This document shows positions 1 to 36,207 of a stretch of DNA of 36,207 nt, one piece after another (within the stretch, counting starts at the first letter, position 1; every line of letters starts with the position of its first letter). Location: the IMG/VR virus record IMGVR_UViG_3300049734_000449, positions 1 to 36,207 of that record; one strand, given 5' to 3'. Below the pieces are notes generated by a model that had not been told where the DNA came from, did no database searches, and was given only the letters and a program-made list of their open reading frames with translations. Both the position numbers and the translations under genes were made by a program. The stretch is from a virus.

Positions 1-127
1 TGGCATCCTCGCTATCATATCCGGTTTTCAACGAACTTTGCATGCTTGCGCGAGTGGCGCCTTGAACGCTATAGCATACCATGCTTTTCTTTCGTCACGA
101 TTCTTGATAACACGTTTCCTTACAGTC
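1..127. repeat. Terminal redundancy, left copy
   Basis: These 127 bases are identical to positions 36081-36207, so the molecule closes into a circle of about 36,080 bp. An overlap of exactly 127 bases is a common assembly k-mer size, so it is more likely an assembly overlap than a physical terminal repeat. Positions 2-94 lie directly beside the last CRISPR repeat and are the candidate CRISPR leader. The minus strand has a -10-like TATGAT at 14-19, with only a weak -35. Confidence 0.95.
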
Positions 128-571
128 AAGTGTGCGTCCGCGAGCGCTCACCGGGTATTCGCCGGCGCCCCGCCGCTCGCGGCTCAAATGCTCAACGATT
201 CGCGCGAGCGCCTCATCGCCCGCCTGCTCGATCATTCGCGCCAGCTCGGCCGCTTGCTCGGCGATGGGATCTTGACCAGGCGAGTCCGGCATGCCTGTCT
301 TATCGTTGGGATAAGTGAGCGAAGCCGGACGGGTTTGGTCAGCGCGTTTCTGCGCCGCCCTCATCCACGCCGGCGCCGTCCGCCTCGAGCGCCAGGCCTT
401 CATCGCGATGAACCGCCGCTCGATGGGCGAGCGTTTCTTATTCGCCTCGCGCGCCGCTTCGGTGCCCGCGCGCTGCCATGCGGCGAATTCTTCGGGCGTC
501 ATTTTCGCCGCGCGCTTGCGTCCGAGCGCGACCGCTGCCGGGTCTTTTGACCTCGGCTTACCATCAGTCAT
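95..571 (-). CDS. Hypothetical protein with KDPAAVALGRKRAAKMTPEE motif
   Basis: A 158-residue basic, helical protein. I chose the ATG at 571 because the protein then begins MTDGKPRSKDPAAVALGRKR, collinear with the 50-residue paralog at 6876-7028. The longer TTG-started frame to 619 is coded by a palindromic element. The N-terminal GRxxAAKMTPEE segment is related to the C-terminus of the GIY-YIG protein at 29038-29529. A 69-bp element (273-341) is read through in frame and inserts the peptide PASLTYPNDKTGMPDSPGQ between two predicted helical regions. Function unknown; the motif may bind nucleic acid. Confidence 0.65.
   Translation of the reverse strand: MTDGKPRSKDPAAVALGRKRAAKMTPEEFAAWQRAGTEAAREANKKRSPIERRFIAMKAWRSRRTAPAWMRAAQKRADQTRPASLTYPNDKTGMPDSPGQDPIAEQAAELARMIEQAGDEALARIVEHLSRERRGAGEYPVSARGRTLDCKETCYQES
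273..341 (-). repeat. 69-bp palindromic element E1 (in-frame copy)
   Basis: Best-preserved copy. Three nested inverted repeats are perfect: TGACCA/TGGTCA at the ends (273-278, 336-341), GTCCGGC/GCCGGAC (284-290, 324-330) and CTTATC/GATAAG (299-304, 310-315) around a 5-base centre. The element is symmetric (26 + 6 + 5 + 6 + 26). Strand is the one on which it encodes PASLTYPNDK. It lies inside the gene at 95-571 and keeps its frame because 69 is a multiple of three. Confidence 0.85.
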
Positions 572-618
572 GACTCTTATCCCCGATAAGACCGGCTGTC
601 GCGACTCCGGTGTGGTCA
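548..618 (+). repeat. Palindromic element E2
   Basis: Runs from TGACCT to TGGTCA with CTTATC/GATAAG at the centre (576-590). It is 71 bp, two more than the standard. The ATG of the minus-strand gene 95-571 lies inside it. On the plus strand TGGTCA is followed at once by AATG, opening only a 13-codon frame. Confidence 0.7.
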
Positions 619-719
619 AATGTTTTATCCGCAGGATTATTCATCTGTGGACGCTAACTAAATCTATTTGTGCTACGTGTATTTTACAATGCAGTGTCAA
701 TTCCACGGCGAAATAACGG

Positions 720-748
720 TTGACACTCGCGCCTCCGTGAAATAAACT
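720..748 (+). promoter_or_regulatory. Strong sigma-70-type promoter
   Basis: A perfect -35 TTGACA (720-725), a 17-base spacer and a -10 TAAACT (743-748). The predicted start near 755 coincides with the base of a stable hairpin. It probably drives the structured RNA region and the gene at 945. Confidence 0.65.
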
Positions 749-754
749 CAACGC

Positions 755-811
755 AATCAGAAAATCAGAACGTGGCTACTGATTTTCCGATTCCCGCCGT
801 TGGAGCGGGAA
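755..811 (+). ncRNA. Candidate structured RNA or structured 5' leader
   Basis: Two hairpins follow the 720-748 promoter directly. The first pairs GAAAATCAG (760-768) with CTGATTTTC (779-787), extended by AATC/GATT after one mismatch. The second pairs TTCCCGC (791-797) with GCGGGAA (805-811). No T-run follows, so this is not a simple terminator. The stretch 620-944 holds no convincing gene, so this is either a small RNA or a leader of about 190 bases for the gene at 945. I cannot assign a known RNA family. Confidence 0.4.
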
Positions 812-944
812 ATCCCCCAGGCTGCTTCGGGACGGCCTTGATGTATTCCCGCCCGGTCCTCTATTGCAGTTACGGCATCGTGGTTCCCGCCGCTCTGCAC
901 CTCGTGAAAATAATTCTGTCCTGTTCAGGTTCATCCACCAGGTC

Positions 945-1298
945 ATGTCTGCATCCGAACTGCCGCACCGTCTTATCGTCTTAGCTCCCGGTACCGATCA
1001 GGTTGTGCAATATGCCTCGCGCCGTGTCGCCGCGCGCATGCTGGAAAAACAACAGGCACGCCGCGAAGGGCGCAATGTCCTGCGCCTGAAGCATCTCTCG
1101 GAAATGCCCGAGCATCCCTGCCGCACGTTCGTCGCGCGCAAGGGGTGGCTCGCCGCTGTGGGAATGAGTCAGGAATATACGGCGTGCAAGGATCGTCAAC
1201 TGACCGATCATCCAGCGCCGATTTTCAGGTTCAAGTTTATTGCGCGCGAAGACCGGCCGTTCTTTCATCAGGCGACCGCGCCGTCGGCGTTTACGTGA
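945..1298 (+). CDS. Hypothetical phage protein
   Basis: A 117-residue protein starting MSASELPHRLIVLAPG, with a coherent, non-repetitive composition (HLSEMPEHPCRTFVARKGWL, then a GMSQEYTACKDRQLTDHP stretch). The ATG follows a CCAGGTC that resembles the right end of the 69-bp elements. An overlapping minus-strand frame (981-1460) is less protein-like and reads through an element. No family recognised; no membrane segment. Confidence 0.5.
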   Translation: MSASELPHRLIVLAPGTDQVVQYASRRVAARMLEKQQARREGRNVLRLKHLSEMPEHPCRTFVARKGWLAAVGMSQEYTACKDRQLTDHPAPIFRFKFIAREDRPFFHQATAPSAFT

Positions 1299-1318
1299 AA
1301 GCGCTCGCCGCCGCCGGC

Positions 1319-1391
1319 TTTGACCAGGCGAGTCATGACAATTGCTCTTATCGTTGGGATAAGTGAACGAAGCCGGACAATTGTGGTCAAA
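1319..1391 (-). repeat. Palindromic element E3
   Basis: The outer inverted repeat is 8 bp (TTTGACCA at 1319-1326, TGGTCAAA at 1384-1391), with CTTATCGTTGGGATAAG in the centre. TGACCA to TGGTCA is exactly 69 bp. The middle stem uses ACAATTG/CAATTGT instead of GTCCGGC/GCCGGAC, which looks like compensatory change that keeps pairing. It lies between the genes at 945 and 1383. Confidence 0.85.
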
Positions 1392-1496
1392 CAATATACG
1401 ACAGCGAACGAGCGCGGAGCGGTGAACGGCTTCAAACGGATCTTCCCTGAGGATCTGCACTTCTTCACGATGGCGCTGCGGACGGCGTGCGCGTGA
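1383..1496 (+). CDS. Small hypothetical protein starting inside E3
   Basis: A 37-residue frame starting at a GTG in the right end of E3 (GTG GTC AAA CAA). The product contains VNGFKRIFPEDLHFFTMALR, which looks like genuine protein. The same GTG-GTC-AAA context precedes the portal gene. No Shine-Dalgarno sequence is visible. Moderate to low certainty because of its length. Confidence 0.35.
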   Translation: MVKQYTTANERGAVNGFKRIFPEDLHFFTMALRTACA

Positions 1497-1499
1497 ACG

Positions 1500-1724
1500 T
1501 CAACCGCGCCTCAATGCCGCCACGGCTCTCGCGGCGTCACTGTGAAGCGTGGATAGTGAAATGCAATCCGGTTCATGATGGTCATGACAGTCTCCGGAGC
1601 AATTCTCGCAATGTGGCGGCGGATCGTCGATGATCAGACTTCCCTTGCATATGTGGCACGTATCCAGGGCATCCAGTAAGCGCTCTATTGATTGAATGGC
1701 GGCCTCGCGCTTGCTTATTGGCAT
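1500..1724 (-). CDS. Small Cys-rich, probably zinc-binding protein
   Basis: A 74-residue protein from the ATG at 1724 (MPISKREAAIQSIERLLDAL). A helical N-terminus precedes CHIC and CENCSGDC clusters with nearby histidines (CHDHHEPDC), enough ligands for one or two metal sites. The frame is open further upstream to 1811, but that part overlaps the broken paralog at 1744. Function unknown. Confidence 0.6.
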   Translation of the reverse strand: MPISKREAAIQSIERLLDALDTCHICKGSLIIDDPPPHCENCSGDCHDHHEPDCISLSTLHSDAARAVAALRRG

Positions 1725-1743
1725 GTCTCCGGAATAACACAAA

Positions 1744-1830
1744 ATGCCTGAGCGCCGCTTCGAAGAACGCAACGGAGATCGCATCGTGCTGACCAGACCA
1801 TGCCGGTCCACTCAATCTGTCAGGGGATAA
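1744..1830 (+). pseudogene. Truncated duplicate of the gene at 1843
   Basis: Begins MPERRFEERNGDRIVL, clearly the same start as the intact downstream gene (MPEKRIEQRDGETVV). Homology stops exactly where element E4 begins (CTGACCAGACC at 1789-1799), and the frame ends after 28 codons inside the element. This shows an element sitting at the breakpoint of a duplicated gene. Confidence 0.6.
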
Positions 1831-1842
1831 GAGAAGCGGTCA
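1790..1842 (-). repeat. Palindromic element E4 (short form)
   Basis: TGACCA at 1790-1795, GGGGATAAGAG in the centre and CGGTCA at 1837-1842, with about 16 bp missing from the middle. The ATG of the next gene (1843) follows the element with no gap. Confidence 0.6.
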
Positions 1843-2049
1843 ATGCCTGAGAAGCGCATCGAACAGCGGGACGGTGAAACGGTAGTGAGGCACTCGGGCA
1901 CATGCAAAGGCTGCGGCGAGGAAATCTGGTGGGTACGGAAAATGGGTGGAGGATGGTTGCCCGAGAACGAAGACGGGCAGAATCATTTCGCGACGTGCCC
2001 GAAGCGCGAGATATTCAAGCGGCCCGTGCAGCAGACATTGTTGAAATAG
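1843..2049 (+). CDS. Small zinc-finger-like protein
   Basis: A 68-residue protein with CKGCGEEIWWV and a later HFATCPKRE, giving a likely C-x2-C...H...C metal site. The aromatic segment after the first CxxC is typical of short phage zinc ribbons that recognise nucleic acid or partner proteins. The start codon abuts element E4, and a broken paralog lies just upstream. Function unknown. Confidence 0.65.
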   Translation: MPEKRIEQRDGETVVRHSGTCKGCGEEIWWVRKMGGGWLPENEDGQNHFATCPKREIFKRPVQQTLLK

Positions 2050-2052
2050 CCA

Positions 2053-2748
2053 ATGCCCACGCCTCCGACCGCATCCTACGTCCCGTCGCGCTGCCAGGCG
2101 CAATACGCCGTCTGGATTCGCGGCGGCACGGAGATGGTGTGGGCCCCGCAGCTCTGGACGTGGGAGCATCCTGAGCCGGGCTGTTACCGCATCTATCCGA
2201 ACCCGGCGGACGTGGGCGCGGACCTCGCGCAATCGGCGCTGATCGCGACATTCCACGTCGACCGCTCGGCCGGCGGCGGATTGGCGCGCGCGACCATTAA
2301 GTTCAACTTCAACTCGACCGCGACGCCGCCGCCGCTCGCGGGGCAGGTGCGGCTCGACAACATCGCGCAGACGACCGCGACGGCGGTGCGGCTGTCGTAC
2401 CAGTCCGCCGATGCGGTTGACGTTAAATCGCTCGTGATGGCGATCAAGATCGGTAACCGCATCGTCATTACCGACGACAATCAGCCGGACAAATATCAGG
2501 TCTACGATGCGAGCGCCGACGCCGTCGATATGACGTCGTACGGCGAGGTCGCGGTTGCGTGGGTGTCGGGCGGGAATGTCCTCACCGAGCAGGCGGTCGA
2601 TCTCTCGATCGGCAATTCGGCGCCCGCGCAGGCCGGGACGCTCATTTCCGAGATCGAGCAGGACTGCTATACGATCTGGACGTTCGACGCCGCGGGCGTC
2701 ATGAAGGATATCGGCGTGGCGGTGCAGGTGAGCGTGCCGGGGCGATAG
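2053..2748 (+). CDS. Hypothetical protein, probably structural
   Basis: A 231-residue protein rich in beta-prone segments (ATFHVDRSAGGGLARATIKF, VKSLVMAIKIGNRIVITDDN, YGEVAVAWVSGGNVL). The N-terminus (PTPPTASYVPSRCQAQYAVW) lacks a signal peptide. Position upstream of the terminase and the all-beta look would fit a minor virion protein, but I recognise no family. Confidence 0.6.
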   Translation: MPTPPTASYVPSRCQAQYAVWIRGGTEMVWAPQLWTWEHPEPGCYRIYPNPADVGADLAQSALIATFHVDRSAGGGLARATIKFNFNSTATPPPLAGQVRLDNIAQTTATAVRLSYQSADAVDVKSLVMAIKIGNRIVITDDNQPDKYQVYDASADAVDMTSYGEVAVAWVSGGNVLTEQAVDLSIGNSAPAQAGTLISEIEQDCYTIWTFDAAGVMKDIGVAVQVSVPGR

Positions 2749-2757
2749 GATTGCCGT

Positions 2758-3330
2758 ATGACGATCATTCGAGCACGGGCGAGCATCCGGCAATCTATGA
2801 ACGGAGATGAGCGCTCCGTCACGGTGTCGATCGACATCGGGAGCGAAGGAACCGGGCCGGCGCAAGGACAATTGGGATGGGCGAAGGTCGGGCAGCTTTC
2901 GATGGCTGCTGAAGATTGGCGCGCGCTCCGTTCGGTCCTGACTATCCCTGACTATCATCACGATGACGGACCAGACGTAGCGATCACGATTGAAGAGTTG
3001 CCTATCGGCGTAACTGGCGAATTCGCCGACGAGCGCAACGAAGTCGAGTTGGATAAGATCATCGGCGAGTTGTACGAGCGCAGGCAGGCGCAGGATTACG
3101 AGCACGGCGGGCCTGATCATGACGATCTGCACACCTGGGGCGATTGGTCCGGCTTCTGCCAAAAATTTGTCAGCCGCTCATTGCAGGCGATCTCGCACGC
3201 TGATTTTGAACGCGACATGCTTCATATCGCAGCGCTGGCCGTGGCGGCAATCGAATCCAGCCGGCGCAAGTCCGCACGTTCTGCTGCGCGCTTTGCCGCC
3301 TCAATTGAGGGAGGAAAACAGGAAGTGTGA
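2758..3330 (+). CDS. Hypothetical phage protein
   Basis: A 190-residue acidic protein. The first half is beta-rich (SVTVSIDIGSEGTGPAQG) and the second half helical, ending in a segment (HTWGDWSGFCQKFVSRSL ... HIAALAVAAIESSRRK) of the kind found in phage early proteins of unknown function. Ten bases separate it from the preceding gene, so they are probably co-transcribed. Confidence 0.6.
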   Translation: MTIIRARASIRQSMNGDERSVTVSIDIGSEGTGPAQGQLGWAKVGQLSMAAEDWRALRSVLTIPDYHHDDGPDVAITIEELPIGVTGEFADERNEVELDKIIGELYERRQAQDYEHGGPDHDDLHTWGDWSGFCQKFVSRSLQAISHADFERDMLHIAALAVAAIESSRRKSARSAARFAASIEGGKQEV

Positions 3331-3436
3331 TGATCGCCCTTGCTTAACTCTGATCAGGCTGAAAGAATGATGGCGCTTGTCTTAAAGATACTACAGGAAG
3401 ACGAAGAGGCAGCGCCGCCGCGATAGAATACCGGGC

Positions 3437-3748
3437 ATGAGCGAACTATTGTCGTATCGGCCGATCGCGAGCGATATGCGCGGCCGCGGCGTCATCGCCG
3501 TTCCTGGGCCGCTAGAGTTGAACCGCGTGATTCTCTGGGAACGATTTTATGTGCGCGTACTTGAGGAAATCGACCGCGCTGGATTCATTAAAGAAATGCG
3601 GAAGCCACTCAAGAGGAACACGATCGACGTCAGGGCGGAGGGCAGGCTCGAGGAAGGCCGCTATGTTCGATCGGGCCGTCTTCGCGTGCCGCCTGACGAC
3701 GATAGCCATCACTACTATCGCGTGGAGGTTGTGGGAGTCGCGGAGTAA
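3437..3748 (+). CDS. Hypothetical protein upstream of terminase
   Basis: A 103-residue basic protein (MSELLSYRPIASDMRGRGV) ending at 3748, one base before the terminase start, so the two are probably translationally coupled. The position would suit a small terminase subunit, but no helix-turn-helix is obvious, so that role is not claimed. The DUF5681 protein at 32303-32821 is an alternative candidate for that job. Confidence 0.6.
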   Translation: MSELLSYRPIASDMRGRGVIAVPGPLELNRVILWERFYVRVLEEIDRAGFIKEMRKPLKRNTIDVRAEGRLEEGRYVRSGRLRVPPDDDSHHYYRVEVVGVAE

Positions 3749-5023
3749 ATGATCGAGATCGATTCCCGATTAACCGCCGCCGACGTCCGCGCCGCCGCGA
3801 TGTCGCTCTCGGACGCCGAAGCCGAGGCGCTGCTCTACGACTGGCGCATGTGGGCGCGGCCGGAGCAGCTGATGCCCGGGGGTGATTGGCGGGTGTGGCT
3901 GGTAAAAAGCGGCCGCGGTTGGGGAAAGACGCGGACGCTCGCCGAGGCGGTGCGCGAAGTCGTGACGCGCGATCCGCAGTCGCGCATCGCGCTCATCGCG
4001 CCGACGTCCGCGGACGCCCGCGACGTGATTATCGAGGGCGAATCCGGGTTGCTCGCCGTGTTTCCGCCGCATGAGCGGCCCGAGTATTTTCCGAGTAAGC
4101 GCCGCGTGCAGTTCCACAATGGCGCGATGGCGACGGTGTTTTCCGCCGAGGAGCCCGAGCGTTTGAGGGGACCACAGCATTCCTGGGCGGTGTGCGATGA
4201 ACTGGCGGTCTATCCGGACGTCGATACGCTCTGGGCGAATCTGAAGCTCGGGCTGCGTCTCGGTCGCGATCCGCGCATTATTGTGACGACCACGCCGCGC
4301 CCATCGAAATTCCTGCGCGATCTGATCGCCGATCCAGGTACGGTTGTGACGTCCGGTTCGACCTTCGATAACCGCGCGAATCTGCCGCCGGCGGCGCTCG
4401 CCGATTTCATGCGCATCTACGGCGGCACGCGGATCGGGCGCCAGGAGCTCGAAGGCGAGCTGCTCGAGGAAGCCGAGGGCGCGCTGTGGACGCGGCGGCA
4501 GATCGATGCGCTGCGCGTCACGGCGGCGCCGGACCTCGTGCGCATCGTGGTCGCGATCGATCCGAGCGTGACGCCGACGGGCGATGAATGCGGCATCGTC
4601 GCGGCGGGACTGGGCGCCGACGGTCACGGCTACGTCCTGCGCGACCGCTCGGGGCAATTATCGCCGGATGACTGGATTTCGCGGGCGCTCGCGACGTTTG
4701 ACGAGGTCGAGGGCGACCGGCTGATTGCCGAAACAAATAATGGTGGCGATCTGGTGGCCGCATTGCTCAAGACGAAACGCAGCAATATCTCGTACGAAAA
4801 AGTGCACGCCTCGCGCGGCAAGATTACGCGGGCCGAGCCGGTCGCGGCGCTCTACGAGCAGCAGAAGGTTCACATGGTGGGCGCCTTTCCGCAGCTCGAG
4901 GATGAATTGTGCACGTACGTCCAGGGCATGAGCCTGTCGCCGAATCGGCTTGATGCAATGGTCTGGGCGTTGTCGTATCTGATGCTGAAGCCCGCGAAGA
5001 TCGGGCGGGTGCTGGGAATATGA
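3749..5023 (+). CDS. terL: Terminase large subunit
   Basis: A 424-residue DNA-packaging motor of normal length. The ATPase domain has Walker A GRGWGKT (55-61), Walker B AVCDE (147-151) and a TTTP coupling motif (180-183). The RNase H-like nuclease domain shows AIDPS with Asp271, AETN with Glu328, and a late NRLDAMVWAL with Asp402, matching the three acidic metal ligands. It cuts concatemeric DNA and pumps it into the prohead through the portal. Its stop overlaps the next start (ATGA). Confidence 0.95.
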   Translation: MIEIDSRLTAADVRAAAMSLSDAEAEALLYDWRMWARPEQLMPGGDWRVWLVKSGRGWGKTRTLAEAVREVVTRDPQSRIALIAPTSADARDVIIEGESGLLAVFPPHERPEYFPSKRRVQFHNGAMATVFSAEEPERLRGPQHSWAVCDELAVYPDVDTLWANLKLGLRLGRDPRIIVTTTPRPSKFLRDLIADPGTVVTSGSTFDNRANLPPAALADFMRIYGGTRIGRQELEGELLEEAEGALWTRRQIDALRVTAAPDLVRIVVAIDPSVTPTGDECGIVAAGLGADGHGYVLRDRSGQLSPDDWISRALATFDEVEGDRLIAETNNGGDLVAALLKTKRSNISYEKVHASRGKITRAEPVAALYEQQKVHMVGAFPQLEDELCTYVQGMSLSPNRLDAMVWALSYLMLKPAKIGRVLGI

Positions 5024-5229
5024 CGATGGCGGTTCCCGCGCAGCAGATCATGTCCAGCGCCGTATCGGACGCCGCTATCGGATTTGCGGAATACAGCGCC
5101 GAGGATCAGGCGCAGCGCGAGTGCCCCCATTCTGAGCCGCTTGAATGGATTGACGGCGCTACTGGCGTTGTGGTGTGTCCGGTCTGCGGGCGGGTGTTTA
5201 CTATTGCCGATGAATCACAAGCAACCTGA
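5020..5229 (+). CDS. Small zinc-ribbon protein
   Basis: A 69-residue protein whose ATG overlaps the terminase stop. The C-terminal half carries CPHSEPLEWIDGATGVVVCP followed by VCGRVF, a treble-clef-like arrangement of cysteines with a His. Coupling to the terminase suggests a packaging or DNA-related role, but this is inference. Confidence 0.6.
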   Translation: MTMAVPAQQIMSSAVSDAAIGFAEYSAEDQAQRECPHSEPLEWIDGATGVVVCPVCGRVFTIADESQAT

Positions 5230-5233
5230 ACGG

Positions 5234-5320
5234 ATGCCAGGCTTCGTATTCGCCGCTTCGATCGGCATCGTCTTATTCGCACTGTTCGCCGTCTTCTGGA
5301 TGGCGTCGTATTCTTCCTGA
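5234..5320 (+). CDS. Tiny single-pass membrane protein
   Basis: 28 residues, starting MPGFVFAASIGIVLFALFAV, almost all one transmembrane helix. It begins five bases after the preceding gene. It could be a pinholin-like or regulatory membrane peptide; nothing beyond hydrophobicity supports this. Confidence 0.4.
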   Translation: MPGFVFAASIGIVLFALFAVFWMASYSS

Positions 5321-5361
5321 TCTGTCTTCGTTTCCAATTCCAATTCAAGAAAGAGGAACAC

Positions 5362-5829
5362 GTGTCTGATCCTGTTATCGCTTTGATTACGCCGCTTGGC
5401 GGCGGCACGCCGTCGCATCCAATTCACTATCCACCCGGAATCTGGGGGCCCGGCTCGCCGATGCCGGCGCCGCCCATCGTCATTCCGCCCATCGGCGTGA
5501 TGCCGCCGATTTACATTCCGCCGCCGGGTGTTGCGCCGCCGATCTACTATCCGAGCGTGCCCTCGACCGGGCCCGGCTTCCCGACGAATCCGATTGCGCC
5601 CGGGGGCACGACGCCGCCCTGGGGCATCCCGGCGCCGCCCGTGGTCTGGCCCGGACCGACGCCGCCTCCGCCTGATCCGCCGACCGTTGCGCCGCCGATC
5701 GTGCTGCCGCCCACCGTCTGGCCGCCGCTCGGGCCGAACGCGCCGGCCGGCAAGACGTGGGTCATCGCCTGGATCCAGGGCTCTGGCTGGCACTCGCTCT
5801 ACGTCGATTTGAGCCAGCCGAAGAAGTAA
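5362..5829 (+). CDS. Proline/glycine-rich hypothetical protein
   Basis: A 155-residue protein with a GTG start backed by GAAAGAGG upstream. Residues about 15-120 are a polyproline-type tract built from PPI, PPP and PTV units with aromatic spacers (PPIYIPPPGVAPPIYYPSVP). A short folded-looking C-terminus follows (GKTWVIAWIQGSGWHSLYV). It could be a virion decoration or a surface or adhesion protein. No signal peptide. Confidence 0.65.
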   Translation: MSDPVIALITPLGGGTPSHPIHYPPGIWGPGSPMPAPPIVIPPIGVMPPIYIPPPGVAPPIYYPSVPSTGPGFPTNPIAPGGTTPPWGIPAPPVVWPGPTPPPPDPPTVAPPIVLPPTVWPPLGPNAPAGKTWVIAWIQGSGWHSLYVDLSQPKK

Positions 5830-5838
5830 AGAAAGCTG

Positions 5839-5912
5839 TCAGCTTTCAGCGGTCAGCACTCAGCTCGCGGTTTAGCTGAAAGCTGATCGCTGATTGCTGA
5901 TTGCTGACCGCT
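5839..5912. repeat. CAGC-rich overlapping inverted repeats
   Basis: TCAGCTTTCAGC (5839-5850) pairs perfectly with GCTGAAAGCTGA (5875-5886). AGCGGTCAGCA (5848-5858) pairs perfectly with TGCTGACCGCT (5902-5912). The two helices share three bases, so the RNA could switch between forms. Short CTGATTG repeats fill the rest. It follows the gene at 5362 but lacks a T-run. Confidence 0.6.
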
Positions 5913-5915
5913 CTT

Positions 5916-6338
5916 ATGAAACCATTCGGCCTGTTTGTCACGCTCGCGCTCGTCTACGTGATCGTCTGGATGCTCGTGCGGGTGGCATGCCAGTCGCGAT
6001 TGCCTCAAGCGCGGTCAGCGTTCAACGCCGATCGGTTCGACGCGGACGAACTTGAATTTCACGACCGTGCCGTGTTTGTCCGACAGTTCGCGATAGACGA
6101 TGGTCCAGGTTTCGCCAGGATGAACGGCTTCCCACGTGCGATGGTCGCTCACGGCGAATTGCCCGTGCTGGCAGCGGAACGCAACCCAGTATTCCGGGCT
6201 CGTTGTGACCGAGTGCATGGAGACCGATCCCTTGTCATCCAGCACGAGCATGATGCTCGTTTGCGGCGCGACGAAATGCGTTTGCGTGACCGTGGCGGTT
6301 TCGCGCAATTCGGGGCCTGCCTTGAGACAGCCGTATAG
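5916..6338 (+). CDS. Possible short membrane protein (doubtful 3' part)
   Basis: The frame starts MKPFGLFVTLALVYVIVWML, a convincing transmembrane helix. From 6015 on it lies antisense to the better-supported lipoprotein gene and turns Arg-rich and shadow-like. If real, only the N-terminal helix looks selected. Confidence 0.2.
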   Translation: MKPFGLFVTLALVYVIVWMLVRVACQSRLPQARSAFNADRFDADELEFHDRAVFVRQFAIDDGPGFARMNGFPRAMVAHGELPVLAAERNPVFRARCDRVHGDRSLVIQHEHDARLRRDEMRLRDRGGFAQFGACLETAV

Positions 6339-6383
6339 CAGAATGCACGGAATTATGATGGTGATGGGCTGGCCTTTACGCAT
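6015..6383 (-). CDS. Small lipoprotein
   Basis: A 122-residue protein starting MRKGQPITIIIPCILLYGC, with a lipobox LLYGC at Cys19 expected to be cleaved and lipidated. The mature part is soluble and beta-rich (EYWVAFRCQHGQFAVSDHRT). A phage lipoprotein next to a coiled-coil gene could be a spanin-type or superinfection-exclusion protein, but neither family is recognisable. I chose the ATG at 6383 because it gives an ideal signal peptide. Confidence 0.6.
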   Translation of the reverse strand: MRKGQPITIIIPCILLYGCLKAGPELRETATVTQTHFVAPQTSIMLVLDDKGSVSMHSVTTSPEYWVAFRCQHGQFAVSDHRTWEAVHPGETWTIVYRELSDKHGTVVKFKFVRVEPIGVER

Positions 6384-6438
6384 CCAGCCCGTGCGCGGGT
6401 TACTAAGCCGCGGGCGCTCCATAGACACGGAGTTGCAC

Positions 6439-6675
6439 CTACGAAGGTTGCTCCTGGCTGTCGTCGCCGTTTTTCAGCGCGTCCAGATAGGCGAGCATTC
6501 CGCGAATCGCGGCTTCGCGTCCTCTTCGTTCGCGCTTGTCCTGCTCGCGCGCCTGCTGGCGCATGTCATCGATATCGCGGGTCAGCAGTTCCACCGATTG
6601 AGTCAGGGCCTCGTGACGCTCGGTCAGTCGATCCAGGTTGGCGGCTATCTTCTCAAGCCGTTCATCGATATTCAA
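6439..6675 (-). CDS. Coiled-coil hypothetical protein
   Basis: A 78-residue, strongly heptad-patterned protein (MNIDERLEKIAANLDRLTER ... LTRDIDDMRQQAREQDKRER). Same style as the coiled-coil genes at 7009, 7449 and 28482. Upstream of the lipoprotein gene on the same strand, probably one transcript. Role unknown. Confidence 0.65.
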   Translation of the reverse strand: MNIDERLEKIAANLDRLTERHEALTQSVELLTRDIDDMRQQAREQDKRERRGREAAIRGMLAYLDALKNGDDSQEQPS

Positions 6676-6721
6676 TTGTGTTCTCCTGCCGGTTAGTGAC
6701 CGGCCTTGTATTCAGATTACC

Positions 6722-6874
6722 ATGCCGCCCGTGCCCCTCGCCGTGTTCCTGCTGATGCTCGCGTTCCTCATGTTCGCGCTCGCGGCGTGCGGGCTGCGTT
6801 TACCACGGGTTGACATGATTTCGTGCGGCCTGGCGCTGTGGGTGCTGTCGGTGCTGGTTCGGAGCGTGCCGTGA
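6722..6874 (+). CDS. Small two-helix membrane protein
   Basis: A 50-residue protein starting MPPVPLAVFLLMLAFLMFAL, then a short loop and a second helix (SCGLALWVLSVLV). Small phage proteins of this shape are common and often of unknown function. A holin role is possible because no other holin is visible, but there is no endolysin neighbour to support it. Confidence 0.55.
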   Translation: MPPVPLAVFLLMLAFLMFALAACGLRLPRVDMISCGLALWVLSVLVRSVP

Positions 6875-6875
6875 G

Positions 6876-7028
6876 TTATTCTTCGCGCTTGCGTCCGCGT
6901 CCGCCCGCGAGTCCGGCTTTGCGCGCGATCGCGCTGCGCTCTTCCGCAGTCAGGTTCTTGGCGCGGGCTTTGCCGCCGCGGCGGCCGAGCGATACGGCCG
7001 CGGGATCTTTACGCTTTCTCGCTACCAT
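6876..7028 (-). CDS. GRRGG / LTAEERSAIARKAG small basic protein
   Basis: A 50-residue protein: KDPAAVSLGRRGGKARAKNL, then TAEERSAIARKAGLAGG and a basic tail. It is the shortest complete member of a motif family seen here at 95-571, at the C-terminus of the GIY-YIG protein (29038-29529) and as a remnant at 28718-28780. The motif reads as a short basic loop plus helix, as in DNA-binding modules of homing endonucleases. It overlaps the upstream gene by 20 bases. Confidence 0.6.
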   Translation of the reverse strand: MVARKRKDPAAVSLGRRGGKARAKNLTAEERSAIARKAGLAGGRGRKREE

Positions 7029-7224
7029 TGCCCGGATCTTTCAGAAGGGCGATGAGCGCCGCGACCACGTTGTTTCGCAGGTCGCGCCAGCGCTTTTCTT
7101 CGAGGTCGCTCTGTTTGCCGAGCCGTTCGCTCAGCTCTCGAACCGATGCATGCAGTTGGTGGCAGTCATCGTTCAACGAAGCAATAGATTGCTTCAGAAA
7201 GTCCATGTCCGGGCTTTGGTCCAT
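7009..7224 (-). CDS. Coiled-coil hypothetical protein
   Basis: A 71-residue protein from the ATG at 7224 (MDQSPDMDFLKQSIASLNDD), helical throughout with an amphipathic centre (HASVRELSERLGKQSDLEEK). It overlaps the downstream GRRGG gene, so the two probably form a minus-strand pair. No function recognised. Confidence 0.6.
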   Translation of the reverse strand: MDQSPDMDFLKQSIASLNDDCHQLHASVRELSERLGKQSDLEEKRWRDLRNNVVAALIALLKDPGNGSEKA

Positions 7225-7270
7225 AATGAATAGCTTACCGCTATGCGTGAATCCGCGCAACTGGGCCGCC

Positions 7271-7516
7271 ATGAATGAACTCCAGCGCCTTCGCCTGGAG
7301 CAGGTCCGCTGCGCTGACCACGCCATTCGCTTAAGCCAGAAGCTCGCAAACGATAAGACAGGCAGTCCGGACGAGGCGGCGAAGACGGACGCCGAGCGCG
7401 AGTTCGCGATGCTCGGCGTTTCGGATTATTTGATCGAAGAAATGCTGCTCACGTTTTGGCTCGATCAGATCCACGCCGCGATTGAGAAGCAGGAAAAAGG
7501 AGAGCATCCGTCTTGA
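7271..7516 (+). CDS. Helical hypothetical protein containing a decayed element
   Basis: An 81-residue protein (MNELQRLRLEQVRCADHAIR). A decayed copy of the 69-bp element is read in frame and gives the peptide NDKTGSPDE, comparable with NDKTGMPDS in the gene at 95-571. The rest is an ordinary helical phage protein (MLGVSDYLIEEMLLTFWLDQ). It overlaps the convergent gene at 7449. Confidence 0.55.
   Translation: MNELQRLRLEQVRCADHAIRLSQKLANDKTGSPDEAAKTDAEREFAMLGVSDYLIEEMLLTFWLDQIHAAIEKQEKGEHPS
7315..7378 (+). repeat. Palindromic element E5 (decayed, inside a gene)
   Basis: TGACCA at 7315-7320, then AACGATAAGACAGGC and CCGGACGAGG as in E1 read on the other strand. The left CTTATC and the right TGGTCA are lost. 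It is in the same translation frame as the copies in the genes at 95, 8105 and 19334. Confidence 0.45.
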
Positions 7517-7679
7517 CGCTGGCTTCAGCAAGCTTCCCTGCCAACTCGTGCTCCAGCCGTTCGATGCGGCGCTCCAGGTCGTCCTTCATCGATATGAGCA
7601 GCGCGATCACCGCCGCATTGTCGGGGCGTGCAGGAATTATCGCGGCGAGCGGGAGAGCGATCAGCGTGCGGCGGGTCAT
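7449..7679 (-). CDS. Exported or membrane-anchored coiled-coil protein
   Basis: A 76-residue protein starting MTRRTLIALPLAAIIPAR, a signal-peptide-like N-terminus, then a coiled coil (MKDDLERRIERLEHELAGKL). Third gene of an ATGA-coupled minus-strand operon led by the RHH repressor at 7876-8040. The first 25 or so bases are duplicated at 8834-8860, where they begin a broken relative. Confidence 0.55.
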   Translation of the reverse strand: MTRRTLIALPLAAIIPARPDNAAVIALLISMKDDLERRIERLEHELAGKLAEASVKTDALLFPASQSRRGSDRAKT

Positions 7680-7879
7680 GGGTTGTTAGTCCGTATCCAA
7701 TCTTTAATACATAACATGCAGGTCGCCGTCGTTTCATCCTTGGAGAACCAGCAGCCATGACCGCATTCGAGGATGGCCGTCAGCGTATGCCACTTATTCG
7801 GTACGTGATTAACGATGCGGCGAGTAAACTTGCCGCTCGATATTGCAGCGCGGATTTGACGGCGTTCGTCAGCGGTCAT
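7676..7879 (-). CDS. Small CGH...CxxC zinc-binding protein
   Basis: A 67-residue protein with LECGHGCWFSKDETTATCML and CIKDW, i.e. C-G-H-x-C-W followed by CxxC, probably one zinc. Paralogs are at 18156, 18388 and 28255. Its ATG overlaps the RHH stop and its stop overlaps the next ATG, so it is translationally coupled to both and under RHH control. Confidence 0.65.
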   Translation of the reverse strand: MTADERRQIRAAISSGKFTRRIVNHVPNKWHTLTAILECGHGCWFSKDETTATCMLCIKDWIRTNNP

Positions 7880-8040
7880 TTTTTCTTGCGCGGATTGCGG
7901 TCTGGTGGCAGCGATTTTTCTATCAGGTCACGGATGGCTTCGGTTCGGCTTATGAAGCGCTTTTCGAATCGATAGTCATCGATTCGTTCCAGGATTACCT
8001 TGCTCAGATAGAGGCTGATGTATCGGTGTTCGGCGTCCAT
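7876..8040 (-). CDS. Ribbon-helix-helix (Arc/CopG-type) repressor
   Basis: A 54-residue protein: beta strand RYISLYLSKVI, helix ERIDDYRFEKRFI, turn SRTEA, helix IRDLIEKSL, then a basic tail. This is the RHH fold, which binds DNA as a dimer through the strand. It resembles the second RHH protein at 33639. It leads a minus-strand operon and is divergent from the ParB-like gene. Its promoter holds the TGTACA-N3-TGTACA operator, so autoregulation is likely. Confidence 0.75.
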   Translation of the reverse strand: MDAEHRYISLYLSKVILERIDDYRFEKRFISRTEAIRDLIEKSLPPDRNPRKKK

Positions 8041-8046
8041 GTGTCC

Positions 8047-8083
8047 AGTATAGCCTATACGGTTTCAATGTACATAGTGTACA
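8047..8083 (-). promoter_or_regulatory. RHH promoter and TGTACA operator
   Basis: TGTACA-TAG-TGTACA spans 8069-8083. On the minus strand the distal TGTACA (8069-8074) acts as the -35, with a 16-base spacer and -10 TATACT (8047-8052). Only six bases separate the -10 from the ATG at 8040, so the mRNA is probably leaderless. An operator over the -35 implies repression; the divergent ParB-like gene may be co-controlled. Confidence 0.65.
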
Positions 8084-8104
8084 ATCGATACAGGGTATAA
8101 CTTC

Positions 8105-8917
8105 ATGACACAAAACGTAGTCGCGATACGCAAGCCGAGTGATCTTCAGATCCACCCGTACTGTGCGTATTTCCCCGAGCTTGACCGTTATGACGCCGAA
8201 CAGCTCGAACTCAGTATTTCGCAGAGCGGCCTGCTTGATCCCATTGTTCTGTATGAAGGACAGGTGCTTGACGGACGCAACCGCCTCAAGGCGTGCCTTG
8301 CGTGCGGCGAGACGCCCCGATTCGTCGAATTCCGCGAGGTCAGCAACGGGATGGATGTGTTGCCGTGGCTGCTCGTAAAGAATCTTTATCGGCGGCATCT
8401 GACCGAGGAACAAGCGACGGCAGTCACGACGAAGGCGTTTCACGAGCAGGCGCGATTGAATGCGGCACAACGAAAGAGGGATGCGGGATCGCGCGGGATT
8501 GAGGGCGGGCGAGGTAAAGCGAAAACCCTTGCGTCGAATTCAACGCAAGGGTTTACTGACCGCCAAGCGCGATCAGTGGCCGGGAAAATTGCATCGCTCG
8601 CAAAAACCACGAATTATAAGGCAAGACAGGCGCTGAAGGTTGCGAAGGATGCGCCGGAATGTCGAGGAGCTCAAAGTACTCGACCAGTGTTCGGGGAAAT
8701 CGCGCGGGTCCCAATCGTCGGGATTCTCGCTATCGGCGGTGCTCTGGCGTGCGGGTGCGACCACTCCCGTCCGGCTTGCTTCTCTTATCCACTGGGTAAG
8801 ACAGGCTCCCTGGACTGGTGTGGTCAAGAGCGGCAGGGCGATCAGCGTGCGGCGGGTCATGGTACTAATCATACCTTTGGCTTAGTGCAGTCTGTACAGA
8901 TCTGTCATATTATATAG
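8105..8917 (+). CDS. ParB/Srx-domain protein with altered C-terminus
   Basis: A 270-residue frame. Residues about 10-110 are a ParB N-terminal (ParB/Srx) domain: LQIHPYCAYFPELDRYDAEQ, then GLLDPIVLYEGQVLDGRNR and a NLYRRHLTEEQ helix. Phage ParB-like proteins may be CTPase-type DNA clamps or nucleases. No parA is present. After about residue 185 (ALKVAKDAPE) the sequence no longer looks like a ParB protein: it reads through element E6 and antisense to a duplicated signal-peptide sequence. The 3' end was probably replaced by recombination. Confidence 0.7.
   Translation: MTQNVVAIRKPSDLQIHPYCAYFPELDRYDAEQLELSISQSGLLDPIVLYEGQVLDGRNRLKACLACGETPRFVEFREVSNGMDVLPWLLVKNLYRRHLTEEQATAVTTKAFHEQARLNAAQRKRDAGSRGIEGGRGKAKTLASNSTQGFTDRQARSVAGKIASLAKTTNYKARQALKVAKDAPECRGAQSTRPVFGEIARVPIVGILAIGGALACGCDHSRPACFSYPLGKTGSLDWCGQERQGDQRAAGHGTNHTFGLVQSVQICHII
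8573..8860 (-). pseudogene. Remnant related to the gene at 7449
   Basis: From the ATG at 8860 it starts MTRRTLIALPL, the same as the gene at 7449, then runs through element E6 and into a plausible segment (DSENPDDWDPRDFPEHW) before colliding with the ParB coding region. It looks like a signal-peptide gene fragment moved together with an element. Confidence 0.35.
8758..8826 (+). repeat. Palindromic element E6
   Basis: CGACCA to TGGTCA, 69 bp, with GTCCGGC, CTTATC and GGTAAG. The plus strand encodes RPACFSYPLGKTGSLDWCGQ in the ParB frame, the same phase as in E1. It marks the junction between ParB-like coding sequence and the duplicated MTRRTLIALPL segment. Confidence 0.75.
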
Positions 8918-8925
8918 GCGAACCC

Positions 8926-10005
8926 ATGCCTAACGAGCGGAACGCAATCGATCAAAGTACGGCGCTAATCCTGGCAGACCGCACGCAGAGCGTTGATTTG
9001 TATCGGGCGATGTGCAGTGCGATTGCCGAATGTGCGCGAGTGGATCAGGTGCGCGAATGGCGGAGTCAGGCAATTGGTTGGGAAGAATATCATCGTCGGG
9101 CCAAGAATCGCGAGCCCGAGGAGTTGGCAAGCGCAATTCGGTTACGTGCGGAGAGGCGTGCTGGTGAATTGCTGATTGAGATGGCGGAGCGCGGCGAGCG
9201 CTTCAACGGGCTGGGCGGCAATATAGCAGCCTTGAAAGATTCAAGGGTGACTCTTGCTGACCTCAATGTAGGTGACAATGAGTCTGCCGATTGGCAACAA
9301 CTCGCGCGGATTCCCGCCACTGAGTTTGAAGAGGCCCTAGCTGCGCCTGGCGTCAAACGTACATATAAAGTAGTTGCGGCCTATCGGCAGAAGCATCCTG
9401 CAACACCGAAACTGCCCAAGCAGACGACAGGCGCGAAGCGATTGTCTGAGCATAATGCTGAACGCCAGCGCCGATTACTCTGCGAAGCTGTGCTGAAGGT
9501 GGCCGATGGTAAGATTCGCTCGATTGAGCAGATTTGTGAGATTACTGGGCGTATAGACGCTGCCCCGAATTCGGCGCTAATGACGCGTGCTCGGATGCTT
9601 CCATGGTTGACGATTGAGCGAACGCCAGAAGGTTACCGATTGTCGGTGGATGAAGAATTGCGGCTGATCTGCGAAGATCATGCGCCACGTCCGCAACTGA
9701 ACGGTGCGGGCGTTCATGCGTTCATTAAACGCCTTGCGAAGGAAATTGATCGCAAGAGAAAGGAGAACTACGAAAAGAACAAGACCTCAAAATGGATGCC
9801 CGATAATGTCTCGAAAATCGAGCAGAAGCGACTCCTCGACTGGATCGAAGCGGAGTTGTTCCAACTGACTCAACTGATGGCTTCGTCCGGACCCGACACT
9901 ATGTCGGCAATCCGGACTCAGAATCATCCCGATGTGGATGGAGAAAGACACCATGTATTACAAGAAAAGCACTCGAATCGAACCGTTGACCCAAGACCTT
10001 GCTAA
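8926..10005 (+). CDS. Phage protein with LRAERRAGELL motif
   Basis: A 359-residue protein. A helical N-terminus includes AIRLRAERRAGELLIEMAER, a motif common in phage and plasmid proteins encoded near ParB-like genes. The basic C-terminal third (RLAKEIDRKRKENYEKNKTS) suggests DNA binding. Upstream, TCTGTACAGA (8891-8900) is a palindrome with the same TGTACA core as the RHH operators. It overlaps the next gene out of frame. Precise function unknown. Confidence 0.6.
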   Translation: MPNERNAIDQSTALILADRTQSVDLYRAMCSAIAECARVDQVREWRSQAIGWEEYHRRAKNREPEELASAIRLRAERRAGELLIEMAERGERFNGLGGNIAALKDSRVTLADLNVGDNESADWQQLARIPATEFEEALAAPGVKRTYKVVAAYRQKHPATPKLPKQTTGAKRLSEHNAERQRRLLCEAVLKVADGKIRSIEQICEITGRIDAAPNSALMTRARMLPWLTIERTPEGYRLSVDEELRLICEDHAPRPQLNGAGVHAFIKRLAKEIDRKRKENYEKNKTSKWMPDNVSKIEQKRLLDWIEAELFQLTQLMASSGPDTMSAIRTQNHPDVDGERHHVLQEKHSNRTVDPRPC

Positions 10006-10915
10006 GCAAGTCGCGGCTATGCCCGGACTTCCGGGCGAGCGGCAAATCCGTGGCGCTCGTTTGAAGTTCCTGCACAATCACTTGAGGAATGGCAGTTTCG
10101 TCGGGCCGAATTGGGCGGTTGCCATTCATGAAACAAGCGGTGAAACGTTCCGTATTAACGGTCAGCACTCTAGCAACATGCTAGCGAATCTGGGCCAAGA
10201 GGATTTTCCGGAAGGATTGAACGTAACGATCGATACGTACGGATTCACCGACATGCGAGAGGATGCGCCGGGGCTGTTTAACTTATTCGATCATCCGCGA
10301 TCGGCGCGCAGCGATACGGACTTCATGGGAATATCGCGGGCATTCTATCCGGAATTCGCCAACATGGACAACGCATTTTTGGTCAAGGTGGCATCCGGCA
10401 TCGACGCGAATATCCGCTTGCGGATGGAAAAGGCCGATTCCAGCACGAAAACTATTATCTACGAGGAACTATTTCCTCACCGCGACCATGGCTACTATTT
10501 TCTGAAGGAAGAGTACCGTCAGTTCGCCGTGTGGCTATATCAGTGGCGCGAAACGACGCATTTTCCGTTCATCGGGCGCAATGGAGTGACAAGCGAGATT
10601 CTCGATGACTGGAGAGCAGAGGCGGACTTCTCCACGGAGTTCTGGGGCTACGTGTTCCGCGAGAACCACCCTGATCCGGAGCATGAAAGCCGCGAGCTCG
10701 TCAGGGATTTGCAACTACTCAGCATGAAGTCAAAGAAGGTTTCTGCTGATGAATGGCAGAAGAAAGCGAGGAAGTACTGGCAAAGGTATTTCCGATTTCG
10801 CAGAACTCAAGGTCCGGAAGAGGTAGTAGTGGGGATGGATGACAATGGGGAGGAAATTGTAGAAGTACCCGAACCGTTCATGATATCCAGCCCCGAAGAA
10901 GGATTGCATCCGTAG
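9953..10915 (+). CDS. Hypothetical protein with ParB/DGQHR-like INGQHS motif
   Basis: A 320-residue protein from the ATG at 9953 (MYYKKSTRIEPLTQDLAKQV). FRINGQHSSNMLANLGQ near residue 65 resembles the DGQHR and ParB-like box in nucleotide-binding phage proteins. The start overlaps the preceding gene by 53 bases, so the two are coupled. The C-terminus is acidic. It closes the three-gene ParB-like module and could be a DNA-modification or partition accessory. Confidence 0.55.
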   Translation: MYYKKSTRIEPLTQDLAKQVAAMPGLPGERQIRGARLKFLHNHLRNGSFVGPNWAVAIHETSGETFRINGQHSSNMLANLGQEDFPEGLNVTIDTYGFTDMREDAPGLFNLFDHPRSARSDTDFMGISRAFYPEFANMDNAFLVKVASGIDANIRLRMEKADSSTKTIIYEELFPHRDHGYYFLKEEYRQFAVWLYQWRETTHFPFIGRNGVTSEILDDWRAEADFSTEFWGYVFRENHPDPEHESRELVRDLQLLSMKSKKVSADEWQKKARKYWQRYFRFRRTQGPEEVVVGMDDNGEEIVEVPEPFMISSPEEGLHP

Positions 10916-10936
10916 GTTTCAAGCAGTGTAGTTCAT

Positions 10937-10965
10937 CCGGTAGCGGGAGCACTGCCCGCTACCGG
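10937..10965 (+). terminator. Strong hairpin after the ParB-like module
   Basis: CCGGTAGCGGG and CCCGCTACCGG pair perfectly (11 bp) around a 7-base loop. No T-run follows, so it is either a poor intrinsic terminator or an RNA-stability hairpin. It separates the module from the head genes. Confidence 0.5.
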
Positions 10966-10982
10966 ACCCACGAATTAGCAGC

Positions 10983-11028
10983 CTCTCTTATCCCCAATCA
11001 GCCTGAGTAGTCCGGCCACGTGTGGTCA
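10983..11028 (+). repeat. Palindromic element E7 (right half)
   Basis: CTCTTATCCCCAATCAGCC then GTCCGGCCACGTGTGGTCA. The sub-type (GGCTGATTGG arm, GGCCGGAC) is shared with E14 in opposite orientation. It ends two bases before the portal ATG. Confidence 0.6.
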
Positions 11029-11030
11029 AA

Positions 11031-12257
11031 ATGCCCGTCCTAACGCGCATCCGTAACATCTTCCGCAAGGAAACGCCGATCATTAACGACGGCCGCGGCA
11101 ACCTGCCGACCGTGACGATCCGCGGCGGCTTCGGGTACCTGCCGGGCGCGCGCTGGACCGACCGCGAATACCCGTTTCTCGCGAAATCCGGATACATGGC
11201 GAATAGCGATGTTTTTGCCTGTGTAAGTTTGGTTGCCGGAACCGCAAAGCAGGTGAAGTTCGATCTGTCGGTGGGGCGCGATCTGCTTGTGCTGCTGCGC
11301 GCGGCGGGCGGGCGCTCGTTCATCGAATCGTGGATCTCGTATATCCTGCTCTCGGGCAACTGCTTCATCGAAATCGGGCGCAACGCCGCGGGCGCGCCGG
11401 TCGCGCTGTATCTCGTGCAGCCCGACCGCGTGACGGCCAAAACGAACATCAATACGCCAGGCACCGAGGATAACCGCCGCCCGCAGGTGAACATGTGGGT
11501 CATCCGCGACGCCAAGGGCATGCAGTATCCGGTATTGCCCGCCGACATGGTGCACTCGAAGCTCTTCCATCCGCTCGATCCGATCTACGGCATGGCGCCG
11601 CTCGAAGCCGCGATGCTGCAGGTGGACGCGCAGAACGAAGGCGCGACGCTCATGAAGCGGATGCTCCAGGGCGGATTCGCGCCCGGTTGGATCGAGGCGG
11701 CGGAGGATAGCGAGTGGACCGATACGCAGGTCTCGCAACTGCGCGAACGCCTGCGGCGCTCGCGCGAATCGGGCGAGGCGCTCTGGCTCCAGAACGCCAA
11801 ATGGCACGAGATGGGCTTTCCGCCGGTCGATTCGGGTGTGGCCGAACAGCAGGTGCTGTCGAAGCGCGATATTGCGAGCGTCTTTCACGTGCCGCCGCAG
11901 CTCATCGGCGATACCGCCTCACAGACTTACAGTAACTACATACAAGCTCGCCAGGCGCTCTACATGGAAGCGGTCTGGCCGCTTTTGACGCAATTCCGCG
12001 ACGATCTGAACCGCACGGTAGGCCGCGACTTGAAATCGGAGATGGAATTCGATAAGGATTCCTTCGACGCCATCGCCGCGGCCCGCACCGAAGCCGCCGA
12101 CCGCGTGCATAAGCTCTGGACGGCGGGCCTGATCACGCAGAACGAAGGGCGGCGTGATCTCGAATACGATACCGTCGCCGGCGGCGATGTGTTCTATGCG
12201 CCGGCGAATTTCCTGCCGCTCGGCGGCGAGGTTGCGCCCGAGGCGGAGGGCTCGTGA
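11031..12257 (+). CDS. Portal protein, HK97 type
   Basis: A 408-residue protein from the ATG at 11031; a GTG at 11022 inside E7 would add three residues. Typical features are SFIESWISYILLSGNCFIEI, LFHPLDPIYGMAPLEAAMLQ and LSKRDIASVFHVPPQLIGD, the HK97 portal hallmark. It forms the dodecameric DNA channel at one capsid vertex and docks the terminase. No Shine-Dalgarno sequence is visible; the start follows element E7 directly. Confidence 0.93.
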   Translation: MPVLTRIRNIFRKETPIINDGRGNLPTVTIRGGFGYLPGARWTDREYPFLAKSGYMANSDVFACVSLVAGTAKQVKFDLSVGRDLLVLLRAAGGRSFIESWISYILLSGNCFIEIGRNAAGAPVALYLVQPDRVTAKTNINTPGTEDNRRPQVNMWVIRDAKGMQYPVLPADMVHSKLFHPLDPIYGMAPLEAAMLQVDAQNEGATLMKRMLQGGFAPGWIEAAEDSEWTDTQVSQLRERLRRSRESGEALWLQNAKWHEMGFPPVDSGVAEQQVLSKRDIASVFHVPPQLIGDTASQTYSNYIQARQALYMEAVWPLLTQFRDDLNRTVGRDLKSEMEFDKDSFDAIAAARTEAADRVHKLWTAGLITQNEGRRDLEYDTVAGGDVFYAPANFLPLGGEVAPEAEGS

Positions 12258-12412
12258 CAGTCGTGATGGCGGATTTGGGCGGTATGCTTGGTGTACTTGC
12301 CGCACGGGCAGCGGTCGGTCGAGCGCGGGCGGCCGGGATTGGATGCGCCGGGCTGCGCCCACCGGTGATTGGCGAGCTCGCGCATGGCGCGAGAGATGAG
12401 GGATTTGTTCAT
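12194..12412 (-). CDS. Small CPCG...HxxC zinc-binding protein
   Basis: A 72-residue protein (MNKSLISRAMRELANHRWAQ) with CPCGKYTKHTAQIRHHDC, a probable single-zinc fold. Its 3' end is antisense to the last 64 bases of the portal gene. Minus-strand cargo within the head cluster, overlapping the DUF2442 gene by four bases. Confidence 0.5.
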   Translation of the reverse strand: MNKSLISRAMRELANHRWAQPGASNPGRPRSTDRCPCGKYTKHTAQIRHHDCHEPSASGATSPPSGRKFAGA

Positions 12413-12687
12413 GCCACGCGCCTATGAATGCGTTGTCCTCCTGGCGCCATGTCGCCACGAAGAAATCCGGCAATCGTCAGATCTTCATCGATTTGCGGCC
12501 AATGGATTCCATAGCCGTTGCCGAGCCATCGGAAATCGTTCCGCTCGGATTCGGTCGCGTTCAAAAGCCGCGGATACCACACCAGCGGAACGGTAATAGT
12601 GCGTCCATCCGCTAGCACGCAGGTAAGCTCATCGTTATTGAAAGTGAGGGAGATTCCCTGCACGTTTTCATCTTCTAAAGTAGCCAT
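12409..12687 (-). CDS. DUF2442 family protein
   Basis: A 92-residue protein with the DUF2442 signature: LADGRTITVPLVWYPRLLNA, then RNDFRWLGNGYGIHWPQIDE and DLTIAGFL. Genes of this family are often paired with DUF4160 genes, as here, and the pair is predicted to act as a toxin-antitoxin-like module. The start lies 20 bases inside the DUF4160 reading frame, so the two are coupled. Confidence 0.8.
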   Translation of the reverse strand: MATLEDENVQGISLTFNNDELTCVLADGRTITVPLVWYPRLLNATESERNDFRWLGNGYGIHWPQIDEDLTIAGFLRGDMAPGGQRIHRRVA

Positions 12688-12905
12688 TCCAAATCTCCAT
12701 CCATCGTTCGCGGTTGTCGATCACGAGTTGTTCAATGCGCTTTAATTCCTGCTCGCTAAAATCACGGCTGAATGATCGCGTTATCGGATTCAGCCAAAAC
12801 TTTGCTTCAGAGCGATCGCGATAAACGTGCACGTGTGGCGGTTCCTGCCCATCACCGCTGAAGAATGAGAACCGATAGGGACCGATGATCGCTAGGGTTA
12901 GGCAC
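12668..12905 (-). pseudogene. DUF4160 family gene with start-proximal frameshift
   Basis: The frame from the third codon on reads LAIIGPYRFSFFSGDGQEPP, then HVHVYRDRSEAKFWLNP and FSEQELKRIEQLVIDNRERW, a clear DUF4160 protein of about 78 residues. A GTG at 12905 would start MPTLAIIGPYR, but one extra A (GTG CCT A-ACC) puts it out of frame, and no other start codon fits. Either the gene is mutated or there is a one-base sequence error. The promoter leads straight to the GTG. Confidence 0.65.
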
Positions 12906-12912
12906 TTGACTA

Positions 12913-12941
12913 ATTATACCGCATTTATATGCACGCCGCAA
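12913..12941 (-). promoter_or_regulatory. Promoter of the DUF4160/DUF2442 pair
   Basis: Minus strand: -35 TTGCGG (12936-12941), 17-base spacer, perfect -10 TATAAT (12913-12918). Seven bases lie between the -10 and the GTG at 12905, so transcription should start at the start codon, giving a leaderless mRNA. Confidence 0.65.
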
Positions 12942-13717
12942 TGAGTGCACTCCTGATTGTTCCGAAATCATCGTCTCGCATGCGCATGGCCGTCGAATTC
13001 CGCCGCTTCCTCGACGCGCAGACGCGCCGCTGGACGCCGCCCGCGGCGCTCGTCCTCGCGCGCGAAGGGCAGCGAGCGGCGGCGGCCTACGAGCGCGATG
13101 GCGAAGCGGCGGCGATTGACGCCGTGCTCGAATCCGAATGGGCGCGGTATCTCGACCGCGTATGGCTCGCCGTGACGCCTGCCGCTGGATCGATGGTCCA
13201 GGCGGACCTCGCATCGTTCAAACAGGCCGGACTCGATATCTTCCAGCAGGCCGCGGTTGAATGGCTCCGCCGCTACGCAGCCGACCGCGTGCGCAATATC
13301 TCCGATACCTCGCGCGAGGAAATCGGCAACCAGATCCGCATCGGCGTGCAAAAAGGCGAAACGCGCGATCAGATCGCGACGCGCATCGTGAAGCACCGCC
13401 GGTCGATCACGCCGGCGCGCGCCGAGACGATCGCGCGGACGGAAGTGCACGCGGCGGCGAATCACGGCTCGCTCGTTGCCGCCCATGAAGTTGCGATCCC
13501 GCTCTACAAAATCTGGATCGCGATGCCGGGCGCGCGCGAGGCGCATGCCGCAGCATCGGGGCAGAGGCGGACGCTTGGCCAGGCGTTCCGCGTGGGCGGC
13601 TGGCCGCTCATGTATCCGGGGGATTCGACGTTGGGCTGTCCCCCCGACATGGTCGTGAATTGCAGGTGCGTTTTGTCGTTCAGTGTTCGCGAGAGGACGC
13701 GGCGGGTGAGACGATGA
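12929..13717 (+). CDS. Head morphogenesis protein, SPP1 gp7 / Mu F-like
   Basis: A 262-residue minor head protein (an ATG at 12941 is an alternative start). Family marks are AETIARTEVHAAANHGSLVA near residue 170, then the C-terminal block VGGWPLMYPGDSTLGCPPDM and VVNCRCVLSF. Members bind the portal and help assemble the prohead or deliver DNA. It is usually next to the portal; here a block of minus-strand cargo genes intervenes. Confidence 0.88.
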   Translation: MHAAMSALLIVPKSSSRMRMAVEFRRFLDAQTRRWTPPAALVLAREGQRAAAAYERDGEAAAIDAVLESEWARYLDRVWLAVTPAAGSMVQADLASFKQAGLDIFQQAAVEWLRRYAADRVRNISDTSREEIGNQIRIGVQKGETRDQIATRIVKHRRSITPARAETIARTEVHAAANHGSLVAAHEVAIPLYKIWIAMPGAREAHAAASGQRRTLGQAFRVGGWPLMYPGDSTLGCPPDMVVNCRCVLSFSVRERTRRVRR

Positions 13718-13721
13718 GAAC

Positions 13722-13866
13722 TCAGGTAGACCCGACTTTTCGTTTGGTCGCTTTCGCCTCAAGTTCCTTGATGGATTTCTTAGTAGCTTCGAGATCCTTG
13801 GTTAGTTTGGTGAGAGTCTTCTTGAGTTCTTTCGATATAAAGCTGATCGCCGCAAGTTTTGTTCAT
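13722..13866 (-). pseudogene. Small coiled-coil gene with start-proximal frameshift
   Basis: Removing one A from the AAAA run just after the ATG at 13866 yields a perfect 47-residue frame: MNKLAAISFISKELKKTLTK then LTKDLEATKKSIKELEAK, an ideal lysine-rich coiled coil ending in TGA at 13722. As given, the frame breaks at codon 3. It lies between two head genes on the opposite strand. Confidence 0.4.
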
Positions 13867-13910
13867 CGGAGTGTTGTTTGCGCCAGCAGGCTCGTGAGAA
13901 TGCTGCTCCA

Positions 13911-14345
13911 ATGGTCACTCTTGAATGTCTGTGGTGCGGGGAATCTTTTCAGCGTAAAGAGTCCTATCTCAAGTCCAATGGCGCGCGGGTAAAGTTTTGC
14001 AGCAAGGAATGCAATGGCGCGTACACTGCGCGATACAAGCAAAACAGTGTATCAGCAGCCGAGACGGCATTCTTCGATCGGCTGGAAGCTGCCGGTTTGC
14101 GATTTAATCGGCAGGCGCAATTCAAGAAATTCGTCATCGATGCGATTTGCGTTGAGAAAAACATAGCGATTGAATTTGACGGTGATTACTGGCATTCGCT
14201 GGAACACGTCAAGGCCAAGGACAAGCGGAAATCAGATGCTCTTGAGCGCGCTGGCTACGAACTGATTCGCGTGCCTGAATACGCCTGGGTCGAGCATCCG
14301 GATTCAGCAATTGAGTGGGTGTTGGAGATCGCGAGGACGTTATGA
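13911..14345 (+). CDS. Free-standing homing-type endonuclease (Vsr/EDxHD-like fold)
   Basis: A 144-residue protein. The N-terminal zinc finger reads CLWCGESFQRKESYLKSNG ... FCSKEC. The nuclease core reads ETAFFDRLEAAGLRFNRQAQ, then FVIDAICVEKNIAIEFDGDY and WHS, with Glu, Asp and FDGDYWH placed as in very-short-patch-repair-like (DUF559/EDxHD) nucleases. Its stop overlaps the protease start (ATGA). Its position between conserved head genes is typical of selfish homing genes. The codon choice looks more AT-rich than in the flanking genes. Confidence 0.75.
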   Translation: MVTLECLWCGESFQRKESYLKSNGARVKFCSKECNGAYTARYKQNSVSAAETAFFDRLEAAGLRFNRQAQFKKFVIDAICVEKNIAIEFDGDYWHSLEHVKAKDKRKSDALERAGYELIRVPEYAWVEHPDSAIEWVLEIARTL

Positions 14346-15031
14346 CAAATACGAGCGACCGCAAGAATTTCGGCGCGCCTTTCGCAATCAAGGAATTGAC
14401 AGAGGCGGGGCAGTTTGAGGGACATTGCGCCGTCTTTGGAAATATAGATCTTCAAGGCGACAAGATCCGTAAGTCCGCATTTCTGCACACAATTGAAGAA
14501 ACCAAGGGCCATTGGCCTGTGTTGTTCGGTCATGATACGGGCCGTGTAGTCGGTTTTTCGACGTATGCCGAGGAAGACTCCAAAGGTCTATATGTCCGGG
14601 GCGAATTTACACTCGATTCGAATGAAGGGAAAGACGCACACGCCGTAGTTCGTCACGCACAGAAATTGAAACAGCCGTTTGGCATGTCCATCGGATATCG
14701 CATCCGCGAAAATGGCGCGGAGGTCGATGCCCGCACTGGCATCAGGGTGCTGCATGATTTGGACATCTTAGAATTCAGCGTTGTTCCGCTGCCTGCGAAT
14801 CCCAAAGCGCGGATGACGGGCGTGAAGTCGGACGACTGGACGATACGAGATTTGGAACAGTACCTCCGGGATGGTGGGCTGTCGAAAGAGGCGGCGATCG
14901 CGATTGCCGCCGGTGGTTTTAAGGCGCTTGATCGGCGTGACGCTGACGAGGGCAAAGACGACGAATTGCGCGATGCTATGGCGCTCATGTCATGGGTCGC
15001 GAAGGAAACGTTCCTACTCAAAGAAAGGTAA
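14342..15031 (+). CDS. Prohead protease, HK97 (U35) family
   Basis: A 229-residue serine protease. Motifs: FEGHCAVFGNIDLQGDKIRK, LFGHDTGRVVG (catalytic His), PFGMSIGYRI (catalytic Ser) and LEFSVVPLPANPKARM. It cleaves the scaffold-like N-terminal region of the capsid protein during maturation. The start at 14342 gives ATGA overlap with the homing endonuclease. Confidence 0.92.
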   Translation: MTNTSDRKNFGAPFAIKELTEAGQFEGHCAVFGNIDLQGDKIRKSAFLHTIEETKGHWPVLFGHDTGRVVGFSTYAEEDSKGLYVRGEFTLDSNEGKDAHAVVRHAQKLKQPFGMSIGYRIRENGAEVDARTGIRVLHDLDILEFSVVPLPANPKARMTGVKSDDWTIRDLEQYLRDGGLSKEAAIAIAAGGFKALDRRDADEGKDDELRDAMALMSWVAKETFLLKER

Positions 15032-15036
15032 TCATC

Positions 15037-16236
15037 ATGGCTACTCCATTGCTCTCGGAAGAGGACCGCACGCAAGTACTCGGCCTCTTCACTGAACTGA
15101 AAACCAAGTACGGCGCGCTCGACGCCGCGCTCGCCGCCGGCAAGCCCGCCGGCGAAATCAAACTCGCGATCGAGAAGATCGACGCCGATCTCGCAAAACT
15201 GCAAGCCAAGCATACCGAGACGATCGCCGCCGCTGAAAAACGCCTCGACGCGATCGAGGAACGCCAGCGCCAGAAACCGGCCACGCCCGAGCCGCCGAAA
15301 TCGATCGGCCAGCAATTTGTCGAAGACGCGGGCTTCCTCAACTTCATCAAGCAGGGCGGCCGCGGCAGTTATACGGCAATCGTCAAAGGTCCGCTGCACA
15401 TGAAAGATATCACCGGCGTATCACGCGCACTGCCCGTGCTATTGCCGGGCGTTGCGGTCGGCGCGCGCCTGCCGATGGGTGTGCGCTCGCTCATTCCGCA
15501 GGGTTCGACCACGGCGGGCGCGGTGCAATACGTCGAAGAAACCAGTTTCACCAACCTCGCCGCGCCGGTCGCCGAGGGCGCCGCAAAGCCGAAATCGGAT
15601 AAGGTCTTCACACCTCGATCGTTGCCGGTTGAGACGATCGCGCATTATTTCAAGGTGTCGCGGCAGTCATGGGAAGATCTGCCGTTTGTCGCATCGCAGA
15701 TCGAGAATAACGGCATCTACGGCGTGCAGAAGGCCGAGGACAACCAGATCATCAACGGCACGGGCGCGTCGCCGTCGCTGAAGGGATTTTTGCCCGTGAT
15801 CGCGAACGCCACGGCGACCGCCGCCGGCACGACGCTGGTCGATTCGATCGGCTCGGCGATCTTTCAGCTTGCGGCCGCCGGTTACATGGCCGATGGCACG
15901 GTAGTCAATCCCGCCGACTGGGGCGCCGTGTCGCTGCTCAAGAATTCGCAGGGTAATTACCTGTTCGCGAATCCGGTCGATTATTCGGCGAACGGCCGCA
16001 TCTGGGGCACGCGCCTGGTGATGTCCTCGAACATTGCCGCGGGCGTGTTTTTCACCGGCCAGTTCCAGGGTCACTCGCAGATCCTCGACCGCGAAGAGGT
16101 CAACGTGCAGGTCGCTACCCAAAACGAAGACGACTTTACAAAAAATTTGGTCTCGATTTTGGTGGAAGAGCGTTTAGTTTTAATCATTTACACGCCTGCG
16201 GCGTTTCTAGAAGGGGTAGTACCACCGGCCGTATAA
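15037..16236 (+). CDS. Major capsid protein, HK97 gp5-like
   Basis: A 399-residue protein. Residues 1-85 are a coiled-coil delta domain (AIEKIDADLAKLQAKHTETI) expected to act as scaffold and be removed by the protease. The HK97 fold follows (PMGVRSLIPQGSTTAGAVQY, VETIAHYFKVSRQSWEDLPF, a GVQKAEDNQIINGTG loop, NSQGNYLF). The ATG at 15037 is preceded by AAAGG. Confidence 0.94.
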   Translation: MATPLLSEEDRTQVLGLFTELKTKYGALDAALAAGKPAGEIKLAIEKIDADLAKLQAKHTETIAAAEKRLDAIEERQRQKPATPEPPKSIGQQFVEDAGFLNFIKQGGRGSYTAIVKGPLHMKDITGVSRALPVLLPGVAVGARLPMGVRSLIPQGSTTAGAVQYVEETSFTNLAAPVAEGAAKPKSDKVFTPRSLPVETIAHYFKVSRQSWEDLPFVASQIENNGIYGVQKAEDNQIINGTGASPSLKGFLPVIANATATAAGTTLVDSIGSAIFQLAAAGYMADGTVVNPADWGAVSLLKNSQGNYLFANPVDYSANGRIWGTRLVMSSNIAAGVFFTGQFQGHSQILDREEVNVQVATQNEDDFTKNLVSILVEERLVLIIYTPAAFLEGVVPPAV

Positions 16237-16237
16237 A

Positions 16238-16384
16238 GTGGCCAAAAAGCAGCCCAAACAACCGAAGCGCAAACCGGCGCGGACGCCGCAGAATAAGGCG
16301 ATGTCCGCGCCGGAAAACAAAGCGCGGGTCAAAATGTGCCCATTTTGCGGGCTGCCGATGGCGGAATGCAGGTGTGCGCGATGA
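16238..16384 (+). CDS. Small basic zinc-finger protein
   Basis: 48 residues from a GTG just after the capsid stop: a lysine/arginine/proline-rich N-terminus (KKQPKQPKRKPARTPQNK), then MCPFCGLPMAECRC, a four-cysteine zinc site. The stop overlaps the next ATG (ATGA). Probably nucleic-acid binding. Confidence 0.5.
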   Translation: MAKKQPKQPKRKPARTPQNKAMSAPENKARVKMCPFCGLPMAECRCAR

Positions 16385-16749
16385 GCGAACCGAAGCACAC
16401 GACTGAAAGCGTGCGCTATGAATTCACGCGCTCGGAGCTTTACGAGCTCGGGCAGCAGCTCGCGCGGCAGACCGCGCAAGTATTCGATCTAGAGCGTCAA
16501 AAGAAGGACGTGATGAAATCGCTCGGCGCTGCAATCGAGCATGCGAACCTCGCGGTCAAGTTGACGACTGAAAAGATCAACGGTGGATACGAAATGCGCG
16601 AGATGGACTGCCTGATCGTGCTGAACACGCCGCGCTCGGGCGTCAAATCGATCACGCGCGCCGATACCGGCGAGATCGTGCGCGAGGAAAATATGACGAC
16701 GGAAGAAATGCAGCGGGCGCTGCCGTTTGACCCTGAAAGGGCAAATTGA
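16381..16749 (+). CDS. Hypothetical protein (helical, head operon)
   Basis: A 122-residue protein. A long helix (SELYELGQQLARQTAQVFDL, then QKKDVMKSLGAAIEHANLAV) is followed by a beta-rich domain (DCLIVLNTPRSGVKSITRAD). Coupled to both neighbours by overlap. Known phage proteins of this style have no assigned function. Confidence 0.65.
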   Translation: MSEPKHTTESVRYEFTRSELYELGQQLARQTAQVFDLERQKKDVMKSLGAAIEHANLAVKLTTEKINGGYEMREMDCLIVLNTPRSGVKSITRADTGEIVREENMTTEEMQRALPFDPERAN

Positions 16750-17303
16750 GGCTCGCCGATATCATCGTCGTCACGCCCGCGACCGCGCCGATCGTGACCG
16801 TCGAGGAATTCACCGATCACGCGCGGCTGAACGGCATCACGGTCGGCGCCGAGCCTGCTCTCGTCAACCGTGAGATCGACGCCGCGACGTCCAGATGCGA
16901 GCAGTATCTGCGGCGGTCGCTCATCGAGCAGACGCTCAAGGCGCTGTTTGTGCCGGAATCAAACGGCGATCCGGCATGCGCGCTGCCGCGCGGGCCGGTC
17001 GCGAGCGTAACGGAGATCCTGTCAAACGGCACGGCGATCACGGGCTATACGCTGGCATGGAATATCGTGACGCTCGATACGGCGCCGTCAGGGCCCGTCG
17101 AGATCGAGTACGTCTCGGCGGGATTCGGCGCGGCGGGCTCGGATGTGCCCGAGCCGGTCCGCGAGGGGATTCTCGAATACGCCACGACGCTGTACGAGGA
17201 TCGGATGGGCGCGCGGCCGGCGAAGTATGCCGGCGCTGCGGCGAAACTGCCTCCGGGCATCGCGGACCTGTGGCGGCCGTTTCAGATTGAGTTAGGAGGC
17301 TAA
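16746..17303 (+). CDS. Head-tail connector, HK97 gp6-like
   Basis: A 185-residue protein from a TTG overlapping the previous stop. VTVEEFTDHARLNGI, then helices (NREIDAATSRCEQYLRRSLI), the substrate-like beta region and a late EGILEYATTLYEDRMG are the gp6 connector pattern. It forms the ring under the portal. Confidence 0.82.
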   Translation: MRLADIIVVTPATAPIVTVEEFTDHARLNGITVGAEPALVNREIDAATSRCEQYLRRSLIEQTLKALFVPESNGDPACALPRGPVASVTEILSNGTAITGYTLAWNIVTLDTAPSGPVEIEYVSAGFGAAGSDVPEPVREGILEYATTLYEDRMGARPAKYAGAAAKLPPGIADLWRPFQIELGG

Positions 17304-17308
17304 AGACA

Positions 17309-17389
17309 ATGTTGGATCCACAACCCACCGAAATGAGCGAGGCTTCTTTCGAGAATATGCTCGAACTCAATAAGATCTCCGGCGTGTAG
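17309..17389 (+). CDS. 26-residue peptide with a strong ribosome binding site
   Basis: MLDPQPTEMSEASFENMLEL and five more residues, with AGGAGG nine bases upstream of the ATG, the clearest Shine-Dalgarno in this region. It ends at TAG immediately before element E8. Either a true small protein or a gene cut short by the element. Confidence 0.4.
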   Translation: MLDPQPTEMSEASFENMLELNKISGV

Positions 17390-17445
17390 ACCACGCGAAG
17401 CCAATGCAATCGACTTATCCTACGATAAGAGAACGAAGCGGGGCT
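17388..17445 (+). repeat. Palindromic element E8 (adjoins E9)
   Basis: AGACCA, CTTATCCTACGATAAG and a GAACGAAGC arm. The right end is replaced by the start of E9. Two elements back to back suggest nested insertion or recombination between copies. Confidence 0.5.
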
Positions 17446-17514
17446 TGACCAGATGAGTCCAAACAACTGTTCTTATCGTTGGGATAAGTGGGCGGAGTAG
17501 CGATGGTGTGGTCA
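17446..17514 (-). repeat. Palindromic element E9
   Basis: TGACCA (17446-17451) to TGGTCA (17509-17514), exactly 69 bp, with CTTATCGTTGGGATAAG. The final A is the A of the downstream ATG. Confidence 0.8.
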
Positions 17515-17849
17515 TGACCGCATCCGACCTCCGCGAATGGGTCGCGCTCTTCCTGATGGACAGCTTTCCGGACGGCGCAGGCGGCGAGCGCGTCTCGATT
17601 CCGGCGGGACTCGCGCCGAATATCCCGGCGAACGTCCGCACGCCGTCGCCGCGCGAGATCATGGCGGGCGATCAGTTGAGCGATCGCGTCGCCGTGTTCG
17701 TGACCATCCGCTATCAGCCGGGCATCACGTCGAATTACCGCGTGCTGTGGCGCGATCAGTATTACGATGTGACGGGCGTGAAGAACGTAGACAACGCCGA
17801 TACGTGGATCGAGATGGCTTGCGAGCGCAAGGAAGCGGGCGCACAATAA
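17514..17849 (+). CDS. Head-tail joining (head closure) protein
   Basis: A 111-residue protein (MTASDLREWVALFLMDSFPD) with a beta-rich core ending in LWRDQYYDVTGVKNVDN and TWIEMACERK. The late WRDxxYDVTGVxN..D motif is typical of small phage head-tail joining proteins, and the position between gp6 and gp10 homologs agrees. Its ATG begins at the last base of element E9. Confidence 0.7.
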   Translation: MTASDLREWVALFLMDSFPDGAGGERVSIPAGLAPNIPANVRTPSPREIMAGDQLSDRVAVFVTIRYQPGITSNYRVLWRDQYYDVTGVKNVDNADTWIEMACERKEAGAQ

Positions 17850-17918
17850 TGACCAGACTAGCCGATGGTTCCCGCTCTTATCGTAGGATAAGTGGATAGT
17901 TCGGAGGTCGTGTGGTCA
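17850..17918 (-). repeat. Palindromic element E10
   Basis: TGACCA to TGGTCA, 69 bp, CTTATCGTAGGATAAG in the centre. It directly follows the TAA of the joining protein and ends one base before the next ATG. Confidence 0.8.
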
Positions 17919-17919
17919 A

Positions 17920-18159
17920 ATGGCCCGTTTTGCCGTTCGCGGTTTTGCCGATGGCGAGAAGGTATTTGAGGAAAGCATGGAAGTCAATCGCGGTGTGGAA
18001 TTGTGCGAGTTAATGCGTAAGCACGTCGAGCGTATCGTCGCCGCGCCGAATCACATGATTGAAGTGGAATATCTCGATGAGCCTGACCCGATGAAGCGAT
18101 TCTTTCGCCTGGGTTCCGATCCGTGCGGCATGGTCGCGCCGATTCCTATTGATCTATGA
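17920..18159 (+). CDS. Hypothetical protein
   Basis: A 79-residue protein (MARFAVRGFADGEKVFEESM) with an alternating beta-helix-beta pattern (MIEVEYLDEPDPMKRFFRLG). Starts one base after element E10 and overlaps the next start. No family recognised. Confidence 0.6.
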   Translation: MARFAVRGFADGEKVFEESMEVNRGVELCELMRKHVERIVAAPNHMIEVEYLDEPDPMKRFFRLGSDPCGMVAPIPIDL

Positions 18160-18380
18160 CCGCGCGAACGGCGCATATCGACGAAACGTTACTGCAGCCG
18201 CGCAAGCTCGTGCGATCGCGCCCGGATGACGACGGGCTCGGTTATCTCGCTGATCTTTCCTGCGGTCATCAAATCTGGATAACAATCATGCCGCCTGAAG
18301 AATTGTACTGCGGCGCGTGTCTGAATACGCTCGTGACGCAGGTCCGCGAACTACAGGCCGAGCAGAAGCCCAGCGACTAA
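18156..18380 (+). CDS. Small CGH...CxxC zinc-binding protein (copy 1)
   Basis: A 74-residue protein: AHIDETLLQPRKLV, YLADLSCGHQIWITIMPPEE, YCGACLNTLV, RELQAEQKP. The next gene is a tandem paralog with the same order of motifs (about half the residues identical by eye). One zinc site from CGH plus CxxC. Confidence 0.65.
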   Translation: MTARTAHIDETLLQPRKLVRSRPDDDGLGYLADLSCGHQIWITIMPPEELYCGACLNTLVTQVRELQAEQKPSD

Positions 18381-18387
18381 TTCGCTA

Positions 18388-18627
18388 ATGTCTGTAACAA
18401 TGCGTATCGCCCACATCGACGCGACCCTGATCGAAAAACGAAAGGTGCGGATTGTGCGGCCGGACGCGGACGGAACCGGGAGGCTTGTCTACCTGAGCTG
18501 CGGGCATGAGGTCTGGGTCGTAACCATGCCGCCGGAGGCAGGCGATGAAATGTATTGTAGTCTGTGCCTCAACACGATCGTCTATCAGATCCGCGAATTG
18601 CAGGCCGAGCAGCGGCCTGGCGACTGA
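18388..18627 (+). CDS. Small CGH...CxxC zinc-binding protein (copy 2)
   Basis: A 79-residue tandem paralog: RIAHIDATLIEKRKV, YLSCGHEVWVVTMPPEA, YCSLCLNTIVYQ, RELQAEQRPGD. Its TGA stop is the first three bases of element E11. The pair suggests a recent duplication. Confidence 0.65.
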   Translation: MSVTMRIAHIDATLIEKRKVRIVRPDADGTGRLVYLSCGHEVWVVTMPPEAGDEMYCSLCLNTIVYQIRELQAEQRPGD

Positions 18628-18693
18628 CCAGACGAGTCCTGAGGACCTGTCCGATCCATACGATAAGAGTGCGAAGCCGGACTAGTGTGGTCA
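18625..18693 (-). repeat. Palindromic element E11
   Basis: TGACCA to TGGTCA, 69 bp; ACGATAAG and GCGAAGCCGGAC are kept while the left CTTATC has decayed. It supplies the upstream gene's stop codon. A partial CTCTTATCCCCTGCTGATAC follows (18699-18718). Confidence 0.75.
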
Positions 18694-18789
18694 AAGCCCC
18701 TCTTATCCCCTGCTGATACAGATTGTTCGAACCAGTCAGCATCGAGCCGACCGTATCGGCATGACAACTCAGTTCCCCTAATCAGGTCT

Positions 18790-18858
18790 TGACCCTGAAG
18801 AATATTTCACAACTCACTTATCCCCTGATAAGTGCAATCGTTCGGCATAGTGTGGTCT
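18790..18858. repeat. Palindromic element E12
   Basis: TGACCC to TGGTCT, 69 bp, with ACTTATCCCCTGATAAGT in the centre. It ends two bases before the gp10-like ATG. Confidence 0.7.
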
Positions 18859-18860
18859 GA

Positions 18861-19337
18861 ATGGCATTCCGTGTCCGGATAACCGGCGGCGACAAGATCG
18901 CGAAAAACATCGACTATCTGCGCCGCGAGTTTCCCGAGTGGCTGCGCGATGCGAACATCGACACGGCCGAGCGCGTCCGCCGCAACGCGCGGCGGAATCT
19001 GAAGCGCCTCGACGCCTACGATACCCATGCGCTCTACGATTCGATCCAGGTCGGCGTATCGCCCAAGCGGTTGCTGGTGTCGGTCTATTCCGATCTGAAC
19101 TATGCGCCGTATGTCGAATTCGGAACGCGCCCGCACTTTCCGCCGCTCGAGCCGATCCGCGAATGGTGCCGCTCGCGCGGAATCGACGAAAGCGCGGCGT
19201 TTCCGATCGCGCGCAGTATTTCGGAGTTCGGCACGTTCGAGCGGCCGTTCTTATATCCGGCCTACAAAGAAGGCATCGCGCTGCACGTGAAGCGGATTCA
19301 GCAGCTCGTGAAATTGGGGCTGAGGGGAGTACTTTGA
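18861..19337 (+). CDS. Tail completion protein, HK97 gp10-like
   Basis: A 158-residue protein with the family marks NARRNLKRLDAYDTHALYDS and YAPYVEFGTRPHFPPLEPI and a late RPFLYPAYKEG. It joins the tail tube to the head connector. It starts just after element E12, and its stop TGA is the beginning of E13. Confidence 0.85.
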   Translation: MAFRVRITGGDKIAKNIDYLRREFPEWLRDANIDTAERVRRNARRNLKRLDAYDTHALYDSIQVGVSPKRLLVSVYSDLNYAPYVEFGTRPHFPPLEPIREWCRSRGIDESAAFPIARSISEFGTFERPFLYPAYKEGIALHVKRIQQLVKLGLRGVL

Positions 19338-19834
19338 CCAAAGCCATTGCCGCTTCGCTCTCTTATCCCAACGATAAGATAGGCTGTCCGAGCTCATGCG
19401 GTCAGACGATTACGATTCCCGAACTCGTTCGAGCCGCGCCGATTACGCTGCGCCAGGCGTATCTATGGCTTAAATCGGGACTCGCCGGTGTCCGCCGGCG
19501 CCGCGGCTACCGGCTGAGACTGACGTTCGATCAGGCGCTCGCGTTTCTGACCGCCGCGAAACTCCGCAGCAAAAAATACACGCCTGTCGAGATCCGGCGC
19601 ATGAAATTAGCACCAGCGAAGGCGGATTATCTCGTGATCTACCGCGGGCGCCCGTACTGGTTTGACAGGGAAACGGCGATACGCAAGGCCGCGAAGGCGG
19701 CCGGGCCGATCCATCTGGTGAGCGTCCGCGATCTCCGCATCGAGCTGATCGCCCTGATGGCGGCGAAGCGGCGATCTGCCGCCCTATCGCCGCACTCCCG
19801 CCGCTACACGAGGGCGATTGCTGCCGCTAGCTGA
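19334..19834 (+). CDS. Excisionase/MerR-like DNA-binding protein with element-coded N-terminus
   Basis: A 166-residue frame starting at TTG 19334, which overlaps the gp10 stop and has GAGGGGAG six bases upstream. Residues 1-24 come from element E13 (AASLSYPNDKIGCPSSCGQ). Then comes a winged-helix-like segment, TIPELVRAAPITLRQAYLWL, and a basic wing (RRRRGYRLRLTFDQALAFLT). DNA binding is likely; a role inside the tail cluster is unclear. Confidence 0.6.
   Translation: MTKAIAASLSYPNDKIGCPSSCGQTITIPELVRAAPITLRQAYLWLKSGLAGVRRRRGYRLRLTFDQALAFLTAAKLRSKKYTPVEIRRMKLAPAKADYLVIYRGRPYWFDRETAIRKAAKAAGPIHLVSVRDLRIELIALMAAKRRSAALSPHSRRYTRAIAAAS
19335..19404 (+). repeat. Palindromic element E13 (translated)
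   Basis: TGACCA to CGGTCA, 70 bp, with CTTATCCCAACGATAAG, the reverse complement of the E1 centre. It supplies the gp10 stop and at the same time encodes the N-terminus of the next protein in the standard PNDK frame. Confidence 0.8.
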
Positions 19835-20207
19835 AGTGCAATCCGCTATTTATACGGCGCTTATGCCTGCGCTCGCGCCCGTGCCGGTAATCGACCAGGC
19901 GGGCCCGAATCAGGCGTATCCCTATGCCACGATCGGCGAATTCATCGGCGAGCATGCCGATCCGCTCGACGGCGAGGCGATCAATCTCGACGTTACGGTG
20001 CACGTCTGGAGCCGCCAGCCGGGAATGCAGGAGTGCCAGCAGTTGATGGCGCAGGCCAAAAACGCATTGAGCCGCGCCGTGCTGCCGGTGAGCGGATTTC
20101 AATATGTCGAGACGATCTGGCTCTACGCGCAGACGCTGCGCGAGCCGGACGGCGTGACGCGGCACGGCATTTTGCGGTTTCAGGTGCAAACGTTTCTGCC
20201 GGCGTGA
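19818..20207 (+). CDS. Tail terminator / completion protein (DUF3168)
   Basis: A 129-residue protein from a TTG overlapping the previous gene. It shows the DUF3168 pattern: EVQSAIYTALMPAL, PYATIGEFIGEHADPLDGEA, LDVTVHVWSRQPGMQE and a closing ILRFQVQTFLPA. It caps the tail tube. Confidence 0.85.
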   Translation: MLPLAEVQSAIYTALMPALAPVPVIDQAGPNQAYPYATIGEFIGEHADPLDGEAINLDVTVHVWSRQPGMQECQQLMAQAKNALSRAVLPVSGFQYVETIWLYAQTLREPDGVTRHGILRFQVQTFLPA

Positions 20208-20247
20208 TGCCGGGGCAAAAATAACTTTACGAAAGGGAGGGCTTTGT

Positions 20248-20703
20248 ATGGCAAAGTTAACCGGGAAATCCTGCAGCTTCTTGGTGAAGAACGCTGCCGG
20301 CTTGGCCTATGTCGAGGTCGGGCAGGTGCAGGAGATCGGCGACGTTTCGGTGACGGCGGAAGAAGTCGATGTGACGACGCTCGACGCCGGCGATTACCGC
20401 GATTACATCCAGGGATTCAAGGATCCCGGCGAGTGCGACCTGTCAGTGATCTGGGACCCGAATCTCGCCACTCACGATGAAACGGAAGATGGACTTATCG
20501 GCCTGTTTACCTCGGGCGAGGTCCGTGACTGCGCCATCAAATGGAATTCGTCGGCAGTCGGCGGATTCACCTGGGGCACATTCAGGGCGTTTATTCGCGA
20601 TATGACCTTCGGCGCGCTCAACGCCGACGATGCGCAGATGCTCAATCCGGTGTTCCGGCTCACTACGGCCATCACGCTGACCGATACAGCTCCTGTCCCA
20701 TGA
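20248..20703 (+). CDS. Major tail tube protein
   Basis: A 151-residue protein preceded by GAAAGGGAGG. GQVQEIGDVSVTAEEVDVTT then AGDYRDYIQGFKDPGECDLS is the tail tube pattern, followed by beta strands (NPVFRLTTAITLTD). It polymerises into the tail tube. Its stop overlaps the next start (ATGA). Confidence 0.85.
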   Translation: MAKLTGKSCSFLVKNAAGLAYVEVGQVQEIGDVSVTAEEVDVTTLDAGDYRDYIQGFKDPGECDLSVIWDPNLATHDETEDGLIGLFTSGEVRDCAIKWNSSAVGGFTWGTFRAFIRDMTFGALNADDAQMLNPVFRLTTAITLTDTAPVP

Positions 20704-21176
20704 ACGGAAACGGTTCACTCGTCTCGGCGGCCGTCGCGGTGACGCTCGACGGTCAGGAGCTCCTGCTGCGGTATAGCGCGCTCGCGTTCATCCGGTACGC
20801 GGAAGTGCTCGACCGCGACTTGTTGGCCGATATTCGCGATGTCGGCCGGCAGGCGCAGGAGCAGGGCGGGCTCGCGCATTCCGGCCAGCTATTCATGCGC
20901 GTGCGCGATATCCTGTGGGCCGGTTTGCTCGATCGGCAGCCTGACACCGAGCGCGACGCCGTGGCGCGCATGTTCGGGCTCGATGATCTCGCGCGCATCA
21001 TGCCGGCGATCGTCAAGGCGCTCAACGGCACGATGCCGAGCGGTACAGCCGAACCGCCGCGCCCTACGCGGGCGCGGAAGCTGCCGCGCCTCGCTGGACC
21101 TTCGACCGATGGCTCCGGCTCTGGGCCTACCTCCGCGCCGGATGTGGAATCACGGCCGGTGAATTCTGCGCCCTGA
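20700..21176 (+). CDS. Tail assembly chaperone, zero-frame product (gpG-like)
   Basis: A 158-residue protein. A folded N-terminal part (LDGQELLLRYSALAFIRYAE ... RMFGLDDLARIMPAIVKALN) is followed by a low-complexity C-terminus (PTRARKLPRLAGPSTDGSGS) that looks like an untranslated-frame tail. Position between tube and tape measure is that of the lambda G gene. The overlapping -1 frame holds the continuing conserved-looking sequence. Confidence 0.7.
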   Translation: MNGNGSLVSAAVAVTLDGQELLLRYSALAFIRYAEVLDRDLLADIRDVGRQAQEQGGLAHSGQLFMRVRDILWAGLLDRQPDTERDAVARMFGLDDLARIMPAIVKALNGTMPSGTAEPPRPTRARKLPRLAGPSTDGSGSGPTSAPDVESRPVNSAP

Positions 21177-21436
21177 CGTTGCGGGAAATCGCGCAATTGA
21201 TGGAAGCCCGCGAGCAGCGCGAGCAGCGGGCCGATTGGTATACGGCGCGCATTGTCGCGATGGTCGCGGCCGTCAGGTCCAAGCGCGGCAAGTACGATCC
21301 GGTCAAATACATGATGAACGCGAAGGAAATCCGGGCGAAGGCGCAGCGCGAGCGCGAGCCGATGACGGGCGATGAGATTCTCGCGAAGTTGAAGGCGATC
21401 GGGTATCCGGTGCTTGATATGAGGGGTAAATCCTGA
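20987..21436 (+). CDS. Tail assembly chaperone, -1 frame extension (gpT-like)
   Basis: This frame is open from 20987 to 21436 and lies in -1 relative to the gene at 20700. From about 21080 it is protein-like: RWTFDRWLRLWAYLRAGCGI, TAGEFCALTLREIAQLMEAR, then EQREQRADWYTARIVAMVAA. The only start in its good part is a TTG at 21179, inside that sequence, so expression by -1 ribosomal frameshifting is likely, as in lambda G-T. No textbook slippery heptamer is evident. Its stop overlaps the tape measure ATG. Confidence 0.65.
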   Translation, partial: SRAHHAGDRQGAQRHDAERYSRTAAPYAGAEAAAPRWTFDRWLRLWAYLRAGCGITAGEFCALTLREIAQLMEAREQREQRADWYTARIVAMVAAVRSKRGKYDPVKYMMNAKEIRAKAQREREPMTGDEILAKLKAIGYPVLDMRGKS

Positions 21437-24231
21437 TGGGCGGCTTTGCTGGCGCGGGCGCATCGCTCGGCACATTATCCGTTCAGATCGAAGCGGAAGT
21501 CGATAAGGCCGCGGCGGAGCTTCGCAAGTTCGGAGACGATACCGCGCGGATGCTCGATGACCAGAAATCGAAATGGGCGAGTCTGGCTGATTTCGCGCCG
21601 TCACTCATGGGACTCGGCGCGGCGCTGAGCGGCGTCACGATCGCGATGGGCGCCATCGGCGCGGCTGGTGTCAATGCGGCGGAGGGATTGAATACCGCCC
21701 GCGTCGGATTCACGACGATGCTCGGCTCGGCTGAGGCAGCTGAGAAGATGCTCAAGGACCTGCAGGCCTTCGCCGCTACGACGCCCTTTGAATTTACCGA
21801 TCTGGTGCGATCCGCGCAGCGCATGAAGGCGCTCGGGTTTGAAGCGGATCAGGTGATCCCGACATTGCGCGCGATCGGCGATGCGGCTGCGGCGATGGGC
21901 GGCGGCAAAGAGCATATCGACGGGCTGACTACTGCACTCGGTCAGATGATTCAGAAGGGCAAGGTGTCGGCCGAGGAGATGAACCAACTGTCTGAGCGCG
22001 GTGTTTCCGGCTGGAAATATCTTGCTGAGGCTGCCGGCGTCTCCATCGCCGAAGTGCAGACGTTGTCCGAAAAAGGCGCACTGAACGCAAGTCAGGCCGT
22101 GCAGGTGATTCTCGACGGTATGCGCCGCGACTTCGGCGGCAACATGGAAAAGATGAGCCAGACGCTTACCGGGCAATGGTCGAACCTGAAAGATCAACTC
22201 ACGCAGGCGTTGATCCCGATCGGGCAGGCGCTCATCCCGGCATTGCAGGCGCTTTTGCCGGTTCTTTCCGCGGTGGTCGCTAAAGCGGTCGAGGCAGCGA
22301 ATTTCTTCAATGAAATGCCCGAGCCGTTGAAGAATGCCGCGCTCGCAGTTGCGGCGCTGGCCGCCGCGGCCGGTCCGTTGTTGCTCGCGATCGGCGGAAT
22401 CACGAGCGCGATCGGAACGCTCATGCCGGCGCTAACTAGTCTTGCCGGATTCTTCGGTGTATCGGTCGCCGCGCTCGGCGGATGGGCGCTTGCGATCGCC
22501 GGTATTGTCGCGGCGCTCGCCGCTCTTGGAACCTGGATCTATCAGAATTGGGATGCGATTGTCGCCGTGCTGACGCAGGCCTGGGACGGGCTGACCGAGG
22601 CGTGGAGTTCGGTTTGGAGCCGGATTAAGGGTGTGCTTGAATCCGCGTGGGCGGCAATCGAAAAGGTATTCGGCACAATCTTCAAGCCGCTTTTGACGCT
22701 CGCGAAACTTTACTGGGATGCGGTCATTTCGGTGTGGTCGTGGGCGTGGGAAAAGATTGCCGGCAATCTCTCGAACATCTGGAACGATATCAGGAATACA
22801 GCGGCCAAAGTGTGGGGATGGATCACGAACGCGCTCGATAAATTCATCGAGACGGCCCGCAAGATTCCGGGCGTAAACAAGCTGTTCAATCTCGATGAGG
22901 CGTGGAAGTCGGCGCAGAAACTCGGTACTGAAACCGAAAAGACAACGACGAAGATCACGGAGGCGAAACCCGCAGTTGTGGGTCTCATTACGGAAACCGG
23001 CAGGCTTACGGAGAAGCATAAAGAGGCGGCGGCCGCGACAACGAAATTTCACGACGCGATCATCCTCGAAAAGTTGCGCATGTATCAGGCCGAGACGAAT
23101 AAGCTCGTGCATGAGATCGCCGCATACGAGATTGCAGTGCAAACCGGGAAGTACAGTACCGATGCCTGGATCGCGACGATGGATCAAGCGACGGCGAAGA
23201 TTACCGCCCAGGGCATCGCGATCAAGGCGATTCCTCTGCCGCAGTTGACCGCCGATCTGGACGCCGCGATTCAGCGTACGAAGGATTACGACACAAGTCT
23301 TGACACGATGGGAAATACCGGCAACGCGGCATACGGCAAGCTCACGAAAGGCGCGGCTGATGCCGGCAAGGCCATAACCGACATGAAGCAACCCTTCGAT
23401 ACTTTCGCGACGAACGTCTCGACCGTGATCACGAACTTCGCGCAGGACATCTCGAAATCGCTCTGGGATGGCGATATGTCATGGGGCGAAAAGGGCAAAT
23501 CGCTGCTCAAGTCGCTCGGTCAGGCGGTCACCAGTTCGTTTATCGAACCGGCAACACAGGCGCTGAGCAATTTCATCTCGGGCGCGCTCGCCGATCTTCT
23601 TGGCGGCAAGGGTTTCGGCGGCATCATGGACTCGATCAAGGGCATAGGCGGCGCATTCGGCGGCATCTTCGGCGGCGGCGATAAACCCGGTGTTCCCGGC
23701 GTGCCGTCGATTCCCGGAACCGGCGGCGGCGGTGCGGCGGGCGGCATTGGCGGCGCATTGGGCGGCGCGCTCGGCTGGGTGAATGCGATTGGCGGGATCG
23801 CTTCCGGGATCATGGGATTTTTCCAGGGGCGCCAGCAGGAAAAAACGCTCAACGCAATCGAGGAATCGACGCGGTACCTCAAAATCGGCTTAGTGACGCA
23901 GGGCGATTCGCTGCTCTCCGATTCGCACATCATGCGCAACATCGCGACCAACATGGAGGCGAATTACTGGGGTACGACGATACCGACCTGGACGTCAATT
24001 CTCACGGCGATCGAAACCGCGATCGACTGGCTCAAATGGATCGAATATCCGGCGCGCATGATCAACGGCTCGATCCAGGCAATCGAAATCGATACCCGCG
24101 CGATGGCCGCGAACATCGAGCGCGTCGTCTCGGGCGAACGAACCTTGACCGTGAATCTCAACGGCACCGATCCCGATGTTGTGAGCTCCCGCGTGGCGCA
24201 GCAGATGCGCATGCAGGGCGCGACGGCGTAG
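21436..24231 (+). CDS. Tape measure protein
   Basis: A 931-residue protein. The N-terminal tape-measure domain has GFTTMLGSAEAAEKMLKDLQ, FAATTPFEFTDLVRSAQRMK and ALGFEADQVIPTLRAIGDAA. Hydrophobic helices follow at about 300-365 (AALAVAALAAAAGPLLLAIG), then Trp-rich repeats (WDGLTEAWSSVWSRIKGVLE). A glycine-rich stretch lies near 735-780. It sets tail length; by the one-residue-per-1.5-angstrom rule the tail would be about 140 nm. Confidence 0.93.
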   Translation: MGGFAGAGASLGTLSVQIEAEVDKAAAELRKFGDDTARMLDDQKSKWASLADFAPSLMGLGAALSGVTIAMGAIGAAGVNAAEGLNTARVGFTTMLGSAEAAEKMLKDLQAFAATTPFEFTDLVRSAQRMKALGFEADQVIPTLRAIGDAAAAMGGGKEHIDGLTTALGQMIQKGKVSAEEMNQLSERGVSGWKYLAEAAGVSIAEVQTLSEKGALNASQAVQVILDGMRRDFGGNMEKMSQTLTGQWSNLKDQLTQALIPIGQALIPALQALLPVLSAVVAKAVEAANFFNEMPEPLKNAALAVAALAAAAGPLLLAIGGITSAIGTLMPALTSLAGFFGVSVAALGGWALAIAGIVAALAALGTWIYQNWDAIVAVLTQAWDGLTEAWSSVWSRIKGVLESAWAAIEKVFGTIFKPLLTLAKLYWDAVISVWSWAWEKIAGNLSNIWNDIRNTAAKVWGWITNALDKFIETARKIPGVNKLFNLDEAWKSAQKLGTETEKTTTKITEAKPAVVGLITETGRLTEKHKEAAAATTKFHDAIILEKLRMYQAETNKLVHEIAAYEIAVQTGKYSTDAWIATMDQATAKITAQGIAIKAIPLPQLTADLDAAIQRTKDYDTSLDTMGNTGNAAYGKLTKGAADAGKAITDMKQPFDTFATNVSTVITNFAQDISKSLWDGDMSWGEKGKSLLKSLGQAVTSSFIEPATQALSNFISGALADLLGGKGFGGIMDSIKGIGGAFGGIFGGGDKPGVPGVPSIPGTGGGGAAGGIGGALGGALGWVNAIGGIASGIMGFFQGRQQEKTLNAIEESTRYLKIGLVTQGDSLLSDSHIMRNIATNMEANYWGTTIPTWTSILTAIETAIDWLKWIEYPARMINGSIQAIEIDTRAMAANIERVVSGERTLTVNLNGTDPDVVSSRVAQQMRMQGATA

Positions 24232-24264
24232 GTCTCTGTTGGCGTGCTCCTTGTTGATCCGACC

Positions 24265-24313
24265 GGCGGCAGCCGGTTTTTGATCTCCTCTTTTCGGCTG
24301 CCGCCCCTTTTTT
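24265..24313 (+). terminator. Intrinsic terminator after the tape measure gene
   Basis: GGCGGCAGCCG (24265-24275) pairs perfectly with CGGCTGCCGCC (24295-24305), followed by a six-T run. It would separate the tape measure transcript from the tail-tip and fibre genes, or act as partial attenuation. Confidence 0.8.
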
Positions 24314-24321
24314 GAATTCCC

Positions 24322-26628
24322 ATGCGTGTTAGGGCCGCAATAGACGGCATTGACATTTCCGACGCCGTAGATGTTGAATCGCTCTCGATCAAGCAGGATT
24401 CAAGCGAGGCGATCTCGACGGCGGAGCTGTCGATGCTGCTCGATCACGGCGTCGCGGCGCGCTACGACCAGGCGCGCTATGACGTGGACCGCTATGCGAC
24501 GGCCGCGGCGGCGGTCGAGGAATGGCAGCAGGTCACGGTCTGGGACGAGGATACGACCGAGTTGTTATTCGGCGGCTTCGCGCTCTCGGTCCAGCGCAAG
24601 CCCGAAGGCCCGCGTGTCCGCAACGTCGTCTCGGCGTCCGACTGGGGCATCCTGTTCGAGCGCGCGGTCATTACGCAATCCTGGCCCGCCGGCACGGCCG
24701 ATTCGACGATCATTACCGATATCCTGGCGCACGTTCCGGAGATCACGGCCGGCACGATCGTGACGCAGATGACGCTCGGCGATATCGAATTCAAGGATCA
24801 GCGCATCCGCGACGCGATTGACGAAATCTGCGCGCTGACCGGCGCCGAATGGAATGTCTCGTATGACGGGAAGCTCAATTACTACCGCATCGGCTCGATC
24901 GTCGCGCCCTTCGGACTGAGCGATCAGCCGGACGGCACAACGAAGATGCCATACCGGCTCGATGACTACGCGCGCGATTTCTCCGAAGCCGCGAACCGCG
25001 TGCTCGTGCTTGGCGCGCTGACCGATACGGGCGAGATTCGCTCGACGGCGAACAACGCCTCAAGCCAGACGCAGTACGGGATTCTCTCGGTTACGCTCGT
25101 CGATCGCAACATCTCGAGCCAGTTGACGGCGGATGTGTGGGCGCAGACCGAAGTATCGGAGCGGGCATTCCCGAAGCCGACCGTGACGGCATCCCTCACC
25201 GCGCCGGGCCTCGCGCGCGGTATGAGCGTCGATGTCGAAGCGCAGAAATACGGCCTGGACGGAATGCTCGTGCTGCGGACGCTCGAAATCTCGATCGCGG
25301 CGCCGGATCGCGCCCGCACGCCTGCCGGGCATGTGCTCATGTACAAGGCGACGCTCGGCGCGCGAGTGCCGGATTCGGTTTACATGCTGCGGCGAATCCA
25401 GCGGCGCCCGGTCGAGCGCACGAATGCGCCGTCCTCGCCGATTGCGCCTGGCTCGATTACCGACGACAGCTTTGCCTCGGGGATTGCGCCGGTCTACATC
25501 GTCTCGGCGAAACCCGTAGGCGCGGAGTGGGACCAGTACCCGGCCGACGCCGTGTTCCTGAATACGACGGATAACAAGCTGTACCGGCGGATCGCGGGCA
25601 ACGATTGGACGGCTGTCGTGAACGCCGCCGAAATCGAAGGGCAGCTGCAGACGACGCAGCTCGCGCCCGGATCGGTAACCGAAACGGTGCTCGCCGACGG
25701 ATCGGTCGTGACGGCGAAGATTCCGGCGGGCGCGATCCAGGCGCCGCAATTATCGGCGTCATCGGTCACGGCGAATGCGATCGCGGCCAACGCGGTGTAT
25801 GCCGAAGCGATGCAGGCGAATTCCGTTACGGCGATCGCGCTTGCGGCAAATTCCGTTGTGGCCGGCAAGATCGCGGCGCTTGCCGTAGTCGCCGGAAACC
25901 TTGCGGCCGATTCCGTTGTTGCGGGCACGATTGCGGCTGCGGCGATCAATGCGCGGGAACTCGCGGCGGATTGCGTGATCGCGGCAAAGATCAAGGCGGG
26001 CGAGATCGATTCGTCGAAGCTCGTGACGACGTTTATCGACGTCGGCGGCGGCGGATCGAAGCCGGGCCGGATCTACGTCCGGAATGCGGCGGGTACGATT
26101 GTCGCCGAGATCGGTACGCTTTCGACCGGCGATTATGGCGGCTGGTTCAAGCAGATCGGCGCGGGCGGTACCGGCTACTCCGACGCGAAGGTTCGCACGG
26201 ATGCGGCCGGGAGTCTCTTTATCCGCGATGCCGATACCGAGATCATCAACACCTCGACGGCGACGCGGCTGCGGACATCGCCGACCACATTTGACGGCAC
26301 GTATTCGTCGATCATGCTGATCGCCGAGCAGACTTCGGGCGCAGGCGACAAGGCGGAATTTATCAGCCGCGGCCTGGTCGTGCTGTACGGCGGCTCGACG
26401 GTCGGCGCGTTCGTGCGGCATCCGTCGCAGACGAGCGCGGCGCAATGCATCCTTTATGGGCCGGGCAAGCAGATTCTGCTCGATGGCTATACGGGCATCT
26501 GCCGCGCCGACGGCGGCTTTCAGTTCATCGGCAATCCAGGGCAGACCGTAACAATCGAATATACGAAGCCAGGCGGCGCAACGGGCAGCCTGCAATTTCA
26601 GGGTGGCATTTTGACCTCTTACAGCTAA
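24322..26628 (+). CDS. Tail tip / central fibre protein
   Basis: A 768-residue protein. The first 400 residues resemble a tail-tip or baseplate hub (TVWDEDTTELLFGGFALSVQ, DAIDEICALTGAEWNVSYDG). Around 455-570 is a degenerate repeat of about 9-10 residues (ANSVVAGKIAALAVVAGNLA) expected to form a trimeric shaft. The C-terminal 190 residues are glycine- and beta-rich (KPGRIYVRNAAGTIVAEIGT), possibly the receptor-binding end. Confidence 0.75.
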   Translation: MRVRAAIDGIDISDAVDVESLSIKQDSSEAISTAELSMLLDHGVAARYDQARYDVDRYATAAAAVEEWQQVTVWDEDTTELLFGGFALSVQRKPEGPRVRNVVSASDWGILFERAVITQSWPAGTADSTIITDILAHVPEITAGTIVTQMTLGDIEFKDQRIRDAIDEICALTGAEWNVSYDGKLNYYRIGSIVAPFGLSDQPDGTTKMPYRLDDYARDFSEAANRVLVLGALTDTGEIRSTANNASSQTQYGILSVTLVDRNISSQLTADVWAQTEVSERAFPKPTVTASLTAPGLARGMSVDVEAQKYGLDGMLVLRTLEISIAAPDRARTPAGHVLMYKATLGARVPDSVYMLRRIQRRPVERTNAPSSPIAPGSITDDSFASGIAPVYIVSAKPVGAEWDQYPADAVFLNTTDNKLYRRIAGNDWTAVVNAAEIEGQLQTTQLAPGSVTETVLADGSVVTAKIPAGAIQAPQLSASSVTANAIAANAVYAEAMQANSVTAIALAANSVVAGKIAALAVVAGNLAADSVVAGTIAAAAINARELAADCVIAAKIKAGEIDSSKLVTTFIDVGGGGSKPGRIYVRNAAGTIVAEIGTLSTGDYGGWFKQIGAGGTGYSDAKVRTDAAGSLFIRDADTEIINTSTATRLRTSPTTFDGTYSSIMLIAEQTSGAGDKAEFISRGLVVLYGGSTVGAFVRHPSQTSAAQCILYGPGKQILLDGYTGICRADGGFQFIGNPGQTVTIEYTKPGGATGSLQFQGGILTSYS

Positions 26629-26629
26629 C

Positions 26630-26914
26630 ATGAGAATCGAACATAAACTCTCACCCACCATCGCCAATTACGCCCGCGAGGCGATCCGGCAACTTAACGA
26701 AATCCGCCGCGAATACCTCGTCGCGCTCGGCACGGCGAAGGAACTCCAAGACCGCTCCGAGGCGATCAAGGCGGCGCTCGGACAGCAGTTGATGCTGGTC
26801 AAGGAATCCGAAGGCCTGCCCGAGCCGGTTGCGCCTTACGTGCTGTCGGAAGACGGAGCGCGGCTCATAGGCGACATTGCGGAAATCAATAATAGCGTGA
26901 AGCATGAACAGTAG
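26630..26914 (+). CDS. Small helical protein between fibre genes
   Basis: A 94-residue protein (MRIEHKLSPTIANYAREAIR), mainly helical, with start two bases after the upstream stop and an 11-base overlap with the next gene. Probably a chaperone or a minor tail component, by context only. Confidence 0.6.
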   Translation: MRIEHKLSPTIANYAREAIRQLNEIRREYLVALGTAKELQDRSEAIKAALGQQLMLVKESEGLPEPVAPYVLSEDGARLIGDIAEINNSVKHEQ

Positions 26915-27896
26915 CCCATTCATCTTGCCGCGAGCGGGCGCGCCCAAGGGGCCGCCCGGCTTCCCGCCCGACGTCGCGCCGAATCAGATCATCGCGGCGG
27001 CGCATATCAACGCGATCCGCGATTCGGTTGCAATCTGGCCGGGCAATGTAGACGGGAATGCGAAGACGCTCGCGAATGTTGCGGCGCTCGGCATCGGAAC
27101 GGCGAGCCCATCCGCGAAACTGGACGTCAATGGCGCGCTGCGCAGCATCGGTTCCGCGGTGCCATCGTCCGGCGCGGGGCTCGAGATTTTATATGGGACA
27201 TTGGGCGTCATTCAGGCCTATGATCGAACCGCGGCGCAATATAAGACGCTCTCTTTAGAATCTGAACTGTTAACAATAAACGGCAATAGCGGCGGCCGCG
27301 TGCAAATCGGGGCAAATCTCGGCGGCAACCTGGGTTCGGTCGATGTGCATAAAGGAACCGGCGTTGACAATTACATCAGGGTTCATTCCGGCAACGTCTA
27401 CGAGTTGAGGTTCGGCCTTGCTGCGAGCGGAGATGCCTACATCGTATCGCCTAACGTAACCGGCACGTTTTATTGCGGCACTCAAGGATCCGGTGCCGTC
27501 AACATTATCACAAGCGGCGCGAATCGTCTGTGGATTACGGCGGCGGGCGCGATCACGATGGGGAACGGCGCGGCCAACGCCGTTGCCGTGACTGGTGATC
27601 TGACCGTTTCAACCAAACTCGGCGTGGGCGTGACGAGTTCCACTCATCCGCTTTATGTGCGTACCGCAGCGGATCTCAATTTGAGAATCGGGTCATTTTC
27701 CGGCACTCACGTGCTGATCGAAACATCTAACGATGCTGGAAGTGCGAACACACCGTTGTTCTTTGCGGCAACTCTTTTCAGGATGGGTGGCGGTCCGCTT
27801 GCGGTAGATTCTATGCCGGCTGCCAATCCTGGCGCGGGCACGAAGCAACTCTGGTACGATCCGGCGGACGGCAACCGCGTGAAATTTGCACCGTGA
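26904..27896 (+). CDS. Tail fibre protein
   Basis: A 330-residue protein. PPGFPPDVAPNQIIAAAHIN near the N-terminus, then a fibre repeat (LGIGTASPSAKLDVNGALRS), glycine-rich beta stretches, a second LGVGVTSSTHPLYV repeat and a closing PGAGTKQLWYDPADGNRVKF. The GIGTxxPxxKLDVxG unit is widespread in trimeric phage fibres. Confidence 0.8.
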   Translation: MNSSPFILPRAGAPKGPPGFPPDVAPNQIIAAAHINAIRDSVAIWPGNVDGNAKTLANVAALGIGTASPSAKLDVNGALRSIGSAVPSSGAGLEILYGTLGVIQAYDRTAAQYKTLSLESELLTINGNSGGRVQIGANLGGNLGSVDVHKGTGVDNYIRVHSGNVYELRFGLAASGDAYIVSPNVTGTFYCGTQGSGAVNIITSGANRLWITAAGAITMGNGAANAVAVTGDLTVSTKLGVGVTSSTHPLYVRTAADLNLRIGSFSGTHVLIETSNDAGSANTPLFFAATLFRMGGGPLAVDSMPAANPGAGTKQLWYDPADGNRVKFAP

Positions 27897-27913
27897 TTTG
27901 AAAGGACAATTGA

Positions 27914-28207
27914 ATGGCTCTCACATACGAAGACTCGGCAGCTTTGATGAGTGATGTGATCTTTCGCGGGCGCGTGAAAGCAGCTTGTCTGAAATTTGCG
28001 GATTATATTTTTAACGAGGCGATCACGGTTCCGGCGCACAATACGCGTCTTCGCTGGGCCCGCGAGACTTTCGACAACCCGGAACAGATCGCCTTTAAAA
28101 TACAGCCGCCGACCGTGATGGATGCGGCCGTGCAGACAGCGGGCGCGGCGATTACGGATGCGGCGCTGCAGTCGGCGGTTGAGGGGGTTGTGAATAAGAT
28201 GCTTTGA
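27914..28207 (+). CDS. Hypothetical protein after the tail fibre
   Basis: A 97-residue helical protein (MALTYEDSAALMSDVIFRGR ... YIFNEAITVPAHNTRLRWAR). Its TGA stop is the first three bases of element E14. Last gene of the plus-strand virion cluster; no family recognised. Confidence 0.6.
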   Translation: MALTYEDSAALMSDVIFRGRVKAACLKFADYIFNEAITVPAHNTRLRWARETFDNPEQIAFKIQPPTVMDAAVQTAGAAITDAALQSAVEGVVNKML

Positions 28208-28252
28208 CCACGCCTGGCCGGACGCCTGGGGCTGATTGGCGATAAGAGTGGC
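28205..28252 (-). repeat. Palindromic element E14 (left half)
   Basis: TGACCACGCCTGGCCGGACG, then GGCTGATTGGCGATAAGAG. It matches the reverse complement of E7, forming a sub-type. The right half is missing. Confidence 0.6.
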
Positions 28253-28254
28253 CG

Positions 28255-28485
28255 TTATGCGGATTCCTCGGCGGCAATCCACGCCTTTGCGCATTGATGG
28301 CATCTTTCCCGATCGGGCGGGTGTTTGTCGAAGTGGATTTTGGAACACCATTGCGTCCAGTGGCCGCATTCGAGCGTCAGCCTGTTCCAGAGTAAGTCTT
28401 CAGGTTCATTCGCCGTAACCGCTCGGTCAAATTCGCCCGCATCGAGCATGCGGCGGGCTTCGAGAATTCGTTCCTCGCGTGTCAT
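28255..28485 (-). CDS. Small CGH...CxxC zinc-binding protein
   Basis: A 76-residue protein: MTREERILEARRMLDAGEFD, LTLECGHWTQWC, then RERCHQCAKAWI. Closest to the member at 7676-7879 in layout. Its start overlaps the stop of the upstream coiled-coil gene. Confidence 0.65.
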   Translation of the reverse strand: MTREERILEARRMLDAGEFDRAVTANEPEDLLWNRLTLECGHWTQWCSKIHFDKHPPDRERCHQCAKAWIAAEESA

Positions 28486-28721
28486 TTCCCGCCTGTCTTC
28501 CCGTTCGTATGCTCTGCCGTGATGGCGCGGATCAGGGCATCGAGGTTTGCTTCCATTTGAAGCATTCGCGCATTCGATGCGTCCACGTAGCGGCTTACCG
28601 ATTCGGTCAGTGATTGCAGCGCTTTGTTGAGGGTAAGTTGCGCTACCGCCAGTTTAACTTGCTCTTCCGCAAACTGAAGCTGTAAAGCTTCGATCCGTTC
28701 AAACCGCTCTTCGCTTGTCAT
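28482..28721 (-). CDS. Coiled-coil hypothetical protein
   Basis: A 79-residue protein (MTSEERFERIEALQLQFAEE, then VSRYVDASNARMLQMEANLD), one long amphipathic helix. ATGA-type coupling to the CGH gene downstream. Similar in style to the genes at 6439 and 7009. Confidence 0.65.
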   Translation of the reverse strand: MTSEERFERIEALQLQFAEEQVKLAVAQLTLNKALQSLTESVSRYVDASNARMLQMEANLDALIRAITAEHTNGKTGGK

Positions 28722-28780
28722 TGATCCGCCTGTTTTTCCTCTTGCTTTTTCCGTCCTCGCCCGCCCGCTAATCCTGCCTT
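28718..28780 (-). pseudogene. Remnant of a GRRGG-family C-terminus
   Basis: The frame encodes KAGLAGGRGRKKQEEKQADQ and a stop, matching the end of the 6876-7028 protein (KAGLAGGRGRKREE). It is in frame with the gene at 28781-29020 and separated from it only by that gene's TAG, so it is a leftover domain, or a tail reached only by stop read-through. Confidence 0.5.
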
Positions 28781-29020
28781 CTATCTGTGCGTCAACCGCG
28801 TATCGATTCGCGTATTGAGGCGCGATTCCATTTCGGTCATGTCCGTTTTGATCCTCGTCAATTCCTTCGTGAGCCGCAGTTCCGTCTCGGCAAGATCCCG
28901 CTTGCTTTCGGCTCGGATCTTACCAGATTCAGCACGGATCGCCCAGATGATTGGAGTAGTCACGGCGGCGATGAGTATGCCGCCGATTGACGCTATCAGC
29001 TTCCACAATTCTACGTTCAT
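28781..29020 (-). CDS. Membrane-anchored coiled-coil protein
   Basis: A 79-residue protein: WKLIASIGGILIAAVTTPII forms one transmembrane helix, then a charged coiled coil (ELRLTKELTRIKTDMTEMES). Small phage proteins of this build are sometimes holins or lysis regulators; there is no further support. It ends TRLTHR-TAG, directly followed by the in-frame remnant. Confidence 0.6.
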   Translation of the reverse strand: MNVELWKLIASIGGILIAAVTTPIIWAIRAESGKIRAESKRDLAETELRLTKELTRIKTDMTEMESRLNTRIDTRLTHR

Positions 29021-29037
29021 TAATCCTGCCTTTTAGC

Positions 29038-29529
29038 CTAACGAGTCGCTGCGGCTTTCCGGGCGATTTCCTTCCTTTGTTCCGCCGTTAAACTTCTGGC
29101 CCGTGCCGGGCCGCCCCTCCGTCCCAGCATCGAGAATACTTCTCTGATCTTGTCATCCGCCGGTAGTATCGTCGGATTTGGCGGTTTGAGTAATTTGGGC
29201 GGCTTCGGCGGCTTCGGCTGCCTCGGTGGCTTGGCCTGCTTTGGCGGCTTGGGTTGTTTTGGCGGTCTCGATTCGATGGGGGCCATAAGACCAATCATCC
29301 CGATGAGATTCCGCAGTTCCGTTGAACTGTGGAACCATTCGCCGATCTTATGTTCCGCCGCGAATCTTTGATGAAGCCATTTTTCCGTACCTCTCGATCC
29401 TGGGAGGCAGCCGAGCAGACGAACCGGCATCAGCGTTCCGAGCTGCGCTGCGCGGTTCACTGGCTTGGTTGAGTAGCCAATTTTGATGAACTGGCTATCT
29501 TCCGTTTCGATGAAGTAGACGTAGCCCAT
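29038..29529 (-). CDS. GIY-YIG (T5orf172-type) nuclease with GRRGG tail
   Basis: A 163-residue protein from the ATG at 29529. The GIY-YIG-like domain reads MGYVYFIETEDSQFIKIGYS, then STKPVNRAAQLGTLMP, EKWLHQRFAAEHKIGEWFHS. A Pro/Lys-rich linker (about 88-120) is made of KQPKPPKQ units. The C-terminus LGRRGGPARARSLTAEQRKE then IARKAA is the motif that occurs alone at 6876. This resembles a homing endonuclease with a modular DNA-binding tail. The frame is open further upstream, but that part overlaps the zinc ribbon gene. Confidence 0.7.
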   Translation of the reverse strand: MGYVYFIETEDSQFIKIGYSTKPVNRAAQLGTLMPVRLLGCLPGSRGTEKWLHQRFAAEHKIGEWFHSSTELRNLIGMIGLMAPIESRPPKQPKPPKQAKPPRQPKPPKPPKLLKPPNPTILPADDKIREVFSMLGRRGGPARARSLTAEQRKEIARKAAATR

Positions 29530-29645
29530 TTTGACGGCGTGTCCCATCTCGTTTGTTTGCAGTTCGGGCACGATTTCGGGCGATCCGGCGTCCGCTTCGT
29601 CCATTCGTGACCGCATCGCAGGCACTTCACGGTATCTGTTTTCAT
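29457..29645 (-). CDS. Zinc-ribbon protein overlapping the nuclease gene
   Basis: A 62-residue frame: VKCLRCGHEWTKRTPDRPKS then CPNCKQTRWDTP, the common CxRCGHxW...CPxCxxxxWDxP ribbon. It overlaps the start of the GIY-YIG gene by 73 bases in another frame. The ribbon is complete before the overlap, so the Ser/Lys-rich end may be neutral. The two probably act together. Confidence 0.6.
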   Translation of the reverse strand: MKTDTVKCLRCGHEWTKRTPDRPKSCPNCKQTRWDTPSKWATSTSSKRKIASSSKLATQPSQ

Positions 29646-29727
29646 CATTGTCATCATCATACTCACTTTTTCCCGTAAGGGGCAACTTTTCGCTTGACAT
29701 CATAGTCATCATCATACTACACTTTTA
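29642..29727 (-). repeat. Duplicated start region of the zinc ribbon gene
   Basis: On the minus strand AAAGTG(T)AGTATGATGATGAC(A/T)ATGATG occurs twice, at 29698-29727 and 29642-29670, about 55 bases apart. Each holds several ATGs in a row. It may be a tandem duplication that created alternative starts. Confidence 0.5.
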
Positions 29728-29779
29728 CTAGAGAGTCAATCACGTCGCGTAGACGTTAAAGTGCAAAGGAATCTAAGAC

Positions 29780-30058
29780 ATGACAGCGATTTGTAGTTTT
29801 TCCGTGACCGGCAGCAAAACCACGGTTATGCCGATGGATGCGATGCCGGGCAGTATCCTAATCCGGTTTGAAGAGCGCAACGGTTCGACGATGTGCGTCT
29901 CGATGAGTGCCGTGCAGCTCGCGGCGTTCGGCGATCAGGTTGCTGAGATGGTTGCCCGTCTGAACGCGCCCGAGCCGGAATGCTCGTGCGTATACGTCGC
30001 CGCCGATGCGGTCGATGCCCGCGGCTGCGATGCGCACGCAGAAAGGATGGCGGCGTAA
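29780..30058 (+). CDS. Hypothetical protein, first gene of the early operon
   Basis: A 92-residue protein (MTAICSFSVTGSKTTVMPMD), beta-rich then helical (SAVQLAAFGDQVAEMVARLN), with a few C-terminal cysteines (PECSC). AAAGGAATC precedes the ATG. Its stop overlaps the next start. Divergent from the GIY-YIG/zinc ribbon genes. Confidence 0.6.
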   Translation: MTAICSFSVTGSKTTVMPMDAMPGSILIRFEERNGSTMCVSMSAVQLAAFGDQVAEMVARLNAPEPECSCVYVAADAVDARGCDAHAERMAA

Positions 30059-30264
30059 TGACTTGGACGCAGATGGGGCGCGAATTACGCGACCTGATGA
30101 TCGACGTGCACGAGGGTACGCTAATCGCGATCGAGACGGCGTATGAATGGCTGCTCGATAACCCGAAATATTTCGGGGCTGACGGATGGGCGGCGGACAT
30201 GCCGCTCGATCCGCCCGCCGACTTGTTCGCCGCGTACTATGCCGGCTTCGCGGAGGTGCAATAA
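30058..30264 (+). CDS. Hypothetical acidic protein
   Basis: A 68-residue protein (MTWTQMGRELRDLMIDVHEG), helical and acidic. Coupled to the upstream gene by TAATG. No family recognised. Confidence 0.55.
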   Translation: MTWTQMGRELRDLMIDVHEGTLIAIETAYEWLLDNPKYFGADGWAADMPLDPPADLFAAYYAGFAEVQ

Positions 30265-30265
30265 C

Positions 30266-30859
30266 ATGGCGTTGAAGATTCAAACAAACCAACCGCAGCA
30301 GGTCAAGCTGACCGCAATCGAGCCGGAGACGGCGCCGTCGAGCTTCGGCGGCGATCAATTGAAATTCCGTACCAGCGCGGGCGATCTGTACGTATCGCCC
30401 GCCGTCGGCAAGATCTTCGCCGAGGCGATCGCCGCGCAAGGCATTCAGGCCGGCGAATGGGTCCAGATCTCGAAGTCTGAGGCGGCGCTCGGCAACGGCC
30501 GCAAGGGTATCCGATGGGAGCTGCGGCGGCTGACGGCCGCTGCGCCCGCTCCGGTTGTGGGGATACCCTCTGTCCGAACTGCCACTATCGGCGTATCGCC
30601 AGTTGGCCCGCAGGCTGACGGATCTTTCGCGATCGATGCGCCGCCCGCTACGCCCGCGGTCGAGCGGATGCCGCCGGCATCCGAATTTGCGTCGCGCCTG
30701 GCACGCGAAACTAACGCAATTGTGGACGCCTTCTATCTCGCGCTCAATCATGCCAACAAAACGTACGGCGCGGCCGTGAAGGCTGATGACGTACGCAGCA
30801 TCTTACTCTCGTGCTACATATCGGCCAGTAAGAACGGGGTGCGCAATGCAGCCGCCTAA
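30266..30859 (+). CDS. Putative OB-fold (single-strand-binding-like) protein
   Basis: A 197-residue protein. Residues 1-90 have the rhythm of an OB fold (QVKLTAIEPETAPSSFGGDQ, KFRTSAGDLYVSPAVG, GEWVQISKSEAALGNGRKG). A linker and a helical C-terminus follow (LARETNAIVDAFYLALNHAN). Being co-transcribed with a RecB-like nuclease fits a DNA replication or recombination role, but the fold call is from pattern alone. Confidence 0.5.
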   Translation: MALKIQTNQPQQVKLTAIEPETAPSSFGGDQLKFRTSAGDLYVSPAVGKIFAEAIAAQGIQAGEWVQISKSEAALGNGRKGIRWELRRLTAAAPAPVVGIPSVRTATIGVSPVGPQADGSFAIDAPPATPAVERMPPASEFASRLARETNAIVDAFYLALNHANKTYGAAVKADDVRSILLSCYISASKNGVRNAAA

Positions 30860-31151
30860 ATCATTCGAAGAGTTCCAGGCATCGCGGGCCGCCCGCCAGG
30901 CCGCCGACGCGAAGCCGAACGGTGTAGTCGCACCCGATCTGACGGCGAAGCTGACCGAATCCGTAAAGCAAGCGAAACGCGGCCGTCCGGCGAAGAAGCC
31001 CGCGCCGCCGAAGGAATCATCGCTCGCCGACGCCATCCAGGCGGCGCTCGACATCGCGATCGCCCGCCGCGGGCGCCCGCTGCGCGAGGAAGCCGTGCGC
31101 GAGCAGACGCTGCTCGAGGTGCTGATTAAAGTCGTAAAGGCGGCGGCATGA
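30846..31151 (+). CDS. Hypothetical basic protein
   Basis: A 101-residue protein (MQPPKSFEEFQASRAARQAA) with a Lys/Arg/Pro-rich middle (KQAKRGRPAKKPAPPKE, an AT-hook-like RGRP) and a helical end. Overlaps both neighbours. May bind DNA. Confidence 0.55.
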   Translation: MQPPKSFEEFQASRAARQAADAKPNGVVAPDLTAKLTESVKQAKRGRPAKKPAPPKESSLADAIQAALDIAIARRGRPLREEAVREQTLLEVLIKVVKAAA

Positions 31152-31960
31152 TTACGCAGATTCAAGATGCGGCGAGCGGGCGGGATTTCCGCCCTTCCGC
31201 CGCTACATCGCCCGGTGAGATCCTGTCGCCGTCACAGGTGAACGCGTATCTGAGCTGCCCGGCTAAATGGTATTACCGATACGGCGCAGGCCTGCCCGAT
31301 CCAGCGTCCGGCGCGCTCGTCCGCGGCAAGGCGGTTCATAGCGTCATCGCCTACGCCATGACGGCGAAGATGGAAGGCTATACGCTCGACCCGGGCGCCG
31401 CGGCCGAGATCATCGAGCCGGCCTGGGACGCCGCGGCTGAGGGCGCCGAGTTTCAGCCGTACGAGGATGTCGAGCAGCTGAAGCGGTCGGGCGCGGCGCT
31501 GGCCGAGAAATGGCTCGCCGAAGCCGGGCCGTTCGTTCAGCCGGCGGCGGTCGAGCTGCCGGTGATGGGCGTGATCGGCGGGGTGCCGGTGCGCGGCATC
31601 GTCGATCTGCTCGACACGTCGGGCCGCGTGATCGATCTCAAGACCGCGACGCGCAAGCCGTCGGCGATTACGCCGGATCAGGCGCTGCAGCTCGCCACGT
31701 ACGCGGCGATTACTCCGGGCGCATCCGGCGAGGCGCGAATCGACTCGCTGATTTCCACCAAAGAACCCCAGTTGATCCAGATCGAGCATACGCCGGGCGC
31801 GGCGGGCCGGCGTCTGGTCGAGCGGATGTATCCGCTGGTCGTCGAGGGGATCGCGGCGGGCGTGTATATGCCGAATAGGGCGTCTGTGCGCTGCAGTAAG
31901 CGGTTTTGCTCCTACTGGTCGGCATGTCAGGACGAGTACGGCGGTCAGATAGCGGAGTAG
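31148..31960 (+). CDS. Cas4/RecB-like Fe-S exonuclease (PD-(D/E)XK)
   Basis: A 270-residue protein. Nuclease motifs: GKAVHS with His64, VDLL with Asp153, IDLKTA with Asp163 and Lys165, and QLATY (Gln181, Tyr185). Four cysteines are placed as in Cas4/AddB Fe-S domains: Cys37 in LSCPAKWYYRY and Cys249, Cys254 and Cys260 in CSKRFCSYWSAC. Such enzymes trim DNA ends. In phages they serve recombination, and Cas4 proteins process CRISPR prespacers. It is the last gene of the 29780-31960 operon and lies 3.7 kb from the CRISPR array. Confidence 0.82.
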   Translation: MITQIQDAASGRDFRPSAATSPGEILSPSQVNAYLSCPAKWYYRYGAGLPDPASGALVRGKAVHSVIAYAMTAKMEGYTLDPGAAAEIIEPAWDAAAEGAEFQPYEDVEQLKRSGAALAEKWLAEAGPFVQPAAVELPVMGVIGGVPVRGIVDLLDTSGRVIDLKTATRKPSAITPDQALQLATYAAITPGASGEARIDSLISTKEPQLIQIEHTPGAAGRRLVERMYPLVVEGIAAGVYMPNRASVRCSKRFCSYWSACQDEYGGQIAE

Positions 31961-32036
31961 CGTATCAGGACAAGGATGCCGCAAAGCAGGTCGGCGGCGG
32001 GAAATAAGCCGCTACAATAGGGAGGAAAGCGGATCG

Positions 32037-32243
32037 ATGGCACTGACGGACGAAGACAAGAAATGGATTGATGACCGCCTGGAGCAGCTTGAAACCCGGC
32101 TATTGACGGCGTTTCACAATTGGGCTTCGCCCTTTGAAATGCGGCAGCGGTCGCATTCGCTGGCGATCCGCGCTCTCGATGTCGAGAGCGAGTATCACGA
32201 GGATCGCCTGAAGAAATTGGAAGGCCGCAAGCCAACGGAGTAA
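32037..32243 (+). CDS. Small coiled-coil protein
   Basis: A 68-residue protein (MALTDEDKKWIDDRLEQLET), helical, with a GGGAGGAAA ribosome binding site. Ends just before a terminator. Similar in style to the other small coiled-coil proteins of this phage. Confidence 0.65.
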   Translation: MALTDEDKKWIDDRLEQLETRLLTAFHNWASPFEMRQRSHSLAIRALDVESEYHEDRLKKLEGRKPTE

Positions 32244-32255
32244 TTGCGGCGTTCT

Positions 32256-32302
32256 GGCGGCGGGCTGGCGGATCTTCCGCCGCTTCGCCGCCTTTTTATT
32301 TT
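32256..32302 (+). terminator. Intrinsic terminator, nested stem
   Basis: GGCGGCG (32256-32262) pairs with CGCCGCC (32286-32292), and inside it GGCGGA (32267-32272) with TCCGCC (32276-32281). A TTTTTATTTTT run follows. It ends the plus-strand early operon against the convergent DUF5681 gene. Confidence 0.8.
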
Positions 32303-32821
32303 TCAGGCTGCGTCCGTCGTCTCCGCCCGCGCCGCGATCGCCTTCTGCAGCCGCTCGGCGAGCTGCTCGCGGGCGCTCTTGCCTTCGCTGACCACGATAG
32401 CGCTCGCGCCATACGCCGGGATCGTGTGGGCTACCAAAATATCTTTCATGCTTTGCATGAGCGAGGCGGCGTCATCCGGGTTGATCTCGCCGATAGTGAT
32501 CTTGTGGAGCAGCGAGTGCATCGCCGCGCGGATCTCATCCGGCGATCCGCCGTTCGTCAGGCCAAGGTCTATCGTAATCGGTCCTGATTTTGGCCGCGGC
32601 CAGATCCTGTCGAGGATTACTCGCGCCGCCAGGATGTCGCCTTGTAGCGCGAGCTGGCAAAGCTTCTGAACGATCGGTAATGCGTCGGCCCGTGCGGCCC
32701 GTTCAAGTGCGCGGTATTTGACGTTGCCCGCGCCCTTCGGCCGCCCGTCGCCCGCCGGGTTATGCCGCGGGCGCGGATCGAATACTTCGGGTTCGAGCGC
32801 GAAGTTGTCGCCGTTCGCCAT
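32303..32821 (-). CDS. DUF5681-type protein
   Basis: A 172-residue protein. The N-terminus has RHNPAGDGRPKGAGN, then LCQLALQGDILAARVILDRI and WPRPKSGPITIDL, the layout of DUF5681 proteins. These are found in phages and have been considered terminase-associated or DNA-binding. Here it is alone on the minus strand under its own promoter, away from the large terminase. Confidence 0.7.
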   Translation of the reverse strand: MANGDNFALEPEVFDPRPRHNPAGDGRPKGAGNVKYRALERAARADALPIVQKLCQLALQGDILAARVILDRIWPRPKSGPITIDLGLTNGGSPDEIRAAMHSLLHKITIGEINPDDAASLMQSMKDILVAHTIPAYGASAIVVSEGKSAREQLAERLQKAIAARAETTDAA

Positions 32822-32828
32822 AAAGCCT

Positions 32829-32856
32829 AGTGTATCCGATTTGCCACAGTTTTCAA
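32829..32856 (-). promoter_or_regulatory. Promoter of the DUF5681 gene
   Basis: Minus strand: -35 TTGAAA (32851-32856), 16-base spacer, -10 TACACT (32829-32834). Seven bases separate the -10 from the ATG, so the mRNA should be leaderless, the same geometry as at 12913. Confidence 0.6.
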
Positions 32857-32940
32857 CACATTTTCCTCTCTGATGGCTGTCTAGCGGCTTATACCGCCGT
32901 TACGCAGCCGCGCCGCAGCCGTTAGAAGTATCATGGATGA

Positions 32941-33414
32941 ATGGATGAATTTCTATCGAAAGCGATCGCCGCGAAGGAGCTCGGCTTGAGCGTCCGGTGG
33001 TTCATGGATTTCGCCGACCGGCGCGGCATCGAGAAAATCAGGCGATTCGATCCCGAGACGCGGCGTCAGGCGACGTTTTTCCGCGCAGCCGATATCGCCC
33101 GGCTCAAGGCGGAAGGGATGCCGCAACCTGTAACGGCTGCCGCCGCGCAGCCGCCAGCCCGCCGCCAGACAGCCATCAGCATCGCTGCCCCGCCGCCGCC
33201 CGCACAACCGCGCCCGTGGCTCACGGTCGCCGAAGGTGCGGAGTACTCGGGCTTACCCGCCAGCGTGATTCTCGAGCTGGTCCAGAGCGGACGCCTCCGG
33301 GCGCTTGACGTCGGGCGGCGTCCAGGTGGCCGCTATCGCGTCCGGCGCCGGGATCTCGATGATTTGGAAGGCGCTCTCTTCGATCTACCGCAGTGGGTGA
33401 ATCCGTTACGTTAG
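32941..33414 (+). CDS. Two-domain excisionase/helix-turn-helix protein
   Basis: A 157-residue protein. The first HTH-like unit is KAIAAKELGLSVRWFMDFAD ... RAADIARLKAEG. An Ala/Pro linker follows, then WLTVAEGAEYSGLPASVILE and GRLRALDVGRRPGGRYRVRR, a MerR/excisionase-type winged helix. Probably a phage regulator or replication accessory. Confidence 0.65.
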   Translation: MDEFLSKAIAAKELGLSVRWFMDFADRRGIEKIRRFDPETRRQATFFRAADIARLKAEGMPQPVTAAAAQPPARRQTAISIAAPPPPAQPRPWLTVAEGAEYSGLPASVILELVQSGRLRALDVGRRPGGRYRVRRRDLDDLEGALFDLPQWVNPLR

Positions 33415-33531
33415 TGCGCGCCTGCGCAATATGCGCTCGGTGGCCTGGATTGATAAGGTTTTTTATCCTTCTTTCGATGGCCACATTGGTCGCATTGACC
33501 CAAATGCGCCTTCTGTACGAAGCCCCAGGAC

Positions 33532-33573
33532 GAATCGCCGGGGGCCTGGTAGGGGTCTGGTACCGGGCGATTC
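33532..33573 (+). other. Long-range inverted repeat upstream of the second RHH gene
   Basis: GAATCGCC (about 33532-33539) is repeated inverted as GGCGATTC (about 33566-33573), enclosing a G-rich stretch. It ends just before the TGTACA operator. Possible extended regulatory site or leader hairpin. Confidence 0.35.
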
Positions 33574-33575
33574 TT

Positions 33576-33606
33576 CTGTACAATGTGTACAGATTCGGTG
33601 TATCAT
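33576..33606 (+). promoter_or_regulatory. Second TGTACA operator and promoter
   Basis: CTGTACA-ATG-TGTACAG (33576-33592) is a perfect 7-bp inverted repeat with the same core and 3-base spacing as at 8069-8083. TGTACA (33577-33582) serves as the -35, with an 18-base spacer and -10 TATCAT (33601-33606). Binding by an RHH dimer pair would block the -35. Confidence 0.65.
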
Positions 33607-33638
33607 GCAAAGAATGCGCCATAATAAGTAGGCGCACA

Positions 33639-33845
33639 ATGCACAAGAAGGGCAAGAGGAACAATTTGAACGTCAGTCTGGACGAGCGGCTCATCGAGGC
33701 AATCGACGACTACTGGCACCGTAAGCGGCTGCCGTCCAGAACCGCCGCGATCCGCGAGCTGCTCGAACAGGCGATCCGGGCGAATGCCGAGCCGGACGAC
33801 AGGGACAAGCCGCCGGTTGACAAGCCGCCGCGACGCGACGCATAA
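33639..33845 (+). CDS. Ribbon-helix-helix repressor (second copy)
   Basis: A 68-residue protein: RNNLNVSLDERLIEAIDDYW, then HRKRLPSRTAAIRELLEQAI and a charged Pro-rich tail. Same strand-helix-turn-helix order as the protein at 7876-8040 (both share IDDY ... SRTxAIR). The shared operator suggests that they regulate each other or the same regulon. Confidence 0.75.
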   Translation: MHKKGKRNNLNVSLDERLIEAIDDYWHRKRLPSRTAAIRELLEQAIRANAEPDDRDKPPVDKPPRRDA

Positions 33846-33856
33846 TCGCTAGCGAA

Positions 33857-34096
33857 ATGCCGCTGCCTGATCGTGTGAGGTTGGAGCCTGATCGCGTTAT
33901 CGAGGTTCGGCTTCGCGCAGGCGACGATGATAGCAAGCCGTGGCTGATCGAAATTGTCACGGAATCAGAGAGTTTCGAGCATCGCGGCGGGCGCAACGTC
34001 AATGAGGCGGTCCTTCTCGCGCGGAAAATGGTTCAATGGTCCGTGCTGCGGCAATTGATGCGCGGCAAGAAACCGGACCTTAAGCTGAGGGGCTGA
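33857..34096 (+). CDS. Hypothetical protein
   Basis: A 79-residue protein (MPLPDRVRLEPDRVIEVRLR) with three beta segments and a helical, basic end (LLARKMVQWSVLRQLMRGKK). Twelve bases after the RHH gene, probably co-transcribed. No family recognised. Confidence 0.55.
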   Translation: MPLPDRVRLEPDRVIEVRLRAGDDDSKPWLIEIVTESESFEHRGGRNVNEAVLLARKMVQWSVLRQLMRGKKPDLKLRG

Positions 34097-34419
34097 TGAA
34101 ACCGCCATAATTGCATAAATCCGCCGTTTCTGTAGGGGAGGAGACGCCGGATTTCTGCCGTAGGGCTTTGAACTGGCTGCCTTAAATCGCCCAGGCCCCG
34201 TTCACTTTTGGCGTTGCCCCATTCACCAAAGAATGGGTATCGTGCTGACGCCTCACCTGTAACCTATAGATTTTTTGTAGGGAAAAGGTGGACGTGTATG
34301 GTACGATCGGGTGTCCGGCAGGGTATTACGGGAATTTTCAGCGCCCTAAAAAGCGCTGAGCGCTGCGTTCGCTGCGCAGCGCCCAACTTGAAACTGGCTC
34401 GGACGAGGTCATTTTCCCG
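34097..34419. other. Intergenic region, candidate replication origin
   Basis: No convincing gene. Three imperfect TTTCTGTAGGGG-like repeats occur (near 34127, 34154 and 34270). Two hairpins are perfect: CCCATTC/GAATGGG (34218-34237) and GCGCTGCG/CGCAGCGC (34360-34382). Position directly upstream of the probable replication initiator makes an origin plausible. The open frame at 34208-34423 crosses the second hairpin and is not convincing. Confidence 0.35.
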
Positions 34420-35709
34420 ATGAAAGCCCGAGCAACCGCTCCACAAACAGCCTACCATAAATCGCGTCCGCGCGGCAGGCAATTACGCAAGTCACAAACT
34501 ATTCATGACCCCGGTGAGCGGGCGGATATTTACCGTCCGAACCTATTGCGCATCGTGTCGAGCAGGCAGGCAAAGCTGCATAAATCCTGGATGGGTGCAG
34601 AGGGATTGGTAATCCCTCTAAAGCACTTTCATTACAGAGCGCTGGAGTTGATTGCCGAAAACGTGGATCGTCTTGTGCCGTGGTTGGACGACATTACGAC
34701 CGCTGCTGAGCGGACGGGCATGTGCCGTCAGATGTGGATCAACGTTATTGCGGATTTCGAATTCTTAAGCGTGGTCCGTGTTGAGCGCCGGAAATCGGCG
34801 CAAGGCAATTTAATCAACGTCTACATCCCGCTGCCGCATCCGTTGTGGGACCAGTTCCGATTGCGTCCTTTTCCACGTAAGCCCAAGTCTACGGGATCAC
34901 ACAACTGTTCAGGTATTTCCCAGAGTAGTGTAGGTGAGTCAGTCATACAGACTCATGAAGAGCAACCGACCGAAAACCGACAAAACCCAAAACCGGAACC
35001 CGAGAAGAGCGAGAAAGAGCCGATTGCTGATTTGACGGGCCGCCCGATTCCCGAGATGGCCGAGATGAAGCCGGTGCACGGGATCGTCCTGCGAATCACC
35101 TCGGTTTCATTCGAACTCGCCGTACTGCAGTGGTTCTGCATGGTCGTGGCAGCCAGAGGATGGCCGGTCGTGGACGTGGTCAGGTGGGTCGGTGCGCATC
35201 ACGACTTGCGAAAAGCGCGGAACATGATCGCGTTGCTTACGCACATCCTCCGCCTCTACGCCCGCGCCTACCCCGCGCCCGCCGCCGCGCCGAACCGCTT
35301 GGAGTCAGTCTCGAAGTATTCGCCCGTTGCGTTTCACGACGGCGATCCGCCGCCGCGGCCACCGCGGCGCGATGATGACGAAATGCCGCCGGCCGAAAAG
35401 CAGCTCACGCCGATACGCGATATGCTCAAGCGGGATGCGAGTGGTTGCGTGCGTCCGCCGGCCGATCCGCCTGCCGATGCGGATGGTCCGGCGCTGCCAG
35501 CTTCGAACCGGCTGTATCAGCTGGTGTCCGACGATGTGTTGATGGCTGGTATTGATCGCGAAGTATTTTTGGCGTGGTTGTGGAAGCAGAAGAACAGGCC
35601 GGATTGGACTCTGTCAAGTGAGGCCGAGAAGCGGCAGTGGATTGAAATTTATCTCAAACGAAAGCGGATGACAGATGAGGCTTCCTTCAATGGGGCCGCG
35701 ATCATGTGA
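34420..35709 (+). CDS. Probable replication initiator (winged-helix, O-like)
   Basis: A 429-residue protein. Residues about 60-150 look like a winged helix (LVIPLKHFHYRALELIAENV, RTGMCRQMWINVIADFEFLS, NLINVYIPLPHPLWDQF). A charged linker and a second helical domain follow. The layout fits phage O/DnaD-like initiators. The last residues (ASFNGAAIM) and the stop are coded by the first CRISPR repeat, so the original 3' end was probably replaced when the array arrived. Confidence 0.55.
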   Translation: MKARATAPQTAYHKSRPRGRQLRKSQTIHDPGERADIYRPNLLRIVSSRQAKLHKSWMGAEGLVIPLKHFHYRALELIAENVDRLVPWLDDITTAAERTGMCRQMWINVIADFEFLSVVRVERRKSAQGNLINVYIPLPHPLWDQFRLRPFPRKPKSTGSHNCSGISQSSVGESVIQTHEEQPTENRQNPKPEPEKSEKEPIADLTGRPIPEMAEMKPVHGIVLRITSVSFELAVLQWFCMVVAARGWPVVDVVRWVGAHHDLRKARNMIALLTHILRLYARAYPAPAAAPNRLESVSKYSPVAFHDGDPPPRPPRRDDDEMPPAEKQLTPIRDMLKRDASGCVRPPADPPADADGPALPASNRLYQLVSDDVLMAGIDREVFLAWLWKQKNRPDWTLSSEAEKRQWIEIYLKRKRMTDEASFNGAAIM

Positions 35710-36081
35710 TCGCGGAAATGGCCGGCGTGTTGTCGTAGTCGATCTGGGCCGCACCTGCTTCAATGGGGCCGCGATCATGTGATCGCGGAAATGCTATTCG
35801 GCAGCTCGCTGGAGCAAAGGCGGTACCGGCTTCAATGGGGCCGCGATCATGTGATCGCGGAAATGCGCGGCGACGTCGGCGGGCTCGAGCGCATCTTGGC
35901 AGCTTCAATGGGGCCGCGATCATGTGATCGCGGAAATTGACGGGCGGCGTTTTCGCCTTGGCCCATCACCCATGCTTCAATGGGGCCGCGATCATGTGAT
36001 CGCGGAAATCGCGTGCGGGTTCTGGTACGTCGCTTACGTCCGGCAGCTTCAATGGGGCCGCGATCATGTGATCGCGGAAAT
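35684..36081 (-). CRISPR. Orphan CRISPR array: six 36-bp repeats, five spacers
   Basis: Repeats at 35684-35719, 35757-35792, 35829-35864, 35902-35937, 35974-36009 and 36046-36081. Spacers are 37, 36, 37, 36 and 36 bases, all different. Each repeat starts GCTTCAATGGGG, has the palindrome CCGCGATCATGTGATCGCGG and ends AAAT; only the first differs (G to C at base 1). The reverse complement ends ATTGAAGC, close to the ATTGAAAC handle of type I and III crRNAs. The altered repeat is at the left (trailer) end. Both point to minus-strand transcription with the leader to the right. No cas genes adjoin it. Confidence 0.95.
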
Positions 36082-36207
36082 GGCATCCTCGCTATCATAT
36101 CCGGTTTTCAACGAACTTTGCATGCTTGCGCGAGTGGCGCCTTGAACGCTATAGCATACCATGCTTTTCTTTCGTCACGATTCTTGATAACACGTTTCCT
36201 TACAGTC
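36081..36207. repeat. Terminal redundancy, right copy
   Basis: Identical to positions 1-127; see the left copy. Genes should be counted once on the circular map. Confidence 0.95.

Follow-up and report, generated by a model that had tools for sequence, protein, structure and literature searches.

A CRISPR mini-array preceded by a type I-G leader was found in the closed genome of a tailed phage that carried no cas genes, and the repeat of this array belonged to a class located beside type I-G genes in bacteria. We consider it probable that this leader-bearing mini-array is worked by the type I-G Cas proteins of the host, probably for inter-phage exclusion. The DNA analysed here, hereafter called the window, was a stretch of 36,207 nt corresponding to an entire virus record.

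The array, composed of six 36-nt repeats and five spacers with a period of 72-73 nt, occupied 35684-36081 of the window. The repeat was read as ATTTCCGCGATCACATGATCGCGGCCCCATTGAAGC on the minus strand, which was assigned as the crRNA strand from the side of the leader and from the type I-G spacer-side end ATTGAAGC. The spacer-side end of the repeat in the type I-G array of Methanosarcina barkeri is also ATTGAAGC (PMC10504553), and the direction of the window array agreed with that of the M. barkeri array. Numbered from the leader, repeats 1 to 6 were located on the minus strand at 36046-36081, 35974-36009, 35902-35937, 35829-35864, 35757-35792 and 35684-35719, respectively. The spacers between them, from leader-proximal spacer 1 to the oldest spacer 5, were located at 36010-36045 (36 nt), 35938-35973 (36 nt), 35865-35901 (37 nt), 35793-35828 (36 nt) and 35720-35756 (37 nt), and all were unique and mutually unrelated. 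Five of the six repeat copies were identical (GCTTCAATGGGGCCGCGATCATGTGATCGCGGAAAT on the plus strand), and the outermost, leader-distal copy starting at 35684 had C for G at position 1, at its outer end. A changed base is common at the old end of a CRISPR array. Since six evenly spaced copies of one 35-mer were present, the array was not attributable to chance. The old end of the array was abutted by an ORF of 429 aa on the plus strand (34420-35709), whose stop codon lay inside repeat 6. This ORF belonged to no known family, and no relatives of it were found in IMG/VR or in 250 genomes.

The leader was located directly upstream of repeat 1. An nhmmer search of the rotated window with a profile built from 34 bacterial leaders, none of which was taken from the window, gave a match at 20-189 on the minus strand (envelope 6-194) with an E-value of 6.7e-13. 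It was the single significant place in the rotated window, the next best having an E-value of 1.5. The repeat-proximal part of the leader corresponded to 36082-36207 (minus strand, the same bases as 2-127), and the leader continued uninterrupted through the closure point of the genome, covering 2-194 (minus strand). The overall identity of the window leader to single bacterial leaders was 32-51%, and it kept the GCGAGCGG, GCTCGC and CTCGC boxes as well as the TTGAAAA element near the repeat. Beyond the repeats, the phage thus carries an array head that is complete, and host Cas1-Cas2 would require this part for spacer addition.

An exact terminal direct repeat of 127 bp (1-127 identical to 36081-36207), absent, like the leader, from an earlier note on this DNA, was detected at the ends of the window. 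An assembler running at k=127 leaves exactly a 127-base overlap on a closed circle. As the ends overlapped by exactly 127 bp, the contig was judged to be circular with the array at an internal position, and most likely represents a circular phage genome of 36,080 bp. This closure also led us to reject the idea that the array lies at the end of a linear fragment. The contig start, and with it the closure, fell exactly on the border between repeat 1 and the leader, where an arbitrary start is unlikely. Because the start of a clean circle is arbitrary, its position at this border suggested that the assembly graph had possibly once branched there. Such a branch may have arisen if, for instance, some phages lacked the array or had a different one, and the start at this border may reflect variation within the phage population.

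The head genes identified in the window were those for terminase, portal, head morphogenesis, maturation protease, major head protein, head-tail adaptor and head closure, and the tail genes were those for major tail protein, tail terminator, tape measure and parts of the tail fibre/baseplate. A recombination exonuclease, an excisionase-like regulator and a repressor were also encoded. This gene content indicated that the genome is that of a long-tailed, siphophage-type bacterial phage, and the head and tail genes together with the contig closure placed the array inside a viral genome, as judged from the assembled sequence. No integrase family was present among the families listed for the window genes, and the portal had no relatives in IMG/VR. 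An HNH endonuclease gene was located amid the head genes (13878-14342), and a T5orf172/MUG113 (GIY-YIG-like) gene at 29041-29715 on the minus strand; both are likely of the homing type.

PADLOC scans of the window ORFs (60 ORFs in one scan and ten, partly the same, in a second) gave no match to Cas1, Cas2, Cas3 or Cascade. The sole Cas-like match, weak and to Cas4/PD-(D/E)XK (E-value 1.5e-8), was shown by the phage exonuclease at 31148-31957, which matched PHROG exonuclease families and is probably a recombination exonuclease. What the genome held of a type I-G CRISPR-Cas system was the array only. The earlier note, made without database searches, had described six near-identical 36-bp repeats with five unique spacers at 35684-36081, a complete head and tail set, and the lack of a Cas effector, cas1 and cas2. 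The present analysis agreed on all of these, the array coordinates being exact, and the view of an orphan mini-array on a compact siphovirus-like genome was strengthened by the closure and by the leader homologous to those of type I-G.

The exact repeat was absent from the GTDB genome contigs searched and from the other IMG/VR contigs. A pattern with the outer parts of the repeat fixed and the inner ten bases free was found in at least 120 stretches of bacterial genomes, which among the matches listed were mostly from Acidobacteriota, Planctomycetota and Verrucomicrobiota. Many of the matches were true arrays, one 8-kb stretch containing as many as 115 copies. The inner stem of the repeat covaried, as positions 18/27 and 19/26 paired in 93-96% of 101 distinct repeats with all four Watson-Crick types occurring, and the window repeat folded as a stable hairpin (z -3.3). 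Arrays of this class were adjoined by a Cas4-Cas1 fusion at three loci (L128, L122 and L012) and by the Cas5/6 fusion Cas56g (csb2, GSU0054) at another (L075), demonstrating the location of the same repeat class beside cas genes of type I-G, formerly I-U, in bacteria. The search for a host array with the same repeat, proposed in the earlier note, yielded the repeat class beside type I-G genes, but no identical repeat in the bacterial genomes searched.

Among the matches listed, the nearest bacterial repeat was that of a Bryobacteraceae MAG (L051) with one mismatch, and the repeats differing from that of the window by one to three mismatches (L051, L048, L057, L128 and L009) were mainly from Acidobacteriota. 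As the closest repeats were mainly acidobacterial and the class was located beside type I-G genes, the host is probably a bacterium with a type I-G system belonging to Acidobacteriota (Terriglobia/Bryobacterales). Relatives of the major head protein in the order of the genome of L057 showed approximately 30% identity and were no closer than those from phages of other bacteria. The phage genes did not therefore name the host, and they neither favour nor oppose an acidobacterial one. Isolated single repeats of this class were also seen in bacterial contigs (L057 781-816 and L034 5297-5332, and also L059, L067, L076 and L096), with no second exact-pattern copy within the stretch analysed. These may be prophage-borne units or array remnants.

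The identity of any spacer to other parts of the window was at most 22/36, which was at chance level and in line with the by-eye impression of the earlier note that no spacer matched the window. Searches of IMG/VR with patterns of spacers 1 and 2 in which every sixth base was left free, and with back-translated peptides of spacers 5 and 1, gave no match, and comparison of the whole array with phage and plasmid records gave chance-level matches only. A comparison of the five concatenated spacers with 399 genomes from the class to which the L057 genome belongs, the true host not being among them, detected nothing above chance, and the best partial matches crossed spacer borders or fell in unrelated genes. 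In the reverse direction, the best match of 1,151 spacers from other fetched arrays to the window was equal to that of the shuffled control. The search of spacers against virus records, carried out with the IMG/VR patterns for spacers 1, 2 and 5 and with the array against phage and plasmid records, thus returned no target. The proposal that host Cas proteins are used against competing viruses was supported in its first half by the repeat, the leader and the lack of cas genes, whereas for the targeting of competitors the searches with the five spacers remained at chance.

A looser repeat pattern detected seven other contigs in IMG/VR, all of which had tailed-phage genes. Nine repeats were present in L004, at least eight diverged repeats with a leader (E-value 1.5e-17) in L007, three to four in L002, two to three in L003, and one each in L005, L006 and L008. 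The repeats of the leader-bearing array in the whole record of L007 (L145, 15050-16400) differed mutually in the inner stem, and one had a wholly different yet pairing stem, CCATGGATATTGATCCATGG. Diverged copies of the array flank were found as spacers in both L007 (30/38 bases) and L002 (27/36 bases), while 1,500 shuffles gave a maximum of 25. In the record of L002 (L141, 14495-14530 and 14621-14656), the spacer resembled the start of the phage's own array-adjacent gene (27/36). Similarity without identity between a spacer and the sequence of its carrier is expected when the spacer derives from, and targets, a close relative of that phage. L002 and L007, both different phages from that of the window, thus indirectly supported the targeting of other phages by arrays of this type. 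The single repeats of the type I-G class were located at 194-227 of L005, 10760-10793 of L006 and 794-827 of L008. These three tailed-phage contigs are unrelated, and none has another repeat near the first; that of L008 lay just upstream of an ORF start. These single repeats are candidate RNA anti-CRISPRs against type I-G.

Since the phage had an array and a leader but no Cas proteins, it probably borrows the type I-G machinery of its host, and the repeat, the leader and the absent cas genes together argued strongly for such use of host Cas proteins. The element would be a captured CRISPR mini-array, with a type I-G leader, six repeats and five spacers, carried by a tailed phage of a type I-G host. 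During infection or lysogeny, a minus-strand precursor RNA would be transcribed from the leader and processed by the host Cas5/6 fusion (Cas56g). The resulting crRNAs would be loaded into the host I-G Cascade, which together with host Cas3 would cut DNA matching the spacers, most likely that of competing phages. The intact leader could also allow host Cas4/1-Cas2 to extend the phage copy of the array with new spacers. For transcription, host Cas use, the kind of target and spacer acquisition, these steps were inferred from the type I-G literature and the precedent of the archaeal viruses SPV1 and SPV2. A tentative extension, on which we would place rather little confidence, is that host Cas4/1-Cas2 keeps updating the I-G array of the phage as an adaptive memory against rival phages without Cas proteins of its own, and that tailed phages of I-G hosts repeatedly took up I-G repeats both as arrays and as single-repeat inhibitors.

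The leader and array might instead have been acquired from a host by recombination and be of no use to the phage. Such a passenger would agree with the lack of targets in the spacer searches, with the outermost repeat already changing, and with the position of the array against a gene having its stop codon in a repeat, as after insertion. However, the repeats are identical except for one of the six, the leader boxes have been kept, idle DNA is rarely kept by small phage genomes, and similar arrays recur among other tailed phages, so that a useless array appeared unlikely. It was considered very unlikely that the array transcript mainly ties up host I-G Cas proteins, like the Racrs from solitary repeats. 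Although the repeat forms a stable hairpin, single I-G-type repeats exist on three other phage contigs (L005, L006 and L008), and Racrs have been proven for other subtypes (PMC10651486), a decoy would not need a leader or five unique, regularly sized spacers, yet both are present.

In some huge phages, spacers directed against the chromosome of the host or its mobile elements have been described (PMC7162821). That the window spacers have such targets instead of phages was thought highly improbable; the absence of above-chance matches in the 399 genomes of the likely host class speaks weakly against it, since the true host is not one of them. Joining of a host array to the phage contig during assembly seemed scarcely credible. 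The contig starts exactly at the repeat/leader border, which is non-random and where the assembly graph may have branched, but the exact 127-bp end overlap is characteristic of a closed circle, the leader crosses the closure unbroken, and a phage gene reaches the array with the composition unchanged. Both the closure and the continuity of the leader across the junction appeared to weaken the objection of a chimera raised in the earlier note.

Operation of the mini-array by host type I-G Cas proteins, the preferred reading, has precedents in known viruses. The archaeal portogloboviruses SPV1 and SPV2 carry leader-bearing mini-CRISPR arrays (PMC6858448), and the phage resembles them in having a virus-borne array with a probably host-like leader and repeats and no cas genes. 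SPV1/SPV2 are archaeal viruses with one to two spacers per array and proven reciprocal targets, whereas the window is from a bacterial tailed phage with five spacers of type I-G. Huge phages possess compact arrays with a median of six repeats, without interference and adaptation genes, and may rely on host Cas (PMC7162821; review PMC11656645). They share with the window array a bacterial phage as carrier, probably host-like repeats and probable host Cas use, but have genomes larger than 200 kb, in contrast to a closed genome of 36 kb with a full leader recognised by homology. The solitary repeat units known as RNA anti-CRISPRs (PMC10651486) are phage-encoded copies of a host CRISPR repeat, as the window repeats probably are; a Racr, however, has one repeat and no spacer and inhibits host CRISPR, and the window has a multi-spacer array of six repeats and five spacers with a leader. 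The bacterial type I-G arrays of Acidobacteriota and Planctomycetota (such as L128, L122 and L075) correspond to it in repeat class, spacer length and leader boxes, while they are chromosomal, often contain dozens of repeats and in some cases adjoin cas genes, unlike the phage-borne array of six repeats.

The window array adds to a known kind, comprising the leader arrays of archaeal viruses and the arrays of huge phages, and is distinguished by its small closed genome, full leader and type I-G repeat. A shallow search of the literature found no published description of type I-G phage arrays. Virus-borne arrays for which a role in conflicts between viruses has been shown come from archaea, and the best-known bacterial ones are those of huge phages. 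At 36 kb, closed and with a complete leader, the siphophage is compact enough for direct tests of host Cas use in trans and of spacer addition to a phage genome by the adaptation machinery of the host. With the other seven phage contigs, arrays and solitary repeats of the same repeat class can be compared within a single CRISPR subtype.
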